NCBI GenBank assembly: GCA_902765005.1
Contig: CACWYB010000011.1
Coordinates: forward strand, 34,197-98,196
DNA length: 64,000 bases
Reading direction: 5' to 3'
DNA from: an uncultured Eubacteriales bacterium
Lineage (GTDB): Bacteria > Bacillota > Clostridia > Christensenellales > CAG-138
Shown: positions 1 through 64,000 of the stretch, one piece after another
Numbering within the stretch: the stretch's first letter is position 1
Layout: each line of letters begins with the position of its first letter
The notes under the pieces: model-generated
What the model was told of the DNA's origin: nothing
The model's database searches: none
The model's input: only the letters and a program-made list of their open reading frames with translations
Position numbers and translations under genes: made by a program

Positions 1-1
1 G

Positions 2-844
2 GGCCTGTGCATGCCGGAGATCGCCGCCATGGGCGCGCTTGAACGGCTGGACGTGATGCTCAACGACGCCCTCTACGGCATCCTCTTTCGGGACATCAAC
101 ATGCAGCGTACGCTGATCGACCAGAGCTTCTCCCGCCGGATCAACGCCTTTGCCGGCGTCATCATCAACACGGGAGAGGACAACTACCTGACCACGGCGG
201 ACGCGGTGGAGGAGGCCCACACGGTTCTGGCCAGCCAGTTCCTCAACGAGCAGTTTGCCCTGTGCGCCGGGCTTCCCGAGGAGCAGCAGGGCCTTGGCCA
301 CGCCTTTGAGATCGACCCGGCCCGGGAGAACGGATTCCTATATGAACTGGCCCAGGCCCAGATGGCCCGGGAGATCTTCCCCAAGGCGCCCCTTAAATAC
401 ATGCCCCCCACCAAGTTCATGACCGGCAATATCTTCCGGGGCCACGTGCAGGACGCCCTCTTCAACATGGTCACCATCCTGACCGGCCAGAAGATCCACC
501 TGCTGGGCATGATGACCGAGGCTATCCACACCCCCTTCATGTCCGACCGGGCCCTGTCCATTGAGAATGCCCGCTATGTGTTCAACACCATGAAGGATTT
601 GGGGGAGGAGATGACCTTCAAGCCCGACGGCATCATGGCTCACCGGGCAGACGAGGTGCTCACCAAGGCGGCGGACCTGCTGGAGAAAATCGAGCGCGAC
701 GGCCTCTTTGCCACATTGGAGCGGGGCACCTTCGCCGACATCAAGCGCATGCGGGACGGCGGCAAGGGCCTCGGCGGCGTGGTGCTCCGGGCGGAAGGCT
801 ACTATAATCCTTTCCTGACTCTTCTTTCAGGAGGTGCCAAATGA
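2..844 (+). CDS. kamD: Lysine 5,6-aminomutase alpha subunit, 3' part
   Basis: C-terminal part (about 280 residues; the family is a little over 500) of the large subunit of the PLP- and adenosylcobalamin-dependent D-lysine/beta-lysine 5,6-aminomutase of lysine fermentation. The frame is open to the left edge (bases 2-10 encode G-L-C before the first Met), so the true start lies outside the window. The family's catalytic TIM-barrel end is recognisable (residues around IHLLGMMTEAIHTPF). The stop overlaps the start of kamE by four bases (ATGA), indicating translational coupling with its partner subunit. The assignment rests on the matching kamE next door and on overall family similarity; ornithine 4,5-aminomutase is the less likely alternative. 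Confidence 0.9.
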   Translation, partial: GLCMPEIAAMGALERLDVMLNDALYGILFRDINMQRTLIDQSFSRRINAFAGVIINTGEDNYLTTADAVEEAHTVLASQFLNEQFALCAGLPEEQQGLGHAFEIDPARENGFLYELAQAQMAREIFPKAPLKYMPPTKFMTGNIFRGHVQDALFNMVTILTGQKIHLLGMMTEAIHTPFMSDRALSIENARYVFNTMKDLGEEMTFKPDGIMAHRADEVLTKAADLLEKIERDGLFATLERGTFADIKRMRDGGKGLGGVVLRAEGYYNPFLTLLSGGAK

Positions 845-1632
845 GCGGCGGACTCTATGATATGAGCGTGAAGAGCTTTGACCGGACGCTGGATCTCACC
901 CGGATCAAGGCCTATGGCGACACCATGAACGACGGCAAGGTCCAGGTGAGCTTCACCCTGCCCGTGAAGGACGACGAGCGGGGCATGGAAGCCGCCCGGC
1001 AGATGGCCCGGAAGATGGGCCTGGAGGAGCCCAACGTGGCCGGCGCGGTGAAGCTGGACGAGACCTTCACCTTTTACGTGGTCTACGGCTCCTGTGTCCA
1101 CACGGTGGACTATGAGCACATCGAGGTGAAGACCGTGGAGAGCAGCGTCATGTCCATGGAGGAGGTGAACGACTACATCCGCAGTCACTTCGGCCGCAAG
1201 CTCGTCTTTGTGGGGGCCTCCACCGGTACGGACGCCCACACCGTGGGCATCGACGCCATCATGAACCGAAAGGGCTTTGCCGGCCACTACGGCCTGGAGC
1301 GCTATGAGATGATCGAGGCCTACAACCTGGGGGCCCAGGTGGAGAACGAAGTTTTCGTGAAGAAGGCCGTGGAGCTGAACGCGGACGTGCTGCTGGTGTC
1401 CCAGACCGTGACCCAAAAGGATGTGCACATCCAGAACATGACGGAGCTCATCGAGCTGCTGGAAGCGGAGGGGCTCCGGTCCCGGTTCGTGGTCATCTGC
1501 GGCGGCGCCCGGATCACCCATGAGCTGGCCAAGGAGCTGGGCTTCGACGCGGGCTTCGGGCCCAGGAAGTTTGCCGAGGACGTGGCGTCCTTCGCCGTGG
1601 AGGAGATGACCCGGCGAGGGCTGGACCGATAA
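841..1632 (+). CDS. kamE: Lysine 5,6-aminomutase beta subunit
   Basis: 263-residue cobalamin- and PLP-binding small subunit. The B12-binding motif DxHxxG is present as DAHTVG (residues 131-136, His133 as lower cobalt ligand). It is followed by NRKG with Lys144, the position that carries the PLP aldimine in the characterised clostridial enzyme. The rest of the Rossmann-like B12 domain is intact (LLVSQTVTQKD, then FVVICGGARI). The normal length, the overlap with kamD and the family order D-E support an active complex that isomerises beta-lysine to 3,5-diaminohexanoate. Downstream kdd/kce/kal genes are not visible here; the cluster may continue to the left. Confidence 0.95.
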   Translation: MSGGLYDMSVKSFDRTLDLTRIKAYGDTMNDGKVQVSFTLPVKDDERGMEAARQMARKMGLEEPNVAGAVKLDETFTFYVVYGSCVHTVDYEHIEVKTVESSVMSMEEVNDYIRSHFGRKLVFVGASTGTDAHTVGIDAIMNRKGFAGHYGLERYEMIEAYNLGAQVENEVFVKKAVELNADVLLVSQTVTQKDVHIQNMTELIELLEAEGLRSRFVVICGGARITHELAKELGFDAGFGPRKFAEDVASFAVEEMTRRGLDR

Positions 1633-1651
1633 AAACCACAGGGAGAATCAC

Positions 1652-2068
1652 ATGGAAATCCTCATCATCGACGGCCAGGGCGGCAATTTGGGCCGGCAGC
1701 TGGTCAAACGGCTGAAGGAAGCGGCGCCCCAGGCGGACGTGACGGCGGTGGGCACCAACTCCACTGCCACGGAGAACATGCTCAAGGGCGGCGCGGACCG
1801 GGCGGCCACCGGGGAAAACGCGGTGATCGTCAACGCCCGCCGGGCGAAGATCATCGCCGGCCCCCTGGGCATCGTCATGGCGGACGCCCTGCTGGGGGAG
1901 GTAACGCCCGCTATGGCCGCGGCCGTGGGAAGCAGCGACGCCGTGCGGGTGCTGATCCCCATGAACCGGTGCGACACCCTGGTGGCCGGGGTGGGGGAGA
2001 AGGCCATGGGCGAGCTTCTTGAGGATGGGGTGAAAAAGATCCTCTCCTGCCTCTCCCAAAAGGATTGA
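1652..2068 (+). CDS. DUF3842 family protein
   Basis: 138-residue cytoplasmic protein of the DUF3842 family, recognised by the N-terminal IDGQGGNLG nucleotide-binding-like loop, the TAVGTNSTAT segment and the conserved ADALLGEVTPAMAAAVG stretch. It starts 19 bases after kamE with a GGGAGAA ribosome binding site, so it is probably the last gene of the kam operon. The function is unknown. The Gly-rich loop followed by an alpha/beta pattern suggests a small nucleotide- or cofactor-binding fold, which is inference. Its stop codon lies inside the -35 box of the next promoter. Confidence 0.8.
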   Translation: MEILIIDGQGGNLGRQLVKRLKEAAPQADVTAVGTNSTATENMLKGGADRAATGENAVIVNARRAKIIAGPLGIVMADALLGEVTPAMAAAVGSSDAVRVLIPMNRCDTLVAGVGEKAMGELLEDGVKKILSCLSQKD

Positions 2069-2094
2069 CAGGGCCGGATCGGATTTGATATACT
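2065..2094 (+). promoter_or_regulatory. Sigma-A promoter of the ECF transporter leader
   Basis: TTGACA at 2065-2070, an 18-base spacer and TATACT at 2089-2094. The -35 box overlaps the stop codon of the DUF3842 gene. Transcription would start near 2101, about 125 bases ahead of the ECF gene. Confidence 0.75.
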
Positions 2095-2100
2095 ATCCCG

Positions 2101-2203
2101 GTCGACAGGAAGCCGGCGCCGGGCGGCAAGCCCCTACTCCATTTAATTTTGCAACGGATGCTATGAAGGCATCGCTCTTCGTGAACGAAGGGCGGTGCTT
2201 TTT
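2101..2203 (+). promoter_or_regulatory. Leader RNA with terminator/antiterminator (riboswitch-like attenuator)
   Basis: The leader ends in a 13-bp hairpin with a UGAA loop (2169-2198) followed by five T residues (2199-2203), an intrinsic terminator in front of a coding gene. The left arm begins GCATC at 2169-2173, and the same bases can pair with GATGC at 2157-2161 to form a competing antiterminator hairpin. The upstream 55 bases are GC-rich and foldable and could be the sensor. It did not match TPP, preQ1-I, ZTP, THF, cobalamin or T-box signatures as I know them, so the ligand is unassigned. Confidence 0.55.
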
Positions 2204-2224
2204 GCGTCAGGAAAGGAAACCAAA

Positions 2225-2758
2225 ATGAAAAAGAATCAAGTGCTGAAGCTGACCTATGCGGGCCTGTGCCTGGCCCTGTGCCTGGTGCTCCCCTTTTTGA
2301 CCGGGCAGATCCCTCAAATCGGCAGCATGCTCCTGCCCATGCACATCCCCGTGCTGCTGTGCGGCTTTCTGTGCGGCCCCTGGTGGGGGCTGGGGGTGGG
2401 GCTGGTGGCGCCCATCCTGCGCTCGCTGATCTTCCATATGCCGCCTCTGTTCCCCACGGCCACGGCCATGGCCTTTGAGTTGGCGGCCTACGGCCTGCTC
2501 TCCGGCTTGTGCTATAAGCTCCTGCCCAAGAAGACCCCCTACCTCTACTGCTCCCTGCTCATCGCCATGGTGGGCGGGCGGCTCGTCTGGGGGCTGGTGA
2601 TGTCCCTGCTCATGGGCCTTTCCGGAAAGGGGTTCACCCTGGCGGCCTTTTGGGCCGGCGCCTTTGCCAACGCCTGGCCGGGGATCCTGCTGCAGATCAT
2701 CCTCATCCCGCCGGTGGTGGCGGCTCTGAAAAAGGCCAAACTCATGCCTAACGAATAA
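2225..2758 (+). CDS. ECF transporter S component
   Basis: 177-residue membrane protein with five or six hydrophobic segments, typical of energy-coupling-factor substrate-binding (S) subunits of the PF12822 type. Recognisable features are the LLPMHIPVLLCGFLCG segment, the MPPLFPTATAMAFELAAYG loop and the C-terminal AFANAWPGILLQIILIP helix. It would bind a vitamin or small metabolite and share an EcfAAT module encoded elsewhere. The start was placed at ATG 2225, which has an AGGAAAGGA site 7-15 bases upstream. Expression is probably controlled by the attenuator in its leader. The substrate cannot be named from sequence. Confidence 0.85.
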   Translation: MKKNQVLKLTYAGLCLALCLVLPFLTGQIPQIGSMLLPMHIPVLLCGFLCGPWWGLGVGLVAPILRSLIFHMPPLFPTATAMAFELAAYGLLSGLCYKLLPKKTPYLYCSLLIAMVGGRLVWGLVMSLLMGLSGKGFTLAAFWAGAFANAWPGILLQIILIPPVVAALKKAKLMPNE

Positions 2759-2775
2759 GAAGAGCCAAAGAATGA

Positions 2776-2809
2776 AAGCGACAGGGAACGATCCCATGTC
2801 GCTTTTTTT
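2776..2809 (+). terminator. Intrinsic terminator after ECF S component
   Basis: AGCGACA/TGTCGCT arms with an inner GGGA/TCCC, followed by seven T residues. It closes the single-gene ECF transcript. Confidence 0.8.
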
Positions 2810-2922
2810 ATAAGGAAGACTGAATAATTATTAGTAAAAAATCGGCTTTTTATATGGATTTTTCGGTCGGTATCTGATATAGTATAACAAATATAAACAA
2901 GAAAAGCGAGGAGGCGTGTATC

Positions 2923-5595
2923 ATGAAACGGCTTTTGGCGATCCTGCTGGCTGCCCTCATGGCCCTTTCCCTGGCGGCCTGCACCAGCGGAAGCAATGAC
3001 GACGATCCCAATCTGGGCAAGTACATGGGCACCCGGGCGGAGTATTCCGGCATGAGCCTGGCCCTGGAGAATGTGCTGGACGGGGGCGAGACCTCCATCG
3101 AGCTCAAGGGCGGCGGCAAATGCACCGTCATCCTGGGGGGCGACAGCTTCAACGGCAAGTACGCGCTGGCTGGGGAGGACATCACCTTCACCATCCAGCG
3201 GGAGGACTATGTCGGCACCCTGAAGGCCGGGGTGATCCGCCTGGAGTTCCAGGGCATGACCCTGGTCTTTGAGAAGGAGGGGGCAGGGGACGCGGCGCCC
3301 GTGGAGGCGCCTGACCAGGCCGTCGCGGAGGAGACCGTCAGCCCCGTGGAGGCGGAGGCCGCCGCCCTCACCGAGGAGCTCTACTATGCGCTCACCATGA
3401 CCGGCAGCGACGGCACAGAGATGAACATGGTGGAGCTCAGTTCCTTCGGGGTGGATCCCAAGGACTATTCCCTGATCCTCCGGAGCGACGGCACCGGGGA
3501 GCTGAACCTGGACGCGGATGAGCCCCTTCTCATCACCTGGACCGATGCGGAGCTGATCATGGACGGGGTGGGCGTCGCCTACACCCGGGAGGGGGACCAT
3601 ATCACCGTGGGGGTGGACGGGGAATCCATCACCTTCGCCCCGGCGGCGGAGGTGATCGCCCTGCTGGCGGCGGCCGAGCCCGAGCCCACCGCGGCGCCGA
3701 CGGAGGCCCCCACACCGGAGCCCACCCCCGAACCTACGGAGGAGCCCACGCCGGAGCCGACCCCCGAACCTACGGAGGAACCCACCCCCGAGCCCACGGC
3801 TGAACCTACGGAAGAACCCACACCCGAGCCCACGGCTGAACCTACGCCCGAGCCCACGGAGGAGCCGGCGGCTGCCCCGGCAGCGGAAGGGGAGCTCCAT
3901 CTGTACCTTGTCTCCATGAGCTCCGAGGGCCAGACCCTCACCGCCCAGGAGCTGGGAGCGCTCTACGGCGTGAACGGGCAGGAGCTGTACCAGATGATCC
4001 TGCGGCCTGACGGCACCGGCACGATCATCTTTGCCGGCGAGTCCGGGGACGTGACCTGGACCGAGGATTCCATCACCAGCGAAGGAGAAACCCGGCCCAT
4101 GATCCGTGAGGGTGACCTCTATACCATCACCATCGGCGAGGGCACCTCCCTCACTTTCGGGCCGGTTACGGCCGCCGGGGAAGCTTCTGCGGAACCTGCG
4201 GAAGCTTCTGCCACGGAGACCCCGGCTGCCGAGCCGGCGGAAGCTTCTGCCACGGAGACCCCGGCTGCCGAGCCTGCGGTTCCCGCGGCCACCGGCGAGG
4301 TCACGGAGGAGGTGTACTACATCTATTCCTTCACCACCGGCGGCACCTCCTTCGATTTGAGCCTCATGGCCATGGCGGGCATCAATCCCAGGGAGATGTG
4401 CCTGATCCTGCGCAGCGACGGTACGGGCACCTTCATTCCCGGCTCCGAGGAGGATAAGGAAGAAGGCACCTGGGATGAATCCGCCCTGCGCTTTGACGAC
4501 GGGTCCGAGATCGCCTATACCCGGGATGAGCAGGGCCACATCCACTTCCAGATGGACGATGTGGAGGTGGTCATGGCGCTTGCCGCGGAGGTGGAGGCCG
4601 CCTTGGCCCCCGCCGCCGAACCCACAGCGGAGCCTACGCCCGAGCCCACGGCAGAGCCCACCCCTGAACCCACGGCGGAGCCCACGCCAGAGCCCACCCC
4701 CGAGCCGGCCGCAGAGCCGGCGGCCCCGGCGGCGGTTGGCGCGGTCCAGCCCGGCTATTATCTACTCAGCAAGTATGTGGCGGGCGGCACCACCATGGAC
4801 GCGGAGACTTTGCGCAGCGCCGGCATGAACTGGACCCTGCTTCTGCAGGAGGGGGGCACCGGCAAGCTGGATATCGGCGGCGGCCCCGTGGACATCGTGT
4901 GGACCAATGACGCCGTCACCTATGCAGGCACCACCACCTCCTATCCCATGATCGCCGACGGGAACGACCTTATGCTGGTCATGCCGTATCTGAGCATCAC
5001 CTTCAGCCTTCAGGAGGGGGTGGCCCCGGAGCCGGCTTCCCTGGTGCCTGCGTCGGTTAAGGACTATTGGGAGGGGGACTGGTACGGCTTCTGGCTCATA
5101 TCCAAGAACAACCGCACGGGCGCTTACGCCCAGTGGACGGAGAACTGGTGGGATTGCTGCGTGCGGATCACCTTCGCCCAGGACGGCACCGCCCATCTGG
5201 TGGTCTCCGACGAGGACAGCGGGGAATTCTCCTGGCTGCTGGAAACGGACGTGGTCTTCACCTCCGGCACCACCCCGGCGGGGACGCTGGTGACTTCGAA
5301 TGGCCGCTTCTGGAATCAGGATCTGACCAACGGCGGCTGGGTCTGCGACCCGGCCCAGCAGGCGGATGTGGCCGCTTACGAGCACATGGTGGAGATCGAA
5401 GGCCACTATGCGGACGAGGAAGGGGAGTTCACCTACTTCCTGGTCCTGCGGCCCTGGGGCATGAAGTGGGACGACGTGCCCGAGGAAGGCTATCCCGGCC
5501 GGCCCTACTACTATGCATCCTGGTATCTGCCGCTGCTGGAGGCGGGCAGCTCCTGCCCGGTGAGCTTTGAGCACGTGGCGGCAGATCCCTCCTGA
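2923..5595 (+). CDS. Large repeat-containing lipoprotein with Pro-Thr-Glu linkers
   Basis: 890-residue predicted lipoprotein. A hydrophobic signal peptide ends in the lipobox LAAC with Cys20. A first beta-rich domain (about 30-115) is followed by four related modules of about 95 residues, each carrying a version of LILRSDGTG (near residues 185, 353, 492 and 643) and ending in a TF-x-P/L strand. The modules are separated by low-complexity linkers of PTPEP/PTEEP type (about 251-322 and 562-602) and an EASATETPAAEPA repeat (about 418-456). A distinct Trp-rich C-terminal domain (about 705-890) begins YWEGDWYGFW. No catalytic motif is visible. It is probably anchored on the outer face of the membrane and spans the wall; ligand unknown. 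Confidence 0.8.
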   Translation: MKRLLAILLAALMALSLAACTSGSNDDDPNLGKYMGTRAEYSGMSLALENVLDGGETSIELKGGGKCTVILGGDSFNGKYALAGEDITFTIQREDYVGTLKAGVIRLEFQGMTLVFEKEGAGDAAPVEAPDQAVAEETVSPVEAEAAALTEELYYALTMTGSDGTEMNMVELSSFGVDPKDYSLILRSDGTGELNLDADEPLLITWTDAELIMDGVGVAYTREGDHITVGVDGESITFAPAAEVIALLAAAEPEPTAAPTEAPTPEPTPEPTEEPTPEPTPEPTEEPTPEPTAEPTEEPTPEPTAEPTPEPTEEPAAAPAAEGELHLYLVSMSSEGQTLTAQELGALYGVNGQELYQMILRPDGTGTIIFAGESGDVTWTEDSITSEGETRPMIREGDLYTITIGEGTSLTFGPVTAAGEASAEPAEASATETPAAEPAEASATETPAAEPAVPAATGEVTEEVYYIYSFTTGGTSFDLSLMAMAGINPREMCLILRSDGTGTFIPGSEEDKEEGTWDESALRFDDGSEIAYTRDEQGHIHFQMDDVEVVMALAAEVEAALAPAAEPTAEPTPEPTAEPTPEPTAEPTPEPTPEPAAEPAAPAAVGAVQPGYYLLSKYVAGGTTMDAETLRSAGMNWTLLLQEGGTGKLDIGGGPVDIVWTNDAVTYAGTTTSYPMIADGNDLMLVMPYLSITFSLQEGVAPEPASLVPASVKDYWEGDWYGFWLISKNNRTGAYAQWTENWWDCCVRITFAQDGTAHLVVSDEDSGEFSWLLETDVVFTSGTTPAGTLVTSNGRFWNQDLTNGGWVCDPAQQADVAAYEHMVEIEGHYADEEGEFTYFLVLRPWGMKWDDVPEEGYPGRPYYYASWYLPLLEAGSSCPVSFEHVAADPS

Positions 5596-5669
5596 GGAAA
5601 AACAGCGCGGTGAGCAGGGCTGTCGCGAATGCCGCGGCGCCCCGGTAACATACCATATACCATTCCGGC

Positions 5670-5695
5670 AAAGCGTCGCTGCGGCGGCGCTTTTT
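5670..5695 (+). terminator. Intrinsic terminator after lipoprotein gene
   Basis: AAAGCGTCGC and GGCGGCGCTTT arms (10 bp) around a TGC loop, followed by T residues; it lies directly upstream of the next promoter. Confidence 0.7.
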
Positions 5696-5697
5696 AG

Positions 5698-5727
5698 TTG
5701 ACGCTGCCCCCGGGCGCGTGGTATTCT
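5698..5727 (+). promoter_or_regulatory. Promoter of zinc-ribbon/TPM operon
   Basis: TTGACG at 5698-5703, an 18-base spacer and TATTCT at 5722-5727, followed by a strong AAAGGAGGT ribosome binding site before the GTG start at 5766. Confidence 0.6.
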
Positions 5728-5765
5728 AAAATAAATATATACTGAGAGGAAAAGGAGGTACGTCC

Positions 5766-7343
5766 GTGGGTATAAAATGTCCGAATTGCGGCGGCGGGAT
5801 GGTCTTTGACGTGGGCAAGCAGAAGCTTGCCTGCCCCTACTGCAACAGCGAATGCTCCGTGGAGCAGTATCGGCTGAACAACGCTGCCGAGTATGTGAAC
5901 GACAACTACAGCGTGAACGTGTTCCGCTGCAAGAACTGCGGGGCGGAACTCACCGCGCCGGAGGAGCAGACCGTGGCCTACTGCTCCTATTGCGGGGGCG
6001 AGTCCATGCTGAACCAGAAGCAGGCCGAAACCGTTCGGCCCAAGCAGATCATTCCCTTCAAGCAGACCAAGAGCGCCGCGGTGAAGGCCTACGAGGCCGC
6101 CGTGAAAAAGGTGCTCTACGTGCCTCGGGAGCTGAAGGACCCATCCTTCTTGGAGGGGTTCCGGGGCGTGTATCTGCCCTACTGGAACATCGACGTGCAG
6201 ATCCCGGAGAAGGAATTGAAGTTGGATGGGAGCCGAACCTACACCCAGGGGCAGTATGATTACCACGAGACCTACGATGTGCGGGCCCGGATTGGGGGCG
6301 AAGTGGAGGGGGCCGTGTACGACGCCTCCGCCGCCTTCGACGATACCCTGGCCGCTCAGATCGCGCCCTTCGATCAGAAGGGGGCCAAGACCTTCGACGA
6401 GGCGTATCTGGCCGGGTTCTATGCGGATCGGGTGACCACCGCGCCCCAGGTCTACAGCAGCATCGCCCGGGAGCAGGCCGCGGAGAAGGTGTGCGATAGC
6501 ATCCGCAAGGGGGCGGGAAAGGTGTCAGTGAGCCTGCCCGTCACCAAGGAGAAGCGGATGGAGCTCATCGCCCCCCAGGCCAAGGGGGAGCGGGTGTCCC
6601 TGTTCCCGGTGTGGTTCCTCACCTGGCGGCGGAAGGATCGGGTGGCCTATTCGGTGATGAACGGCCAGTCCGGCAAGATGAGCATCGACCTGCCCGTGGA
6701 CCTGCGGCAGTTCTTCCTCTATTCCGGTGCGGCGGCGGCGGTGCTGTTCCTGGTGCTGTGCCTGCTGCCCACCTTCATCCAGCCCATGACCCTGGCGGCC
6801 ATGTGCGCCGTTTTGCTGATGCTGTCCGGGCGGCTTCTGAACCGGGAGCTCAAGCAGATCCGGGTCCGGGAGCAGCATCTGTACGATTATGGGGATATGT
6901 CCGGGCAGAAGAAGGCCAAGGTCCAGTCCGTGGCCATGCACAACTTCAGCATGGTCATGCTGTGGCTGTTCTATGCCTTCCTGCTCCTGCTCGCCTACGG
7001 CACCACCACCGGCAGCGACGGCACCGTGGGGCCCACGTTCCTCTTCGCCCTCATCGGGCAGATCGTCATCAGCGTCCGGCTCCTGCGCAACGCCGGGGGC
7101 ATGGACCGTAAGTCCGGCATCCTGCCCGCCCTGATCGCCCCGGCAATCATGGCGGCGGGGCTGTATATGGGCATGAATCCGGAGATGTTCCCCAACGACG
7201 GCTGGTACTATGGCCTGGCCATCGGGTGCCTGGCGGGGATTCTGATCAACTCCCTCTTCGCCATCGGCCACTACAACGAGCTGGCCACCCGGCCGGTGCC
7301 CAATTTCTTCAGAAGGGAGGGCGCGAACAATGGCAGGGAATAA
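5766..7343 (+). CDS. Zinc-ribbon membrane protein
   Basis: 525-residue protein starting at GTG 5766 behind AAAGGAGGTA. It opens with two CxxC...CxxC zinc ribbons (CPNC/CPYC at residues 5-26, then CKNC/CSYC before residue 80). A soluble domain of about 230 residues follows, with the conserved phrase YLPYWNIDVQIP. The C-terminal third holds several membrane segments (near residues 315-365, 395-440 and 450-500). Such proteins are commonly encoded beside TPM-domain proteins, as here (14-base overlap). A role in envelope protein turnover or assembly is only inferred from this pairing; no enzymatic motif is seen. Confidence 0.75.
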   Translation: MGIKCPNCGGGMVFDVGKQKLACPYCNSECSVEQYRLNNAAEYVNDNYSVNVFRCKNCGAELTAPEEQTVAYCSYCGGESMLNQKQAETVRPKQIIPFKQTKSAAVKAYEAAVKKVLYVPRELKDPSFLEGFRGVYLPYWNIDVQIPEKELKLDGSRTYTQGQYDYHETYDVRARIGGEVEGAVYDASAAFDDTLAAQIAPFDQKGAKTFDEAYLAGFYADRVTTAPQVYSSIAREQAAEKVCDSIRKGAGKVSVSLPVTKEKRMELIAPQAKGERVSLFPVWFLTWRRKDRVAYSVMNGQSGKMSIDLPVDLRQFFLYSGAAAAVLFLVLCLLPTFIQPMTLAAMCAVLLMLSGRLLNRELKQIRVREQHLYDYGDMSGQKKAKVQSVAMHNFSMVMLWLFYAFLLLLAYGTTTGSDGTVGPTFLFALIGQIVISVRLLRNAGGMDRKSGILPALIAPAIMAAGLYMGMNPEMFPNDGWYYGLAIGCLAGILINSLFAIGHYNELATRPVPNFFRREGANNGRE

Positions 7344-8139
7344 GCGTTGGATCGCGGTTCTGCTGTGTTTGGCGGTGCTCCTGCTGGCCGCGCCTCTGCC
7401 CGTTTTTGCGGAAGGGGAGAGCGGCTATCAGGTGGTCATCCAGGACGATGCGGACCTTTTGACCGAGGAGCAGGAGGCGGCCCTGTATCTGACCATGGTT
7501 CGGGTGCTGCCCTACGGCAACGCCGCCTTCGTGTCCACCAACCATAACCCCACCACGGCGGAGCGGTATGCCGAGGAGAAGTTTTTGGAGTTCTTCGGGG
7601 ATACCTCCGGGACGTTGCTCCTCATCGACATGGAGAACCGGTATATCCAGCTCATTGCGGACGGGGACGTGTATAAGACCGTCAACCGGCGCCGCTGCAA
7701 CGAGATCACGGACAACTGCTACACCTATGCCTCCCAGGGCGACTACGCCGCCTGCGCCACCAAGGCCTTTTCCCAGGTGGTGCGGCTGCTGGAAGGGGGG
7801 CGGATCGCGGCGCCGTTCCGGTATGTGACCAATGCGCTGTTGGCCCTGTGCCTGGCGGTCATGGGGAACTTCGCGCTGGTGAGCATCCAGCGAAAGAAGG
7901 CCGTGACCCCGGAAAACGCTCTGGGCGTGAAGGTGGCGGTGAACACCGCCGGCAAGGCTGCGGCGAAGGCCGGGCTCATCGGCGCCGTGGCCTATACCAT
8001 GATCCACCAACGGCGCAGCAAGCATGTGGAGAGCAGCTCCTCCGGCGGCGGACGCTCCGGCGGCGGGTTCTCCGGGGGCGGCGGCCATTCCGGCGGCGGC
8101 GGCGGGTTCTCCGGCGGCGGCGGCGGGCACCGGTTCTAA
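7330..8139 (+). CDS. TPM domain-containing protein
   Basis: 269-residue secreted or membrane protein. A signal peptide (ending near ...PVFAEG) precedes a TPM domain (PF04536 type, about residues 35-155) with the typical DDADLLTEEQE start and the TLLLIDMENRYIQL strand. A transmembrane helix near 165-185 and a Ser/Gly-rich tail of GGG-type repeats (SGGGFSGGGG...) complete it. TPM proteins resemble the thylakoid TLP18.3 and MOLO-1 fold and are implicated in membrane-protein quality control in some systems. The gene overlaps the zinc-ribbon gene by 14 bases, which indicates coupled translation. Confidence 0.85.
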   Translation: MAGNKRWIAVLLCLAVLLLAAPLPVFAEGESGYQVVIQDDADLLTEEQEAALYLTMVRVLPYGNAAFVSTNHNPTTAERYAEEKFLEFFGDTSGTLLLIDMENRYIQLIADGDVYKTVNRRRCNEITDNCYTYASQGDYAACATKAFSQVVRLLEGGRIAAPFRYVTNALLALCLAVMGNFALVSIQRKKAVTPENALGVKVAVNTAGKAAAKAGLIGAVAYTMIHQRRSKHVESSSSGGGRSGGGFSGGGGHSGGGGGFSGGGGGHRF

Positions 8140-8180
8140 GACCTATAGAAAAAGCGTTTGATTTGCTCAGGGGGAAACGT

Positions 8181-8882
8181 ATGATTCACGGCAGAAAGGT
8201 GATCGGCATCATCGGGGGCATGGGGCCTATGGCCACGGCGGACCTGTTCAAGAAGATCATTGAGAGCACGGCGGCGGCTTCCGACCAGGAGCATCTGCAT
8301 GTGCTCATCGACAACAACACGGACATTCCGGATCGAACCGCCTGCATCGAGGCCGGGAGCGACGCGCCCCTGGCGCCCATAGTGGAGTCCGCCCGGCGCC
8401 TGCAGGATATGGGGGCGGACGTGCTCCTCATCCCCTGCAACACCGCCCATCATTTCTATCCCGGGGTGGCGGCGGCGGTGGATGTGCCCGTGCTGAACAT
8501 GCCGGAGATATCTGCCCAATACTGCGCCCAGCAGGGCTATTCCTGTGTGGCCCTGCTCTCCACGGCCGGGACCGTCCGGGCACAGGTGTATGAGCCCTAT
8601 TTTGAGCGGCTGGGCATCCGGCTGCTGCACCCTTCGCCCGTGGGCATCGATAATCTGATGTACCTGATCTACGACGAGGTGAAGGCGGGGAAGACGCCCC
8701 ATCCCGACCGGCTGTACCCGGAGATCGTGTCCCTGGAGCAGCAGGGGGCCCAGGCCTTTTTGCTGGCGTGCACGGAGCTGCCGCTGGTCTTCGAGAGCGG
8801 CGGGCGCATCCCCTTCATCGACCCCACGCTGCTGCTGGCCCGGGCCGCTGTCGTGGAGGCCGGTGGGAGATTGAAAGAATGA
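8181..8882 (+). CDS. Aspartate/glutamate racemase family protein
   Basis: 233-residue Asp/Glu racemase-superfamily enzyme. The N-terminal IGIIGGMGPMAT glycine loop is typical of aspartate racemases. Both catalytic cysteine motifs are present: PCNTAH (first Cys) and ACTELP (second Cys). The start was chosen at ATG 8181 behind AGGGGGAAA. It probably interconverts L- and D-aspartate or a related acidic amino acid in the cytoplasm without cofactor. It stands between the TPM gene and a hairpin repeat, with no obvious partner. Confidence 0.88.
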   Translation: MIHGRKVIGIIGGMGPMATADLFKKIIESTAAASDQEHLHVLIDNNTDIPDRTACIEAGSDAPLAPIVESARRLQDMGADVLLIPCNTAHHFYPGVAAAVDVPVLNMPEISAQYCAQQGYSCVALLSTAGTVRAQVYEPYFERLGIRLLHPSPVGIDNLMYLIYDEVKAGKTPHPDRLYPEIVSLEQQGAQAFLLACTELPLVFESGGRIPFIDPTLLLARAAVVEAGGRLKE

Positions 8883-8890
8883 GGTAAGAT

Positions 8891-9045
8891 GGAAAGCCCG
8901 ATCCTTTTTCTTGAAAGAAAAAGGACCAAAAAGAACTTTAGGAAGATAAGCATTTTTCGTGCCGTTTCTCTATTATCCTATTTGATTTCTCTTTTTTGCG
9001 CCGCTTTTTCTCTTTTTCCAAAGAGAAAAAGCGGCAAAAGAAAAT
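8891..9045 (-). repeat. Dispersed intergenic hairpin repeat, copy A
   Basis: Reversed copy of the repeat family also found at 20331-20479, 39617-39720 and 62411-62571. It holds the CCTTTTTCTT/AAGAAAAAGG-type hairpin (8902-8925) at its left and the GCCGCTTTTTCTCTTT/AAAGAGAAAAAGCGGC hairpin (9000-9035) at its right. Read on the minus strand it aligns with copy D over both ends, while the middle differs. It fills the gap between the racemase and the DUF5058 gene. Confidence 0.8.
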
Positions 9046-9064
9046 CCAAATCCGGAGGTCCCCC

Positions 9065-9817
9065 ATGACCATTCTCACCCAGCTCAACGCGCCGCCCATC
9101 TACCTCATCTGCGGCGGCATCATCGCCTTCGTGGCGGTCCTGTGCGTCGTCTTCCTTGTCCGCGCCTGGCGGGCCGGCTTGGCCCTGGGCATGGACAAAA
9201 CCAAGATGAAGCGGGCCATCACCTCCAGCGCCACCTTCTCCCTCCTGCCCAGCGTGGGCATCCTGCTGGGGGTCATCGCTCTTTCCGGAAGCCTGGGCAT
9301 CCCCTGGCCCTGGCTGCGCCTGTCGGTCATCGGCGCTCTGCACTATGAGACCCAGGTGGCCCAGGCCGCGGCGGAGCAGGTGGGTATGGGCACCCTGTCC
9401 GCCGCTCAAATGACCCCCGGGAGCTTCGCCACCATCGCCCTGCTCATGAGCATCTGCATCATGTGGGGCATGGTCCTCTCCGTGTTCTTCAACAAGAAAT
9501 ACACCCAAAAGCTCACCGTCAGCAGCGCCAAGGCCGCCGGCGGCTTTGGGGACCTGGCCATGACCGCCATGTTCATCGGCCTGGTGTCCGCCTACCTGGG
9601 CAGCTACATCGGCGCCTTCGTGTCCGGCAACGGTCGGTTCACTTTCGCCGGCGACTGGACGCCCCTGGTCGTGGCGGCCGTCAGCGCCCTGGTCATGGCG
9701 GGCTTTGTGTACCTTTCGGAACGGAAGCAGAAGGCCTGGGTGGAGAGCTTCTCCGTGGCCGGCAGCATGATCGTGGGCATGGCCGCGGCGGTGGTCGTGG
9801 GCCTGCTGGTAAAATAG
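9065..9817 (+). CDS. DUF5058 family membrane protein
   Basis: 250-residue integral membrane protein with about six hydrophobic helices, recognised as DUF5058. The start at ATG 9065 follows CCGGAGGTCCCCC. It lies 13 bases ahead of a second polytopic protein and then an M20 hydrolase, and the three appear to form one operon. The two membrane proteins together resemble a transporter made of two unlike subunits. The substrate is unknown; the adjacent hydrolase suggests an acylated amino acid or small peptide (inference). Confidence 0.78.
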   Translation: MTILTQLNAPPIYLICGGIIAFVAVLCVVFLVRAWRAGLALGMDKTKMKRAITSSATFSLLPSVGILLGVIALSGSLGIPWPWLRLSVIGALHYETQVAQAAAEQVGMGTLSAAQMTPGSFATIALLMSICIMWGMVLSVFFNKKYTQKLTVSSAKAAGGFGDLAMTAMFIGLVSAYLGSYIGAFVSGNGRFTFAGDWTPLVVAAVSALVMAGFVYLSERKQKAWVESFSVAGSMIVGMAAAVVVGLLVK

Positions 9818-9830
9818 GGAGGGGAGAGCA

Positions 9831-10517
9831 ATGGAAAATACGCAAGCAAACGAAAGCTGGGCCGCCTACACCCGCGGCACCCACCGCATCGGCCGGGCCT
9901 GCACCCTCATCACCTTGCTGCTCCTGGTGGGCGCTCCCTTCCTTATGGGCGCGTACTTGGGCGCCCTGCCTGATTTAGGGGCGGTGGCCAAGGCTTTTTT
10001 GTCCGTGGGCCTGGTCTGGACCGTGAGCAGCGTGGTGGAGTTCCTCATCTACACCCCCATGCTGGGCGCCGGCGGCGGGTATCTGGCCTTCATCACCGGC
10101 AACCTCATCAACATGAAGATCCCCTGCGCCGTCAACGCCCGGGACATCGTGGGCGCCAAGACCGGCACCCCGGAGAACGAGATCATTTCCACCCTGTCCA
10201 TCGCCACCTCGTCCCTGGTCACCATCGGCGTGCTGGCCCTGGGCGTCCTGCTCCTCACGCCGCTGCAGCCCATCCTCCAGAGCGAAGCCCTGCAGCCCGC
10301 CTTCTCAAACGTGGTCCCGGCCCTCTTCGGCGCCATGGCGTACAAATACTATCGGGGCCACATGGGCGTGGCCGTGGCGCCGTTGGTGCTCATGAGCGTG
10401 CTGTTTGTCCTGGTGCCCGGCCTCATCGCCTCCACCAGCATGATGATCATCCCCTCCGGCGCCCTGGCCATCGGCATCGCCTATCTCCTCTATCGCAAGC
10501 AAAGGAAAGGAAACTGA
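9831..10517 (+). CDS. Polytopic membrane protein partner of DUF5058
   Basis: 228-residue protein with about six membrane segments and a conserved-looking central loop, PMLGAGGGYLAFITGN, followed by NMKIPCAVNARDIVGA. The ribosome binding site GGGAGGGGAG lies just before ATG 9831. Gene order (DUF5058, this protein, M20 hydrolase, with gaps of 13 and 1 bases) argues that the products act together. I do not recognise a named family with certainty; the intramembrane Gly-rich loop suggests a transport pore. Confidence 0.7.
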   Translation: MENTQANESWAAYTRGTHRIGRACTLITLLLLVGAPFLMGAYLGALPDLGAVAKAFLSVGLVWTVSSVVEFLIYTPMLGAGGGYLAFITGNLINMKIPCAVNARDIVGAKTGTPENEIISTLSIATSSLVTIGVLALGVLLLTPLQPILQSEALQPAFSNVVPALFGAMAYKYYRGHMGVAVAPLVLMSVLFVLVPGLIASTSMMIIPSGALAIGIAYLLYRKQRKGN

Positions 10518-10518
10518 T

Positions 10519-11946
10519 ATGCTTTACGTTGGCATCCTTCTCGGCATCCTCGCGCTGCTGCTGTTCGTCGCCCTCATCCGCACCCTGTTGACCCCCACCC
10601 TGAAGAGCACCTATGCGGCCAGCGAACCGGAGGAAGCCTCTCGGATGCTTGCCGAAAAGCTGGCCAAAATGGTCCGGTGCGACACCACCTCCTTCAAGAA
10701 CCAGCATGACCCGGAGCGCTTCCGGGCCTTCCATCAGGTCCTGCGGGAGCTGTTCCCCCTGGTCCATGAGCAGCTGGAGGTCACGGATATCGACGGCAAC
10801 CTGCTCTACTATTGGCAGGGCAAGAGCCGGGAAAAGCCCATCCTGCTCATGAGCCACCAGGACGTGGTCCCCGCCGGGGGCGAGTGGAAGCATCCCCCCT
10901 TCTCCGGCGACATCGAGGACGGCAAGGTCTGGGGCCGGGGCACGTCGGACACCAAGTGCTCCGTCATGGCCTTCTTCCAGGCGGTGGAGGAGCTGCTCGC
11001 CGAGGGCTATGTGCCCGACTGTGACGTGTATCTGTCCTCCTCCTGCACCGAGGAATGGGGCGGGGACGGCTGCCCCAAGCTGGTGGAGGAGATCCGCCGC
11101 CGGGGCGTGGACCTGTTTCTGGTCATGGACGAGGGCGGCGGCATCATCCGGGAGCCCATCGGCGGCATCCCCGGCAACTTCGCCATGATGGGCGTGTTCG
11201 AGAAGGGCTGCGCCGACGTGACCTTCACCGCCCGGGGCAAGGGCGGCCACGCCAGCGCGCCGGGAAAGGACACCCCCATCGACCGGCTCTTCGCCTTTGT
11301 GCGGGACGTGCACCGCTACCCCTTCCGGAAAAAGCTCCTGCCGGAGGTCAGCGCCATGTTCAGCCGCCTGGCGCCCTACTGCGCCTTCCCCCTCAAGTTC
11401 CTCTTCGGCAACCTGTGGCTCTTCGGGCCGCTGCTGAAGCTGGTCCTGCCCTCGGTCAGCGCCACCGCCGCCGCCATGCTCAAGACCACCGTGGCCTTCA
11501 CCATGTCCTCCGGCTCGGAGGCCTTCAACGTGCTGCCCCGGTCCGCCACGCTGGGCGCCAACATCCGCTATATCCCCCACCAGGGGGAGAAGGAGACCCT
11601 TGAGATCCTGGAAAAGCTGGCCAAAAAGCACGACCTGGAGATGACCGTGGTGGACAGCAACGACTATACCCCGCCTGCGGACATCCACGGCGAAGCCTTC
11701 CGGTCCGTGGAGGCCGCCATCGCGGAAACCTTCCCCGGGCTCCCCGCCATCCCCTATGTCATGACCGGCGCCACGGACGCCCGCTTCTATCAGGAGTATT
11801 TTCCCAACTGCGTCCGCTTCGCCCCGGTGATCTACGGCCCGGAGCAGATGGCCTCCATGCACGCCCCCAACGAGAACATCGAATACAACTGCCTCCCCGG
11901 CGCCGTTCGTCTCTATAAGAACCTCATCAAGGGGCAAAAACGATAA
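10519..11946 (+). CDS. M20 family metallo-hydrolase, membrane-anchored
   Basis: 475-residue M20-type di-zinc amidohydrolase with an N-terminal membrane anchor (residues 3-25). Metal-binding and catalytic motifs are visible: SHQDVVPAG (first His and Asp), GRGTSDTK (bridging Asp), STEEWGGDG-like CTEEWGGDG (catalytic Glu pair) and VMDEGG. The architecture, with a long segment after the anchor and a lid domain, resembles carboxypeptidase S and PM20D1-like N-acyl amino acid hydrolases more than dipeptidase PepV. It is the last gene of the DUF5058 operon. Confidence 0.85.
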   Translation: MLYVGILLGILALLLFVALIRTLLTPTLKSTYAASEPEEASRMLAEKLAKMVRCDTTSFKNQHDPERFRAFHQVLRELFPLVHEQLEVTDIDGNLLYYWQGKSREKPILLMSHQDVVPAGGEWKHPPFSGDIEDGKVWGRGTSDTKCSVMAFFQAVEELLAEGYVPDCDVYLSSSCTEEWGGDGCPKLVEEIRRRGVDLFLVMDEGGGIIREPIGGIPGNFAMMGVFEKGCADVTFTARGKGGHASAPGKDTPIDRLFAFVRDVHRYPFRKKLLPEVSAMFSRLAPYCAFPLKFLFGNLWLFGPLLKLVLPSVSATAAAMLKTTVAFTMSSGSEAFNVLPRSATLGANIRYIPHQGEKETLEILEKLAKKHDLEMTVVDSNDYTPPADIHGEAFRSVEAAIAETFPGLPAIPYVMTGATDARFYQEYFPNCVRFAPVIYGPEQMASMHAPNENIEYNCLPGAVRLYKNLIKGQKR

Positions 11947-11968
11947 TCTTTTCACGTGCTGTGACAAA

Positions 11969-11990
11969 GGGCTTGCATCGCAAGCCCTGT
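11969..11990 (+). terminator. Terminator-like hairpin after M20 gene
   Basis: GGGCTTGC/GCAAGCCC arms with an ATC loop, followed by TGTTCTTCT. The left arm contains the -35 box of the following RNA promoter, so the element serves two roles or the overlap is fortuitous. Confidence 0.5.
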
Positions 11991-12001
11991 TCTTCTATAA
12001 T
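11973..12001 (+). promoter_or_regulatory. Promoter of 6S-like RNA
   Basis: TTGCAT at 11973-11978, a 17-base spacer and a perfect TATAAT at 11996-12001. No ribosome binding site or reading frame follows, only a long foldable RNA. Confidence 0.75.
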
Positions 12002-12005
12002 GTGA

Positions 12006-12171
12006 TTGAAAGCACGAGACCGTGTAACGTCTTGGACGTACGTCCCGGGGGGCCTTGAGGTCATTGGGAGAAGCGGTAAGTGCTTTCTTTGACTTCAAAT
12101 AAGAAAGCAGTCCATCCCGACAGGGCGAACCCCAATAGTGTCAGGCCACAGCGCATGCAAACTGCTTTCAA
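12006..12171 (+). ncRNA. ssrS: Structured non-coding RNA, probably 6S RNA
   Basis: The 166-base segment folds as one long rod. The closing stem is TTGAAAGCA (12006-12014) with TGCTTTCAA (12163-12171). The middle stems are GGCCT (12051) with AGGCC (12143) and ATTGGG (12063) with CCCAAT (12131). The apical stem is GCTTTCTT (12082) with AAGAAAGC (12101). Unpaired stretches between these stems form the open central bubble expected for 6S RNA, which mimics a melted promoter to bind sigma-A RNA polymerase. It follows a near-consensus promoter and contains no credible ORF. The size and shape fit 6S; primary-sequence proof would need a covariance search. Confidence 0.55.
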
Positions 12172-12215
12172 AAGCATGAAGCCAGAAGCGGAAGAAAAGT
12201 CAAGGGTCTAACCTG

Positions 12216-12245
12216 TTGCCAGGGCGCGGCGTCCTATGCTATACT
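12216..12245 (+). promoter_or_regulatory. Promoter of dCMP deaminase gene
   Basis: TTGCCA at 12216-12221, an 18-base spacer and TATACT at 12240-12245, with the start codon 27 bases further on. Confidence 0.65.
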
Positions 12246-12272
12246 AAACAAAACATCTTTGGAGGAACCACT

Positions 12273-12692
12273 ATGGAACGGGTCAGCAAGCGGCAATATT
12301 ATCTGGACATCGCGGCGGAGGTGGCGCGGCGGTCCACGTGCCTGAGAAGGCAGTATGGAGCCGTCATCGTGAAGAACGACGAGATCGTGGCCACCGGCTA
12401 CAACGGCGCCCCCCGGGGCGACGAGAACTGCTGCGACGTGGGCGTCTGCTGGCGGGAGGCCCACGGCATCCCCCACGGGGAGCAGTATGAGAAGTGCGTG
12501 GCCGTCCACGCCGAGTGCAACGCCATCATCTCCGCCAGCCGCAACGAGATGCTGGGAGCCACCCTGTACCTCTTCGGCTTTGAGAACGGCAAGCCCCTGG
12601 AGAAGGCGGAGCCCTGCGTCATGTGCTCTCGCATGATCAAAAACGCCGGTATCGCCAAGGTCATCAATCAGGTGGAGGACAGGTCTGTTTGA
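12273..12692 (+). CDS. dCMP/cytidine deaminase family protein
   Basis: 139-residue zinc-dependent deaminase with the HAE motif in VHAECNAI and the second zinc site PCVMC, the signature of the dCMP deaminase/ComEB group. Residues around TGYNGAPRGDENCCDVG match the substrate loop of deoxycytidylate deaminases. The start is ATG 12273 behind GGAGGAACC. It would convert dCMP to dUMP for thymidylate synthesis. The gene is monocistronic, between two RNA genes. Confidence 0.88.
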   Translation: MERVSKRQYYLDIAAEVARRSTCLRRQYGAVIVKNDEIVATGYNGAPRGDENCCDVGVCWREAHGIPHGEQYEKCVAVHAECNAIISASRNEMLGATLYLFGFENGKPLEKAEPCVMCSRMIKNAGIAKVINQVEDRSV

Positions 12693-12737
12693 ACAAGCTT
12701 TTTCCGGCGAATTTGCAAGGAAAGCACGTTTTTCCTC

Positions 12738-12766
12738 TTGACAATTTGAGTTGGGATGGCTACAAT
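12738..12766 (+). promoter_or_regulatory. Promoter of tRNA-Arg
   Basis: A consensus TTGACA (12738-12743), a 17-base spacer and TACAAT (12761-12766), about 85 bases upstream of the mature tRNA. Confidence 0.8.
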
Positions 12767-12850
12767 AGATAAGCGTTCCGGGTTCGCCTGGAGCAAAAAG
12801 GAGTCATCTCCCTGTGTTAGCGTTTTGCGGCACGCAAAAGGCAGCACGAT

Positions 12851-12926
12851 GCGCCCGTAGCTCAGCGGATAGAGTGCCCGGCTACGAACCGGTAGGTCGT
12901 GGGTTCGAACCCCTCCGGGCGCGCCA
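12851..12926 (+). tRNA. tRNA-Arg (ACG)
   Basis: Complete cloverleaf: acceptor GCGCCCG with CGGGCGC, a D arm with GCTCAGC, an anticodon loop CTACGAA (anticodon ACG) between CCGG/CCGG arms, a T loop GGTTCGAACCC, discriminator G and an encoded CCA at 12924-12926. The A34 would be deaminated to inosine and read CGN arginine codons. Confidence 0.97.
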
Positions 12927-12933
12927 AGTAAAG

Positions 12934-12958
12934 AAGCCACCGTTAGGTGGCTTTTTTA
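12934..12958 (+). terminator. Terminator of tRNA-Arg
   Basis: AGCCACC/GGTGGCT stem with a GTTA loop, followed by TTTTT, starting eight bases after the CCA end. Confidence 0.9.
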
Positions 12959-13034
12959 CTTGGCATTTTAGATAAAGAGATCCGAACCCTGAGCGAGGCC
13001 GCTTCGCCGGGAAAAGGAATAGTCGTCTCTCCCC

Positions 13035-13898
13035 TCACGGGGCGTGCAGCTCCAGATAGGCGGAGGGGGACATGCCGTACTCCTTGCGGAAGGCCCGGTA
13101 GAAGGCGGAGTAGTCCCCAAAGCCCCACTGCCGGTAGGCTTCCCCCACGGGGACGCCCCCCTGGATGGCGTCGCAGCAGGCGGCCAGGCGCTTTTTCAGA
13201 ATGTACTGGTGGACGGACAGGCCCGAGTTCTCCCGGAACAGGTGGACCAGGTAGTATTTGCTCAAATAGAACTGCCGGGCCAGGGCGTCCAGGCTCAGCG
13301 GCTCGTCCAGATGCTCGTCCACATAGTGGGTGATGGCCTCGTAGCGGCTCAGCAGCTCCTTCCGGTTCCGGCGCTGCTCCTGTTCGTGGACGGCCCGGGA
13401 AAGGAACAGCAGCAGATCCGAGATGCACAGGTCGATCATGGGCCCCTTGGCGAACCGGTCCGCGTGGATCTCATCCAGAAGGGTGAAGAGCCGGGTGCGC
13501 AGGGCATTGAAGGTGGGCAGATCGAAGTGATACACATACCGGCCTCTGTCCGCCCGCCGCAGCAGATACCCATACTCGGGGGCCCGGGCCTCCTGAGCCT
13601 GCAAAAAAGCTTTGCTCTGCCAGAACACGAACCGGCGGTAGGGCTTCTCCGGGTCCGACAGGATGGCCCGGTGGTCCATGCCCGGGGGGATAACGATCAC
13701 GTCCCCGGGGCGCAGGGGATAGGCCCGGCCGTCGATCTCCATGGACACGGCCCCCTCCTCAAAGAAATACAGCTCGTAGTAGTCGTGGCTGTGGCTGCCC
13801 ACGCTGTGAAAATGGGTGTCGCTGTAGTAGAACACCTCATAGTCCTCGCTGAGCATATACTGGCGGGTGTTGAACTTGCTGCCCTGGCGTTTCGGCAT
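13035..13898 (-). CDS. AraC family transcriptional regulator
   Basis: 287-residue regulator. The N-terminal cupin-like sensor (about residues 25-110) has SHSHDYYELYFFEEG and the RPGDVIVIPPGMDH signature. The C-terminal AraC/XylS domain (about 190-285) has two helix-turn-helices ending in YGMSPSAYLE. It is divergent from the uronate operon that starts at 14024, with 125 bases between starts, and is most likely its activator responding to a uronate or aldonate. The poor -35 region of the uxuB promoter fits activator dependence. Confidence 0.88.
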   Translation of the reverse strand: MPKRQGSKFNTRQYMLSEDYEVFYYSDTHFHSVGSHSHDYYELYFFEEGAVSMEIDGRAYPLRPGDVIVIPPGMDHRAILSDPEKPYRRFVFWQSKAFLQAQEARAPEYGYLLRRADRGRYVYHFDLPTFNALRTRLFTLLDEIHADRFAKGPMIDLCISDLLLFLSRAVHEQEQRRNRKELLSRYEAITHYVDEHLDEPLSLDALARQFYLSKYYLVHLFRENSGLSVHQYILKKRLAACCDAIQGGVPVGEAYRQWGFGDYSAFYRAFRKEYGMSPSAYLELHAP

Positions 13899-13937
13899 GG
13901 ACGGACCCTCCTCCCTTTGATTAGATTATAGCAACTT

Positions 13938-13993
13938 TTGCAAAGTATGCAACAAAAGAAACAATAGATTGCACCAGAAAAATTCGATACAAT
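13938..13993. promoter_or_regulatory. Divergent control region of uronate operon
   Basis: Contains an inverted repeat TTGCA-5-TGCAA (13938-13952, possible AraC site) and AACAATAGATTGCA (13960-13973), which matches 11 of 14 positions of the LacI-type site proposed for this window. A TACAAT -10 box (13988-13993) has no good -35 box. The LacI-like site covers the -35 position, so either activation or occlusion is possible. Confidence 0.5.
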
Positions 13994-14023
13994 ATTACCA
14001 TAAACCAAGAGGAGGTTTTTTTC

Positions 14024-14875
14024 ATGATGCCCAATGTGTTGAACACCGATTTGACCGGCAAGGTGGCCGTGGTCACCGGCGCCGGCGGCGTGCTCTGCTC
14101 CGCTTTTGCCAAGGTCCTGGCCCGGGCCGGTGCCAAGGTGGCGCTGCTGGATTTGAACTATGAGGCAGCGGACAAGTTTGCTCAGGAGATCGTGGCCGAG
14201 GGCGGCACCGCCAAGGCCTACAAGTGCAACGTGCTGGATAAGGACATCTGCTTTGCCGTGGCGGATGAGGTGGAGAAGGACTTCGGGCCCTGCGACATCC
14301 TTTTGAACGGCGCCGGCGGCAACAATCCCCGGGCCACCACGGACAAGGAGTATTTCGAACTGGGCGACATCGAGGGGGACACCAAGAGCTTTTTCGACCT
14401 GGATAAGTCCGGCGTCGAGTTTGTGTTCAACCTGAACTTCATCGGCACCCTGCTCCCCACCCAGGCCTTTGCCCGGCAGATGGTGGGCCGTGAGGGCTGC
14501 AACATTCTGAACATCAGCTCCATGAACGCCTACACGCCGCTCACCAAGATCCCCGCCTATTCCGGCGCCAAGGCCGCCATCAGCAACTTCACCCAGTGGC
14601 TGGCGGTCCACTTCTCCAAAGTGGGCATCCGGGTCAACGCCATCGCCCCCGGGTTCTTCTCCACGGCCCAGAACGCGGCCCTGCTGTGGAATCCCGACGG
14701 CACCCCCACCGCCCGCACCGGCAAGATCCTGGCCGCCACGCCCATGGGCCGCTTCGGCCAGCCCGAGGAGCTGAACGGCGCCCTGCTGTTCCTCCTCAAC
14801 AATGAGGCCGCGGGCTTCGTCACCGGCGTGACCATCCCCATCGACGGCGGCTTCTCCGCCTACTCCGGCGTCTAA
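14024..14875 (+). CDS. uxuB: SDR-type D-mannonate oxidoreductase (fructuronate reductase)
   Basis: 283-residue short-chain dehydrogenase of the Firmicutes UxuB/YjmF kind. The cofactor loop TGAGGVLCSA (residues 19-28), NAGG-equivalent NGAGG, catalytic Ser166 (NISS), Tyr179 and Lys183 (YSGAK) are present. It would reduce D-fructuronate to D-mannonate with NAD(P)H in the cytoplasm. GGAGG at 14011 is 8 bases from ATG 14024; the second Met codon at 14027 is also possible. It is the first gene of a five-gene operon with kinase, gnd, a LarA-like gene and uxaC, which supports uronate catabolism. Confidence 0.82.
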   Translation: MMPNVLNTDLTGKVAVVTGAGGVLCSAFAKVLARAGAKVALLDLNYEAADKFAQEIVAEGGTAKAYKCNVLDKDICFAVADEVEKDFGPCDILLNGAGGNNPRATTDKEYFELGDIEGDTKSFFDLDKSGVEFVFNLNFIGTLLPTQAFARQMVGREGCNILNISSMNAYTPLTKIPAYSGAKAAISNFTQWLAVHFSKVGIRVNAIAPGFFSTAQNAALLWNPDGTPTARTGKILAATPMGRFGQPEELNGALLFLLNNEAAGFVTGVTIPIDGGFSAYSGV

Positions 14876-14878
14876 ATT

Positions 14879-15127
14879 CCATCGAAAAACACGTTTTTCG
14901 ATGGGGTCAGCTGCGGCTGGGCTTTGCACCGTTGCCTAAAATGCTGCGCATTTTCGGGCGGCAACGGCGAAAGGTGTAGCAAAAACGCTTTGCGTTTTTG
15001 TATCCACACGCGCTATGTCGATGCGAATTGCTGCAGTGCAGCAAATCGCATTGGATTTTACAGATCGGCAGCAGACGTTCTTCCTTTGCAGCTGACCAGC
15101 GGGCGTCTACAACGCCCTTGTGCTGCC
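14879..15127. repeat. Run of five consecutive hairpins between uxuB and the kinase gene
   Basis: This 250-base stretch has no gene. It contains perfect or near-perfect inverted repeats in series: 14879-14904 (CCATCGAAAAAC arms), 14926-14977 (CACCGTTGCC arm with an inner AAAATGC/GCATTTT), 14979-15000 (CAAAAACGC/GCGTTTTTG), about 15019-15051 (ATGCGA, TTGCTGCA arms) and about 15065-15127 (GGCAGCA/TGCTGCC). None is followed by a clear T-run. It may be an RNA-stability element, a decayed mobile repeat or a small structured RNA. Confidence 0.6.
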
Positions 15128-15187
15128 CGCCAAAGATACATTACGTTTTCCAAGTTTGATTGATTTAAGAAAGGCATGTGTATCACT

Positions 15188-16152
15188 ATGAAAGAGAATT
15201 ACAAGTACGCCATCGCCTGCCCCACCAGCATGGGCCTTCGGATCACCCCCCAGGATCGCATGGCGGTCCACAACAGCAACCTGTTCTACCTGCAGGCCAC
15301 CAGCGCCGAGAGCAACGTGCTGAACGTGTCCTCCTCCCTGGGCAAGGAGTGCCTGGTCCTGACCAAGTTCGTGGAGGGCAGCCCCATGGCCGCCTTCATC
15401 AAGGCCCAGCTTCGGGCCCGGAACATCACGATCGGGCCGGCGAGGTGGGCAGGACCCTGTCCGCTTCTGACTTCGACCTCGACCGCATCTTCGGCCAGGA
15501 GGGCGTGGGCATCCTGCATCTCTCCGGCCTCATCGCGGCCATGAGTCCCGAGACCACCCAGTGCTGTTTGGAGCTGGCCCGCGTGGCCAAAAAGTACGGC
15601 ACCCTGGTCAGCTTCGACCTCAACTACCGGGCCACCTTCTGGGCGGGCCGGGAGCAGGAGCTCAAGGCGGCCTTCCATGAGATCGCCTCCGTGACGGACA
15701 TCCTCATCGGCAACGAGGAGGACTTCCAGCTCTGCCTGGGCTTTGCCGGTCCCGAGGCGGGCGGCAAGGAGCTGGGGAGCAAGATCGACCGCTTCAAGGG
15801 CATGATCGAGCAGGTTCGGGAAAAGTACCCCAACGCCCGGGCCTACGCCACCACCCTGCGGCAGGTGGTCTCCGCCAACGAGCACCTCTGGGGCGCCATC
15901 CTCTATTCCGAGGGCAAGTGGTACGTGGAGGAGCCCCGACCCATCCAGGTCATGGACCGGATCGGCGGCGGCGACGGGTTCTCCGGCGGCCTGCTCTACG
16001 CGGTGCTCCAGGGCTGGGATGCCGAGAAGTGGCTCCAGTTCGGCTGGGCTTCCGGCGTGCTGGCGGCCTCCAGCCTGAACGACTATGCCGAGCCCGCCGA
16101 CGAGAAGCAGGTTTGGGACGTCTATAAGGGAAATGCCCGTGTCCAGAGATAA
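15188..16152 (+). pseudogene. PfkB family sugar/aldonate kinase, interrupted by an internal deletion
   Basis: Two frames together encode one PfkB-type kinase. Frame 2 from ATG 15188 gives the N-terminus through RARNIT near 15430; frame 1 resumes at DRAGEVGRTLS (about 15431) and runs to 16152. Relatives have about 35 more residues between these points, so roughly 100 bases, not a multiple of three, appear to be missing. The C-terminal catalytic motif is GGGDGFSGG (GAGD type), and FDLNYRATFW is typical of the family. In this operon it would phosphorylate 2-keto-3-deoxygluconate or gluconate. As sequenced the product is not a functional kinase; assembly error is possible. Confidence 0.75.
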
Positions 16153-16187
16153 AGCAAAGCGCATCAAATAAAGGAGAAGAAGTTTTT

Positions 16188-17639
16188 ATGAAGAAAGCAG
16201 ACATCGGCCTTATCGGCCTGGCCGTCATGGGCGAGAACCTGGTCATGAACATGGAAAGTAAGGGCTTCACCGTGGCCGTCTTCAACCGGACCACCGCCAA
16301 GGTGGACGCCTTCGTGGAAGGCCGTGCCGCCGGTAAGAACATCATCGGCTGCCACAGCCTCCAGGAGCTGGTGGACAACCTGGAAAAGCCCCGGAAGGTC
16401 TTCATGATGGTCAAGGCCGGCAGCGCCGTGGACGACATGATCGACAAGCTCCTGCCCCTCTTGGAGGACGGCGACATCCTCATCGACGGCGGCAACAGCC
16501 ACTTCCCCGACACCATCCGGCGGACGGAGTATGTGGAGAGCAAGGGCAAGCTGTATGTGGGCACCGGCGTGTCCGGCGGCGAAGAGGGCGCCCTGAAAGG
16601 CCCCTCCATGATGCCCGGTGGCTCCCCTGCGGCCTGGCCCTATGTGAAGCCCATCTTCCAGGCCATCTGCGCCAAGGTGGAGGACGGCTCCCCCTGCTGC
16701 GACTGGGTGGGCGAGAACGGCGCGGGCCACTTTGTGAAGATGGTCCACAACGGCATCGAGTACGGCGACATGCAGCTCATCTGCGAGGCCTATCAGCTCA
16801 TGCGTGACCTGCTGGGCCTCTCCTACGAGGAGATGCACGACATCTTCACCAAGTGGAACGAGACCGAGCTTGATTCCTACCTCATCGAGATCACCCGGGA
16901 CATCCTGGGCTACAAGGACGAGGACGGCTCCCCCCTGGTGGAGCACATACTGGACACCGCGGGCCAGAAGGGCACCGGCAAGTGGACCGGCATCGCGGCC
17001 CTGGACGAGGGCGTGCCCCTGACGCTCATCGGCGAGGCCGTGTTCGCCCGCTGCCTCTCCGCCATGAAGGAGGAGCGGGTGGAGGCCGCCAAGACCTTCG
17101 GCCGGCAGGTGCCCGCCTTCACCGGCGATAAGGAGGCCTTCATCGAGGCCATCCGGCAAGCCCTCTTTGCCTCCAAGATCATCTCCTACGCCCAGGGCTA
17201 CACCCTCATGCGCACCGCTGCCCAGCATTACGGCTGGAACCTCAATTACGGTGGCATCGCCCTCATGTGGCGGGGCGGCTGCATCATCCGCAGCGTCTTC
17301 CTGGGCAAGATCAAGGAAGCCTACGACAAGAACCCGGCTCTCAGCAATCTGCTCCTGGACCCCTACTTCAAGGGGACCATCGAGAAGCTGGTGCCGTCTT
17401 GGCGCACCGTGGCGGCGGCGGCCCTCACCTACGGCGTGCCCGCCCCGGCCATGACCTCGGCTCTCAGCTACTTTGACGGCTACACCACCGAGCGCCTGCC
17501 CGCGAACCTCCTGCAGGCCCAGCGGGACTACTTCGGCGCCCACACCTACGAGCGGCTGGACGCGCCTCGGGGCCAGTTCTTCCACACCAACTGGACCGGC
17601 CATGGCGGCAACACCGCTGCGACAACGTACAACGCGTAA
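16188..17639 (+). CDS. gndA: 6-phosphogluconate dehydrogenase, decarboxylating
   Basis: 483-residue long-form Gnd. The Rossmann loop GLIGLAVMGENL (residues 7-18), the NRTTAKVD motif favouring NADP, the substrate motif GVSGGEEGALKGPS and the catalytic KMVHNGIEYGDMQ with Lys and Asn/Glu are all intact, as is the C-terminal FHTNWTG tail that enters the partner's active site. It oxidises and decarboxylates 6-phosphogluconate to ribulose 5-phosphate. Its place inside a uronate operon is unusual and points to gluconate as an intermediate. Confidence 0.95.
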   Translation: MKKADIGLIGLAVMGENLVMNMESKGFTVAVFNRTTAKVDAFVEGRAAGKNIIGCHSLQELVDNLEKPRKVFMMVKAGSAVDDMIDKLLPLLEDGDILIDGGNSHFPDTIRRTEYVESKGKLYVGTGVSGGEEGALKGPSMMPGGSPAAWPYVKPIFQAICAKVEDGSPCCDWVGENGAGHFVKMVHNGIEYGDMQLICEAYQLMRDLLGLSYEEMHDIFTKWNETELDSYLIEITRDILGYKDEDGSPLVEHILDTAGQKGTGKWTGIAALDEGVPLTLIGEAVFARCLSAMKEERVEAAKTFGRQVPAFTGDKEAFIEAIRQALFASKIISYAQGYTLMRTAAQHYGWNLNYGGIALMWRGGCIIRSVFLGKIKEAYDKNPALSNLLLDPYFKGTIEKLVPSWRTVAAAALTYGVPAPAMTSALSYFDGYTTERLPANLLQAQRDYFGAHTYERLDAPRGQFFHTNWTGHGGNTAATTYNA

Positions 17640-17651
17640 GCGGAGCCGTTT

Positions 17652-18938
17652 ATGAACGACATCTATTGCATCGCAAAAACCGACGCGGGTCTCTCCCAGG
17701 ACGAGATCCGCGTCGCCCTGCTCCAAAGCCTCTCCGGCCGCAAGCTCAACAAGGTCCTGATCCTGCCTCCGGATTTCACCCGCTTCCATTCCAACGCGGG
17801 CTTCATCACCAACGTGTACTACCACGCCCTCACGGATGCCGGCGTTCAGGTGGACATCCTGCCCGCCCTGGGCACCCATGTGCCCGTCAGTGAGGAGCAG
17901 TGGAACAAGATGTTCGGCGACATCCCCTATGAGCGGATGCTGGTCCACAACTGGCGGACGGATGTGGTGAAGATCGGCCAGATTCCGGCGGACTTTGTCT
18001 CCGAGATCACCGAGGGCCTGTGGACGGAGCCGGTGGCCGCGGAGGTGAACCGGCGGGTCATGGACGAGAGCTACGACCTGATCATCTCCCCGGGCCAGGT
18101 GGTGCCCCATGAGGTCATCGGCATGGCCAACCACGCCAAGAACCTGTTCGTGGGCGTGGGCGGGAGCGAGATGATCAACTCCTCCCACATGATCGGCGCG
18201 GTCTACGGCATGGAGCGGATGATGGGCAAGGACTTCACCCCCGTCCGCCGGATCTTCGACTACGGCCTGGAGCACTTTTTGAAGGACAGGCCCATCCTCT
18301 TTGCCCTGACGGTGACCACCGCCCCTGGCGGCGTCATCCACACCCACGGCCTGTTCATCGGCGAAGGCCGCAGCTGCCTCACGGAGGCGGTGAAGCTGGC
18401 CCAGCAGAAGAACATCGACTTTGTGCCCCATGGCCTCAAAAAGTGCGTGGTGTACCTGGACCCCTCGGAGTTCAAGAGCACCTGGCTGGGCAACAAGGCC
18501 GTCTACCGCACCCGCATGGCCATGGCCGACGGCGGCGAGCTCATCGTGCTGGCTCCCGGCGTGGAACGCTTCGGGGAGGACAACCAGGTGGATAAGCTCA
18601 TCCGCAAGTATGGTTATCGGGGCCGGCTGAACACGCTGGAACAGTTCAAGAAGCCCGAGAACCAGGATCTGCGGGACAACATGGGCGCCGCCGCCCACCT
18701 GATCCACGGCTCCTCCGACGGCCGGTTTACCATCACCTATGCGGTGAAGGACATCACCAAGGAGGAGATCGAGGGCGTGGGCTTTGCCGCCGCGGATTAC
18801 GACGAGATGGCCAGGAAATACGACCCCCAAAAGCTCGCCTACGGCTTCAACACCGTGGATGGGGAGGAGGTCTACTTCATCCCCAACCCGGCTTTGGGCC
18901 TTTGGATCAACCGGGAACGCTTTGAAAAGGAGAATTGA
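17652..18938 (+). CDS. LarA-type nickel-dependent epimerase (probable D-mannonate/D-gluconate epimerase)
   Basis: 428-residue LarA-superfamily protein. Spacing of the key residues matches lactate racemase: His153 (PHEVIG), Lys163 ten residues on (HAKN) and His179 sixteen after that (SSH), plus GTH at 74-76 and His99. These residues hold the nickel-pincer nucleotide cofactor and do hydride and proton transfer in LarA. Some LarA homologues are reported to act on aldonates. Between gnd and uxaC, and in an operon that makes D-mannonate, 2-epimerisation to D-gluconate is the best fit (inference). The cofactor genes larB, larC and larE are not in this window. Confidence 0.75.
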   Translation: MNDIYCIAKTDAGLSQDEIRVALLQSLSGRKLNKVLILPPDFTRFHSNAGFITNVYYHALTDAGVQVDILPALGTHVPVSEEQWNKMFGDIPYERMLVHNWRTDVVKIGQIPADFVSEITEGLWTEPVAAEVNRRVMDESYDLIISPGQVVPHEVIGMANHAKNLFVGVGGSEMINSSHMIGAVYGMERMMGKDFTPVRRIFDYGLEHFLKDRPILFALTVTTAPGGVIHTHGLFIGEGRSCLTEAVKLAQQKNIDFVPHGLKKCVVYLDPSEFKSTWLGNKAVYRTRMAMADGGELIVLAPGVERFGEDNQVDKLIRKYGYRGRLNTLEQFKKPENQDLRDNMGAAAHLIHGSSDGRFTITYAVKDITKEEIEGVGFAAADYDEMARKYDPQKLAYGFNTVDGEEVYFIPNPALGLWINRERFEKEN

Positions 18939-18941
18939 GAA

Positions 18942-20324
18942 ATGAAGCCCTTTTTGGACAAGGATTTTCTGCTGGAAACCCCTACCGCGCAGCATCTGTT
19001 CCACGACATCGCGGACAAGATGCCCATCATCGACTACCACTGCCACCTGATCCCCCGGGAGATCTATGAGGACCGGCAGTTTGAGAACATCACCCAGGTT
19101 TGGCTGGGGGGCGACCACTACAAGTGGCGGCTCATGCGCTCCTTCGGCGTGGAGGAGAAGTACATCACCGGCGACGCCTCCGATCGGGAGAAGTTCCAGA
19201 AGTGGGCCGAGACCCTGTCCTTGGCCATCGGCAACCCCCTGTATCACTGGAGCCATCTGGAGCTGCGGCGGTTCTTCGGCTATGAGGGCATCCTCAACGG
19301 CGACACGGCCGAGGAAGTGTGGAACCTGTGCAACGAGAAGCTTCGGCAGCCTGATTTCTCCGCCCGGAACCTGATCGTCAAGTCCAACGTGAAGGTGGTC
19401 TGCACCACGGACGATCCGGCGGACACCCTGGAGTGGCATCAGAAGATCGCCGGGGACAACTTCCCCGTGAAGGTGTTGCCCAGCTTCCGCCCGGACAAGG
19501 CCATGAACCTGGATAAGCCCGACTATATCGACTATCTTGCCAAGCTGGGCGCGCCCAAGACCTACGCCGAGCTGGTGAAGGCGCTGCAGGAGCGGCTCCG
19601 CTTCTTCGTGTCCATGGGCTGCCGGGTCAGCGACCACGCGGTGGAGTCCGTGCCCTATGCCCCCGCCACCGAGGCGGAGCTGGAAGCCATTTTCTCTAAG
19701 CGGCTCTCCGGCCAGATCCCCACGGCGCTGGAGATCAAGCAGTTTAAGACCGGGCTGCTCCTCATGCTGGGCCGCTGCTACGCCAAGTACGGCATCGCCA
19801 TGCAGCTCCATTTCGGCTGCATCCGGGACAACAACCAGTACATCTACCGTCTCCTGGGCCCCGACACCGGCGTGGATTCCATCGGCGATCCCTCTCCATT
19901 GAAAGAGCTGGTAGGCTTCCTCAACGCCCTGGCCGAGACCAACGAGCTGCCCAAGACCATCCTCTACTCCCTGAACCCCACGGAGAACGCGGCCATCGGC
20001 ACCATCATCGGCTGCTTCCAGGGGCCGGAGGCCCGGGGCAAGCTCCAGCACGGCAGCGCCTGGTGGTTCAACGACCATGAGAAGGGCATGCTGGACCAGA
20101 TGACCACCCTGGCTTCAGAGGGGCATCTGGCCACCTTCGTGGGCATGCTGACCGACTCTCGGAGCTTCCTCTCCTATACCCGGCACGAGTACTTCCGCCG
20201 GTTGCTCTGCAATCTCATCGGCGGCTGGGTGGAGAAAGGGGAGTACCCCAACGACGAAAAGGCCCTCAAGACCATCGTGGAGGGCATCTGCTACAACAAC
20301 GCCAAGGCGTACTTTGGGTTTTAA
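18942..20324 (+). CDS. uxaC: Glucuronate/galacturonate isomerase
   Basis: 460-residue uronate isomerase of the amidohydrolase-like UxaC family. Visible motifs are IDYHCHL (metal-binding HxH), VCTTDDPADTLEWH, the LPSFRPDKAMN segment and AWWFNDHEKGMLDQM near the C-terminus. It interconverts D-glucuronate with D-fructuronate and D-galacturonate with D-tagaturonate. The start is three bases after the stop of the LarA-like gene, behind AAGGAGAATTGAGA. It is the last gene of the operon, followed by hairpin repeat B. Confidence 0.96.
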   Translation: MKPFLDKDFLLETPTAQHLFHDIADKMPIIDYHCHLIPREIYEDRQFENITQVWLGGDHYKWRLMRSFGVEEKYITGDASDREKFQKWAETLSLAIGNPLYHWSHLELRRFFGYEGILNGDTAEEVWNLCNEKLRQPDFSARNLIVKSNVKVVCTTDDPADTLEWHQKIAGDNFPVKVLPSFRPDKAMNLDKPDYIDYLAKLGAPKTYAELVKALQERLRFFVSMGCRVSDHAVESVPYAPATEAELEAIFSKRLSGQIPTALEIKQFKTGLLLMLGRCYAKYGIAMQLHFGCIRDNNQYIYRLLGPDTGVDSIGDPSPLKELVGFLNALAETNELPKTILYSLNPTENAAIGTIIGCFQGPEARGKLQHGSAWWFNDHEKGMLDQMTTLASEGHLATFVGMLTDSRSFLSYTRHEYFRRLLCNLIGGWVEKGEYPNDEKALKTIVEGICYNNAKAYFGF

Positions 20325-20330
20325 GGCGGG

Positions 20331-20479
20331 TTCTTTTGCGACTTTTTCTTTTCAGTGAAAAGAAAAAGTCGCCCAAAAAGAAAAGCTCAGGAAATCTAAC
20401 CTGTTAGAATTCCTGAGCTTTTTAGTATCCCAAATGTTCTTTTCGGTTCCTTTTCTTTCAAGAAAAGGAACAGCCGGCT
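20331..20479 (+). repeat. Dispersed intergenic hairpin repeat, copy B
   Basis: Three hairpins in order: GCGACTTTTTCTTTT/AAAAGAAAAAGTCGC (20338-20372), AAAAGCTCAGGAA/TTCCTGAGCTTTTT (20381-20423) and TTCCTTTTCTT/AAGAAAAGGAA (20447-20469). It lies between the convergent uxaC and YhcH genes, where it would terminate both. Confidence 0.8.
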
Positions 20480-20493
20480 TATTTCTTCCTCTA

Positions 20494-20946
20494 TTAAACC
20501 GGCACCTTCACAACGATCTTCTTCACCGCCATGGCCTCGCCGGCCAGGCACCGGGGTTTGTGGGCGTCCTCCGGCGCGAAGATCACGTAGTCTCCGCCCC
20601 GCAGCAGCACCTGCCCGAAGAGGGCCGGGTCCTCATAGAAGGTCACGTCGTTGCCGGCATCGTAGGGCGTCTTCACCTGCAGCCCCTGCCGGGTGCAGGC
20701 CCCCAGCAGCTCCTCTCCCTCCACCAGATACTGGATATCGAAGAACTTTTCGTGGGTCTCAAAGGACAGGGTCTCCGCCGCCATGGTGGTGTAGTGCTGC
20801 ACACTGGCCCGCACACCGTCCCCCAGCTCGATCCACCCCTCGGGCAGCTCGCCCAGATCCTCCCGTCGCAAAAACGCGAAGGCGACCTGAAACTTCTTCG
20901 CCGTCAGATCATATTTATACTCATTTCCAATGCTCCCAAATTCCAT
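20494..20946 (-). CDS. YhcH/YjgK/YiaL family protein
   Basis: 150-residue beta-sandwich protein of the YhcH/YiaL (DUF386, EbgC-like) family, recognised by ETHEKFFDIQYLVEGEE and the C-terminal FAPEDAHKPRC, whose His and Glu residues form a metal site in the family. Members accompany sialic acid, uronate and beta-galactoside genes and are thought to handle sugar anomers or aldonates. It lies convergent to the uxaC operon and upstream (same strand) of the MFS gene at 21015-22184. Confidence 0.82.
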   Translation of the reverse strand: MEFGSIGNEYKYDLTAKKFQVAFAFLRREDLGELPEGWIELGDGVRASVQHYTTMAAETLSFETHEKFFDIQYLVEGEELLGACTRQGLQVKTPYDAGNDVTFYEDPALFGQVLLRGGDYVIFAPEDAHKPRCLAGEAMAVKKIVVKVPV

Positions 20947-21014
20947 GGCCTTTCACTCCATTTCTATAGTTTTTTGCGATAATGTAGGATTTCTCAGATA
21001 ACGCACCGCGCGGG

Positions 21015-22184
21015 TCAACGGGGTCGCACCTCATTGCTCCTGGGCGAAGGGAACAGCATGGCTATGGCGGACGCAAGATAGAAGAGTAAGCCCACCAAGA
21101 AGGAGAAGCGCTCATACTCACTGCCGGCCAGATGCCGCAGCAGGCTCAGGATAAAGGCGGAGCCAAAGCTGCCGATGGAGGAAATAATGTGATACAGTGA
21201 AAGAGAGGCCGCCCGCAACTCCGGCTTTAGCGGCACGCCCAAATAGTAGGTGAACGTGGGGTTCAACAGCCCGTATCCCATGCCGAAAACAGCGGCGGAA
21301 CACAGGAGCCCGAGGGCGCTTTTGCTCAGGATCAAGAGCAGATACCCGGCGGCGCAGAACCCAAAGCCGACGGTGAAGGTCCGCTTGGAGCAAGCCCGAT
21401 GGATGCGATAGAACAGATATCCGCCCATCACACCGGTGCCGGTGCAGATGGAAAGAATGATGGCGGTCATGGTGGCGCTGCCAAACTGGTTGCGTAGCAC
21501 GATCCCGGACATCTCCGTGACGAAGGGATAGAAGAACACCATGTGGGCCGCATAAAACAGGCTCCAGCCCACCACATGCCAGGTGAACACTTGCCTGAGG
21601 TCCAGGCGCTTTTTGTCTGCGTCCGAGAGCCTGTCCGGCTCCGGCAGCAGAAGCAGCACAATAATCAGCACGGGAAGCACCGCCAGATACGCCAGGAAGG
21701 GCATCCGCCAGCTGTAGCTGCACAGATACCCGCCCAGGAGCTGGAAGATGACGGCGCCGATGTTGGTGGACATGGCGTTGCGCCCCAGCTGGCGGGGCAC
21801 ATCGTCACCGGAAAAAAGGGACAGGACCAAGGTGTTGATGATGGGAGCAACAAGTCCCGTGCCAATACCCAGCACGGCCCGTCCCACCAGGATCTGCCCC
21901 ACGCTCTTCGCAAAGACAGGCAGAATCCCTCCCAGGAAGGTGATGACAAGCCCAAGTGCGGTCAGTGTCCGAAACCGAACCTTCCGTCCGACGATCATAC
22001 CGGATAGGATGGTGCAGGGAACGGCCGTCAGGCTGGAAAGGGTGGCGATGGACGCGATGGCTGTGGAAGGCGCTTCCGGAAAGTTGCGGGAGATCGTGGC
22101 CAGGGCAGGGGAGGTGGCGGAAGCGGCCAGGTTGATGAAGGACATGGCCAGGATCGCTAAGATGGCTTTTAGCTTTTTGTTCAT
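21015..22184 (-). CDS. MFS transporter
   Basis: 389-residue major facilitator with 12 hydrophobic segments. The cytoplasmic loop 2 motif has the form GMIVGRKVRFR, and helix 5 carries the GTGLVAPIINTLVLS segment of drug/solute antiporters. N-terminus: MNKKLKAILAILAMSFINLAASATSPAL without a cleavable signal. It is probably the last gene of a minus-strand unit with the cyclase and PanE-like genes, though decayed sequence lies between. The substrate is probably an organic acid made or used by this locus (inference). Confidence 0.85.
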   Translation of the reverse strand: MNKKLKAILAILAMSFINLAASATSPALATISRNFPEAPSTAIASIATLSSLTAVPCTILSGMIVGRKVRFRTLTALGLVITFLGGILPVFAKSVGQILVGRAVLGIGTGLVAPIINTLVLSLFSGDDVPRQLGRNAMSTNIGAVIFQLLGGYLCSYSWRMPFLAYLAVLPVLIIVLLLLPEPDRLSDADKKRLDLRQVFTWHVVGWSLFYAAHMVFFYPFVTEMSGIVLRNQFGSATMTAIILSICTGTGVMGGYLFYRIHRACSKRTFTVGFGFCAAGYLLLILSKSALGLLCSAAVFGMGYGLLNPTFTYYLGVPLKPELRAASLSLYHIISSIGSFGSAFILSLLRHLAGSEYERFSFLVGLLFYLASAIAMLFPSPRSNEVRPR

Positions 22185-22187
22185 TGC

Positions 22188-22455
22188 TTACCTCGGATCG
22201 GCTTTCTGTATGCTCAGATTGTGGCAAGCCGCCTCATGGTCGCCATAGGCCACCCGCAGCTCCGGCGTCTTTTCCCTTTCGACGGAAAGCTCGATCCGTT
22301 TGCGGGGTTTCTCCAATTAGTATCTCTTGACATTGCTGCTGTAGAAGGGAGTTCATTCCACGGCGCACTGGTTGGAAACGAAGGACATGCCGCAATCCGG
22401 GTTCTTGGAGACGGATGACGACAGTCAGATCATCGACCTTCTCGAAGGAATCCAC
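22188..22455 (-). pseudogene. Decayed sequence, possible peptide-transporter remnants
   Basis: No intact gene is present in the roughly 310 bases between the MFS start and the cyclase stop. On the minus strand an open segment ending at the TAA of 22188-22190 reads KTPELRVAYGDHEAACH, which resembles the C-terminal tail of oligopeptide ABC ATPases (PEL...GH..ACH). Another frame upstream reads DDLTVVIRLQEPG, which resembles a solute-binding protein. Stops and frame changes separate them. The resemblance is by eye and weak. Confidence 0.3.
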
Positions 22456-22497
22456 ATCATCCGGAGCGTTCCGGGTGAGCCAACGATGGCTGGCGTC

Positions 22498-23238
22498 TTA
22501 TTTGTCGAAACCGGGCAGACCCTCGATGGCGTAGACGCGAACGGGGCAGGAATCGAGGCCGATGATGGGGAGCGGCGCGTAGCTGATGAAGAAGGTGTCG
22601 GTCTTGAGCAAATCAAGGTTTTGCAGCACCTCCAGGAACAGGCAGTTCTGGGCCATGAGGATGTCGTGGAAGGGCTTCACGTTCTCGTTGGAATCCTCGA
22701 TGGACACCCCGTCGCCGAAGCCCACGCACTTGGCGCCCCGGGCGGCCAGCCATTTGGCGGAATCCTCGCCCACCAGTAGCCGGTGATCGTCGGGCCCGTT
22801 GGTGGCGGGGGTGAAGGGGGGGAGCTTGTGGGGGCTGTCCAGGATCACCGTGTCTCCGGGCTGCATCCTGTCGCCAATGGCCTTCTCCAGATCCTCGCCG
22901 GTGATCTGGTGATTTTCCGGCAGGTCCAGCGTCACATAGATACCCCGGCCCATGAAGTTGGTGAGGGGCAGCTCCGCCACACTGGGCCAATCCTCGCTGT
23001 GGTGATAGGGGCATTCGCAGTGGGTGCCCAGATGGCTGGTCAGGTCCATGATGGTGTGGAAATCCGGGATGGATCCGCCGGTGTTGAACCGCCACAGGCG
23101 GCAGCGACGGCTCTCGGTCCTGGGATCCAGGACCTTGGTGAGATCCACAATGTGAAGGTTCCCCATGGTGTATTCCTTGGGGGGCATCTGCTCAGGGACC
23201 CGCTGGGGGTTGCCCGCGACCCAGTTGTAATCCGACAT
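22498..23238 (-). CDS. Cyclase family protein (KynB-like metal hydrolase)
   Basis: 246-residue member of the putative cyclase/arylformamidase family (PF04199). The metal motif HxGTHxDxPxH appears as HLGTHCECPYH, with Glu replacing Asp. The C-terminal FISYAPLPIIGLDSCPVRVYAIEG is typical. The start was placed at ATG 23238, behind AAAGGAG on the minus strand. Family members hydrolyse amides or lactone-like bonds with Zn or Mn. It stands 43 bases downstream of the PanE-like gene in one transcription unit. Confidence 0.82.
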   Translation of the reverse strand: MSDYNWVAGNPQRVPEQMPPKEYTMGNLHIVDLTKVLDPRTESRRCRLWRFNTGGSIPDFHTIMDLTSHLGTHCECPYHHSEDWPSVAELPLTNFMGRGIYVTLDLPENHQITGEDLEKAIGDRMQPGDTVILDSPHKLPPFTPATNGPDDHRLLVGEDSAKWLAARGAKCVGFGDGVSIEDSNENVKPFHDILMAQNCLFLEVLQNLDLLKTDTFFISYAPLPIIGLDSCPVRVYAIEGLPGFDK

Positions 23239-23281
23239 GTTTTTTCTCCTTTGTAACTCTTTCAAACGATTCTGGGAAAAA

Positions 23282-24202
23282 TCACGCCCGGGGACGGCGT
23301 TCCAGGGCGTGAATAAGGGATACGATCATTTCATGGCAGGGCACGGACACGCCCAGCTGGCGGGAGGCCTCCACCACGCTGCCGGAGATGGTGTCCACCT
23401 CGGAGCGCCGGCCGTCCCGAATGTCCGCATAGATGGAAGTGTAACCGTTGGGGGCGTTCTTGCACACGGTCTCCACGCCGGCGATGACATCCGCTTCCTC
23501 AAACCGGGCGAAGCCCTCGGCGTTGGCCACGGCCACGGCCTCTTTGCACAGCTTCACCATGAGCTCGTGGGCGGCGGGGTCGCTGTAGATGAAGCCCAAA
23601 GGCACCTGCAGCACCGCCGTCAGGGAGCTGGCGGCCGTGTTGGTGAAAAGCTTGGTCCAGATCTGTTTTTTCACTTCATTGCTGGTGACGCATTCGAACC
23701 CACAGGCGGTGAGGTTTTCGGCAATGGCCTGCAAAACCTCGCTGCCGCCGCCGGGCAGGCCGATGCTGGTCAGGCCGGCGCCGCCGTGGTTTACGTGGCC
23801 GTTTTCAATGATGGAGCTGTTGTGCTGGGTGGAACCGATGATGATGTGCTTTTCGTCCGTAAAGGGCAGGAGCCTGGCCTCGTGACCGGCCCCGTTCTGC
23901 AGGGTCATAAGATAGGTATTCTTGCCGATCAGGCCTCGATTGCTGCTGAGGGCGTCCTGGGTGAACATGGCTTTCACGAACACGATGACCAGGTCCATCT
24001 GGCCCAGGCCGTCGGTCTTGCTCACGGCCTTGGGGAAGAAGCGGCCGTCGCTTCCGTCCTTCTCCCGGATGAGCACGCCGGACTCGTTGATCTGCCGCAC
24101 TCGGTCCTCGTTTACTTCCACCAGGAACACATCGTTTCGCCGGGACAAGTACCCGCCGAACAGCATGCCCATGGCGCCCGCGCCCAACACCGCAATCTTC
24201 AT
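23282..24202 (-). CDS. Ketopantoate reductase family 2-oxoacid reductase (PanE/ApbA-like)
   Basis: 306-residue NAD(P)-dependent reductase. The Rossmann motif is VLGAGAMGMLFGGYL (residues 5-19). The conserved Lys occurs in VFVKAMFT and the N-T-A motif in WTKLFTNTAASSLTA, followed by the C-terminal helical domain. The start was chosen at ATG 24202, behind AGGAGGCC. Its neighbours are catabolic rather than pantothenate genes, so it probably reduces another branched 2-oxo acid (inference). The promoter region shares LacI-type sites with the divergent operon. Confidence 0.82.
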   Translation of the reverse strand: MKIAVLGAGAMGMLFGGYLSRRNDVFLVEVNEDRVRQINESGVLIREKDGSDGRFFPKAVSKTDGLGQMDLVIVFVKAMFTQDALSSNRGLIGKNTYLMTLQNGAGHEARLLPFTDEKHIIIGSTQHNSSIIENGHVNHGGAGLTSIGLPGGGSEVLQAIAENLTACGFECVTSNEVKKQIWTKLFTNTAASSLTAVLQVPLGFIYSDPAAHELMVKLCKEAVAVANAEGFARFEEADVIAGVETVCKNAPNGYTSIYADIRDGRRSEVDTISGSVVEASRQLGVSVPCHEMIVSLIHALERRPRA

Positions 24203-24256
24203 GTTTGCTGGCCTCCTGTGTTTCTTATCTCTCTTCAAAGTGAGATGGGGTCCGCA

Positions 24257-24270
24257 TGCAATCGTTTTCA
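24257..24270. promoter_or_regulatory. LacI-type operator candidate 1
   Basis: TGCAATCGTTTTCA, 12 of 14 matches to the proposed palindrome TGCAATCGATTGCA. It lies 55 bases upstream of the PanE-like start, in a position to control the minus-strand operon. Confidence 0.5.
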
Positions 24271-24418
24271 TTCTTAATTATGGGGCATGGAAAACAATTT
24301 TGCAAGTCTTTTTTTGCAAAAAGGAGAACAAAATGGAGATCATACTCTTTTGATCCTGGATAATGCGGGATAAAACTAACAGCTTTTGGGAGGAGTTTGT
24401 TACATCCTGAAAAAAAGC

Positions 24419-24472
24419 TTGATATTTTCACTTCCATGTGGTAAGATCTCTACAACCGAGAAATCGATTGCA
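24419..24472 (+). promoter_or_regulatory. Promoter with LacI-type operator 2
   Basis: TTGATA (24419-24424), a 17-base spacer and TAAGAT (24442-24447). AGAAATCGATTGCA (24459-24472) begins a few bases after the expected start point, the classical place for a repressor roadblock. It drives the PEP mutase-type cluster starting at 24548. The rest of the 345-base gap shows nothing else. Confidence 0.65.
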
Positions 24473-24547
24473 TTTTTCTTTTCGGGCTATATCCAACAGA
24501 CCCCAGAGCGAGACGAGCCATCATTTGTTTTGAAGAGGTAAAAGCGT

Positions 24548-25432
24548 ATGCCCGCGATCAAAAGCGTTCCGGAACTGATTGAACAAGAGAAGCACTGTCT
24601 GATGGTGCCCTGTGTGTATGATTGCGCCTCTGCGCGGGCGGCGGAGCTGGCCGGGTATAAGGCCATTCTGCTCAGCGGCGGTGAGGTAGGGGAGGTTCTG
24701 GGCGGCATCAGCGAGGATGAGATGTCCGAGGAGGAACTCTTCTTTGTTGCATCCCATATCTGCGCCTTTTCCCCTTTGCCGCTGATCATCGATTGCGGCT
24801 GCTTTTCATCGGCACCTGTATCCGTCCATCGCTGGGCGGAGAAGTTTGCCAAGGCCGGCGCCATGGCGCTTTTGATCGAGGACGAAGATGACCTGGACCG
24901 GGAGGCCTTCCTGGCTATGGTTCGCGCGGCGCTGCATGCCTGCCGCGGCACTCGCTGCGTGGTCATTGCCCGTTCCAACCGCCCGTTGAATACACCGGAG
25001 CAAATCGAGTATGTGGCGAACATGCTGAACGAAGCCGTGGATCTTGGCGCCTACATGACCATGGCCTGCGGGCTGCACAGCATGGATCAGGCCAGAGCCA
25101 TCGCCCAAAAGGTGAAGGGCCCCAAATTCTATCCCGATCAGAATTCACATAACGGCGTGGCCGAAGTGGTAAACGAAGAGATCTACGCCATAGGCTATCC
25201 CATGATCTCCTTCCATTATATGCTTAAGATCGCCATGGCCGGCATGGTGGAGTACGGCATCAAAGATCTGGAGGCCGGCAACAACATTCCTTCCAATGAG
25301 GTGAAGCTTATCAATGGATACGCCGGGCACAGCGCCCTGCCGCTGTTCGACTATCAGGCCAAGTTCGATCGCCAGGCAGAGTACACCGGCGTCCGCCGGA
25401 TCTTCCGGGTACCGGGCGACAGGGTCGACTGA
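24548..25432 (+). CDS. PEP mutase/isocitrate lyase superfamily protein 1 (degenerate metal site)
   Basis: 294-residue TIM-barrel protein of the PEPM/ICL superfamily, shown by VPCVYDCASARAAELAGYKAILLSGG and CVVIARSN. The usual Mg-binding DxDxG loop after strand 3 is replaced by IDCGCFSSAP, and the E-D strand motif reads LLIEDEDD. It has no ICL-type KKCGH catalytic loop. It may therefore be non-catalytic or use altered chemistry, perhaps as a partner of the better conserved paralogues at 31325, 32322 and 35497. It is the first gene of the operon. Confidence 0.75.
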   Translation: MPAIKSVPELIEQEKHCLMVPCVYDCASARAAELAGYKAILLSGGEVGEVLGGISEDEMSEEELFFVASHICAFSPLPLIIDCGCFSSAPVSVHRWAEKFAKAGAMALLIEDEDDLDREAFLAMVRAALHACRGTRCVVIARSNRPLNTPEQIEYVANMLNEAVDLGAYMTMACGLHSMDQARAIAQKVKGPKFYPDQNSHNGVAEVVNEEIYAIGYPMISFHYMLKIAMAGMVEYGIKDLEAGNNIPSNEVKLINGYAGHSALPLFDYQAKFDRQAEYTGVRRIFRVPGDRVD

Positions 25433-25441
25433 GGAGGACAT

Positions 25442-26368
25442 ATGAGAAAGATTATCGATGGTCATGTGCACATTTCCCGGTTTCATCCCCTGCCCTGGAC
25501 CGATCCGCTGACCGGAAACACGCGCTTGGAGCGGGGCATGCTGATCGGCGGAAACGGAGTGCCCAGAAGGTCACTGCCTTCCTTCTTCGTTGACTCCTGC
25601 TACCCGGTGGAGTCCCTGATCGCCACATTGGACGAGAACGGGGTGGAGAAAGCAGCCATCATGGCGCACCTGGATTCGGAGATCTGCGAAACAGCCCTGG
25701 AAGCCCAGACCAAATATCCTGAAAGGCTGGCTGCGGCCATCTCCCTTGCCCCCAAGGCAGAGAGTGCGGAGCAGCTGAAGTATTGGAATGACCAGGGCAT
25801 CCACCTGCTCAAATTTGAAATGCGCGGTATGGAGGAAACTTTCCCCGGGACCACGGTGGAAACGCAGGAGCTGGCTGCCATGATCGACGTGGCGGACCAG
25901 CGGGGCATGACTTTGACCATCGACCCCAGTCCGGCTTCCTTCCCCTGCTATCGGCCGGACTGCATGGCCCGCATGATTGCTAAGCACCCCGACCTGAAGG
26001 TGGTCATCTGCCATCTGGGCTTGCCCTACAAGGGCATTGAGCGGGATGAGGACGTGTTCACCAAGTGGAAGTCCATGGTCCTGCTGGCCAAGAACCCCAA
26101 TGTATATCTGGATGTAACGGCCATCCCGGATTTGTTCGTAGAGGAAAATTTCCCCTATCCGTCCGCTATGGATCTGTTCCGGTTCGTCTTTGAGCAGGTC
26201 GGCCCCAAGAAATTCATTTGGGGCACAGACATCCCCGGCACCTTCCGCAACGCCACATACTATCAGATGATTCAGGCTTTTGAGCGGGTGCCGTTCCTGA
26301 GTGAGTCGGATAAGGACGACTTGTTCTACAACAACGCAAACCAAGTTTACTTCGGGTTTCCGAGGTAA
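25442..26368 (+). CDS. Amidohydrolase family protein (PF04909 type)
   Basis: 308-residue TIM-barrel metal hydrolase. N-terminal IDGHVHI supplies the HxH metal pair. ICHLGLPYKG, with a conserved His, and WGTDIPGTFR, with the catalytic Asp, follow in the expected order. Members of this branch act as lactonases or decarboxylases on carboxylated rings and chains. The gene starts 9 bases after the PEPM-like gene behind GAGGAGG, so it is co-translated. Here it probably opens a lactone or removes a carboxyl group in the same catabolic route (inference). Confidence 0.82.
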   Translation: MRKIIDGHVHISRFHPLPWTDPLTGNTRLERGMLIGGNGVPRRSLPSFFVDSCYPVESLIATLDENGVEKAAIMAHLDSEICETALEAQTKYPERLAAAISLAPKAESAEQLKYWNDQGIHLLKFEMRGMEETFPGTTVETQELAAMIDVADQRGMTLTIDPSPASFPCYRPDCMARMIAKHPDLKVVICHLGLPYKGIERDEDVFTKWKSMVLLAKNPNVYLDVTAIPDLFVEENFPYPSAMDLFRFVFEQVGPKKFIWGTDIPGTFRNATYYQMIQAFERVPFLSESDKDDLFYNNANQVYFGFPR

Positions 26369-26390
26369 AGAATAAAAAGGAGGAAAGAAA

Positions 26391-27806
26391 ATGAAAAAGT
26401 TCGTCAAAATCGTTTCTCTCCTGCTGGCGCTCGTCATGTGTGTGGGCCTCGCGGCCTGCGCGGATGCCGGCACGGCGAGTACCGGTGAAGCGAAGGAAGA
26501 CAAAACCGCTTCTTCCGCGAAGGAAGGCTCCGGCACCGGCCGTGATGTGGGTCTTGAGCAGCCCGAAGCAGCCAAGGATCTGGAAGGCACATTTGAAGTG
26601 GGCGTGGTCTGCGCCCTGTCCAGCACCCATGCGGCCACCAACGGCTGGCTGATGGCGAGTCTTGAAGCCACCCAGGCCTATGTGAACGGCAACGGCGGCA
26701 TTGACGGCAAGAAGCTGATCTACACGCTGTACGATCCCGAGAGCGATGCTTCCACGCTGAAGCAGCGTCTCACCGACATCAAGAACAGCGGCGCGGTCTT
26801 TGCCGTTGCCGGCGTCAACGATGCCCTGGCGCCCGCCGCGGCGCAGTGGGCGGCTGAGAACGAGTATCCCGTGTTCGTCACGTCCAACACGTCCACCCAG
26901 AACACCCTGGGCAACTACTCCGACTACGCCTTCATGATGGGCAAGAACGCCTGGGGCTTCGGCAAGATCTTGGCGCTCCATTGCGTGGGTCAGGAAGGCA
27001 AGAAGAACTTCGTGTTCGTGGGCACCGACGGCGCGGCCACCATCGACGCCGAGAACTTCCTGCTCTATGAGGGCAAGAAGATCGATCCCGAGTTCGAGAT
27101 TCTGGGCAGCTTTCGCATCAACTTCAACGACACCGAGTTCTCCAACATCATCGCGGCCGCCACGGCTCTGAATCCTCAGATGGTGCTGCAGCAGGGCGGC
27201 GGCCCCAACTTCGTGTCCTTCTGCCAGCAGGCTTCTCTGTTCGGCCTGTTTGACTTCTGCGATGTGTACAACGACCTGGTGACCGACGCGTCCACCAACC
27301 AGCCCCTCATCGAGGGCGATGAGTTCCCCTACGGCAAGACCCATGGTATCACCACCCTGCCTTTCTGGGATATCAAGAACATGGACGAGGATCTGCAGTA
27401 CTTCTACAAGCTCTGGTCCGAGACCAAGATTGCCACGGATAACGGCTATCTGGTGTCCGAGCACGCCCTCAACTACTACAACATCATGAAGTGCATGCTG
27501 ATGGCTGTGGATGACTGCGTGAAGAACGGCCAGGATTACACCGATCCCAAGCTGCTCAGTGCGGCTATCTCTCGGGTGAAGTGGACTGATTACAACGGCG
27601 ACCACTATTTCCGCACCGGCATCGACAACCAGTTTGCCAGCAACCTGTACTACGGCACCTCCGCTAAGAGCGACGAGTACCCCGGCGTGGCCATCTGCGG
27701 CGACGATTGGGAGACCTACACCAGCGAGCAGTTCCTGCCCAGCGCCGAAGAAATGGCGGCCTGGGGTGCCGAGCATGGCTACGATGTGAGCCGCTTTGCC
27801 AACTAA
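26391..27806 (+). CDS. Liv-type ABC transporter substrate-binding lipoprotein
   Basis: 471-residue periplasmic-binding-fold type I protein (Leu/Ile/Val-binding family). The signal peptide ends in the lipobox LAAC (Cys near residue 23), followed by a Ser/Thr/Lys-rich tether. The mature domain starts with VGVVCALSSTHAATNGW and contains the YDPESDASTLKQRL segment typical of the family. It would deliver the ligand to the LivHMGF complex encoded just downstream. The context suggests a branched or hydroxylated carboxylate rather than leucine. Confidence 0.9.
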   Translation: MKKFVKIVSLLLALVMCVGLAACADAGTASTGEAKEDKTASSAKEGSGTGRDVGLEQPEAAKDLEGTFEVGVVCALSSTHAATNGWLMASLEATQAYVNGNGGIDGKKLIYTLYDPESDASTLKQRLTDIKNSGAVFAVAGVNDALAPAAAQWAAENEYPVFVTSNTSTQNTLGNYSDYAFMMGKNAWGFGKILALHCVGQEGKKNFVFVGTDGAATIDAENFLLYEGKKIDPEFEILGSFRINFNDTEFSNIIAAATALNPQMVLQQGGGPNFVSFCQQASLFGLFDFCDVYNDLVTDASTNQPLIEGDEFPYGKTHGITTLPFWDIKNMDEDLQYFYKLWSETKIATDNGYLVSEHALNYYNIMKCMLMAVDDCVKNGQDYTDPKLLSAAISRVKWTDYNGDHYFRTGIDNQFASNLYYGTSAKSDEYPGVAICGDDWETYTSEQFLPSAEEMAAWGAEHGYDVSRFAN

Positions 27807-27826
27807 CGAATCGTAATCCACAACTT

Positions 27827-27854
27827 GCCGACCTGCGGGAAACCGCAGGTCGGC
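27827..27854 (+). promoter_or_regulatory. Stable intercistronic hairpin after substrate-binding gene
   Basis: A perfect 12-bp stem GCCGACCTGCGG/CCGCAGGTCGGC with a GAAA tetraloop and no T-run. It probably protects the upstream mRNA or partially stops transcription, so that the binding protein is made in excess over the permease. Confidence 0.65.
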
Positions 27855-27901
27855 CCCTATCCGACTTTTCGCGCATCAGATGCGCTTCGGGGAGAAAGAG
27901 C

Positions 27902-28780
27902 ATGAGCATTCAATCAATTCTTCTGAACCTGGTCATCGGCATGTCCGCCGGTTTGATGACCTACCTGACGGCGTCAGGCATGAGCCTCATCGTTTCCGGC
28001 ATGGGCACCATGAACTATGGACAGGGCGCGTTCTACATTCTGGGCGCCTATATCTGTTATTATGCTACGGCTGCAGGCGTTCCCTTCCTGCTCTCTTTGG
28101 GGCTGGGGCTGCTGGTCCCCGGTCTGGTAGGCTCCATCGTGGAGTTCCTGCTTAGGCCCTTAAACGGTAAAGATTCCAACGGAAGCCTTTCTCTCCTGGT
28201 GACCATGGGCTTTTCCTACATCCTTTGCGATGCCATTGTCATGGCGGTGGGATATCGGGTGCGCGCCACGCCGCTGCCCAGCTTTCTCAAGGGCGCGGTG
28301 ACCATCCCCGGCGCGGCCATATCCTTCCCCAAATACTATTTCTTCACCATCGCCTTCTCTTTGGCCATCGGCGCTGCCCTGTGGTTCGTCTTTAACCACA
28401 CCAAGATCGGCATGTACTTCAGAGCCATCATCAGCGACCGGGCCATGGTGGAAAACCTGGGCATCAATGTAAACCTTCTCTATGTGCTGATGTTCATCAT
28501 CGGCACAGGACTCGGCGGCCTTGCCGGCGCTTTGAATGCCCCCATCCAGGGCATCTCCCCCAAAGCGGGCCTGACGGTCTTTGCCAGCGTCATGCCGGCG
28601 CTGCAGATCGGCGGCATGGGCAACATCAAGGGGTGTTTGCCAGCTGCCATCGTGCTGGGCGTGATCACGGGCATCGCGGCCATCATCATTCCCACCTACT
28701 ACAACTGCGTGGCGTCCGCGGTCATGGTCGTGATCCTGTTCTTCCGGCCCAACGGGTTGTTCACCAAGAAGGAGGCCTGA
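27902..28780 (+). CDS. livH: Branched-chain amino acid-type ABC permease, LivH
   Basis: 292-residue inner-membrane permease with about eight helices. The LivH/LivM coupling motif reads DRAMVENLGINVNLLYVLMF (near residues 180-200), and the amphipathic N-terminus and TMNYGQGAFYILGAY are typical. The start at ATG 27902 follows GGGGAGAAAGAG. It is followed one base after its stop by livM. Confidence 0.92.
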   Translation: MSIQSILLNLVIGMSAGLMTYLTASGMSLIVSGMGTMNYGQGAFYILGAYICYYATAAGVPFLLSLGLGLLVPGLVGSIVEFLLRPLNGKDSNGSLSLLVTMGFSYILCDAIVMAVGYRVRATPLPSFLKGAVTIPGAAISFPKYYFFTIAFSLAIGAALWFVFNHTKIGMYFRAIISDRAMVENLGINVNLLYVLMFIIGTGLGGLAGALNAPIQGISPKAGLTVFASVMPALQIGGMGNIKGCLPAAIVLGVITGIAAIIIPTYYNCVASAVMVVILFFRPNGLFTKKEA

Positions 28781-28781
28781 C

Positions 28782-29759
28782 ATGAAAAAGATCGGTCGTG
28801 CGGGCAAAAGCGCCATCCTGGCCGCTGTCTTCCTGCTTGCTTTCGTACTCATCGGTATCTTCGGCGATGAAACGCTGATCAACATCAGCTCCCGCATCAT
28901 CATCATGGCTCTGTACGCGGAGAGCTTCAATTTGATGTTCGGGTATACCGGCATGACGAGCATCGGCCACGCCCTGTACTTTGGCTTCGGCGGATACTCC
29001 TTCATGATCTTCATGACCAAACTCAACATGGCCATCCTGCCTGCTGCGGTTTGTTCCTGCTTGCTGGTCATTCCGGTGGCTCTGCTGCTGGGCACCGCCG
29101 CCCTGAAAAACAGCATGCTGACCTTCAGCTTTTTGACCATGGGCCTTTGCACCACGGTCCAGCTGGTCATCTATAAAACCAAGTCCATCGGCGGGACCGT
29201 GGGTATCACCCACTACTTCCTGCCCACCTGGCTCAGCGATTACCGAACGCTGTACTTCTTCATCTTCGGCGTGGTGGCCGTGTGCATCACTATCATTTAT
29301 CTCATCTGCATCTCTCCCTACGCCCAGATGCTTCAGGGCGTTCGTGAAAACGACCAGCGGCTCACCTTCCTGGGGGTCAACGTGACTAAGATGCGGGTCA
29401 GCGCCTTCGTCATCGCCGCACTGTTCGCCAACGTGGCGGGCATCCTGTACGCCTTCCGGAACGCAGGCGTTTACACTACCTCCCTGGACGGCAACATCTC
29501 CATGCAGGCCATCATGATGGCCATCGTGGGCGGCAGTTCTTCCTTCTTCGGTCCGATACTGGGATCCATCATCATAACGGTGCTGCAGAACTTCCTGTCC
29601 CTGAAGACCATGTACTTTGAATTCGTCATCGGCATCGTGATCCTGTTGACCGCATACTTCATGCAGGGTGGCATCATGGGCCGCGAGGGTATCGTGCAAA
29701 AGGCCATCGCCTCCATTCAAAGGCGGAAAGCAGCAAAGAAGGAGGGGGACAAGCAATGA
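28782..29759 (+). CDS. livM: Branched-chain amino acid-type ABC permease, LivM
   Basis: 325-residue second permease. The family signatures GYTGMTSIGHALYFGFGGY and the coupling loop RENDQRLTFLGVNVTKMRVSAFV are clear, with about nine helices and a basic C-terminus (RRKAAKKEG). It overlaps livG by four bases. It pairs with LivH to form the transmembrane channel. Confidence 0.92.
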   Translation: MKKIGRAGKSAILAAVFLLAFVLIGIFGDETLINISSRIIIMALYAESFNLMFGYTGMTSIGHALYFGFGGYSFMIFMTKLNMAILPAAVCSCLLVIPVALLLGTAALKNSMLTFSFLTMGLCTTVQLVIYKTKSIGGTVGITHYFLPTWLSDYRTLYFFIFGVVAVCITIIYLICISPYAQMLQGVRENDQRLTFLGVNVTKMRVSAFVIAALFANVAGILYAFRNAGVYTTSLDGNISMQAIMMAIVGGSSSFFGPILGSIIITVLQNFLSLKTMYFEFVIGIVILLTAYFMQGGIMGREGIVQKAIASIQRRKAAKKEGDKQ

Positions 29760-30514
29760 GCGACGAAAGAAAGATCATCCTGGAAACCAAGAACGTCTCC
29801 CGTTACTTTGGCGCGTTGAAGGCCGTGGACAACGTAAGCCTGCAGATCTACGAGGGCGAGTCCCACGCCATCATCGGCCCCAACGGCGCCGGCAAGTCCA
29901 CCTTCATGGACCTGATTATCAACCGCACCGCACCTTCCGAGGGCAAGGTCTTCTTTGAGGGGAAGGATATCACGAAGAAAAAGCCCTATGATATCGCCAA
30001 TCTGGGCATCTCCAAGTGCTTCCAGATCAGCCAGCTCTTCCCCAAGCTCACATGCTGCGAAAACGTGCGCATCGCCCTAATCAAGCACCACGGTAGAATC
30101 TTCGACATGCTGCCGAAGAAGGAGAACTACCTGCGGGAGGAATGCCGCAACGTGCTCGCCATGGTAGGCATGCAGGATCATATGGATGACTCCGCCCGCT
30201 TCCTCTCCTACGGCGATCAGCGCCGACTGGAGATCGCCATCACCTTGGCCATGGAACCCAAGCTCCTCATGCTGGATGAGCCCACCGCCGGCGTGGCGCG
30301 GGCCGAAGGCTATGAGATCATGAAGATGATCCGGGATCTGGCCAAGGCAAAGGATTTCACCGTCATCTTCATCGAGCACGATATGGACATTGTGTTCAAC
30401 TATGCTGACAGGATCTCCGTTCTCAGCCAGGGCGCCCTGGTGACCACGGACACGCCTGAGCGGGTGAAGGAAAACAAATTCGTGCAGGAAGCATACTTCG
30501 GAGGCTCGCTATGA
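29756..30514 (+). CDS. livG: ABC transporter ATP-binding protein, LivG
   Basis: 252-residue ATPase. Walker A is GPNGAGKST, the signature is LSYGDQRRLEIA (the LivG-type LSYG variant), Walker B is LLMLDEPTAGV and the switch His is in IEHDMD. Start and stop overlap livM and livF by four bases each. It energises transport together with LivF. Confidence 0.94.
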   Translation: MSDERKIILETKNVSRYFGALKAVDNVSLQIYEGESHAIIGPNGAGKSTFMDLIINRTAPSEGKVFFEGKDITKKKPYDIANLGISKCFQISQLFPKLTCCENVRIALIKHHGRIFDMLPKKENYLREECRNVLAMVGMQDHMDDSARFLSYGDQRRLEIAITLAMEPKLLMLDEPTAGVARAEGYEIMKMIRDLAKAKDFTVIFIEHDMDIVFNYADRISVLSQGALVTTDTPERVKENKFVQEAYFGGSL

Positions 30515-31224
30515 TTCTTGAGATCAATCATCTGAATTCCTTCTATGGCTCCAGCCAGATCCTGTTCGATATGAACCTGAAGGTGGACAGGACCGAGTCT
30601 GTCTGCATTTTGGGCAGAAACGGCGTGGGTAAATCCACCACCATGAAGTCCATCGTCGGCTTGCTGAACCCCCGCAACAAGAGCCACATCGAAGGGGAGA
30701 TCAACTACTGCGGCAAGAATTTGACCGGCATGCCTTCCTTCAAGATCGCCCGGCAGGGCATCGCCTATGTGCCTCAGGGCCGCCACATTTTCCCCACCCT
30801 TTCCGTCAAGGAAAACTTGCTCATTGCTCAGCGCAAAGGTGTGGAGGGAAACAATGAATGGACCATCGAAAAGATCTATGAGCTCTTCCCCCGCCTGAAG
30901 GAACGTGAAACCTTCAAGGGCGGCCGTCTCAGCGGCGGCGAGCAGCAGATGCTGACCATCGCCCGAGGGCTCATGCAGAATCCCAAGTTGCTGTTGCTGG
31001 ACGAGATCACGGAGGGCTTGGCTCCGATCATCGTCAACGAACTCAAGGGCGTGATCCAAACCCTGCGGGAGCAGAACGTGACCATACTGCTGGCGGAGCA
31101 GAACGTGAACTTTGCCCTTGGCACCTCCACCCGGACCTATATCATTGAGAAAGGCGCCGTAGTCTACGAGGGCGAAACGGCCGCCATTCCGCGGGAGATC
31201 CTTAGCAAACACTTGGGCCTCTAA
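30511..31224 (+). CDS. livF: ABC transporter ATP-binding protein, LivF
   Basis: 237-residue ATPase. Walker A is GRNGVGKST, the signature is LSGGEQQML and Walker B is LLLLDEITEGLAP, where Ile replaces the usual Pro after the catalytic Glu as in other LivF proteins; AEQNV replaces the switch His by Gln, again as in LivF. It ends the contiguous five-gene transporter set. Confidence 0.94.
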   Translation: MILEINHLNSFYGSSQILFDMNLKVDRTESVCILGRNGVGKSTTMKSIVGLLNPRNKSHIEGEINYCGKNLTGMPSFKIARQGIAYVPQGRHIFPTLSVKENLLIAQRKGVEGNNEWTIEKIYELFPRLKERETFKGGRLSGGEQQMLTIARGLMQNPKLLLLDEITEGLAPIIVNELKGVIQTLREQNVTILLAEQNVNFALGTSTRTYIIEKGAVVYEGETAAIPREILSKHLGL

Positions 31225-31232
31225 TGAAACCA

Positions 31233-31264
31233 TGTTCGGCAGGTGCGCCCCCCGGGGCCCCTGC
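31233..31264 (+). promoter_or_regulatory. Intercistronic hairpin after livF
   Basis: TCGGCAGG/CCTGCCGA arms around a GC-rich loop, without a T-run, between livF and the second PEPM-like gene. It may mark a processing site or a weak stop. Confidence 0.45.
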
Positions 31265-31324
31265 CGATCCTTGCGTTTGGCCCGGGGGACAACAGAGCAC
31301 ATATGCGGAAAGGAGAACGAACCC

Positions 31325-32302
31325 ATGCCTGCACAAAAAAGCTTCTATCAACTCTTCAAGGAAAACAAGGAAATCATCTGGGCGCCCTGTATCTATGACT
31401 GCGTCAGTGCAAAGGTAGCGGAGGACATCGGCTTTAAGGCGCTGACCATTTCCAGCTATGAGCAGCGGCATTCCTACGTGGGCTTTCCCAGCATGACGCA
31501 GGATGAAATGTACGCCAGCGCCTCCTATATGCTCCGCTGTTCCAACCTGCCCATTCTGGTGGACGGTGAGGACGGCGGCGGCACGCCCATGGAGGTGTAC
31601 AAGAACGTGAAGCGCTTTGCGGAAGCTGGTGCCATGGCGATTTCCATCGAGGACATGTTCAACGATTCCGCTATCGGCCTTCGGGTGATCGGTGTGAAAA
31701 CTTCCGGAAAAACCTACTCCATTCGGAATAAGATCATCCCCAAGGAGATTTGGGCGGCCAACGTTCAGGCGGCAGTGGAGGCCTGCAAGGGCACGGACTG
31801 CATGGTCATTGCCCGGGTGGATTCCACCGAGACCGTGGATCGGGGTCCCATCAAAATGCGGGGGAAGGCAGGGCTCTCCTTTGACGAAGCCATCGAGCGT
31901 GCCCAATTGGGCGTGAAGATGGGCGCTCCCATGACCATGATCCAAAACATCTGCTATCCCGGCGGCGACGAGGAATGGAAGCGCATTCAGCAGGAAGTCC
32001 CCGGCTTCCACTGCTATCCCGATATCCACGCCGATAACGGCGTCAGCGATGTGGAGGACGTTTCCAAGCTCTACGACCTGGGCTTCCAGATGATCACCTG
32101 TCATGCCTTCATGAAGGGCGCCTGGAAGGGCATGCTGGAATACGGCCGCCATGTGTTTGAGGACAAGAACACGATCTTTACGGAGAACGACGACTTTGGC
32201 TATCCCATCTACCAGATCAGCCCCATCACCAATCCGGAGGTGGCGGAGATGTCCGATCGGTGGGTCAACACCATTTTGACCCTAAAGGGCGAAAACAACT
32301 GA
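31325..32302 (+). CDS. PEP mutase/isocitrate lyase superfamily protein 2
   Basis: 325-residue PEPM/ICL-superfamily enzyme. Mg-binding acidic residues appear as LVDGEDGGGTP, the strand-4 acid as ISIEDMF, and the substrate-loop arginine as CMVIARVDS. It has a long insertion before DEAIERAQLG. The phrase GAPMTMIQNICYPGG is shared with paralogue 3. The start at ATG 31325 lies behind AAAGGAGAACG. The likely activity is a C-C lyase or decarboxylase on a 2-hydroxy or 2-oxo diacid; the true substrate is unknown. Confidence 0.8.
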   Translation: MPAQKSFYQLFKENKEIIWAPCIYDCVSAKVAEDIGFKALTISSYEQRHSYVGFPSMTQDEMYASASYMLRCSNLPILVDGEDGGGTPMEVYKNVKRFAEAGAMAISIEDMFNDSAIGLRVIGVKTSGKTYSIRNKIIPKEIWAANVQAAVEACKGTDCMVIARVDSTETVDRGPIKMRGKAGLSFDEAIERAQLGVKMGAPMTMIQNICYPGGDEEWKRIQQEVPGFHCYPDIHADNGVSDVEDVSKLYDLGFQMITCHAFMKGAWKGMLEYGRHVFEDKNTIFTENDDFGYPIYQISPITNPEVAEMSDRWVNTILTLKGENN

Positions 32303-32321
32303 GAAAGGCGAGGCAAAGAAG

Positions 32322-33269
32322 ATGGCCGCTGAAAAATCGATCAAACAACTGTTGGAAGCGAAAGAATTCGTGTGGGCGCCCTGCGTCTATGACTGTGTCA
32401 GCGCGCGGATCGTTGAAATGGTGGGATACAACGCCTGCCTGGTTTCCAGCTGTGAGCTGGAGTTCTCCATGAACGGCATCCCTGCCGGCCTTTACAACTG
32501 GGAGGAATACATCTGGGCGGCAGAGCGCATCTGTAACTCCACCAAGCTTCCCGTCATCATGGACGGCGAAAATGGCGGCGGCACCCCCATGCAGGTGTAC
32601 CGCAACTGTAAGCGCCTGGCGGAGGCCGGCGTCATGGCTATCTCCATTGAGGACACCCTTTCCGGCGCGGTGGCCGTAGACTATGCCTACGGGCATGGCC
32701 GCGGGTACATGGATCGGGAGCTGTGGGCCACCAACGTGGCCGCAGCCTGCGACGCGGTGAAGGGAACGGATTGCATGATCATTGCCCGGACGGACTGCAA
32801 GGGCGGCGGCGCTGCCCAGACCGGAGCCATTGCGGACAATGAGTTTTGCCTTGGCCTGGATGAGGCGATCCTGCGGGCACAGATGGGCGCCGCGGCTGGC
32901 GCGCCCATTACCATGATCCAGAACATCTGCCATGCCGGCTGCGAGGACGAGTGCCGGCGGATCGCCAGAGAGGTGCCGGGATATCATTTTTACCCCGATG
33001 TTCACGCCACCAACGGCGTGCCCGATGCCACCATGGAGCAGATGCAGGAGTGGGGCTTCCAGCTTGTTTCCAACCATGCGGCCATGAAGGGTGCCACCAA
33101 GGGGATGCTGGAGTACCTGAGCAACAACTTTAAGAACAAGAACTCCGTCTATTCGGAGAACGATGAGTTCGGGCTGGGCCATGTGTTCACCCCCTTCAAG
33201 ATGGAGGAGTGGATCGAGCGGGACAGGAAATTCATCGAATACGAGAGAAAGCTGCGCACCGGTCGATAA
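32322..33269 (+). CDS. PEP mutase/isocitrate lyase superfamily protein 3
   Basis: 315-residue paralogue closest to protein 2: MDGENGGGTPMQVYRN (metal loop with Asn for the second Asp), ISIEDTL, CMIIARTDCKGG and GAPITMIQNICHAGC. It starts 19 bases after the previous stop behind AAGGCGAGG. The pair 2 and 3 look like products of an internal duplication and could form a hetero-oligomer. No KKCGH loop is present, so it is not a classical isocitrate lyase. Confidence 0.8.
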   Translation: MAAEKSIKQLLEAKEFVWAPCVYDCVSARIVEMVGYNACLVSSCELEFSMNGIPAGLYNWEEYIWAAERICNSTKLPVIMDGENGGGTPMQVYRNCKRLAEAGVMAISIEDTLSGAVAVDYAYGHGRGYMDRELWATNVAAACDAVKGTDCMIIARTDCKGGGAAQTGAIADNEFCLGLDEAILRAQMGAAAGAPITMIQNICHAGCEDECRRIAREVPGYHFYPDVHATNGVPDATMEQMQEWGFQLVSNHAAMKGATKGMLEYLSNNFKNKNSVYSENDEFGLGHVFTPFKMEEWIERDRKFIEYERKLRTGR

Positions 33270-33305
33270 TCTGCTCGGCTTGGCTCAGAAGGGAAAGGAG
33301 CTTCC

Positions 33306-34535
33306 ATGGTCATCACCAAGGTGGACGTGTTTCATGTGCAGGATAAGCTGAACCCAGCCATACACCCGGTGCTTTGTCGGATCCACACGGACACGGGGCT
33401 TTACGGGGACGGGGAAGCGGCCATGAGCTACGGCGTCGGGTCCACAGCAGCCTTCGGCATGGTGCAAGATCTGGCGAATCTGATCATCGGCATGGATCCG
33501 CTGGAAACCGAAAAGATCTGGGACAAGATGTACCGCACCACCTTCTGGGGCCAAAATGGCGGCGGGGTTTTCTCTGCCGGCATGAGCGCCATCGACATTG
33601 CCTTATGGGACATCAAAGGCAAGTATTTCGGCGTGCCCATCCATGTGCTGCTGGGAGGCAAGCTCAACGATGATCTTCGGGTCTATGCCTCCCAAATCCA
33701 GTTCGGCTGGCGCAAAACCATGGGAGCCGTGTTTGAAACGCAGGCCTACGCGGATGCCGCCATAAGAGCCGTATCGGAAGGGTATGACGCCATCAAGGCG
33801 GACTTCTTCACCTTCCGGGACGCCCCGTCAAAGGGCGCGTTCACCGATCGGGACAGAACCTGTTATCTGCTGCCTCAAAATCTTCGTCTGGTGGTAGAAC
33901 GGGTTTCCGCTGTCCGAGAGGCTGTTGGCCCCGATGTGGACATCATCATGGAGAACCACAGCTATTTGGATGTGAATACGGCCATACAGCTGGCGGAGGC
34001 GGTGCGCCCCTATGGAATCATGTATTTTGAGGAACCCAACACCCCCGACCCGCAAACGGCCAGACTTCTGGCTAAGCGGATCAATATTCCCCTTGCCAGC
34101 GGGGAAAGGATCTATACCCGGTGGCAGTACGCCCCCTATTTCCGGGACGGGAGCCTGCAGATCGCCCAACCCGACATGGGCACCTGCGGTGGTTTTACGG
34201 AGGTAAAAAAGATCTGCGACATGGCCTACACATATGACGTGGCCATCCAGATCCATGCCTGCGGTTCGCCGCTGAGCACGGCGGCCGCCCTGCAGATGGA
34301 GGCGGCCATACCGAATTTCATCATCCATGAGCATCATCAATGCTTCCTGACGGAGAACAATATCAAGCTCTGCAAACGGGACTATCAGCCGGTCAACGGC
34401 CGGTTCAAGGTTCCGGAGTTGCCGGGACTGGGCCAAGAGCTTTCCGATTTTGTGCTGTACGATCGAGACAACGTGGATCTGGTGACAGTGGACGGATCGA
34501 AACAAAGCTGGACCATGGCGAAGGACGCCAAATAA
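33306..34535 (+). CDS. Enolase-superfamily acid-sugar dehydratase (mandelate racemase/muconate lactonizing type)
   Basis: 409-residue protein with the N-terminal capping domain and a TIM barrel. Visible are KADFF at the KxD position, metal ligands in IIMENHS, FEEPN and ASGERIYTRW, and the C-terminal IHACGSPLSTAA with the catalytic His. This pattern is that of sugar-acid dehydratases such as galactonate or mannonate dehydratases. It would remove water from an aldonate or aldarate to give a 2-keto-3-deoxy acid, which one of the PEPM-like lyases could then split. The exact substrate cannot be read from sequence. Confidence 0.82.
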   Translation: MVITKVDVFHVQDKLNPAIHPVLCRIHTDTGLYGDGEAAMSYGVGSTAAFGMVQDLANLIIGMDPLETEKIWDKMYRTTFWGQNGGGVFSAGMSAIDIALWDIKGKYFGVPIHVLLGGKLNDDLRVYASQIQFGWRKTMGAVFETQAYADAAIRAVSEGYDAIKADFFTFRDAPSKGAFTDRDRTCYLLPQNLRLVVERVSAVREAVGPDVDIIMENHSYLDVNTAIQLAEAVRPYGIMYFEEPNTPDPQTARLLAKRINIPLASGERIYTRWQYAPYFRDGSLQIAQPDMGTCGGFTEVKKICDMAYTYDVAIQIHACGSPLSTAAALQMEAAIPNFIIHEHHQCFLTENNIKLCKRDYQPVNGRFKVPELPGLGQELSDFVLYDRDNVDLVTVDGSKQSWTMAKDAK

Positions 34536-34562
34536 CCGCAAGAATAAGGAAGAATAAGGCAT

Positions 34563-35483
34563 ATGAGCATAGCAACCTTACAGTCTGTGTTAGCCCAGGG
34601 GCAGCAGTTTGCGCCGGATACCTGGGATGGTATTTCCACAAGGGCAGCGGAAAAGATGGGCTGCAAGCTGGCTCGCTTCAGCGCCCGGGCGCTGGCCCAC
34701 GCCGTGCGCGGCATCCCCGATGAAGGGGTGCTGGGCGTAGCGGAGATGGTTTGGATGGTCTCCCGGGTGGTGGAGGACAACTGCTCCATTCCGCTGATTA
34801 TCGATGTGCGCAGTGGCTTTTCCGACAATTTGCGCATCCTGCCCTATGATTTGGAACGGATCGTGAAAGCAGGGGCGGCTGCCCTGCTGCTGGATGATCG
34901 AGCCTATGGATGCGGCTCGGATTCCCCCGAGCTCACCCTTGTCTCCCGAGAGGCCTTTGCCCAAAAGGTAGCCATCGCCAAGCGTGCGGCGGAGAATACC
35001 AGCTGCATGATCCTGGCCCGCTCCTTTGCCCCGGAGGCCGAGGAGGCCGCGGCGCGCTGCCGGCTGGTCCTGCAGGCGGGAGCGGATCTGGTTGGGGCGG
35101 CCTATGCGCACACGGAGGGGGACGCAGAAACCTTGGCGGCGGCTGTTCCCGGGCCGAAGTTCTGGAACGATCTGACCGTGGCCAACGGGCAGCCGGAGGT
35201 TACGGCGGAAAGGCTCGGCGAGCTGGGATACGGCCTGGTATTCATGACCTTCCTGGAGAAGGCGGCCTGGTTCGGCGACATGGACTTCGGCATTCGCAAC
35301 TATCAAAACGGCAACACCATGTATGCGGATCTGCATGATTTCGACGGCTTGCTGCGGGATAAGGACGGCAAGCTGGTGGATTATCACGTGATCTTCAGCT
35401 ACTGGAAGAAATGGATGCCCATGGAAAAAGAATTCCAGGATCTGAGCCAGCTGGGCGAGCGGGCCTATCAGTTTAGGCAGTGA
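34563..35483 (+). CDS. PEP mutase/isocitrate lyase superfamily protein 4 (degenerate)
   Basis: 306-residue divergent paralogue. The N-terminal PCVYDC motif has become APDTWDGISTRAAE, the metal loop reads IDVRSGFSDN, the strand-4 acids LLLDDRA and the ARTDA motif LARSFA. Fold-defining spacing is kept, for example CRLVLQAGADLVG. Like protein 1 it may have lost metal-dependent catalysis or changed substrate. It starts 27 bases after the dehydratase gene. Confidence 0.7.
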   Translation: MSIATLQSVLAQGQQFAPDTWDGISTRAAEKMGCKLARFSARALAHAVRGIPDEGVLGVAEMVWMVSRVVEDNCSIPLIIDVRSGFSDNLRILPYDLERIVKAGAAALLLDDRAYGCGSDSPELTLVSREAFAQKVAIAKRAAENTSCMILARSFAPEAEEAAARCRLVLQAGADLVGAAYAHTEGDAETLAAAVPGPKFWNDLTVANGQPEVTAERLGELGYGLVFMTFLEKAAWFGDMDFGIRNYQNGNTMYADLHDFDGLLRDKDGKLVDYHVIFSYWKKWMPMEKEFQDLSQLGERAYQFRQ

Positions 35484-35496
35484 GGAGGGATTTGCT

Positions 35497-36399
35497 ATGA
35501 GAAAGAAAATCACGGCCAAGGCGCTTTTTGAAAGCGGCGAGCAGATCTTTGCCCCCTGTGTTTACGATTGCATGAGTGCCCGAGCGGCCCAAAACAGCGG
35601 CTACAAGTGCCTTATGCTCTCCGGCGGTGCCATTGCCTACAGCATGGACGGCCAGCCCGATATGGCGTTCGGCACCTTGGATGAGGTCATCACCGTGGTA
35701 GAGGCGATCACCAACGCGGTGGATATCCCCCTCATTGCCGACTTTGACGACGGATATGCCGAAAGCCCGGCTGTCATCTACCGCAACGTGAAGCGGCTGA
35801 TCCGGGCCGGCGCATCCGGCTTTACCTTGGAGGATGCCACAGGCATCCGGGGCTTTGAGCGCCGGGAGTATTATCAGGCCAACCCCCAGGAGGTGGATCC
35901 TGCCAGGATCCATCCGGAAACCGCCATCATTTCCAGGGAAGCGTGGCTCGCCCGCATCAAGGCGGCCCTGGCGGCCTGCGAGGGAACGGACTGTATTTGC
36001 ATCGCCAGGACCCATGCCAAGGGAGCCTATGGGGAGGAGGAAGCTCTGATCCGCTGTCAGTTGGCGCGGGAGCTGGGGGCCCCCATGACCATGCTGGGTG
36101 GCACGAGGACTATGGCGGACGGTCTCAAGCAGGCGGCGGTGGACAAGGGATGGAAGATGTGGCCCGATGTGACCCTCATCGACGGAAAGCCGGCCGTGGA
36201 GCTGGAGGATGTGAAGAAGCTGGGGTACAACTTCGTCACCATGCATGTGTTCGAAAAATCAGCCCTGTATGGTATGCTTAAGTATGCCCGTCAGGATTGG
36301 CGGCAGAAGAACGTGGTCTTTTCCAGCGAGTACGACATGGGCGGGCTGCTGACACAGGACCAGCTCAAAGACATCATGAGCATGGAGCGCGCCTTTTAA
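35497..36399 (+). CDS. PEP mutase/isocitrate lyase superfamily protein 5 (canonical active site)
   Basis: 300-residue enzyme with the best conserved site of the five: LMLSGGAIAYS, the metal loop IADFDDGYAE, FTLEDATG, ICIARTHAKGAYGEEEALIRC and GAPMTMLGG. This is close to 2,3-dimethylmalate lyase, oxaloacetate decarboxylase and methylisocitrate lyase-like proteins, but without the KKCGH loop of true isocitrate lyases. It is the last gene of the plus-strand cluster, 13 bases after protein 4, and is followed by a strong terminator. Confidence 0.82.
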   Translation: MRKKITAKALFESGEQIFAPCVYDCMSARAAQNSGYKCLMLSGGAIAYSMDGQPDMAFGTLDEVITVVEAITNAVDIPLIADFDDGYAESPAVIYRNVKRLIRAGASGFTLEDATGIRGFERREYYQANPQEVDPARIHPETAIISREAWLARIKAALAACEGTDCICIARTHAKGAYGEEEALIRCQLARELGAPMTMLGGTRTMADGLKQAAVDKGWKMWPDVTLIDGKPAVELEDVKKLGYNFVTMHVFEKSALYGMLKYARQDWRQKNVVFSSEYDMGGLLTQDQLKDIMSMERAF

Positions 36400-36419
36400 C
36401 CAGGCTTGGCGCGCTGAAA

Positions 36420-36452
36420 AGGGAAGTATTGCATCGGCAATACTTCCCTTTG
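36420..36452. terminator. Bidirectional terminator between PEPM cluster and cupin gene
   Basis: GGGAAGTATTGC/GCAATACTTCCC, a perfect 12-bp stem with an ATCG loop, flanked by A residues on one side and TTTG on the other, between convergent genes. Confidence 0.8.
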
Positions 36453-36482
36453 TTTCAGGATATCCGTACACGCAGAAAAGAT

Positions 36483-36833
36483 TTATTCGTACAAAATCAG
36501 CGCAATGAGCTCCAGGGGCTCGTCACCGACGCACATGACGCCGTGGCCCGTGCCGGGCGGGCAGAAGGTCACATCGCCGGCCTCGATGGTGGTGATGGTG
36601 CCGTTGTCGTTGTATTCGCCCTTGCCGCTGACCACGTAATAGATCTCGCTGTCCCCGGTGTGGATGTGGAAGCCGATGCCGTTGCCGGGCAAAACCGTGG
36701 TGTGAGCGAAGACCCGGCCCTTGCCGTTGAGCTCTTCGGGGGCGTTGATCAGGTTCCGGACGGTGATGAACCCGGGGGCGCCGAACTTGCGCTGGGGCTT
36801 TTCAATCACTCTTTCGTTGCTTCTGCGAATCAT
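36483..36833 (-). CDS. Cupin domain protein
   Basis: 116-residue single-domain cupin. Metal motif 1 is GFHIHTGDSEIYYVVSG (His, His, Glu) and motif 2 is GDVTFCPPGTGHGV (His). The start at ATG 36833 has AAAGGAGGAGC upstream on the minus strand; the longer open frame further upstream lacks a site. It may be a sugar isomerase or epimerase, or a sensor-like accessory protein of the same locus. A LacI-type site lies 18 bases upstream of its start. Confidence 0.82.
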   Translation of the reverse strand: MIRRSNERVIEKPQRKFGAPGFITVRNLINAPEELNGKGRVFAHTTVLPGNGIGFHIHTGDSEIYYVVSGKGEYNDNGTITTIEAGDVTFCPPGTGHGVMCVGDEPLELIALILYE

Positions 36834-36850
36834 GTTTTTGCTCCTCCTTT

Positions 36851-36864
36851 TGCAATCGATTACG
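36851..36864. promoter_or_regulatory. LacI-type operator candidate 3
   Basis: TGCAATCGATTACG, 12 of 14 matches to the proposed palindrome, between the cupin start and the LacI stop. Confidence 0.5.
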
Positions 36865-36936
36865 CATATTGTAGCTATATTTTCCCAGCCCTGCAAGCCA
36901 AAGCAGAAAGGAATTGCAGCGCGGGGACTGTGCGGG

Positions 36937-37944
36937 TTACGGGGCCGTGGGGAGGGTGGAGTCCCGGCGGACGATCTCCGTGCAGATGAGCATCTTCTTG
37001 CTGACCCGCTGGCCGGAGAGCAGGGCCATGATATGGCGCACGGCGGTCATGGACACGTCATAGAGCATGTTGTCCAGGGAGGTCAGGGTGGGGATGCTGA
37101 GCCGGGAAAACTGGGAGTTGTTGATGCCGATGACCTGCACGTCCTCCGGCACCCGGCGCCCCAGGTCCGCCAAAACCCGCAGGCCGATCATGGCCAGGTC
37201 GTCCTCGGAGTAGACGATGCCGTCGATATCCGGATACCGCTCCATCAGCTCCCGGGTGGCGGCGGCGATGTCCTCATGACTGTTGCCGATCTCCAGGGCG
37301 ATGGGCTCCGCCTCCGGGTAGAACCGATTCAGGCCCGCCAGGAACCCCTGCTTCTTCTGCTCGTTGCTGGGGGTGGACTGGTTCATCAAAAACACCGGCC
37401 GGCGGCAACCCGTCTCGTGGAGCAGGGCCACGCAGTCCGTGACGCCGGTCTGCTCGTCTGACACGATGCCATAGGCGTTGGGGGCGTTGAAATAGCCGTT
37501 GCAGATGACCACGGGGATGTTGGGCAGGTACAGCTGGATGGCCTCCCGCATGGTATCGGACTGGTAGATGGAGCCCATGAGAATCAGCGCTTCGATCTTT
37601 CGCTGGCTCAGCTCCTGCACGTAGTGGACCCAGTTTTCCTCGTCCCGGCCCGTGTTGTGGATCAGGCAGGAGTAGCCGTGGCCGGAGAGCTCCCGCTCGA
37701 TGTAATACACCCCCTGGGTGTGCTGGGTGGTGCGGATATCGGTGATGAGCACGCCGATCATGTGGGAGGATTGGGTGACCAGGCCCCGGGCCGCCTCGTT
37801 GGGCACATAGTTGTGCTCCGCCAGGAGCTTGAGAATCCGGGCGCGGGTCTTGGGGCTCACGTTGGCCTTGTTGTTGACCACCCGCGAGACCGTGCTTGCA
37901 GAAACATTTGCCATTTTGGCAATGTCGTATATCGTAACCTGCAT
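36937..37944 (-). CDS. LacI family transcriptional regulator
   Basis: 335-residue LacI/GalR repressor. The N-terminal helix-turn-helix TIYDIAKMANVSASTVSRVV and hinge helix NEAARGLV are canonical. A periplasmic-binding-like effector domain follows, beginning MIGVLITDIRTTQ. The start was taken at ATG 37944 behind AAAGGAGGT, not the earlier in-frame Met. Sites of the LacI type (central CG, TGCAATCGATTGCA) are found before its own gene, uxaE, the cupin gene and both arms of the 24 kb divergent promoter, suggesting one regulon. Confidence 0.92.
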   Translation of the reverse strand: MQVTIYDIAKMANVSASTVSRVVNNKANVSPKTRARILKLLAEHNYVPNEAARGLVTQSSHMIGVLITDIRTTQHTQGVYYIERELSGHGYSCLIHNTGRDEENWVHYVQELSQRKIEALILMGSIYQSDTMREAIQLYLPNIPVVICNGYFNAPNAYGIVSDEQTGVTDCVALLHETGCRRPVFLMNQSTPSNEQKKQGFLAGLNRFYPEAEPIALEIGNSHEDIAAATRELMERYPDIDGIVYSEDDLAMIGLRVLADLGRRVPEDVQVIGINNSQFSRLSIPTLTSLDNMLYDVSMTAVRHIMALLSGQRVSKKMLICTEIVRRDSTLPTAP

Positions 37945-38004
37945 AGATACCTCCTTTCCCATATATTACTATAAGGGCTTCGGCGCCGGTTGTCAACACT
38001 TGAA

Positions 38005-38018
38005 GGCAACCGATTGCA
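38005..38018. promoter_or_regulatory. LacI-type operator candidate 4 (autoregulatory)
   Basis: GGCAACCGATTGCA, 12 of 14 matches, 61 bases upstream of the LacI start codon. Confidence 0.5.
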
Positions 38019-38093
38019 GATCTAAAAATCGCTGTCCGAATGGGACGCTTTGTCTTGACATCCGGGCATAAAGCCCATATACTGACATCGAAC

Positions 38094-38107
38094 AAAAATC
38101 GATTGCA
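38094..38107. promoter_or_regulatory. LacI-type operator candidate 5, upstream of uxaE
   Basis: AAAAATCGATTGCA, 11 of 14 matches with a perfect right half, 57 bases before the uxaE start. Confidence 0.5.
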
Positions 38108-38163
38108 GGGGGCGTTTTTCCTCCGGGCCGTCGAAATGCACTATCATAAAGGAGAATTGAACG

Positions 38164-39609
38164 ATGACCGTGGATGAATTCCGTGCACTGCTTGCCAACA
38201 CCGATCTGTTCCTGTATGAGCGTTCCGTGGACCAGAGCCAGGGGACCGTGGCGGCCATGGTCCGCCGGGGCCTGGAAAAGATGGTGGCCGTGGCGGGGGA
38301 GAAGGCCGATCTTTTCGCCGGAAAGGCGGAGGGTGAGCTGAAGCTCTGCCCGCTTTCCAACGAGAACGCCCGGGCCCTCATGACCCTGTTCCCCTATACC
38401 AAGCCCGCCAGCCACAAGGGCCACGCCTTCACCATGGGCTTCGGGGATCGGCTGGGCCTGGCCAGCCCCGGCCATATCCGGGCCCTGGGCAGCCACGACA
38501 TCTATCCGGTCCTGGCCCAGCAGTCCATCCGGGAGCTGAACCTGACCCACCGGACCTTCGCGGACGTGATTTCTGCCGCCGCTTTCAATGTGTTCCAGGA
38601 GGGATACAAGAAGGGCTACGGCGCTGACGGCGATCACCTGAAGACCAAGGACGAGATCAAATATGCCTTGGAGAACGGCTGCACCATGGTCACCCTGGAC
38701 TGCTCCGAGCAGATCAACCAGCAGGCCGTCACCTTCCCCCAGGAGCAGATCGATGCCCTCTACGCCGCCTTGCCCGCCGAGATCCGCGATCACTATGAGG
38801 GCACCTACCTCAACAAGGAGCTGCCTATTCTGGGGAGCCTGAACGCCGAGGAGCTGCGCCGGATCGTCATCGTGTTCTACAAGGGCATCGATCACGCCAT
38901 CGACTGCTATCGGTATATTGACCAGATCAAGACCGTCCCCGTGGACTTTGAGCTGTCCATCGACGAGACCCTGACCATCACCACCCCCGCCGAGCACTTC
39001 GTGGTGGGGAACGAGCTCAACGCCGCAGGCATCGTGCCCATCAGCGTGGCGCCCCACTTCTCCGGGGCCTTTGAGAAGGGCATCGAGTACGCCGGGAATC
39101 TGAACGATTTTGCTCACGATTTCGTGGTCCATCAGCAGATCGCGGACCACTTCGGCTACAAGCTCTCCCTCCATTCCGGGTCCGATAAGTTCGCCGTGTT
39201 CTCCACGGTGGGCCGGGTGACCCGTGGCCATGTCCACGTGAAGACCGCGGGCACCAGCTGGCTGGAAGCCATGCGGGTGGTGGCCGAGGTGAATCCGGAG
39301 CTGTATCGGAAGGCTCACAAGTTCGCCATCGAGCACAGGCCCGAGGCGGAGAAGTATTACCATGTGTCCACCAACGTGGCGGACATCCCCAACATCGACC
39401 TGCAGAACGACGCGTACCTGCCCGAGTATCTGAACCTGCCCGCCGCCCGCCAGACCATGCACATCGCCTATGGCCTGCTGCTGGAGCAGCCCTGGTTCTC
39501 AGAGGCCTTCTTCCGCACCATGGCGGAGCATGAGGAGGACTACTACGCCGCCCTGGTCCGCCACCTGGGCAAGCATGTGAACATCCTCACTGCCAAGACG
39601 GATATCTAA
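38164..39609 (+). CDS. uxaE: Tagaturonate epimerase UxaE
   Basis: 481-residue protein of the UxaE family first defined in Thermotoga, which epimerises D-tagaturonate to D-fructuronate. Family phrases include TMGFGDRLGLASPGHI near the N-terminus, NVFQEGYKKGYGADGDHLK, and the C-terminal SLHSGSDKFAVFSTVGR. It complements UxaC and UxuB at 14-20 kb and lets galacturonate join the glucuronate branch. It lies divergent from lacI behind an operator-like site and AAAGGAGAATTGAACG. Confidence 0.88.
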   Translation: MTVDEFRALLANTDLFLYERSVDQSQGTVAAMVRRGLEKMVAVAGEKADLFAGKAEGELKLCPLSNENARALMTLFPYTKPASHKGHAFTMGFGDRLGLASPGHIRALGSHDIYPVLAQQSIRELNLTHRTFADVISAAAFNVFQEGYKKGYGADGDHLKTKDEIKYALENGCTMVTLDCSEQINQQAVTFPQEQIDALYAALPAEIRDHYEGTYLNKELPILGSLNAEELRRIVIVFYKGIDHAIDCYRYIDQIKTVPVDFELSIDETLTITTPAEHFVVGNELNAAGIVPISVAPHFSGAFEKGIEYAGNLNDFAHDFVVHQQIADHFGYKLSLHSGSDKFAVFSTVGRVTRGHVHVKTAGTSWLEAMRVVAEVNPELYRKAHKFAIEHRPEAEKYYHVSTNVADIPNIDLQNDAYLPEYLNLPAARQTMHIAYGLLLEQPWFSEAFFRTMAEHEEDYYAALVRHLGKHVNILTAKTDI

Positions 39610-39616
39610 AATAACG

Positions 39617-39720
39617 ATTATATTTTGCCGCTTTTTCTTTTCGATGAAAAGAAAAAGCTGCGCAAAAAGAAAAGCTTAGGAAGGCTAACGGATTAGTATT
39701 CCTAAGCTTTTTTTCGTTCC
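39617..39720 (+). repeat. Dispersed intergenic hairpin repeat, copy C
   Basis: Left hairpin CCGCTTTTTCTTTTC/GAAAAGAAAAAGCTGC (39627-39662) and middle hairpin AAAAGCTTAGGAA/TTCCTAAGCTTTTTTT (39668-39712). The third hairpin of copies B and D is missing. The T-run makes it a usable terminator for uxaE. Confidence 0.78.
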
Positions 39721-39787
39721 CGAGGTGCTGCTGCATATCATTTTTTTGAAGAATAGGGGCGAAGATCCCAATCCTTCCGCTCTGCGA

Positions 39788-39816
39788 TTGACAGGGGCGG
39801 GGCGGGCCGCTATACT
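39788..39816 (+). promoter_or_regulatory. Promoter of acyltransferase/radC genes
   Basis: TTGACA (39788-39793), a 17-base spacer and TATACT (39811-39816), 45 bases before the start codon. Confidence 0.75.
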
Positions 39817-39860
39817 CTTGTGCATAGGGAAATATAACGAAACGTTGGCGGAGGAACAAG

Positions 39861-41135
39861 ATGCTGGAGGATGTGAAACGCTTTGACATGCAGCGGCCGC
39901 CCATGCGGCAGCACCTGCTCCCCTTAGCCTGGCTGTTGGCAGCCGGAACGTTGATCCCCCATAAAAACAAGCTGACGAAGGTGAACATGGAGGGCATCCA
40001 GCCCCCCTATCTGCTGCTGTGCAACCACAACGCCTTCATGGATTTTTCCGTGGCCACCCGGGCCCTGTTTCCCCATCGGGCCAACTACGTGGTGGCCATC
40101 GACGGCTTCATCCGGCGGGAGTGGCTCCTCCGGCTCATCGGCTGCATCTGCAAGCGCAAATTCACCCGGGACATCACCCTTATCCGCCAGCTCAAGCGGG
40201 TGGTGGACCGGGGCGACATCCCCGTGCTGTATCCCGAGGCCCGCTACTCCCTGTGCGGCACCACGGCGGTGCTGCCGGAATCCCTGGGCAAGCTCTGCAA
40301 GCTTTTGAAGGTGCCGGTGGTCACCCTCATCTGCCACGGCCACCATGTGAACGCCCCCTTCTGGAACCTGGCGCAGAGGAAGGTGAAGCCAACCGAAGCG
40401 GAAATGACCTGCCTTTTCACCCGGGAGCAGCTGGAGAAGGCCACGGTGGCGGAGGTCAACGCCGCCATCGAGGCCGCCTTCCGATACGACGATTTCGCCT
40501 GGCAAAAGCAGAAGGGCATCCGGACCCCCTATGCAAAGCGAGCGGAGGGCCTGGAGAAGGTCCTCTATCAGTGCCCCCATTGCCGGACGGAGTTTCGGAT
40601 GCGCACCGAGGGCACCCGCCTCTTCTGCGACAGTTGCGGCAGGGTCTGGCAGATGACGGAGCTGGGGGAGCTGCAGGCGGAGGAGGGGGAGACGATCTTC
40701 GCCCACATTCCCGACTGGTACGAGTGGGAGCGTGCAAACGTAAGGGCGGAGGTGGCGGCCGGGACCTACGGCTTTAGCTGCCAGGCCCGGGTGGACGCCC
40801 TGCCCAACGCAAAGGGGTATATTGACCTGGGCATGGCCAGCTTCACCCACGACATGACCGGCTTCACCGTGGAGGGCGCCTATAAGGGGGAGAGCTACCG
40901 GGTGCACATCCCCGCCGCCTCCCAGTATTCCGTCCACATCGAGTATGAGTACCTGGGTAAATTCGGGGACTGCGTGGACCTGAACACGGACCGGGATACC
41001 CTCTACTGCTATCCCAAGGACTGCCTGTTCGCCGTGACCAAGATGGCCCTTGCCACGGAGGAGCTGTATCAGCACTACGAGCGCCTGCGCAAGGCCTCCT
41101 TGGGCGAATCGGACCGGAGGGAGGCGCTGGCATGA
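39861..41135 (+). CDS. PlsC-like lysophospholipid acyltransferase with zinc ribbon
   Basis: 424-residue protein. The acyltransferase motif HX4D is His56-Asp61 (NHNAFMD). Motif III appears as VLYPEARYS in place of FPEGxRS, and CHGHHVNAPF follows. After residue about 240 come two CxxC pairs (CPHC, CDSC), a zinc ribbon, then a beta-rich domain of about 130 residues that is uncommon for PlsC. It probably acylates lysophosphatidic acid or a related lipid at the membrane. It overlaps radC by four bases. Confidence 0.82.
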   Translation: MLEDVKRFDMQRPPMRQHLLPLAWLLAAGTLIPHKNKLTKVNMEGIQPPYLLLCNHNAFMDFSVATRALFPHRANYVVAIDGFIRREWLLRLIGCICKRKFTRDITLIRQLKRVVDRGDIPVLYPEARYSLCGTTAVLPESLGKLCKLLKVPVVTLICHGHHVNAPFWNLAQRKVKPTEAEMTCLFTREQLEKATVAEVNAAIEAAFRYDDFAWQKQKGIRTPYAKRAEGLEKVLYQCPHCRTEFRMRTEGTRLFCDSCGRVWQMTELGELQAEEGETIFAHIPDWYEWERANVRAEVAAGTYGFSCQARVDALPNAKGYIDLGMASFTHDMTGFTVEGAYKGESYRVHIPAASQYSVHIEYEYLGKFGDCVDLNTDRDTLYCYPKDCLFAVTKMALATEELYQHYERLRKASLGESDRREALA

Positions 41136-41926
41136 ACGAGCACGCGGGGCACCGGCAGCGGCTGAGGGAAACCTATCTCAAGAAGGGCGTGGAGGGCATG
41201 GCCGACCACCAGGTGCTGGAACTGCTGCTCACCTACGCCCAGCCTCGGGGGGACGTGAATCCCCTGGCCCACCGGCTGCTGGATCGGTTCGATTCCCTGG
41301 AAGGGGTCCTCACCGCCCGGCCGGAGGAGCTGATGCAGGTGCAGGGGGTGGGGGAGCAGATCGCTGTCTTTTTGAGCCTCATCGGCGAGGTGGACAGGCG
41401 AACCCTGCTGCAGCGGCTGTCCGGCGGGCAGAAGCGGCAGCCCATCCTTTCCACTCCGGCCGCCCTGGGCGGATACATGCTGGCTCTCTCCCTGCAGGAC
41501 CGGTATGAAACGCTGCGGGTGCTGTGCCTGAACCGAAAGTTCGGCCTCATCCACCAGGCCGTCGTGGCCTCCGGCTCCCTGACGGAGGTGCTGGCGGACC
41601 CCCGGCCCATCCTGGAAACGGCCATCGCTCACAAGGCCTGCTTCCTGGCCGTGGCCCACAACCACCCCTCGGGGGACGTGACCCCCTCCCGGGAGGATGA
41701 GGCGGCGGCGGCCCGGATCGAGGCGGCCGCCGAGACCGTGGGCATCGGCGTGGTGGACCAGCTCATCCTGGGCCGGGGCGCGGTGTACAGCCTGCGCAGC
41801 GGCCGGGTGCTGGTGTTCTCCGGGACGGACCTGGTCATGGATCAGACCCTGGACGCCTACCGGGAGACCCTGGTCACATCTTCGTCTTTGGCCGAGCCAG
41901 CAGGGCAAACAGATACCCGAATATGA
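41132..41926 (+). CDS. radC: RadC family JAB-domain protein
   Basis: 264-residue RadC. The N-terminal UPF0758 helix-hairpin-helix region (QVLELLLTYAQP...GVGEQIAVFL) is followed by a JAB/MPN metalloprotease-like domain with the zinc motif HNHPSGDVTPSREDE. The 3' end runs 53 bases into the oppositely oriented spoVAE gene, and the last 25 residues or so do not look like the usual RadC C-terminus. Its function in DNA metabolism is still unsettled for the family. Confidence 0.88.
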   Translation: MNEHAGHRQRLRETYLKKGVEGMADHQVLELLLTYAQPRGDVNPLAHRLLDRFDSLEGVLTARPEELMQVQGVGEQIAVFLSLIGEVDRRTLLQRLSGGQKRQPILSTPAALGGYMLALSLQDRYETLRVLCLNRKFGLIHQAVVASGSLTEVLADPRPILETAIAHKACFLAVAHNHPSGDVTPSREDEAAAARIEAAAETVGIGVVDQLILGRGAVYSLRSGRVLVFSGTDLVMDQTLDAYRETLVTSSSLAEPAGQTDTRI

Positions 41927-42239
41927 TAGCGGCGGCGATGCCGGCCGCGGTGGCGGTGATGCCGCCGGTGAACGCGCCCAACAGGCCGTGCTCCTGCACG
42001 GCTTTTTTCGCGCCCTGGCTCAGGGCGTAGCCGAAGCCCGTCAGGGGCACCGTGGCCCCGGCACCGGCCCACTCCACCAAAGGCGCGTAGACCCCCAGGG
42101 CTCCCAGGACAACCCCCGCCGTAACGAAGATGACCAGGATGCGGGCGGTGGTGAGCCGGGTGAGGGACAGGAGCAGCTGTCCCAGGGCGCACAGCAGTCC
42201 GCCCACCAGAAACACTTTTGGAAACATGGCAAACTCCAT
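41874..42239 (-). CDS. spoVAE: Stage V sporulation protein AE
   Basis: 121-residue membrane protein with four helices and the family phrase GAGATVPLTGFGYALSQGAKKAV. With SpoVAC and SpoVAD it forms the inner-membrane channel for Ca-dipicolinate in spores. It lies 11 bases after spoVAD in the same direction. Its 3' end overlaps radC by 53 bases on the opposite strand. Confidence 0.93.
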   Translation of the reverse strand: MEFAMFPKVFLVGGLLCALGQLLLSLTRLTTARILVIFVTAGVVLGALGVYAPLVEWAGAGATVPLTGFGYALSQGAKKAVQEHGLLGAFTGGITATAAGIAAAIIFGYLFALLARPKTKM

Positions 42240-42250
42240 TTTGACCTCCT

Positions 42251-43276
42251 TTAGTCCTGATGGATGAGGGATATGGCGTGGGCGATGCCCGGGATGCTCT
42301 CCCCCTGGCAGGCGGAGAGGGGGCTCATAAGGGCGCCGGTGGAGAGGAACAGCACCCGCTGCACCTCCCCCCGCTCCAGGGCGGGCAGCACATAGCCTGC
42401 TAGGAGCACGGCGCTGCAGCCGCAGCCGGAGCCTCCGCAGTGATACTTCTGTTCCGGGCTGAAGATCATGGCCCCGCAGTCCAGATGCCGGCTCCCCAGT
42501 TCGATCCCCGCCTCCTGGCAGAGCTCCCGGAGCATCCGGCTGCCAAAGGTCCCCAGATCCCCGGTGATGATCCAGTCAAACGCCCCCACCTCCATGCCCC
42601 GGTCCCCCAAATGCCGCCCTATGGTGTCGCAGGCGGCAGGGGCCATGGCCGCACCCATGTTGTTGGCGTCGGTGATGCCCAGGTCCCGGACCCGGCCAAG
42701 GGTGGCGGCCTCCAGGCGGATGTGGTGAAAGCCCGTGTGGAGCAGGGGCGCCTGTCCCAGGAGCACGGCCCCGGCGCCGGTGACGGTCCGCTGGGCGGAG
42801 GGCGGGGCGGTGGTGCCCATCTCCAGGGGGAAGCGGTATTGCCGCTCCGCCGTGGCGAAGTGGGAGCTGGCGGCGCAGAGGGCCCGGCGGCGGTAGCCCC
42901 CGTCCACCAGAGCGGCTCCCAGGAGCAGGGCCTCGGTCATGGTGGAGCAGGCCCCGTAGAGGCCCAGGTAGGGGATGGCCAGCTCCCGGGCGGCGTAGCT
43001 GGCGGTGACGATCTGGTTCAGCAGGTCCCCGGCCAGCAGGCACCCAGCCTCCTCCATGGGCAGGCTCACCTGGGTCATGGTCCGGGTGAGGGCCTTCAAC
43101 AGCATCTTTCGCTCCCCCTGCTCAAAGGTCTTTTCCCCCAGGCGGTCGTCCTCCACGATCTCGTCGAAGACGTGGCCGAAGGGGCCGGCCTCCTCAGCCT
43201 TCCCCGCCACGCTGGCGGCGGAGAGCACAAAGGGCCGGCGGGGGAAGAGCAGGGTGGCGCTGCCGATCTGATTCAT
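42251..43276 (-). CDS. spoVAD: Stage V sporulation protein AD
   Basis: 341-residue thiolase-fold protein that binds dipicolinic acid. GLYGACSTMTEALLLGA, with the thiolase-like Cys, and DLGTFGSRMLRELC are typical, as is the C-terminal CGGSGCGCSAVLLAGY. It forms a two-gene unit with spoVAE. spoVAC, normally adjacent, is instead found at 62569-63009. Confidence 0.95.
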   Translation of the reverse strand: MNQIGSATLLFPRRPFVLSAASVAGKAEEAGPFGHVFDEIVEDDRLGEKTFEQGERKMLLKALTRTMTQVSLPMEEAGCLLAGDLLNQIVTASYAARELAIPYLGLYGACSTMTEALLLGAALVDGGYRRRALCAASSHFATAERQYRFPLEMGTTAPPSAQRTVTGAGAVLLGQAPLLHTGFHHIRLEAATLGRVRDLGITDANNMGAAMAPAACDTIGRHLGDRGMEVGAFDWIITGDLGTFGSRMLRELCQEAGIELGSRHLDCGAMIFSPEQKYHCGGSGCGCSAVLLAGYVLPALERGEVQRVLFLSTGALMSPLSACQGESIPGIAHAISLIHQD

Positions 43277-43524
43277 GTGATGTTCCTCCCGATCTTTTGC
43301 CCTTACTCTGCCTCCCCAGCGAGAGATCTATGCAGGGCGCCGCAAATCGGCAGAAAAATGGTTTCGCGCATCTTGACAAGGAGCGATGCGCCTTTTATTG
43401 TTTTAGTATCTGGTACAAATGGGGATATGGAACTGATCCGGGCGAAAAAGAGCGTCAGGACTTTCGATCCTGTGCTGCCCGGATTATCTGCTGTGCATAC
43501 GAATTCATGTTGGAGGAGAAGGAT

Positions 43525-44163
43525 ATGGAAAAGCAGATCATTGCCGTCAACGCCGGCCCCCGCATGGGCTGGAACACGGAGACCCTGATCGCGGAGGCGT
43601 CCAAGGGGGCGGCGTCCGCCGGGGCCAAAGTGGAGCGGTTCGACCTGTTTCGGCTGGAGAAATACACGGGCTGCGTGTCCTGCTTCGGCTGCAAGCGGGA
43701 AAAAAACAAGGGCCGCTGCGTCTGCCGGGACGGCCTTACGCCTGTGCTGGACGCCATTCGGGCGGGGGACGGGCTCATCATCGGCTCTCCCAACTATCTG
43801 GGCGAGCTCACCGCCTCCTTCCGTGCCCTCTATGAGCGGCTCATCTTCCAGAACCTGACCTACGATCTGGAGCATCCCTGCTGCAACGAGCGGCCCATCC
43901 CCGTGTTGCTCATCATGACCAGCAACGCCCCGGACACAAGCTATCTTGGCCTGCTGAAAAACTATCAGCAGGTTCTGACCCGCTTCGTGGGGCCCACGGA
44001 GCTCTTTGTCAGCGGCGACACCCTCCAGCTCAAGGACTATAAAAAGACCGATTGGCCCTGGACCATGTTCGACCCGGACCAAAAGAAAGCGCGCCACGAG
44101 ACCGTCTTCCCCCAGGAGCGCCAAAGGGCCTTCGAGCTGGGCGCCCGGCTGTTTGCTGAATAG
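43525..44163 (+). CDS. Flavodoxin-like NAD(P)H-dependent FMN reductase
   Basis: 212-residue flavoprotein of the iron-sulfur flavoprotein/NADPH-dependent FMN reductase group. The phosphate-binding loop is VNAGPRMGWNTETLI, a cysteine cluster GCVSCFGC...CVC follows near residues 50-70, and the FMN loop is GSPNYLGELTASFRALYERL. The start was set at ATG 43525, immediately behind GGAGGAGAAGGAT. A possible promoter with TTGACA near 43373 is upstream. It may serve redox or detoxification functions; no partner gene defines it. Confidence 0.8.
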   Translation: MEKQIIAVNAGPRMGWNTETLIAEASKGAASAGAKVERFDLFRLEKYTGCVSCFGCKREKNKGRCVCRDGLTPVLDAIRAGDGLIIGSPNYLGELTASFRALYERLIFQNLTYDLEHPCCNERPIPVLLIMTSNAPDTSYLGLLKNYQQVLTRFVGPTELFVSGDTLQLKDYKKTDWPWTMFDPDQKKARHETVFPQERQRAFELGARLFAE

Positions 44164-44216
44164 ACCGGTTTTCTCAAAAAAGATAAGTATATCGACATGT
44201 TTTCCACCCCGCGCCC

Positions 44217-44245
44217 TTGTCTGCCGCGGGGGGATTTGCTATAAT
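44217..44245 (+). promoter_or_regulatory. Promoter of MFS gene at 44301
   Basis: TTGTCT (44217-44222), a 17-base spacer and TATAAT (44240-44245). Confidence 0.7.
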
Positions 44246-44300
44246 GGCTTCGACCCGCCGGCCTTCGCCCCCGGGTCAGGTTTTGAAGGAGGCAGTACCC

Positions 44301-45701
44301 TTGAAAAAACAAGTCGACCCCATGCGGGAGCAGCGGGACCTCATGCGGCTCAACAAGGCGGCCAACCGCCCCAAGAGCGCCTACTATCTGCTGTTCGCCA
44401 TGATTGTGCTCACCGTCATCTACATCGTGGACGAGATCACGTCCAACATGAACTCCGCCATGCAGCCCTACGCGCTGTTTGATCTGTTCAGCATCACGTC
44501 CCGGAACGTCAATTCTCCCGAATACAAGGCCGCCATCAACGTGGTGGCCCCCTGGTCCGTGGCGTCCAACCTGTTTTTGATCGTGAGCCCCTTTTATAAG
44601 GCCCTGTCGGATCGGTACGGCCGCCGGCTCTTCCTCATGATCAACACCATCGGCATGGGCCTGGGCATGCTCATCGTCATGACCAGCCAGAGCACCGTTC
44701 AGTACATCCTGGGCATGCTCTTTATGATGTTCTTCACCCCCAACGACATGCAGGTCCTCTACATCATGGAGACCGCCCCCAAGGAGAAGCGGGCCACCTA
44801 TAGCTTCGTGGCCAAGGGCATCGCCCTCATCAGCGTGTCCCTCATCGGGGTGCTGTCCCGGCTGTTTTTGCGGCAGGACGTGCCCGGAAGCTGGCGGATG
44901 GTCTATCTCATCCCGGTCATCGTGGCCCTGGCCGTGGGGGCCCTGTCCTTCCCCTTCATGCGGGAGACCCCGGTGTTCGTGGAGCAGCGAAGGGCCTATC
45001 TGTCCCTCACCCCCGAGGAGCGGCAGCAAAAAGCCGACGCGGATAAAAAGAGCGGTACCGCCGAGGAGGGTGGCGTGTTCCGGGCGGTGAAGTTCATCTT
45101 CGTCAACCGGCAGCTTCGCTGGATCCTCATCGCCGGCTTCCTGTTCTTTGCCACCACCTTCTACACCTCCTACTACGCCACGGTCCTGGAGGGGGCCATG
45201 GCCACGGAGCTGGTGGCGGTGGCGCTGATCATCTATCCCCTGGTCAACGGCCTGGTCACCATCCTCAGCGGCTTCTTCTCCGATAAGCTGGGCCGCAAAA
45301 AGGTCTGCCTGGTGCTGGGCGGCCTGGCCCTGGTGGGGCTGCTGCTGTTCGTGCTGGCTTGCCGCCTGGCGTGGGGCCCTGTGGCCGCCGGCATCTTCTA
45401 CGGCTGCTCCATCGGCGGCCTGTGGTCTATGTCCGACACATTGATCCTCACCATGCCCGCGGAGTCCTCCCCCTCCGGCATGCGGGCCTCGGTCATGGGC
45501 ACCATCTCCGTCATGATCGGCTCGGGCATGTTCATCGGCCAGGCACTGTTCATCGTGCTGCAGAACTTCGTGTCCATGGACCTGCTGTTCCTGTGCATCT
45601 GCGTGCCCTTCATGGCCCTTTCCCTGCTGGTCCTCATGGCCAAGGTGAAGGAGACCAAGGACGTGGACCTGGACAACATCACCGCGGACACCTACCGCTG
45701 A
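44301..45701 (+). CDS. MFS transporter (TTG start)
   Basis: 466-residue major facilitator with 12 hydrophobic segments. The cytoplasmic loop motif DRYGRRLFLM is the sugar/solute MFS signature, repeated in the second half as DKLGRKKVCL. A central hydrophilic loop is rich in charged residues (near EERQQKADADKKSG). TTG 44301 was chosen because GGAGG lies eight bases upstream and no Met has a comparable site. The transcript is monocistronic, with its own promoter and terminator. Substrate unknown. Confidence 0.85.
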   Translation: MKKQVDPMREQRDLMRLNKAANRPKSAYYLLFAMIVLTVIYIVDEITSNMNSAMQPYALFDLFSITSRNVNSPEYKAAINVVAPWSVASNLFLIVSPFYKALSDRYGRRLFLMINTIGMGLGMLIVMTSQSTVQYILGMLFMMFFTPNDMQVLYIMETAPKEKRATYSFVAKGIALISVSLIGVLSRLFLRQDVPGSWRMVYLIPVIVALAVGALSFPFMRETPVFVEQRRAYLSLTPEERQQKADADKKSGTAEEGGVFRAVKFIFVNRQLRWILIAGFLFFATTFYTSYYATVLEGAMATELVAVALIIYPLVNGLVTILSGFFSDKLGRKKVCLVLGGLALVGLLLFVLACRLAWGPVAAGIFYGCSIGGLWSMSDTLILTMPAESSPSGMRASVMGTISVMIGSGMFIGQALFIVLQNFVSMDLLFLCICVPFMALSLLVLMAKVKETKDVDLDNITADTYR

Positions 45702-45722
45702 CCCCACATCTTTTCGACACGA

Positions 45723-45751
45723 AAAAAGACCGCGCTCGCGGTCTTTTTTGC
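45723..45751. terminator. Bidirectional terminator
   Basis: AAAAAAGACCGC/GCGGTCTTTTTT arms around GCTC between the convergent MFS and DUF4353 genes. Confidence 0.9.
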
Positions 45752-45776
45752 GCACATATAGGAGGAAGGGAAACGC

Positions 45777-46937
45777 TTACCAACCGCCCCGGCCGCCCCG
45801 GCCCCAGCCGCCTTGACCGCCCTGACCGCCTCGGCCGCCCATCATCTGGTTGGGGATGTAGGAGAGGGTCTGGCCGTTGACGATGATGGTGCCGCCTGTG
45901 TAGGTGGCGGTGCCGTCGTAGTCGAAGGAGCTGCTGCCGGTCACGTTGATGGTGCCGCCGGTGACGATGATGTCGCCGTTGGAGTCGATGCCGTCCGTGT
46001 CCCCGGAGGCCATGACCACGGTGACGCTGCCCCCGTTGATCTCCACGGTGGGCCGATAGGCGCTGGATTTCTGGGCGGCGTTGATGCCGTCGTCCTGGCC
46101 GTTGATGGTGATGGTGCCTCCGTTGATCTGGATATAGGTGGCCTCGATGCCCTCGGCGGCAGTGACGGCGATCTGGCCGTCGTTCACCTGGACCACGGAG
46201 GAGGCGTGAATGCCGTCGTCCCCGGCGTTGATGGACATATTTCCCCCGGCGATGTAGACAAAGCCATTGGCGCCGTCGGTGTCGTTCTCCACGTGGAGCC
46301 CGTCGGTGCCGGCCTTCAGGGTCAGGGTGCCGTCCGCGATGCGGATGGAATCGTTGGCCTCCATGGCCTTGGAGGCGGCAGTGATGAGGTAGGTCCCGCC
46401 GGTGATCTTCAGATCGTCCTTGCTCACCACGCCGTTCTTGGTGGAGGTGATGGTCAGGGTGGCGTCGCCGCTGAGGACCAGGTCGCTCTTGGAGAAGATG
46501 ACCCCGTCCAAATTGGTGGTGCCGTCGGCGGCGAAGGTGCCGGTGACCGACAGGGCGCTGTTGCCGCTCACGGTGACGAAAACCTTGTCGGCGGACTTCA
46601 CATACACCGCGGGCATGGTCCCGTTGGTGAGGGTGAGGCCGTCCAGCACCAGCTGGACCTTGTCGTCGTCCCCGGCCTCCACATAGACGGTGGCGTCAGC
46701 CGCGGTGCCGGTGAGCACATAGACTCCCGCTTCCGTGATGTGGATGTCCTGCCTGTCGGTCAGGGTGTAGGTCACGGCGCCGGTCAAATCCGCCGTCTGC
46801 TTCAGGTCCCGCTTGGTGAACATGTCGTCGTAGGAGAATATATAGGAGCCGGTTTCCGCCGCGGCGTAGGCCACGCCCAGGGCGAAGACCATGCTGAGGG
46901 CGAGCAACGCGGCCAAGGCTCTGCGTCTGAATTTCAT
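45777..46937 (-). CDS. Secreted DUF4353 (Cthe_2159-like) beta-helix carbohydrate-binding protein
   Basis: 386-residue exported protein. The signal peptide MKFRRRALAALLALS...AYAAAE precedes a repetitive beta-helix with many [ILV]xGGx[ILV]xI rungs and Asn/Asp-rich turns (for example GLHVENDTDGANG, DDGIHASS, DDGINAAQKS). It ends in a Gly/Arg/Trp-rich tail (GGRGGQGGQGGW). The founding family member binds acid sugars and cellulose, which would suit an organism with two uronate gene sets. The start is ATG 46937. It is divergent from the Y-polymerase gene. Confidence 0.85.
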   Translation of the reverse strand: MKFRRRALAALLALSMVFALGVAYAAAETGSYIFSYDDMFTKRDLKQTADLTGAVTYTLTDRQDIHITEAGVYVLTGTAADATVYVEAGDDDKVQLVLDGLTLTNGTMPAVYVKSADKVFVTVSGNSALSVTGTFAADGTTNLDGVIFSKSDLVLSGDATLTITSTKNGVVSKDDLKITGGTYLITAASKAMEANDSIRIADGTLTLKAGTDGLHVENDTDGANGFVYIAGGNMSINAGDDGIHASSVVQVNDGQIAVTAAEGIEATYIQINGGTITINGQDDGINAAQKSSAYRPTVEINGGSVTVVMASGDTDGIDSNGDIIVTGGTINVTGSSSFDYDGTATYTGGTIIVNGQTLSYIPNQMMGGRGGQGGQGGWGRGGRGGW

Positions 46938-47142
46938 TGCTTGGTACCTGCCTTTCTTTTGTATGGCCCTATCATACGTGCGAAACCTTAAACTTATTTG
47001 AAAGAACGCAAAAAAACCGTTCAGGATGTTTTCAGCCGCCTCGGCGGCGAAACAGACCGCCATACGGGACGATTTTCGGGATTTTGTGCTGTACCCGGCG
47101 GGCCGGATGTGGTATGCTAATAAAAAGAAAGGAGGCGTATAT

Positions 47143-48639
47143 ATGGAGCAGCGTTGGTACGCGGCCATCGATCTGAAATCCTTCTACGCCTCCGTGGAGT
47201 GCGTGGAGCGGGGGCTGGACCCTCTGGACACCCATCTGGTGGTGGCGGACAGGAGCCGGACGGAGAAGACCATCTGCCTGGCCGTGTCCCCCTCCCTGAA
47301 GGCCTACGGCATCCCCGGCCGGGCCCGGCTCTTTGAGGTGGAGGAGGCCATGCGGGGGGTGAACGCCCGCCGTCGGATGGACGCCCCCCGGCACAAGCTG
47401 ACGGGCAGCTCCACCTTCGCCCATGAGCTGCAGGCGAATCCCTCCCTGGCCGCGGACTTTATCGCCGCCCCGCCCCAGATGCGCAAGTACATGGCCTACA
47501 GCGGCCGGATCTACGGCATCTACCTGCGCTACGTGGCGCCGGAGGACATCCATGTCTATTCCATCGACGAGGTGTTCATCGACCTGACGGCCTATCTGAA
47601 GACCTACGGCCTGAGCCCCCGGGCCCTGGCGGAGCGGATGATGAGGGACGTGCTGCAGGAGACCGGGGTCACGGCCACGGCGGGCATCGGCACCAACCTG
47701 TATTTAGCCAAGGTAGCCATGGATATCGTGGCCAAGCACGCCGTGCCCAATGAGCACGGGGCCAGGGTGGCGGAGCTGACGGAGGAGAGCTACCGCCGGG
47801 AGCTGTGGGACCATCGGCCCCTCACCGACTTCTGGCGCATCGGCCGGGGCACGGCCAGGCGCCTGGAGAGCCGGGGCCTGTACACCATGGGGGACGTGGC
47901 CCGCATGTCCCTGGAGCAGGAGGATGTCCTCTTTCGCATCTTCGGGGTGAACGCGGAGCTGCTCATCGACCACGCCTGGGGCTGCGAGCCCTGCACCCTA
48001 TCGGCGGTGAAGGCCTTCCGCCCGGAGAGCAAGAGCGTGGGCAGCGGCCAGGTGCTCATGCGGCCCTACGCCTTTGAGGAGGGGCGGCTGGTGGCCCGGG
48101 AGATGGGGGAGAACCTTTCCTTGGACCTGGTGAGCAAGGGCCTGCTCACCGAAGAGGTGGGCCTGTACGTGGCCTACGACACGGAGAACCTGACTCGGGC
48201 GACGCCCTTTGACGGCGAGGTGGTCACGGATTACTACGGCCGCCCGGCCCCCAAGCCCGCCCACGGGAACCACCGGTTCCGGGAGCCCACGGCCTCCACC
48301 CAGGCCATCAAAGCCGCCATCGGCGAGATCTTCGACCGGGTGGTGGACCGGCGCCTCACCCTCCGCCGCATCCAGGTGGGGGCGGGGCGGCTCACGGAGG
48401 CGGGGGCGCTGGCTGTCGGCCGGCGGACGGAGCAGCTGGACCTGTTTGCCGATCCGGAGGCCCAGGAGCAGGAGCGGCAGGCGCGGCAGGCCCGCCAGGC
48501 CCGGGAGCAGCGGGCCCAGCAGGCGGTGCTGGACATCCGCAAGAAGTTCGGGGGCAACGCCATCCTCAAGGGCATGGACCTGAAGGAGGGCGCCACGGCC
48601 CGGGATCGAAACGAGCAGATCGGCGGCCACAAGGCCTGA
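47143..48639 (+). CDS. Y-family DNA polymerase (UvrX/DinB-like)
   Basis: 498-residue translesion polymerase. Catalytic acids are Asp10 (AIDLKSFYASVEC) and Asp142-Glu143 (YSIDEVFIDL), with the steric-gate Tyr in SFYASVE. Thumb and little-finger domains follow, and a Gln/Arg-rich coiled segment (QERQARQARQAREQRAQQ) lies near residue 450. ATG 47143 lies behind AAAGGAGG. The closest type is the UvrX/YqjW branch that usually pairs with YolD, found here at 49309. No clear LexA box was seen upstream. Confidence 0.9.
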   Translation: MEQRWYAAIDLKSFYASVECVERGLDPLDTHLVVADRSRTEKTICLAVSPSLKAYGIPGRARLFEVEEAMRGVNARRRMDAPRHKLTGSSTFAHELQANPSLAADFIAAPPQMRKYMAYSGRIYGIYLRYVAPEDIHVYSIDEVFIDLTAYLKTYGLSPRALAERMMRDVLQETGVTATAGIGTNLYLAKVAMDIVAKHAVPNEHGARVAELTEESYRRELWDHRPLTDFWRIGRGTARRLESRGLYTMGDVARMSLEQEDVLFRIFGVNAELLIDHAWGCEPCTLSAVKAFRPESKSVGSGQVLMRPYAFEEGRLVAREMGENLSLDLVSKGLLTEEVGLYVAYDTENLTRATPFDGEVVTDYYGRPAPKPAHGNHRFREPTASTQAIKAAIGEIFDRVVDRRLTLRRIQVGAGRLTEAGALAVGRRTEQLDLFADPEAQEQERQARQARQAREQRAQQAVLDIRKKFGGNAILKGMDLKEGATARDRNEQIGGHKA

Positions 48640-48686
48640 CATAGTGCATAAACATATCAATATACAGAATATACAGGAGGTTTTTT

Positions 48687-49307
48687 ATGAAAGTACTGAT
48701 GCTCAACGGCAGCGCCAAGCCCAAGGGAAACACCTTCATTGCCCTGCGGGAGATCGGCGAACAGCTGAAAAAAGAGGGGATCGACTATGAGATCGTCAAC
48801 GTGGGCGGCGCGCCCCTGCGGGACTGCCTGGGCTGCGGCCGCTGCACGGAGGCGGGCTGCGTTTTCACGGACGACGGGGTGAACGACTTTATCGCCAAGG
48901 CCCGGGCGGCGGACGGCTTCGTCTTCGGCACCCCGGTATACTACGCCCATCCCAGCGGCCGGATCCTCAGCTTCCTGGATCGGGCTTTCTACAGCGCCAG
49001 CGACGCCTTCGCCTTCAAGCCCGGAGCGGCGGTGGCGGTGGCCCGGCGGGGCGGCACCTCCGCCAGCTTCGACGTGCTCAACAAGTATTTCGGCATCTCC
49101 CGCATGCCCGTCATCGGCGCCACCTACTGGAATCTGGTCCACGGGGCCGCCCCCGGCGAGGCGGAGCAGGACGCCGAGGGCCTCCAGACCATGCGCAACC
49201 TGGCCCGGAACATGGCCTACTTCCTCAAGTGCCAGGAGGCCGGGCGCCTGGCCGGCATCCCCCTGCCGGAGACGGAGCGGGGGAACCGGACCAACTTCAT
49301 CCGCTGA
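48687..49307 (+). CDS. Flavodoxin family protein (NADPH-dependent FMN reductase type)
   Basis: 206-residue flavoprotein: LNGSAKPKGNTF phosphate loop, CLGCGRCTEAGCVF cysteine cluster (possible Fe-S site) and GTPVYYAHPSGRILSFLDR FMN loop. ACAGGAGG precedes ATG 48687. It sits between the Y-polymerase and yolD genes, one base from the latter, and thus interrupts a normally adjacent pair. Its substrate is unknown. Confidence 0.82.
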   Translation: MKVLMLNGSAKPKGNTFIALREIGEQLKKEGIDYEIVNVGGAPLRDCLGCGRCTEAGCVFTDDGVNDFIAKARAADGFVFGTPVYYAHPSGRILSFLDRAFYSASDAFAFKPGAAVAVARRGGTSASFDVLNKYFGISRMPVIGATYWNLVHGAAPGEAEQDAEGLQTMRNLARNMAYFLKCQEAGRLAGIPLPETERGNRTNFIR

Positions 49308-49308
49308 C

Positions 49309-49719
49309 ATGGCCTGCTCCTACGACGACATTCTTCATCTGTCCCGCCCCCGCAACGGGAAGCACCCGCCCATGCCCATGGAGAAGCGGGCGGCTCAGTT
49401 TCTGCCCTTTTCGGCCCTTACCGGGCTGGAGGCGGTGATCGAGGAGGAGGGGCGGCTGACGGACGCCCCCAAGGCCCTGGGGGAGGATGCTCTCATGGCC
49501 CTGGACGAGCAGCTTGCCCTGCTGCGGGCGCGTCTGAAGGAGGATCATCCCCGGGTGCAGCTCACCCGCTTCCTGGCGGACAGGCGCAAGGCCGGGGGCA
49601 GCTACCTTGCCCTGACCGGCCGGGTGCGCCGGCTGGACGAGGCGAACCGGCTCCTCCTTTTTGAGGACGGCACCCGGGTGGACCTGGGCGACGTGACGGA
49701 GCTGGCGGTGCTCCCCTGA
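49309..49719 (+). CDS. YolD-like family protein
   Basis: 136-residue YolD-like protein (PF08863 type) of the clostridial form: PMPMEKRAAQFLPFSALTGLE is the family's conserved start, and the C-terminal half is a small beta domain (YLALTGRVRRLDEANRLLLFEDGT). YolD proteins accompany UvrX-type polymerases and are thought to modulate them. The partner polymerase is two genes upstream. It starts one base after the flavodoxin gene. Confidence 0.82.
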   Translation: MACSYDDILHLSRPRNGKHPPMPMEKRAAQFLPFSALTGLEAVIEEEGRLTDAPKALGEDALMALDEQLALLRARLKEDHPRVQLTRFLADRRKAGGSYLALTGRVRRLDEANRLLLFEDGTRVDLGDVTELAVLP

Positions 49720-49766
49720 GCCCGTCGAAAGCTGGGTGAAAATGCGGGGAAATCCCCCGCCGGGTG

Positions 49767-49796
49767 TTGACAGAAGCCCCGGCAGGAAGATACAAT
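49767..49796 (+). promoter_or_regulatory. Promoter of reverse rubrerythrin gene
   Basis: TTGACA (49767-49772), an 18-base spacer and TACAAT (49791-49796). Confidence 0.7.
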
Positions 49797-49864
49797 ACAT
49801 AAGATGAGTACCCGATCGGATTGGGGGAAAGTATCAAAAAACTCTAATCAGGAGGAATATTATT

Positions 49865-50410
49865 ATGGCAAAGTTCGTATGTAGCATCTGCGGTTATGTC
49901 TATGAAGGCGAGAAGGCCCCCGAGCAGTGCCCCATCTGCAAGGCCCCCGCTTCCAAGTTTATTGAGCAGTCCGAGGAAATGACCTGGGCGGCCGAGCATG
50001 TGGTGGGCGTGGCCCAGGGCGCGCCGGAGGAGATCCTGGAGGGCCTCCGCAAGAATTTCACCGGTGAGTGCACCGAAGTGGGCATGTACCTGGCCATGGC
50101 CCGTGTGGCCTATCGGGAGGGCTACCCCGAGATCGGCGAGTACTGGGTGAAGGCCGGCCTGGAGGAAGCCGAGCACGCCGCCAAGTTTGCGGAGTTGCTG
50201 GGCGAGGTCCTCACCGACTCCACCGAGAAGAACCTGAAGATGCGGGTGGAAGCCGAGAACGGTGCCACCATGGGCAAGACCGAGTTGGCCAAGAAGGCCA
50301 AGGCCCTGGGCCTGGACGCCATCCATGACACCGTCCACGAAATGGCCCGCGACGAGGCAAGACACGGCAAGGCCTTTGCAGGTCTCCTCAAGCGCTACTT
50401 CGGCAAATAA
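49865..50410 (+). CDS. Reverse rubrerythrin (NADH peroxidase component)
   Basis: 181-residue oxidative stress protein. A rubredoxin domain with CSIC and CPIC occupies residues 6-27, ahead of the di-iron four-helix bundle ([32 protein letters not shown]), the order found in clostridial reverse rubrerythrins. It reduces hydrogen peroxide and oxygen, with electrons from NADH via a flavoprotein reductase, protecting an anaerobe. Monocistronic; promoter at 49767 and terminator at 50419. Confidence 0.93.
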
Positions 50411-50418
50411 GAAGCGGA

Positions 50419-50452
50419 TGGTTGCCGCAGCGATGCGGCAACCGCCTTTTAT
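50419..50452 (+). terminator. Terminator of reverse rubrerythrin
   Basis: GGTTGCCGC/GCGGCAACC stem with an AGCGAT loop, followed by GCCTTTTAT. Confidence 0.75.
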
Positions 50453-50482
50453 TTGAAAGAACACCAAAAGGGGACAAATCAA

Positions 50483-51172
50483 ATGAAAAAGGTTATTTCT
50501 TTGCTTGTTTGCGTCATGCTGCTCTTTGCCAGCGCGACCACGTATGCGGCGGGGAAGCTGTCGGTGGTGCAGGAAAACTTCTATGCCATCAATGATTATT
50601 GGAATTACGGCTATGCCTATGCCAAGGTCCTGAACGCGGGCGATAAGGCGATCAAGGTCAATGCCGGCGTTTTGGAGATCTACAACGAGGCGGGGGACGT
50701 GCTCACCTCCAATGATTATCTGCATGCGTATGCCGAGTATCTGGAGCCCGGGGAATACACCTATGTGCGGATGTACAGCGAGATCGAAACCGGCACCGCC
50801 AGCGATTACGCCATGACGCTGACCGGCAAATCGGATGGCGCCTGGCGCACGATCCGGTTCCCCGTGGTAACGGACCTTCAGCTGGATGTGAAAGACGATT
50901 GGTGGACGCACAACTACATGTATGCTACGATCACCAACGACGCGGAGACGCCGATCTATGACCTCAACGTGGTGTTGGCCTTGCTGGATGCGGAGGGCAA
51001 CATTCTCTATATGGATGAGGATGGGCTCTACACGGATAGGGCTCTGATGCCGGGCAGCTCCATCATCGTGCGCAAGGACATCCCCACCTCCTTCATGGAT
51101 TATTATAAGGAGAAGGGCCTGACCCCGGCTTCCGTGGATGCCATCGCGTATATCAATGTGCGCGTGAACTAA
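50483..51172 (+). CDS. Secreted protein of unknown function
   Basis: 229-residue protein with a signal peptide (MKKVISLLVCVMLLFASATTYAAG). The mature part consists of two beta-sandwich-like repeats. Each begins with a Trp/Tyr-rich strand and an AxVxNxxxxxI motif (YAKVLNAGDKAIKVNAGVLEIYN; the second YATITNDAETPIYDLNVVLALLD), like FxLYD-type extracellular domains. The start is ATG 50483 behind AAAAGGGG. No catalytic residues are obvious. GC looks a little lower than that of the neighbours to its left. Confidence 0.68.
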   Translation: MKKVISLLVCVMLLFASATTYAAGKLSVVQENFYAINDYWNYGYAYAKVLNAGDKAIKVNAGVLEIYNEAGDVLTSNDYLHAYAEYLEPGEYTYVRMYSEIETGTASDYAMTLTGKSDGAWRTIRFPVVTDLQLDVKDDWWTHNYMYATITNDAETPIYDLNVVLALLDAEGNILYMDEDGLYTDRALMPGSSIIVRKDIPTSFMDYYKEKGLTPASVDAIAYINVRVN

Positions 51173-51261
51173 GGCGAGCTTGCCCGGGATAAACCGGCGG
51201 GGCAGAGCCTGTTCCGCTGCGTTTTCCGCCTGGAAGCTGTTCTTAAAAATGCATAGAAAAG

Positions 51262-51296
51262 GACCCATGGGGTTGCTCCCGTGGGTCCTGCTTTTT
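51262..51296. terminator. Terminator after secreted-protein gene
   Basis: GGACCCA/TGGGTCC arms with an inner GGGG/CTCCC pairing, followed by TGCTTTTTT; a weaker T-run exists on the other strand. Confidence 0.8.
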
Positions 51297-51297
51297 T

Positions 51298-51433
51298 ACA
51301 GCTGCTTGTCCTTCTCAATGACCGCTTTGACATCGCCCTTGTGCGGCAGTTTTTGCAGCATATAAGCGCAAGCGTCACGCAACGCGACATAGGGATCGAA
51401 CCCAAACGGATTGAAAGAGCAATTGCGAGCCAT
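51298..51433 (-). pseudogene. Duplicated 3' end of proC
   Basis: The minus strand here ends VKAVIEKDKQL-stop, identical in protein to the last residues of ProC encoded at 53595. The DNA over the last 39 or so bases differs from the proC end by only a few changes. Upstream the frame stays open for about 45 codons (FDPYVALRDACAYMLQKLPHKGD) but does not resemble ProC at that position and has no ribosome binding site. It marks the left flank of the AT-rich insert at 51.5-53.5 kb. Confidence 0.6.
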
Positions 51434-51502
51434 CGGTTGATAAATACCTGTCATTATGATACTATTCTAATTAACGGCAAGCAGAGAGAGGAGTTAATTC
51501 AT

Positions 51503-53536
51503 ATGAAAAAGGATGGGAAAAACGCAGAATCCCCTAAAATGCTCTCATATGTCTTTGGCTTGTTTTTGATTGCTTTTGTCATTCATGCCTTTCTCAACAT
51601 ATGGCTTGTGAATGGACCTACCGTGGTAATAGATGAAGGACTATATACGAATATTGCCAGATCTCTTGCTTGGGACGGAGAGCTTGCCTTTCGTGGACAG
51701 CCCATCGACTATCCTTATCTTTGCTATCCTATTCTTCTGGTTCCTGTTTATTGGCTCAATCACCTGTTAAAAGGTGATATATATCGTTATGTTCAAGTGT
51801 TCAACACGCTGCTGATTACGTCTTCTGTTTTTCCGGCTTATCTTTTTGCTCGCGATTTCGCGGAGGATGAGAAAAAATCATTCGCTGCGGCACTGCTTGT
51901 GACTTTGATGCCAGACATGGTCATGGGCGGATATGAGATGACAGAATGCCTGCTCTGGCCGTTGGCATTATGGCTTTTCTTTTTCGGCTATCGCTTTTTT
52001 ACCAGAAATAGCTATACATATGGCGTGTTGACGGCTGTAATAGCTGGGCTGATGTTTTTTTCCAAGCCAGGCGCTATTGTTATGGGCGCAGTGATCCTGA
52101 TTGCATGCCTATTGTTTGCTGCTAAAGACAAAGGAAAACAGATCAAACCAGCGGTTATTTCCCTTCTGGTACTATTGTTAATGATTGGCGCCATATATGG
52201 ACTGTACTTGGCTCTGTTCCATGATTCTTCCTCCATTATAGGGCTGTATAGCAAACAAACAGAGGAATGGAAAAGCAGGGATATACTGGTGGCGGCAGAG
52301 GCAACACTGCTGTTGATTGTTTTATTTGCTTTTGCGTGCGGGGGATTGTTTTTCCTCCTGCCGCTTGCCTTTATTCATCATTATTCCGATAAGCAAAGAA
52401 GGTTCATTGGGATAATAACTGTCGGGCTTATTGCCGTTCTCATAGGGATTGCTGTTTTTGTTGTGCCATACAAATGGGATGGAAGTCTTGGAAAACTGCC
52501 TTTGCATCTGCGTTACTGCCCCATGTTCATTCCGGTTTATTTCGTGTTTGCTATGGCTGTTGAGGTTCCCTACAAAAAGATGGGAAAACGGCTGCTCAGC
52601 GTGTTAGCTGTGCTTGTTGCTTTGTTTTTGTTTCCGGGAGCCCGATCAGGCTTTGTAAAAGGAAAAACGGGTGCAGTGGATTCCTTTGCTCTTTCGGCGT
52701 TTACGACAACCAAACGGTTAAACGGAACTGTTGTTGGCTGGTTTGTCACTGTATTTGTGATTGCCTTTATCCTCTACTTTATGTTTAATACTCGTGAAGG
52801 CTGGGGCAAAACGCTGCAGCGGAAAAGCACAATCTTTTTTGCAGCATTCTTACTGATCAATGCGATATGTGCCCACATCAATGCGAACGTGTATATCGAT
52901 CCTTTGATTTCAAAGGATGCACAGGAAGTGAATGCGGTAATAGGACATCAGAAGTGCTTGGGCGTGACACAACGGTACTATGATGACATCTATTCCTATT
53001 GGCTTGATGGACATCTGAATGCGCCGATGCAGCAGGTAACGATAGACCAAATGTATATTGAGATGGAATCTGCAGAGGGCGTGTATTCTCCGTTTGTCCC
53101 GGTCGAGCAGTCGCCAAACGTGAACAACCATGCTACCCCAGATACCGACACGTTGGTTCTTGGCATGACGATTGCAGAGCATTTGGAAATGAGCCAATCG
53201 GTGCAAGCGTATAAAACAAAGAACGGCTTCTTTACGGTCGCAACCATTCAACCGGGGGAGAGATGGGTGGATTCCATGCTTTATGGCATGGATGGCAACA
53301 CTTTATACTCTGGACAGGAGGGGTATCTGCATATCTTTGACCCGATGAGAGGGAGCAAAGGAACTATTGAATTGCATATATGCGCGGCCGGGCAGGGCGA
53401 TCTATTCATTCAAAACCAACCAGTAGCACTGACTGGCACGGAGAAAGAATACATACTTACTATTCCTGCCGCTAAGCTGATTACAATACGAGCGGAAAAA
53501 GGAAACGCTCAAATCCTTTCCTATTTCACAAAGTGA
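51503..53536 (+). CDS. GT-C-like polytopic membrane protein, foreign base composition
   Basis: 677-residue membrane protein with about 12-13 hydrophobic segments in residues 15-470. The first extracytoplasmic loop carries TVVIDEGLYTNIARSL, an acidic DE motif as in GT-C glycosyltransferases that use lipid-linked sugars. A hydrophilic C-terminal domain (about 475-677) follows. The gene is clearly AT-richer than all its neighbours and uses codons such as TTT, ATA and AAA freely. It lies between two proC 3' ends and has its own GAGAGAGGAG site, suggesting horizontal acquisition. The specific sugar is unknown. Confidence 0.7.
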   Translation: MKKDGKNAESPKMLSYVFGLFLIAFVIHAFLNIWLVNGPTVVIDEGLYTNIARSLAWDGELAFRGQPIDYPYLCYPILLVPVYWLNHLLKGDIYRYVQVFNTLLITSSVFPAYLFARDFAEDEKKSFAAALLVTLMPDMVMGGYEMTECLLWPLALWLFFFGYRFFTRNSYTYGVLTAVIAGLMFFSKPGAIVMGAVILIACLLFAAKDKGKQIKPAVISLLVLLLMIGAIYGLYLALFHDSSSIIGLYSKQTEEWKSRDILVAAEATLLLIVLFAFACGGLFFLLPLAFIHHYSDKQRRFIGIITVGLIAVLIGIAVFVVPYKWDGSLGKLPLHLRYCPMFIPVYFVFAMAVEVPYKKMGKRLLSVLAVLVALFLFPGARSGFVKGKTGAVDSFALSAFTTTKRLNGTVVGWFVTVFVIAFILYFMFNTREGWGKTLQRKSTIFFAAFLLINAICAHINANVYIDPLISKDAQEVNAVIGHQKCLGVTQRYYDDIYSYWLDGHLNAPMQQVTIDQMYIEMESAEGVYSPFVPVEQSPNVNNHATPDTDTLVLGMTIAEHLEMSQSVQAYKTKNGFFTVATIQPGERWVDSMLYGMDGNTLYSGQEGYLHIFDPMRGSKGTIELHICAAGQGDLFIQNQPVALTGTEKEYILTIPAAKLITIRAEKGNAQILSYFTK

Positions 53537-53556
53537 TTCTGCAGGTGAGAGAAAAA

Positions 53557-53589
53557 GAGGCTCCTTCATAACAGGGAGCCTCTTTTGTG
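53557..53589. terminator. Bidirectional terminator between GT-C-like gene and proC
   Basis: AAAGAGGCTCC/GGGAGCCTCTTT stem followed by TGTGTT on the plus strand; A-rich on the left serves the minus strand. Confidence 0.8.
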
Positions 53590-53594
53590 TTGCT

Positions 53595-54386
53595 TTACAG
53601 CTGCTTGTCCTTTTCGATGACGGCTTTGACGGCCTGGTGGACGGCGGACTCGAAGCCCAGGCGCTTGAGGGCGTGGACGCCCTCGATGGTGGTGCCGCCG
53701 GGGGAGCAGACCTGGTCCATGAGGGCGATGGGGTGCTGGCCGCTCTCGGCGGTGAGCCGGGCGCTGCCCGCCACCACCTGGCAGGCGATCTGCTGGCTCA
53801 GAGCCCGGGGGATGCCCGCCTGGACGCCGGCGGAGGACAGGGCGTCGATGAACAGGTGGACAAAGGCGCCGGAGGCCCCGCCCAGGGCGGAGAAGGCGGA
53901 GAAGAGCCGCTCCTCCACGTCGTACACCGCGCCCACGGTTTCAAACATGGCCCGGGCCAGGGACAAATGCTCCTCCCGGGCAAAGGCGCCGCCGCACAGG
54001 GCGCTGACGGAGGCCCCCACCCGGGCGTTGATGTTGGGCATGACCCGGACCACGGGGACCTGCCCCAGCCGAGCCTCATACCAGCCCGTTTCCTTGCCCG
54101 CGGCAATGGTGATGATGAGCTTTTCGGGGGTGAGGGCCGGGGCGATCTTGGGCAGCACCCCTTCCAGCATCTGGGGCTTCACGGCCAGCACGATCACGTC
54201 CGTCTTCCTGGCCGCGTCCAGCTCGCTCTCCGCCAAACACAGGCCCATCTCTTCCTGCAGAGCCTGGGCCTTTTTCGGGGTGCGGTTGTAGCCGTAGAGG
54301 GTGCCCTGGGGGAAGCGGCCGCTTTTGGCCATGCCCCGGAGGATGGCGGAGGCCATGTTGCCCACGCCGATGAAACCATAGATCAT
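53595..54386 (-). CDS. proC: Pyrroline-5-carboxylate reductase
   Basis: 263-residue ProC. The N-terminal Rossmann motif is FIGVGNMASAILRG; VLAVKPQMLEGVL, VVRVMPNINARVG and the C-terminal SPGGTTIEGVHALKRLGFESAV are family signatures. It makes L-proline from pyrroline-5-carboxylate with NAD(P)H in the cytoplasm. The last codons (KAVIEKDKQL) are repeated at 51298, on the far side of the AT-rich insert. Confidence 0.95.
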   Translation of the reverse strand: MIYGFIGVGNMASAILRGMAKSGRFPQGTLYGYNRTPKKAQALQEEMGLCLAESELDAARKTDVIVLAVKPQMLEGVLPKIAPALTPEKLIITIAAGKETGWYEARLGQVPVVRVMPNINARVGASVSALCGGAFAREEHLSLARAMFETVGAVYDVEERLFSAFSALGGASGAFVHLFIDALSSAGVQAGIPRALSQQIACQVVAGSARLTAESGQHPIALMDQVCSPGGTTIEGVHALKRLGFESAVHQAVKAVIEKDKQL

Positions 54387-54449
54387 GCTGCTGTTCCTCT
54401 CTTTGAAGATATAAAAATGCGGACCGCTGTAACGATCCGCGAAAGGGAC

Positions 54450-56225
54450 TTATTCCGCCGGCTCAAAGGACTCCGGCACGGGCGTGGCCGTGGCTTTGGG
54501 GGCCTTGGTGGGCTTGGGGGTCTTGGTGGGAGCGGGGGTGGGGGTGGGCTTGCTGCCGTAGATCCACTTCTCCTCGATCTTGTCGTAGGTGGCGGTGTAG
54601 GTATAGATGGTCTTGGGGTTCTTGTTGTTGGTATACATGTCCACGTAGGTGGTCACCACGTAGCCGTCGTGGGCGTTGCGCACCTTCTCCTGGTAGTCCG
54701 GATACTGCTTCTTGTCATATTTGATCTCCGGATTGACGGCCTTGTCCTCGGAGATGATCTCGAACCTGGTCTTGTAGGTGATGCCGGGCTCTTCCATGCC
54801 GTACACGTCCACATGGATGTCCTTCTTCCGGGAGCTGTCCTTGTTCTTGGTGATGTAGAGGAACAGGTAAATGGTGTTCTTCTTGTTGTTCTTAAACTTG
54901 AAGTCGATGTGGCCATAGTCCACCGTGGCGTCGAAGCCCAGCTCCACATAGTCCGAGGGGATGGTGTGGGGCCGGTGGGAGGTGATGTCCGTGACGCCGG
55001 CCAGGAGCAGGGCGTTGTACATGGTGGTGCTCACCTGGCAGATGCCGCCGCCGGGCTCCTTGGCGTAGCCCTGGTTGTAGATGGCGTTGGCCAGGGCCCA
55101 TCCGTTTTTCTCAGACCGGTCGCCGGTGGCCTTGTTGAAGCTGAAGGTCTCCCCGGGCTTCAGGGTGATGACGCCCATCTTGGAGATGCCCAGGCTGATG
55201 TTGATGTCCCGGCCCTGCCGGTTCTCCAGCAGATCCTGCTTGGTGGAACTGGTGCCGGTGAAGTAGTAGGTGGTGGTGAAGGAGGAGAGGCGGGTGGTGG
55301 CCTTCTTCAGCGTATCCACCGTCACCGCCGGTTCGGACACGGTGACCTCCGGGGCAAAGGCGATCTGGTAGGTGCCGCTCTGCAGGGCCCGCTCGATCTG
55401 CTCGGTCACGGCCTGGGTGTCCAACTGCATGCCGTTGGTGCCCGGGGTGTAAACGAACTTGGGCTTTCGATAGGAGGTCTTGCCCACGGTGTAGGATTCG
55501 TAGTCGATGGACAGGGTGGCGTTGGAGGCGTGGCCCGGGACCTGGTCGTTGAGGGCGGAAAGGGCCGCCGTCAGGGCGTCCGGATCGTAGCGCATGGCGG
55601 CCTGCAGGGCCGTGTCGCCGGGGGCGGCGGCCGCGGCGGAGAGGGCCTCCTCCATGTCGAAGTAAGCGCCGATGTCCTTGCGGGTCAGGGTGGCGTTGAA
55701 ATAGTCGTTCTTCAGGGTGATGGAAAGGCTGTTCAGATCGTTTTCAAAGGCCTGGGCCAGGGCCGCCTGGGCCGCCTGGGCGGACATGTCCCCCAGGTTG
55801 ACCCCGTTCACCGACACGCCCTTGGCGATGGTAGTGGCGGCGGGCAGGATGGGAGCGGCGGCGGTTTGCCCGGGCTGGGCGGTGGCCGCCAGAGCGGTGG
55901 GGGCGGGACTCTCGTCCACCAGCTGTTCCGGACGGCGGTTCCTGATCATGAGGACCAATGCCCACACCAGCACCACCAGGGCAGACAGAAACAGACCTGC
56001 GGCCAGCAGGAAGATGCGGCGCTGCTTTTGGCGCTCCTTGGCCTTTCTGCGGGCGGCGGCGCGCTTGCGGGCGGCGGCCCGGCGGGCGGCCAGTTCCTCC
56101 TCCGTCAGCTCCGGCTTTTGGGCCGCGGCGGAGCGCGCCCGGGTGCTGGCGGAACCGGAGGCGGAGCGGGTCTGGGATGAAGTTTTCGATGCCGGCTTCT
56201 CAGGGGCATTCTGACGCGTATACAT
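54450..56225 (-). CDS. VanW family cell-wall-associated protein
   Basis: 591-residue protein. The long basic, Ala-rich cytoplasmic tail (residues 1-70) is followed by a single transmembrane helix (about 71-92), putative peptidoglycan-binding YoaR-type domains (about 130-330) and a VanW domain (about 350-500) with PGETFSFNKATG, GGGICQVSTTMYNALLLAG and SDYVELGFDATVDYG. It ends in a Pro/Thr/Lys-rich wall-spanning tail. A promoter with a TATAAT box ends six or seven bases before the ATG (56232-56260 on this strand), so the mRNA may be leaderless. The VanW role is unresolved. Confidence 0.88.
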   Translation of the reverse strand: MYTRQNAPEKPASKTSSQTRSASGSASTRARSAAAQKPELTEEELAARRAAARKRAAARRKAKERQKQRRIFLLAAGLFLSALVVLVWALVLMIRNRRPEQLVDESPAPTALAATAQPGQTAAAPILPAATTIAKGVSVNGVNLGDMSAQAAQAALAQAFENDLNSLSITLKNDYFNATLTRKDIGAYFDMEEALSAAAAAPGDTALQAAMRYDPDALTAALSALNDQVPGHASNATLSIDYESYTVGKTSYRKPKFVYTPGTNGMQLDTQAVTEQIERALQSGTYQIAFAPEVTVSEPAVTVDTLKKATTRLSSFTTTYYFTGTSSTKQDLLENRQGRDINISLGISKMGVITLKPGETFSFNKATGDRSEKNGWALANAIYNQGYAKEPGGGICQVSTTMYNALLLAGVTDITSHRPHTIPSDYVELGFDATVDYGHIDFKFKNNKKNTIYLFLYITKNKDSSRKKDIHVDVYGMEEPGITYKTRFEIISEDKAVNPEIKYDKKQYPDYQEKVRNAHDGYVVTTYVDMYTNNKNPKTIYTYTATYDKIEEKWIYGSKPTPTPAPTKTPKPTKAPKATATPVPESFEPAE

Positions 56226-56231
56226 ATGGGC

Positions 56232-56260
56232 ATTATACCGTCAATTCACAGAATGTTCAA
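56232..56260 (-). promoter_or_regulatory. Promoter of VanW gene, close to start codon
   Basis: On the minus strand TTGAAC (56260-56255), a 17-base spacer and TATAAT (56237-56232). The start codon begins at 56225, so the expected start point coincides with the ATG. Confidence 0.65.
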
Positions 56261-56326
56261 CCGCTGTCACAAAAAATATGCTAAAATTTTACGTAACGAA
56301 TAACCGGCGGAAAGGATCGGAAGAGC

Positions 56327-56788
56327 ATGTTTCATATCGTCATGGTGGAACCGGAGATCCCCCAGAACACGGGCAACGTGGCCCGGACCTGCTCGGTGAC
56401 CGGCTCCATGCTGCACCTGGTGCGCCCTCTGGGCTTTTCGGTGGACGACAGGCACCTGAAGCGGGCCGGCCTCGATTACTGGCACACCCTGCGCATCGCC
56501 TATCACGACTCCCTGGAGGAGCTCATGGCCCAGTATCCGGAGGGCCGCTTCTTCTTCGCCTCCACCCACGCCCAAAACCGCTACACGGACACGGCCTTCC
56601 GGGACGGGGATTTCCTGGTTTTCGGCAAGGAGACGGCGGGCCTGCCCAAGGATCTGCTGGCGAAACACGCCGATCACGCCATCCGCATCCCCATGGGAGA
56701 GAGCCAGCGGTCGCTGAATTTGAGCAACTCCGTGGCCATTGTGCTCTATGAAGCCCTGCGGCAAAACAATTTTTTAGATTTGGTCTAA
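56327..56788 (+). CDS. trmL: tRNA (cytidine(34)-2'-O)-methyltransferase
   Basis: 153-residue SPOUT methyltransferase. Motifs are VEPEIPQNTGNVARTC at the start, FGKETAGLPKDLL in motif 2 and IPMGESQRSLNLSNSVAIVLYEALRQ in the knot at motif 3. It methylates the wobble cytidine or uridine of tRNA-Leu using SAM. The size is normal. It is divergent from the VanW gene. Confidence 0.95.
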   Translation: MFHIVMVEPEIPQNTGNVARTCSVTGSMLHLVRPLGFSVDDRHLKRAGLDYWHTLRIAYHDSLEELMAQYPEGRFFFASTHAQNRYTDTAFRDGDFLVFGKETAGLPKDLLAKHADHAIRIPMGESQRSLNLSNSVAIVLYEALRQNNFLDLV

Positions 56789-56795
56789 AAAATGC

Positions 56796-56824
56796 TTGCA
56801 ATTGCCGCATGTGTATGGTAATAT
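56796..56824 (+). promoter_or_regulatory. Promoter of rpmB
   Basis: TTGCAA (56796-56801), a 17-base spacer and TAATAT (56819-56824), 36 bases before the rpmB start. Confidence 0.75.
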
Positions 56825-56860
56825 AGCTCCGTTCGATTTTTGCAAAGGAGGTGGACTTGA

Positions 56861-56934
56861 ATGGGTAAGTTCTGTGAAGTCTGCAATAAGGGCAAGATGT
56901 CCGGAAACAATGGATCGTCCGCAGCGTCTGAGCG
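56861..56934 (+). pseudogene. rpmB: Ribosomal protein L28 gene, only the first 17 codons intact
   Basis: A strong AAAGGAGGT site, ATG 56861 and GKFCEVCNKGKMSGNN form the canonical N-terminus of a zinc-type L28. After codon 17 (base 56911) the sequence no longer encodes the expected SHSHRKT...CTRCLRSGK segment, and the terminator begins 32 bases later. A complete L28 gene needs about 190 bases, so roughly 100 bases appear to be missing. L28 is normally essential or nearly so; this is either a sequence/assembly deletion or a relic with a full copy elsewhere. Confidence 0.75.
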
Positions 56935-56943
56935 ACTGACAAC

Positions 56944-56968
56944 GCCACCTGTTTGGGTGGCTTTTTTT
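56944..56968 (+). terminator. Terminator of rpmB
   Basis: GCCACC/GGTGGC stem with a short loop followed by seven T residues; it lies between rpmB and the end of feoB. Confidence 0.85.
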
Positions 56969-56989
56969 GTTTTTTGGCCCGGCGGCGCT

Positions 56990-58801
56990 TTAGAGCAGGG
57001 CGCCGCCCAAAAGCCGCAGCATTAAGCAGAACAGGAGACCGAAACCCGTGGGCAGAGCCGCCGCCAGCAGGCACCAGCCCCAGGAGCCGGTCTCCTTTTT
57101 GATGGTCAAAAGGGTGGTGGAGCAGGGGAAGTGGAGCAGGGAGAAGACGATGAAGCACAGGGCGGTCACCGGCGTCCAGCCGGCCGACAGCAGGCTGGGG
57201 CCCAGGGCTTCCCCGGCGGAGAGCCCCGCCGCCCCGTAGCCCATGAGGGTCAGGGGCAGAACGATCTCGTTGGCGGGGAGGCCCAGCAGAAAGCCCGTGA
57301 GGATGGCTCCGTCCAGGCCGAAGAACCGGCCCGCCGGCTCCAGGGTCCTCACCAGGCAGGAAAGGAGCGACGGCCCGGTGAGGGGCAGGTGGCCCAGCAG
57401 ATAGATGACCAGGCCGCAGGGCGCCGCCACGGTGACGGCCCGCAGCAGGACCCGCAGCGTTCGGTCCAGCAGGGAGCGGAGGATGACCTTTCCCACCTGG
57501 GGCATCCGAAAGGGTGGCAGCTCCAGGGTGTAGGCCGACGGCTGGCCCCGGAGCACCGTTTGGGAGAGGAGGCGGGAGAGGAGTAGCGTCATGAGCAGGG
57601 AGAAGGCAACCACCCCCACCATGAGTCCGGCGGAGAGCAGCCCCCCGCCGAAGAACACCGTGAGCAGGGCCAAAATGGCGGGGAACCGGCCGTTGCAGGG
57701 GGTGACGCCGTTGGTCAGGATGGCGATGAGCCGCTCCCGCTTGGAGTCGATGATCCGGCAGCCCGTGACCCCCACGGCGTTGCAGCCGAACCCCATGCAC
57801 ACCGTGAGGGCCTGCTTGCCGCAGGCGTGGCACCCGGCAAAGCAGCGGTCCAGGTCGAAGGCCACCCGGGGCAGGTACCCCAAGTCCTCCAGCAGGGTGA
57901 ACAGGGGAAAGAAGATGGCCATGGGCGGCAGCATCACCGCCACCACCGTGGCCGTCACCCCGTAGACCCCGTCCAGCAGGAGCCCAATGAGGAAGGCCGG
58001 TGCCCCGAGGGCCTGCAGCCCCCGGCGCAGCCACCCCTCCAAAAAGGCGAAGCCCCGGGATAGGAGGGCGGAGGGGTAGTTGGCCCCCTTCAGGGTGAGG
58101 AAGAACACCAGCCCCAGCAGCAGCCCCATGAGGGGCAGGCCCAAAAGCCGTCCCGTCAGCAGCACATCCAGCCGGTGCCGGCGCTCAAGCTGGCCTTTCT
58201 CCGCCCCCTGCACCGCCTCCCGGCACAGGGCCCGGGCCAGGCGATGGCAGGCCTCCGCCTCCGATTCCGCCGGCCCCCGGTCCAGGTGAAAGGGCGCCGG
58301 GGCCGACCCGTCTGCCAGCTCCGCCGCCGCCCGCAGGACCCGGTCGATCCCCTTTTTGCTCCGGGCCGCCGTCCCCAGGACCGGCACCCCCAGCGCCCGG
58401 GAGAGGGTCTCGGTGTCCACCCGGATGCCCCGGCGCGCCGCCTCGTCCAGCAGGTTCACGCAGATCACCACCCGCCCCTGCCGGGCCATGATCTGCAGCG
58501 CCAGGGGCAGGCTCCGGTTCAGGCTGGTGCCGTCGCAGACCACGATGTAGGCGTCCGCCGCCCCCTCCGTGACGAAGGCCGCCGCCTGCTGCTCCTCCTG
58601 GGAAACGGGGCGCAGGGAGTAGGCCCCCGGCACGTCCACCAGCGTCACCGCCCGGCCGTCCACCCGGGCCGTCCCCGATTGGAGGCCCACGGTCTTGCCC
58701 GTCCAGTTGCCCGTGTGCTGCTTCATGCCCGTGGCGGCGTTGAAGAAGGTGCTCTTGCCCACGTTGGGGTTGCCGCACAGGCCGATGACGGGCCGGCTCA
58801 T
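56990..58801 (-). CDS. feoB: Ferrous iron transport protein B
   Basis: 603-residue FeoB. The cytoplasmic G domain has G1 GNPNVGKST (residues 10-18), G3 DVPG (VDVPGAYSL) and a G4 like NLLD. It is followed by the helical switch region and about ten membrane segments with the two Gate motifs (the first around residues 345-375, with CFAGCHACGK...CMGFGCNAVG; the second around FPCSTTLLTIKKETGSWGW). It is shorter than enterobacterial FeoB but within the clostridial range. ATG 58801 overlaps the feoA stop. Confidence 0.93.
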   Translation of the reverse strand: MSRPVIGLCGNPNVGKSTFFNAATGMKQHTGNWTGKTVGLQSGTARVDGRAVTLVDVPGAYSLRPVSQEEQQAAAFVTEGAADAYIVVCDGTSLNRSLPLALQIMARQGRVVICVNLLDEAARRGIRVDTETLSRALGVPVLGTAARSKKGIDRVLRAAAELADGSAPAPFHLDRGPAESEAEACHRLARALCREAVQGAEKGQLERRHRLDVLLTGRLLGLPLMGLLLGLVFFLTLKGANYPSALLSRGFAFLEGWLRRGLQALGAPAFLIGLLLDGVYGVTATVVAVMLPPMAIFFPLFTLLEDLGYLPRVAFDLDRCFAGCHACGKQALTVCMGFGCNAVGVTGCRIIDSKRERLIAILTNGVTPCNGRFPAILALLTVFFGGGLLSAGLMVGVVAFSLLMTLLLSRLLSQTVLRGQPSAYTLELPPFRMPQVGKVILRSLLDRTLRVLLRAVTVAAPCGLVIYLLGHLPLTGPSLLSCLVRTLEPAGRFFGLDGAILTGFLLGLPANEIVLPLTLMGYGAAGLSAGEALGPSLLSAGWTPVTALCFIVFSLLHFPCSTTLLTIKKETGSWGWCLLAAALPTGFGLLFCLMLRLLGGALL

Positions 58802-59025
58802 GCTTCCTCCACGGCGATACCCGCCGCGTCCCGCTGCCTGAGGGCGATGACCGTCTCGCAGACCCAATAGGCCCGCGGGTCCCCCAGGGGCGCCTGGAAG
58901 AGGGGGATCACCTGGCTGCCCGGCACAAAGCCCAGGTCCATGAGCCGGCTTTTCAAGGGCTCGCCGGCGGACAGGGACAGGATTTTTCCGGCCCGGCTGA
59001 GGGGCAGGCGGGAGAGAGGGATCAT
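58798..59025 (-). CDS. feoA: Ferrous iron transport protein A
   Basis: 75-residue SH3-like FeoA: IPLSRLPLSRAGKILSLSAG, then RLMDLGFVPGSQVIPL, the family core, and a C-terminal ALRQRDAAGIAVE strand. The start is at ATG 59025 behind CGGAGGCTGCC. Translation is coupled to feoB by an ATGA overlap. Confidence 0.92.
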   Translation of the reverse strand: MIPLSRLPLSRAGKILSLSAGEPLKSRLMDLGFVPGSQVIPLFQAPLGDPRAYWVCETVIALRQRDAAGIAVEEA

Positions 59026-59130
59026 AGGCAGCCTCCGAAACAAAAGATGGTATGGGTATACTATGGCGGCTGGGAGAAAAGCGTGACAGGCATCTCGAAA
59101 TGCTGCGAGAAGATTTGTTGATTCTTTTGA

Positions 59131-59159
59131 TTGACATTGATATAGAAACAATGTAAACT
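59131..59159. promoter_or_regulatory. Promoter and inverted repeat between feoA and SGNH gene
   Basis: On the plus strand TTGACA (59131-59136), a 17-base spacer and TAAACT (59154-59159) for the hydrolase gene. The inverted repeat ACATTG-9-CAATGT (59134-59154) sits over it and upstream of feoA, a possible metal-regulator site. Confidence 0.5.
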
Positions 59160-59190
59160 AATATTAGAAATTAGATCGGAGGGAAACGAG

Positions 59191-59871
59191 ATGAAAACCG
59201 TGTCGGTGTATGGGGATTCCCTGCTCAAGGGCGTTTCCCTGGTGGGGAACCGGTATACCGTGTGCGCCCAGCGGGCGGCCGACTTCGCCCGGGACCACGG
59301 CTTGCTGCTGCTGAACCGGTCTTACTTCGGGGCCACGGTGGAGAAGGGCCTCCAGCGGCTCAGCCGGGACATTGCGGACCGGGCGCCCCTGGGGGAGTAT
59401 ACGGTGCTGGAGTTCGGCGGCAACGACTGCGATTTTGACTGGGCGGCCGTGGCGGCGGACCCCACGGGGGAGCACGAGTGCAAGGTGCCTCCGGCGCGGT
59501 TTCGGGCGCTGCTGCAGGCGGCGGTGGAGCAGGTCCGCTCCGCCGGGGGAAAGCCCCTGCTCACCACTTTGCCCCCCATCGACCCGGAAAAGTATCTTGC
59601 CTGGATCTGCCGCAACGGCCTGAGCCGGGAGCGGATCCTCCTGTGGCTGGGGGACTTGAACGCCATCTACCGCTGGCAGGAGCTGTACGCCAACCTGGTC
59701 CGCTCCCTGAGCCAGAGCTTGCGGGTGCCCCTGGTGGACCTGCGGGAAGCCTTCCTCTCCCGCCGGCGGATGGACGGTCTGCTGTGCGCCGACGGCATCC
59801 ACCCCACGGACCGGGGCCATGAGCTGATCCTCTCCGCCTTTCACGAATTCCTCCAGACCATGCCGGGATAA
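59191..59871 (+). CDS. SGNH/GDSL family hydrolase
   Basis: 226-residue cytoplasmic-looking hydrolase. Block I is VYGDSLLKG (catalytic Ser in GDS), block III is EFGGNDCDFDW and block V is DGIHPTDRGH (catalytic Asp and His). It lacks a signal peptide. GATCGGAGGGAAACGAG precedes ATG 59191. It probably deacylates or deacetylates a small ester. It has its own promoter and no functional neighbour. Confidence 0.88.
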   Translation: MKTVSVYGDSLLKGVSLVGNRYTVCAQRAADFARDHGLLLLNRSYFGATVEKGLQRLSRDIADRAPLGEYTVLEFGGNDCDFDWAAVAADPTGEHECKVPPARFRALLQAAVEQVRSAGGKPLLTTLPPIDPEKYLAWICRNGLSRERILLWLGDLNAIYRWQELYANLVRSLSQSLRVPLVDLREAFLSRRRMDGLLCADGIHPTDRGHELILSAFHEFLQTMPG

Positions 59872-59875
59872 ATGC

Positions 59876-59904
59876 TTGCGCGGCGCATCCGCCCGTGGTA
59901 TACT
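59876..59904 (+). promoter_or_regulatory. Promoter of small membrane protein gene
   Basis: TTGCGC (59876-59881), a 17-base spacer and TATACT (59899-59904). Confidence 0.6.
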
Positions 59905-59932
59905 TTCTATATCAATGGGGGAGGACAAAGCT

Positions 59933-60298
59933 GTGGAACTGCTGACGACCATCACCAACTATATCGCGCAAGCGGGCATCGAATTGTTGGACATCGCCGC
60001 CATGGGCATCCTGCTCTACGGCAGCGGAAAATCCATTTGGATGATGATCCGCCATAAACCTGGCGTCACCCTGTACCTCACCCGATTCATGAACATCGCG
60101 CTCATCGTCATGCTCTGCGCGGAGATCATCCGCCTGGTGCTGATCCGGGAGCCTCTGGAGCTGGCCATCGTGGCGGGCATGGTGGCGCTCCACGGTGCCA
60201 TCTCCTTCCTCATCGCCTGGGAGGTGAACAAGGAGCAAAGCCACGATAAGGCGCGGGGCGAAGAAGAAGCCAAGACCGACGAGGACTTGCTGCTCTAA
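59933..60298 (+). CDS. Small membrane protein, DUF1622-like
   Basis: 121-residue protein with three hydrophobic helices and a charged C-terminus (EVNKEQSHDKARGEEEAKTDEDLLL). GTG 59933 was chosen because GGGGGAGG lies eight bases upstream and downstream of a promoter at 59876-59904; the earlier Met codons precede or overlap the expected transcription start. Topology and length resemble DUF1622, but this is a visual judgement. Function unknown. Confidence 0.6.
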   Translation: MELLTTITNYIAQAGIELLDIAAMGILLYGSGKSIWMMIRHKPGVTLYLTRFMNIALIVMLCAEIIRLVLIREPLELAIVAGMVALHGAISFLIAWEVNKEQSHDKARGEEEAKTDEDLLL

Positions 60299-60412
60299 GG
60301 GCAGGTCCCGCGCCGGCGTTTTCTTTTCATAGGGCTGCTGGGGCAGCAAACGGGGTCTGTTGGAAAACGGGGTTTTTCAGCAGACTTACTACGTAAAAAA
60401 GGAGATCGATCT

Positions 60413-62407
60413 ATGGCAAAGCACCGCACCTACACGGAAAATGACCTGCGCTATCTGAAGATGCTCTCCCGCATGTTTCCCACGGTCCGCGCCGCGGCCA
60501 CGGAGATCATCAACCTGCAGGCCATCATGAACCTGCCCAAGGGCTGCGAGCACTTCATCTCCGATGTCCATGGGGAGCATGAGGCCTTTCTGCACATCCT
60601 CAATTCCTGCTCCGGCGTGGTCCGGGAGCGGCTGGACGAGCTCTTTGCCAACGCCATTCCCCGGGAGGAGCTGAACCAGCTGGCCACCCTCATCTACTAT
60701 CCCCGGGAGAAGCTGGAGCAGCTCAAGCCCCAGATCAGGGACCTGGAGGAATGGTACCGGATCACCATCCATCGGCTGATCCTGCTGGCCCGGGCGACCA
60801 GCGAGCGCTACACCCGCTCCAAGGTCCGCAAGGCCCTGCCTCCGGATTTTGCGTACATCCTGGATGAGCTCCTCTACACCCACGGGGAGGACCTGGACAA
60901 GCGGGACTATTTCGAGAACATCATCGCCACGGTCATCGCCATCGGCCAGGCCCCGGATCTGATTGCCGCCATATGCGAGCTCATCAAGTGGGCGGCGGTG
61001 GACCGGCTCCACCTGGTGGGGGATATCTTCGACCGGGGCCCCCGGGCGGACATCATCCTGGACGCCCTTTTGAAGCACCACAGCGTGGACATCCAGTGGG
61101 GCAACCACGACATCCTCTGGATGGGCGCCGCCTCCGGCAGCCGGACCCTGGTGGCCACGGTCCTTTCCAACTCCATCCACTACAACAACCTGGAGGTGGT
61201 GGAAACGGGCTACGGCATCTCCCTTCGGCCCTTGTCCGTCTTCGCCAACGAGGTGTACAAGAATTCCGACGTGTCCCGGTTCGCCGTGAAGCTCACCGGG
61301 GACGACGCCCTGGGCGTTTCCGAGAAGGACAAGCTCCTGTCCGCCCGGATGCACAAGGCCATCACCGTGATCCTCTTCAAGCTGGAGGGGCAGAAGATCC
61401 TTCGGCACCCGGAGTACGGCATGGAGGATAGGCTCCTGCTGGACAAGATCGACTACGAGAACAAATCCATCACCATCAACGGCACAACCTGGCCCCTGGA
61501 GGACGTGGACTTCCCCACCGTGGACCCCAAGGACCCCTATGCCCTCACCCCGGAGGAGAGCGCGGTCATCGACCAGCTCACCGCCTCCTTCCTCAACAGC
61601 GAGAAGCTCCAGCGCCACGTGCGCTTCCTCTATTCCAAGGGGAGCCTGTATAAGATCTACAACGGCAACCTGCTCTTCCACGGCTGCATCCCCATGGATA
61701 AGGAGGGCAACTTCCTCTCCTTCAACCTGGACGGGGTGGAGCGCACCGGCAAGGATTTCCTGGACTTCGCCGACAACGCCGCCCGCCGGGCCTACTACTA
61801 CAAGATGGGCACCCCGGAGCGGGAGCTGGGCATGGACTTCCTCTGGTTCCTCTGGGCCGGCCGCAACAGCCCCATCTTCGGCAAGGACAGGATGACCACC
61901 TTCGAGCGTCGGCTCATCCGGGACGAAGCCTCCTGGACCGAGGCCAAGAACCCCTATTATGTCCTCTATGAGCGGTACGACGTGTGCGATAGGATCCTCA
62001 AGGAATTCGGCCTGGAGGGCCCCCACTGCCACATCATCAACGGCCATGTGCCCGTGAAGGCCAAGAAGGGGGAAAGCCCCCTGAAGGCCGGCGGCAAGCT
62101 CATCGTCATCGACGGCGGGTTCTGCAAGGCCTATCAGTCCACCTCCGGCATCGCCGGCTACACCCTGATCTACACCTCCTACAGCTACCGGATCGTGGCC
62201 CATCAGCCCTTCGTAGGGCAGAAGCGGGCCATTGCGGAGAACTTCGACATCTCCTCCTCCACGGACGTGTTCGAGCCCCTGGAGACCCGCCGCAAGATCA
62301 GGGAGACGGACACGGGCCGGGAGCTCCAGCGCCAGGTGGACGACCTCATGCTCCTGCTGGACGCCTATCGGGACGGCGTGGTGGCCGAGGATCACAAGAG
62401 CAAATAA
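60413..62407 (+). CDS. fbp: Fructose-1,6-bisphosphatase, class III
   Basis: 664-residue class III FBPase of Firmicutes with a metallophosphoesterase core: FISDVHGEHEAFLHIL, GDIFDRGPRAD and WGNHDILWMG supply the metal ligands, and INGHVPVKAKKGE lies near the C-terminal end. It hydrolyses fructose 1,6-bisphosphate for gluconeogenesis, which suits growth on organic acids and amino acids. AAAAAAGGAGATCG precedes ATG 60413. Hairpin repeat D follows directly. Confidence 0.96.
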   Translation: MAKHRTYTENDLRYLKMLSRMFPTVRAAATEIINLQAIMNLPKGCEHFISDVHGEHEAFLHILNSCSGVVRERLDELFANAIPREELNQLATLIYYPREKLEQLKPQIRDLEEWYRITIHRLILLARATSERYTRSKVRKALPPDFAYILDELLYTHGEDLDKRDYFENIIATVIAIGQAPDLIAAICELIKWAAVDRLHLVGDIFDRGPRADIILDALLKHHSVDIQWGNHDILWMGAASGSRTLVATVLSNSIHYNNLEVVETGYGISLRPLSVFANEVYKNSDVSRFAVKLTGDDALGVSEKDKLLSARMHKAITVILFKLEGQKILRHPEYGMEDRLLLDKIDYENKSITINGTTWPLEDVDFPTVDPKDPYALTPEESAVIDQLTASFLNSEKLQRHVRFLYSKGSLYKIYNGNLLFHGCIPMDKEGNFLSFNLDGVERTGKDFLDFADNAARRAYYYKMGTPERELGMDFLWFLWAGRNSPIFGKDRMTTFERRLIRDEASWTEAKNPYYVLYERYDVCDRILKEFGLEGPHCHIINGHVPVKAKKGESPLKAGGKLIVIDGGFCKAYQSTSGIAGYTLIYTSYSYRIVAHQPFVGQKRAIAENFDISSSTDVFEPLETRRKIRETDTGRELQRQVDDLMLLLDAYRDGVVAEDHKSK

Positions 62408-62410
62408 GGG

Positions 62411-62571
62411 ATAACGGTGATCTTTTGCCGCTTTTTCTCTTTAGGCTAAAAGAGAAAAAGCGGCGGAAAAAGAGAAATCAAGAAGGGAATGATGGGCGAT
62501 GCACGCAGGCATCTTCCCCTTCTTAAAAGTTCTTTTGGCCCTTTTCTTTCAAGAAAAGGGTCGGGCTTTCA
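62411..62571 (+). repeat. Dispersed intergenic hairpin repeat, copy D
   Basis: Left hairpin GCCGCTTTTTCTCTTT/AAAGAGAAAAAGCGGC-type (62427-62464), weak middle pairing AAGAAGGG/CCCCTTCTT, and right hairpin CCCTTTTCTT/AAGAAAAGGG (62539-62560) followed by TCGGGCTTTC, which also ends reversed copy A. It lies between convergent fbp and spoVAC. Confidence 0.8.
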
Positions 62572-63009
62572 ATAAATTCCTATTAAATACAATATCAACC
62601 CATACACCACGCTGGAACCGATCCCGTACACCAGCACGGGGCCGGCGATCTGGAAGAGCTTGGCGGCGGTACCGGTGATGAGCCCCTCCGCCCGAAACTC
62701 CATGGCCGGGGAAACGATGGAGTTGGCGAACCCGGTGATGGGCACCACGGTCCCCGCCCCGGCGAAGCTGGCAATCCGGTCGAACACCCCCAGGGCCGTG
62801 AGCAGCCCCGCCAGGAAGATGAGCGTTAGGGAGCACACCGTCCCCGCCTGCTCCCTGTCCAGGTGCAGATACAGCCGGCCCGCCTGGGCGATGAGTTCCC
62901 CCAGGCAGCAGATGCCTCCGCCCACGGCAAAGGCCCGCAGACACATGAGCCCGGTCCTGGACCGGGGCATCAGCGCCTTCACCCGCCGCTGATAGTCTCG
63001 CTCCGTCAT
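62569..63009 (-). CDS. spoVAC: Stage V sporulation protein AC
   Basis: 146-residue membrane protein with four or five helices and the SpoVAC signature FAGAGTVVPITGFANSIVSPAMEF. It is the mechanosensitive-type pore subunit of the dipicolinate channel. The start is ATG 63009 behind GGGAGGAACGG. It is translationally coupled (ATGA) to a small upstream membrane protein rather than to spoVAD, which is about 20 kb away at 42251. Confidence 0.92.
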   Translation of the reverse strand: MTERDYQRRVKALMPRSRTGLMCLRAFAVGGGICCLGELIAQAGRLYLHLDREQAGTVCSLTLIFLAGLLTALGVFDRIASFAGAGTVVPITGFANSIVSPAMEFRAEGLITGTAAKLFQIAGPVLVYGIGSSVVYGLILYLIGIY

Positions 63010-63278
63010 GACCGTTCCTCCCGCCGGAAGCCCTCCCGCCGCCGGATCTCCCGATCGGCGGGGCACTGCCGGCTGACGCCCGCCAGGTCCGTGGGGTAGA
63101 ACCGGGTGCGTCCGGGGGCCGGTCCGGAGGGGGAGGGGAAATAGTTCGTTCTGTTCACGCTGTAGAGCCCCTGGCCGCTGGGCGCCTTCTCCCGCCTGAG
63201 TAGCGGCAGCACCAGCGCCATGCCGATGCTCAGCAGCAGCAGTCCCAGCAGCAGATACAGGCAGGTGGATCGGGTCAA
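63006..63278 (-). CDS. Small single-pass membrane protein upstream of spoVAC (TTG start)
   Basis: 90-residue protein predicted from TTG 63278, eight bases after GGAGG on the minus strand. One transmembrane helix (YLLLGLLLLSIGMALVLPLL) is followed by a basic, Pro/Gly-rich tail with GLYSVNRTNYFPSPSG and GRTRFYPTDLAGVSRQ. Its stop overlaps the spoVAC start. I do not recognise the family. An ATG also follows the same ribosome binding site but opens a frame without hydrophobic character. Confidence 0.5.
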   Translation of the reverse strand: MTRSTCLYLLLGLLLLSIGMALVLPLLRREKAPSGQGLYSVNRTNYFPSPSGPAPGRTRFYPTDLAGVSRQCPADREIRRREGFRREERS

Positions 63279-63375
63279 GGGCCATGCCTCCTTTTTCGTT
63301 TCTCTCTGGCAAAAGCATGCGCCGCTTTGCCCGGAAATATACAGAAAAAAACCGCAAAAACCCGCAAAAAACGGC

Positions 63376-63404
63376 TTGACAAGAAGGGACTGCTTTGTTA
63401 ATAT
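63376..63404 (+). promoter_or_regulatory. Promoter of rplM-rpsI
   Basis: TTGACA (63376-63381), a 17-base spacer and TAATAT (63399-63404). Confidence 0.8.
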
Positions 63405-63410
63405 ATTCGA

Positions 63411-63497
63411 GTGCCTATTGGGTGAAGTGCGGCACAAGCCCCGCCAGCGCTTGATCTACAGGGCAGCAAGTATCAATATTTCATTGGAGGAATCGCC
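63411..63497 (+). promoter_or_regulatory. Probable L13 leader RNA
   Basis: The 87-base untranslated region between the promoter and rplM is foldable and in the position of the known L13 autoregulatory leader of Firmicutes. It ends in TTGGAGGAATCGCC before the ATG. Assigned by position, not by a model score. Confidence 0.45.
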
Positions 63498-63904
63498 ATG
63501 AAGACCTATATGGCAAAGGGCGAAACCGTTGAGCGTAAGTGGTACGTGGTGGATGCGACGGACATGATCCTTGGCCGTCCAGAGGTAAGAACAAGCCCAT
63601 CTTCACCCCCCATGTGGACACCGGCGACTGCGTCATCATCGTCAACGCCGACAAGGTCCGCCTGACCGGGAACAAGCTGGCCGAGAAGACCCATATCCAT
63701 CACACCGGGTATCCCGGCGGCATCAAGGAGATCACCTACGGTGAGCTGCTCGCCAAGAAGCCCGAGTTCGCAGTGTATGAGTCCATTCGCCGCATGATGC
63801 CCAAGGGACCCCTGGGCCGCAAGATGCTCAAGAAGCTGCGCGTCTATGCCGGACCCACCCACAACCACGAGGCCCAGCAGCCCGAAGTGCTTGTGCTCAA
63901 GTAA
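63498..63904 (+). pseudogene. rplM: Ribosomal protein L13 gene, frameshifted by a short deletion
   Basis: The N-terminus [27 protein letters not shown] is normal L13, as is everything from [15 protein letters not shown] to the stop at 63904, but the two parts are in different frames. The conserved ten-residue link (LAxxVAxxLR) between LGR and GKNKP is represented by only five bases at 63579-63583, so about 25 bases are missing. Because L13 is essential, a consensus error is the simplest explanation. rpsI follows 15 bases downstream as usual. Confidence 0.85.
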
Positions 63905-63919
63905 GGAGGAAAAACGACT

Positions 63920-64000
63920 ATGGCAAAAACCGCTTTCATCGCCACCGGGCGTCGTAAGAAGTCCGTTGCCCGCGTCCGTTTGGTCCCCGGCACCGGCACC
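63920..64000 (+). CDS. rpsI: Ribosomal protein S9, 5' end
   Basis: The first 27 codons of S9 (MAKTAFIATGRRKKSVARVRL...) behind AAGGAGGAAAA, cut by the right window edge. It is in the standard rplM-rpsI operon order. The conserved GRRKxSxARVRL motif confirms the assignment. Confidence 0.95.
   Translation, partial: MAKTAFIATGRRKKSVARVRLVPGTGT

Follow-up and report, generated by a model that had tools for sequence, protein, structure and literature searches.

The window, the whole 64,000-nucleotide stretch of DNA that we analysed, contains an operon running from an SDR-type reductase gene through a PfkB kinase, gnd and a larA homologue to uxaC, with an AraC-family regulator gene divergent from it (Table 1). 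The AraC match is likewise divergent at the same-genus loci L041, L042, L043, L046 and L047. No operon protein gave a match of its own to UxuA or KDPG aldolase; the operon kinase matched a model of an aldolase-kinase fusion, in its kinase portion. This agrees with the preliminary description of the locus as a uronate operon lacking both enzymes. The gene content and order given there also stood, on profile matches and coordinates, except that the PfkB kinase gene proved not to be intact.

Table 1. The uronate operon and its divergent regulator gene, in positions of the window
Feature	Position	Strand	Remarks
AraC-family regulator	13035..13898	-	Divergent from operon; Pfam HTH_18, AraC_binding, Cupin_2
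SDR-type fructuronate reductase / D-mannonate oxidoreductase (UxuB function)	14024..14875	+	NF006132, 436 bits (cut-off 281)
PfkB sugar kinase, interrupted	15176..16152	+	103 nt missing at 15427/15428, plus frameshift
Gnd, 6-phosphogluconate dehydrogenase, decarboxylating	16188..17639	+	TIGR00873, 764 bits (cut-off 427)
LarA homologue, group 18 (NPN_18_hexonate), proposed hexonate C2-epimerase	17652..18938	+	NF052594, 623 (622.6) bits (cut-off 500)
UxaC, uronate isomerase	18942..20324	+	PF02614, 673 bits; NF002794, 608 bits (cut-off 387)

The kinase frame, for which 15188 is the alternative start, is broken at the site of the missing segment, and the remainder of the gene lies in another frame. 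The segment is absent relative to all six same-genus relatives compared by blastn (the contigs of the other three carriers in the genus stop short of the kinase), and its loss together with the frameshift rules out an intact gene. We concluded that the operon kinase is broken in this genome, so that here a route through it would either depend on some other kinase or be on its way out, provided that the assembly is correct at this point. That the gap arose in assembly or binning, within an otherwise ordinary group-18 operon, is a real possibility, although we lean slightly away from it: to genome G044 the sequences on the two sides of the gap show 98% and 91% identity, and every other gene of the operon is open, but the break is clean at both sides.

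The LarA homologue passes the cut-off of NF052594 and is thus a group-18 member by score; that family's name carries the word “putative,” and its link to gnd, the operon kinase and UxaC was counted here. All three residues that had been singled out in the preliminary description (His153, Lys163 and His179) are present, and D41, R44, H76, H153, E154, V155, K163, H179, W278 and K282 are invariant in 28 of 28 aligned group-18 proteins, which come from carriers with and without the genes for biosynthesis of the nickel-pincer nucleotide cofactor (NPN). Through an alignment with 4NAR and the residues given in PMC7583248, D41, R44, H76, H153, K163, H179 and K282 are the equivalents of LarA D72, R75, H108, H174, K184, H200 and K298, with D41, H76 and K282 placed by alignment plus motif. 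The substrate signature of groups 18 to 20 is an E-V/S loop, a W in helix 11 and an A/V in helix 14; E154 and V155 (an E-V loop) and W278 are present, and invariant. In an AF2 model of the protein (pLDDT 89.5), the top 18 PDB matches are all LarA-type and the closest solved fold is 4NAR, the structure of GntE2 (TM 0.80, 24% identity over the fold alignment). The active site and predicted fold of the homologue best match the D-gluconate 2-epimerase GntE2. PMC7583248 reports that D-gluconate is formed from D-mannonate by groups 19 and 20, and hypothesises a hexonate substrate for group 18. Counting against a mannonate epimerase, it also gives a KM of 120 mM for mannonate with the group-19 enzyme, and its authors doubt that mannonate is the natural substrate of that enzyme.

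We then asked how the genes are distributed. UxaC occurs in 29 of 103 genomes of the family; group-18 LarA accompanies it in 27 of these, and UxuA in the remaining 2. It is thus found in 27 of 31 LarA carriers versus 2 of 72 noncarriers (Fisher p = 2e-18, kinship ignored, as in all our Fisher tests), and the distribution of group-18 LarA is near-complementary to that of UxuA within this one family. No match to UxuA was found in any of the 12 genomes of the genus, including the source genome (77% complete, 45 contigs). Co-occurrence of this LarA with uxaC and, in the genus, a lack of UxuA matches, for both of which the preliminary description had advised looking, were thus observed. That description had also named uxuA and kdgA coregulated elsewhere in the genome as refuting its reading; a KDPG aldolase gene does lie on another contig, beside a KDG-kinase-like gene, but without uxuA. 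KDPG aldolase had no match in 9 of the 12 genomes of the genus.

The gene neighborhoods gave a similar picture. Among the 18 of 30 family loci whose two flanks each extend for 4 kb or more, Gnd was near larA in 16, the kinase in 15, and the SDR and UxaC in 14 each. Among the 38 named loci with such flanks, taken from the best 80 of 589 relatives and so biased toward near ones, Gnd was found in 31, the same kinase in 29 and UxuA in 1; at least six contigs, recognised by their matching lengths, are common to the named collection and the family set (L099, L128, L143, L144, L155 and L166). Thus the kinase gene, gnd and larA are neighbors at most loci, as a conserved core, and since the arrangement recurs across genera, it is not due to chance. 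Genome G068, of the same family, has a matching operon in the order uxuA-SDR-kdgA-kinase-uxaC, in which uxuA-kdgA-kdgK-like genes take the place of kinase-gnd-larA around the same type of SDR and UxaC. It is, within the family, the version that belongs to the canonical isomerase/Entner-Doudoroff route (UxaC, UxuB, UxuA, KdgK and KdgA), which shares UxaC and an SDR mannonate oxidoreductase with the route considered here but differs from it in UxuA, which had no match in the genus.

Other loci count against such a route. UxuA occurs together with group-18 LarA in genomes G001 and G014 and near larA in 4 of the best 80 of 589 loci (L109, L113, L133 and L168). Gnd is not nearby in 7 of the 38 named loci (from the best 80 of 589) and 2 of the 18 family loci, and at L032 an oxidoreductase-like gene precedes larA in its place. 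Finally, no UxaC was detected in 4 of the 31 carriers in the family, two of which are at least 92% complete.

Given this gene content, its conservation, the active-site residues, the predicted fold and the distribution of UxuA, we think it somewhat better than an even bet that the operon serves D-glucuronate catabolism via gluconate to ribulose 5-phosphate; the catalytic steps, the order of epimerase before kinase and the use of NPN are what we infer from that evidence. UxaC would convert D-glucuronate to fructuronate and the SDR would reduce fructuronate to D-mannonate. The group-18 LarA homologue would then invert C2, by the hidden-hydride mechanism of LarA, to yield D-gluconate, which the PfkB kinase of the operon's own clade would phosphorylate to 6-phosphogluconate. 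Gnd would form ribulose 5-phosphate from this and give back the reducing equivalent used by the SDR, so that LarA, kinase and Gnd would replace mannonate dehydratase and the Entner-Doudoroff half of the canonical pathway. The mannonate-to-gluconate bypass of the preliminary description thus gains from the co-occurrence, the lack of UxuA matches in the genus and the conserved core and loses from the missing NPN genes (see below), the broken kinase and the kdgA elsewhere in the genome.

The identity of the kinase also counts against this reading, because the enzyme is KDG-kinase-like: for the kinase of an intact relative, the best PDB match is the KDG kinase 2AFB (E 5e-34). If it acted on 2-keto-3-deoxygluconate, the operon would be a partial Entner-Doudoroff set with its other genes elsewhere, and Gnd and LarA would serve external gluconate. 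The KDPG aldolase in the source genome would fit that arrangement, as would the many distant loci (among the best 80 of 589) at which kinase-gnd-larA is present but no UxaC lies in the sequence covered. However, that aldolase gene adjoins its own KdgK-like gene, UxuA has no match in the genus and KDPG aldolase none in most of it, and UxaC is tied to group-18 LarA genome-wide. Moreover, the operon kinases form a clade apart from KdgK, with a mean identity of 28% to KdgK and 69% among themselves, making an ordinary KdgK unlikely even though the nearest structures are nonetheless KDG kinases. We consider a KDG substrate very improbable. In genome G225, an FGGY kinase gene lies between larA and gnd, and the best model for its product is gluconokinase (240 bits, under the cut-off of 649); its position suggests a gluconate kinase step.

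The two central steps could also run in the opposite order, in which case the PfkB protein would phosphorylate mannonate and the LarA homologue would be a 6-phosphomannonate 2-epimerase that gives 6-phosphogluconate directly. The operon's pairing of a kinase with an epimerase accords with this order. Extracts of Lactobacillus suebicus showed both activities, to which PMC6978723 assigns no genes; when ATP was left out they formed no gluconate from mannonate, and the paper further points to gntE homologues among Lactobacillus. At 18 of 110 loci (80 of these being the best of 589) a HAD phosphatase gene adjoins larA or separates it from gnd, as might be expected if intermediates or side products were phosphorylated. 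On the other hand, groups 19 and 20, whose substrate region bears the same signature, use free mannonate (PMC7583248), and the gluconokinase-like protein of G225 better fits gluconate. We therefore rate phosphorylation before epimerisation as unlikely, at perhaps one chance in four, and favor gluconate as the intermediate.

If the LarA homologue uses NPN, the source of the cofactor is a puzzle. Profile searches found none of LarB, LarC and LarE over the cut-off in any of the 12 genomes of the genus, which for this genus is the lack of nickel-pincer biosynthesis genes that the preliminary description had said would refute its proposal. All three proteins are present in only 5 of the 31 carriers in the family, and LarB is no commoner in group-18 carriers than in noncarriers, either in the family (5/31 versus 12/72) or in an evenly drawn sample of the class (16/60 versus 134/331). 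The model does detect LarB, in 17 of 103 family and 150 of 391 class genomes. Incomplete assembly is unlikely to be the cause, because the genus includes two genomes that are 97% complete (G039, without group-18 LarA, and G045, with it) and, of the 32 class carriers with a completeness rating of 95% or more, only 9 have LarB; genome G295, a single contig rated 100% complete, has kinase-gnd-larA and no LarB. A divergent LarE in the source genome was ruled out, its 45-bit match being GMP synthase, and the sub-cut-off LarB matches (29 to 49 bits) cover a region that we take to be shared with PurE. Nor is the shortage of LarB special to group 18, since it is also absent from 34 of the 37 genomes in the family that have some other strong match to LarA (>100 bits to PF09861).

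These absences would be accounted for if group-18 LarA here worked without NPN, with another bound cofactor or none, and perhaps catalysed a different hexonate reaction. We doubt this strongly: the residues that correspond to those binding NPN or acting in catalysis do not vary, whether or not a carrier has the biosynthesis genes, and the nearest fold is GntE2. There is also no support in the genus for decay of larA for want of cofactor; the median dN/dS is 0.19 (28 pairs, from 8 of the 10 carriers in the genus), showing that larA is under purifying selection, and the catalytic residues are kept. Either NPN is scavenged, or a biosynthetic route or a cofactor outside LarB-LarE-LarC exists. We tentatively suggest, at slightly less than even confidence, that a lineage near the gut and rumen Clostridia relies for its use of uronates on a nickel-pincer enzyme and lacks the LarB-LarE-LarC route to the cofactor, with NPN or a precursor shared in the manner of a vitamin, or with an unrecognised route or a replacement cofactor.

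A uronate-to-gluconate route is not in itself new (PMC7583248 and PMC6978723). The hexuronate route of Thermotoga maritima with GntE2, proposed by Rodionova 2012 (as described in those papers), has the same logic, from uronate through mannonate and gluconate to the pentose phosphate pathway, and an epimerase of the same superfamily; GntE2 (LarA group 20) was assayed, according to PMC7583248, and its structure 4NAR is the closest fold to the protein studied here. By family, UxaC, SDR, LarA and Gnd of the Thermotoga-type set are all present at our locus. However, the window's LarA belongs to group 18, not 20, and its kinase is PfkB-type, of the KDG-kinase kind, interrupted and with a putative substrate. 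Control searches of T. maritima matched the UxuA, LarC and LarB models, none of which had a match over the cut-off in our genus. The galacturonate route of L. suebicus (PMC6978723) likewise leads from the UxaC and UxuB reactions to 6-phosphogluconate and on to Gnd, is redox neutral to ribulose 5-phosphate and has no UxuA, KdgK or KdgA in the proteome, but there mannonate is phosphorylated before epimerisation. The novelty lies in the group-18 form, whose KDG-kinase-like proteins make up a clade of their own, and in the puzzle of the cofactor genes.

If the proposed route is correct, many animal-gut Clostridia would channel uronic acids to pentose phosphates and CO2 and not through the Entner-Doudoroff half, in a pathway that would be redox neutral up to ribulose 5-phosphate and that would escape annotation relying on UxuA and KdgA. 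Uronic acids come from pectin, hemicellulose, glycosaminoglycans and glucuronides. The decoupling of LarA from LarB, LarC and LarE, moreover, makes the question of NPN exchange between microbes testable in a single LarB-less isolate.

The locus in the window comprises six genes, encoding an AraC-type regulator, an SDR, a PfkB kinase, Gnd, a LarA homologue and UxaC (see table), on a 98-kb contig of an assembly of 2.4 Mb in 45 contigs rated 77% complete. The NCBIfam model that identifies the LarA homologue is named "nickel-dependent putative hexonate epimerase," a name that places it in LarA group 18. The preliminary description listed these genes correctly but overlooked that the kinase gene is interrupted: 103 nt is missing at the break, followed by a frameshift, and the stretch is present in all six same-genus relatives examined (the contigs of the other three genus carriers stop before the kinase). 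The lost stretch holds W97, G98, R100, H101 and Q102 (numbering of the kinase at locus L041), which are kept in at least 97% of operon kinases. All other genes of the operon are open, and the break may be genuine or come from faulty assembly. Just downstream, the minus strand carries genes for a YhcH/YjgK-type protein (DUF386) and an MFS transporter (window 20494-22184), which in G044 (L041) flank the operon at its other end, past the AraC gene.

Coordinates of the operon genes in the window and of two phosphatase genes at related loci
Feature	Position	Strand	Remarks
AraC-type regulator, divergent	13035-13898	minus	
SDR-type D-mannonate oxidoreductase	14024-14875		
PfkB kinase, interrupted	15176-16152		break at 15427/15428
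6-phosphogluconate dehydrogenase (Gnd)	16188-17639		
LarA homologue	17652-18938		NF052594, 623 bits vs cut-off 500
Uronate isomerase UxaC	18942-20324		
Cof-type HAD phosphatase	L100 9165-10001		
Cof-type HAD phosphatase	L131 9118-9996		

The LarA homologue aligns with Thermotoga maritima GntE2 (PDB 4NAR; E 8e-34), and all 28 aligned proteins share D41, R44, H76, H153, E154, V155, K163, H179, W278 and K282. By the 4NAR alignment and the residue list in PMC7583248, this set includes the seven positions for binding of the nickel-pincer nucleotide (NPN) and catalysis, together with the E-V loop and the W common to groups 18, 19 and 20. An AlphaFold2 model (pLDDT 89.5) also matches 4NAR best (TM 0.80), ahead of the malate and lactate racemases, and within the genus the gene is under purifying selection (median dN/dS 0.19; 28 pairs from 8 of 10 carriers). 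PMC7583248 assigns D-mannonate-to-D-gluconate conversion to groups 19 and 20, the group 19 enzyme having a KM of 120 mM and a substrate doubted by its authors, and hypothesizes a hexonate substrate for group 18. Conversion of mannonate to gluconate by the group-18 enzyme is therefore a good inference from the conserved residues, the modeled fold and the activity of groups 19 and 20.

Judged from sequence, the likeliest working of the operon would be a route in which uronate is converted to fructuronate and then mannonate, which would be epimerized to gluconate, phosphorylated to 6-phosphogluconate and converted to ribulose 5-phosphate. The order of epimerase and kinase may, however, be reversed: in extracts of L. 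suebicus, as described in PMC6978723, mannonate is phosphorylated first and 6-phosphomannonate then epimerized, by genes not identified. The sequence is compatible with either order and does not decide between them; if the group-18 enzyme were the L. suebicus epimerase, a missing gene would be named. The closest PDB match of an intact relative of the window kinase is 2-keto-3-deoxygluconate kinase 2AFB (E 5e-34), and 56 operon kinases, compared with 10 KDG kinases (KdgK), form a separate clade, with a mean identity of 69% among themselves (minimum 43%) but 28% to KdgK. In genome G225 (L183 10378-13258), an FGGY kinase gene lies between close-lying larA and gnd, a position often held by the PfkB kinase, which was not found near larA or gnd there. 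The best model for the FGGY kinase is gluconokinase, with a score below that model's cut-off, which weakly favors gluconate as the kinase substrate. At 18 of 110 loci (30 from the family and the best 80 of 589 relatives in the named collection), a Cof-type HAD phosphatase gene directly precedes larA or separates it from gnd (17 loci) or comes just downstream of larA (L146); it may clear a phosphorylated side product.

Genes for the kinase, Gnd, LarA, SDR and UxaC recur in 30 family loci in varying order. Counting genes close by on the same strand, at loci with at least 4 kb on both sides, we found Gnd in 16, the kinase in 15, and SDR and UxaC each in 14 of 18 family loci. The corresponding numbers for 38 loci from the best 80 of 589 relatives were Gnd 31, kinase 29, SDR 14, UxaC 12 and UxuA 1. 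Kinase-gnd-larA thus forms the conserved core, and UxaC commonly lies at some other site. Gnd was not found nearby in 2 of the 18 and 7 of the 38 (the latter from the best 80 of 589); at L032, an oxidoreductase-like gene precedes larA in place of gnd.

Among 103 family genomes, group-18 LarA is present in 31 (29 over the cut-off and 2 truncated, with 5 weak-match-only genomes dropped), UxaC in 29 and UxuA (mannonate dehydratase) in 4. UxaC is present in 27 of 31 LarA carriers versus 2 of 72 noncarriers (Fisher p = 2e-18, kinship ignored); it was undetected in four carriers, two of which have a completeness of at least 92%. The two UxaC genomes lacking LarA, G027 and G068, have UxuA; UxuA and LarA occur together in G001 and G014. 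The gene order of the G068 operon is uxuA, SDR (NF006132, 422 bits), kdgA, KdgK-like kinase, uxaC, so that the same SDR type and UxaC are joined by uxuA, kdgA and kdgK instead of kinase-gnd-larA. No other single observation argues as strongly as this exchange that the kinase, Gnd and LarA take the place of the dehydratase branch. The expected co-occurrence of LarA with gnd and uxaC was thus borne out, but UxuA lies near group-18 LarA at four of the best 80 of 589 loci (L109, L113, L133 and L168), and the two branches are therefore not exclusive everywhere.

The preliminary description had also proposed that the Entner-Doudoroff route is bypassed, to be contradicted by co-regulated uxuA and kdgA elsewhere in the genome. 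UxuA had no match in the window's own genome (77% complete) or in any of 12 genus genomes, but KDPG aldolase occurs in 3 of the 12. In the window's own genome it lies on another contig, directly adjoining a KDG-kinase-like gene (L061 8240-9904, G000:C2; NF041633, 475 bits, under the fusion model's cut-off of 700); the lower half of the Entner-Doudoroff route therefore exists there, at a separate locus. A nearby ORF is, by its N-terminal sequence, presumably pectin hydrolase-like.

Many record titles among the best 80 of 589 are of metagenome-assembled genomes from ruminant guts. Genes for proteins with 58-80% identity to the window LarA lie, within that set, on contigs labeled Verrucomicrobia, Kiritimatiellae, Victivallales and Spirochaetes/Sphaerochaeta, and may reflect horizontal transfer or misbinning. 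The copies 71-80% identical under the first three labels (L105, L110, L118, L120, L124, L129, L132, L135-L137, L140 and L141) have the kinase nearby in 0 of 12 loci and Gnd in 2 (L132 and L141), several flanks being short.

Absence of NPN biosynthesis genes, named beforehand as counting against the epimerase reading, is what we found in the genus: none of its 12 genomes has LarB, LarC or LarE over the cut-off, and these 12 include G045, which is 97% complete and has the operon. A weak LarE match in the window's own genome was rejected as GMP synthase. In the family, the 17 of 103 genomes with LarB over the cut-off are also those with LarE over it, and all three proteins are found in 5 of 31 carriers; LarB is found in 5 of 31 carriers versus 12 of 72 noncarriers (p = 1). 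Among 391 genomes of the class, LarB is less frequent in carriers (16 of 60 versus 134 of 331; p = 0.04), with 9 of 32 among carriers rated at least 95% complete. The LarB search found none in G295, which consists of one contig, is rated 100% complete and has kinase-gnd-larA. LarB is mostly absent alongside other LarA groups too (present in 3 of 37 family genomes). LarB and LarE over the cut-off are missing from 25 of 42 family genomes that have LarC (PF01969) (including G017-G023, G025, G026, G058 and G062), and PF09861 had no match in G017-G023, G025 or G026; LarC might serve a different function in these genomes, or load nickel into a precursor taken up from outside. The genus has a second LarA (L184 611-7045, G045:C4; 560 bits with the LarAH6 malate racemase model, whose cut-off is 500), again in a genome with no LarB, LarC or LarE over the cut-off. 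It is preceded by genes for inositol 2-dehydrogenase, a phosphoglycerate-kinase-like protein and the N-terminal half of transketolase, and a further preceding gene is presumably the other half. The opposite case, LarB, LarC and LarE without LarA, is on record in PMC11796402; within a partial coverage of the literature, we recognized no paper on LarA without biosynthesis genes or on NPN salvage.

The pathway is a variant of an idea already known: according to PMC6978723 and PMC7583248, a uronate-to-gluconate route was put forward for T. maritima in 2012. What is new is the version with group-18 LarA and the PfkB clade, a distribution in one family that is nearly complementary to that of UxuA, and the lack of the cofactor genes, which is the more interesting part.
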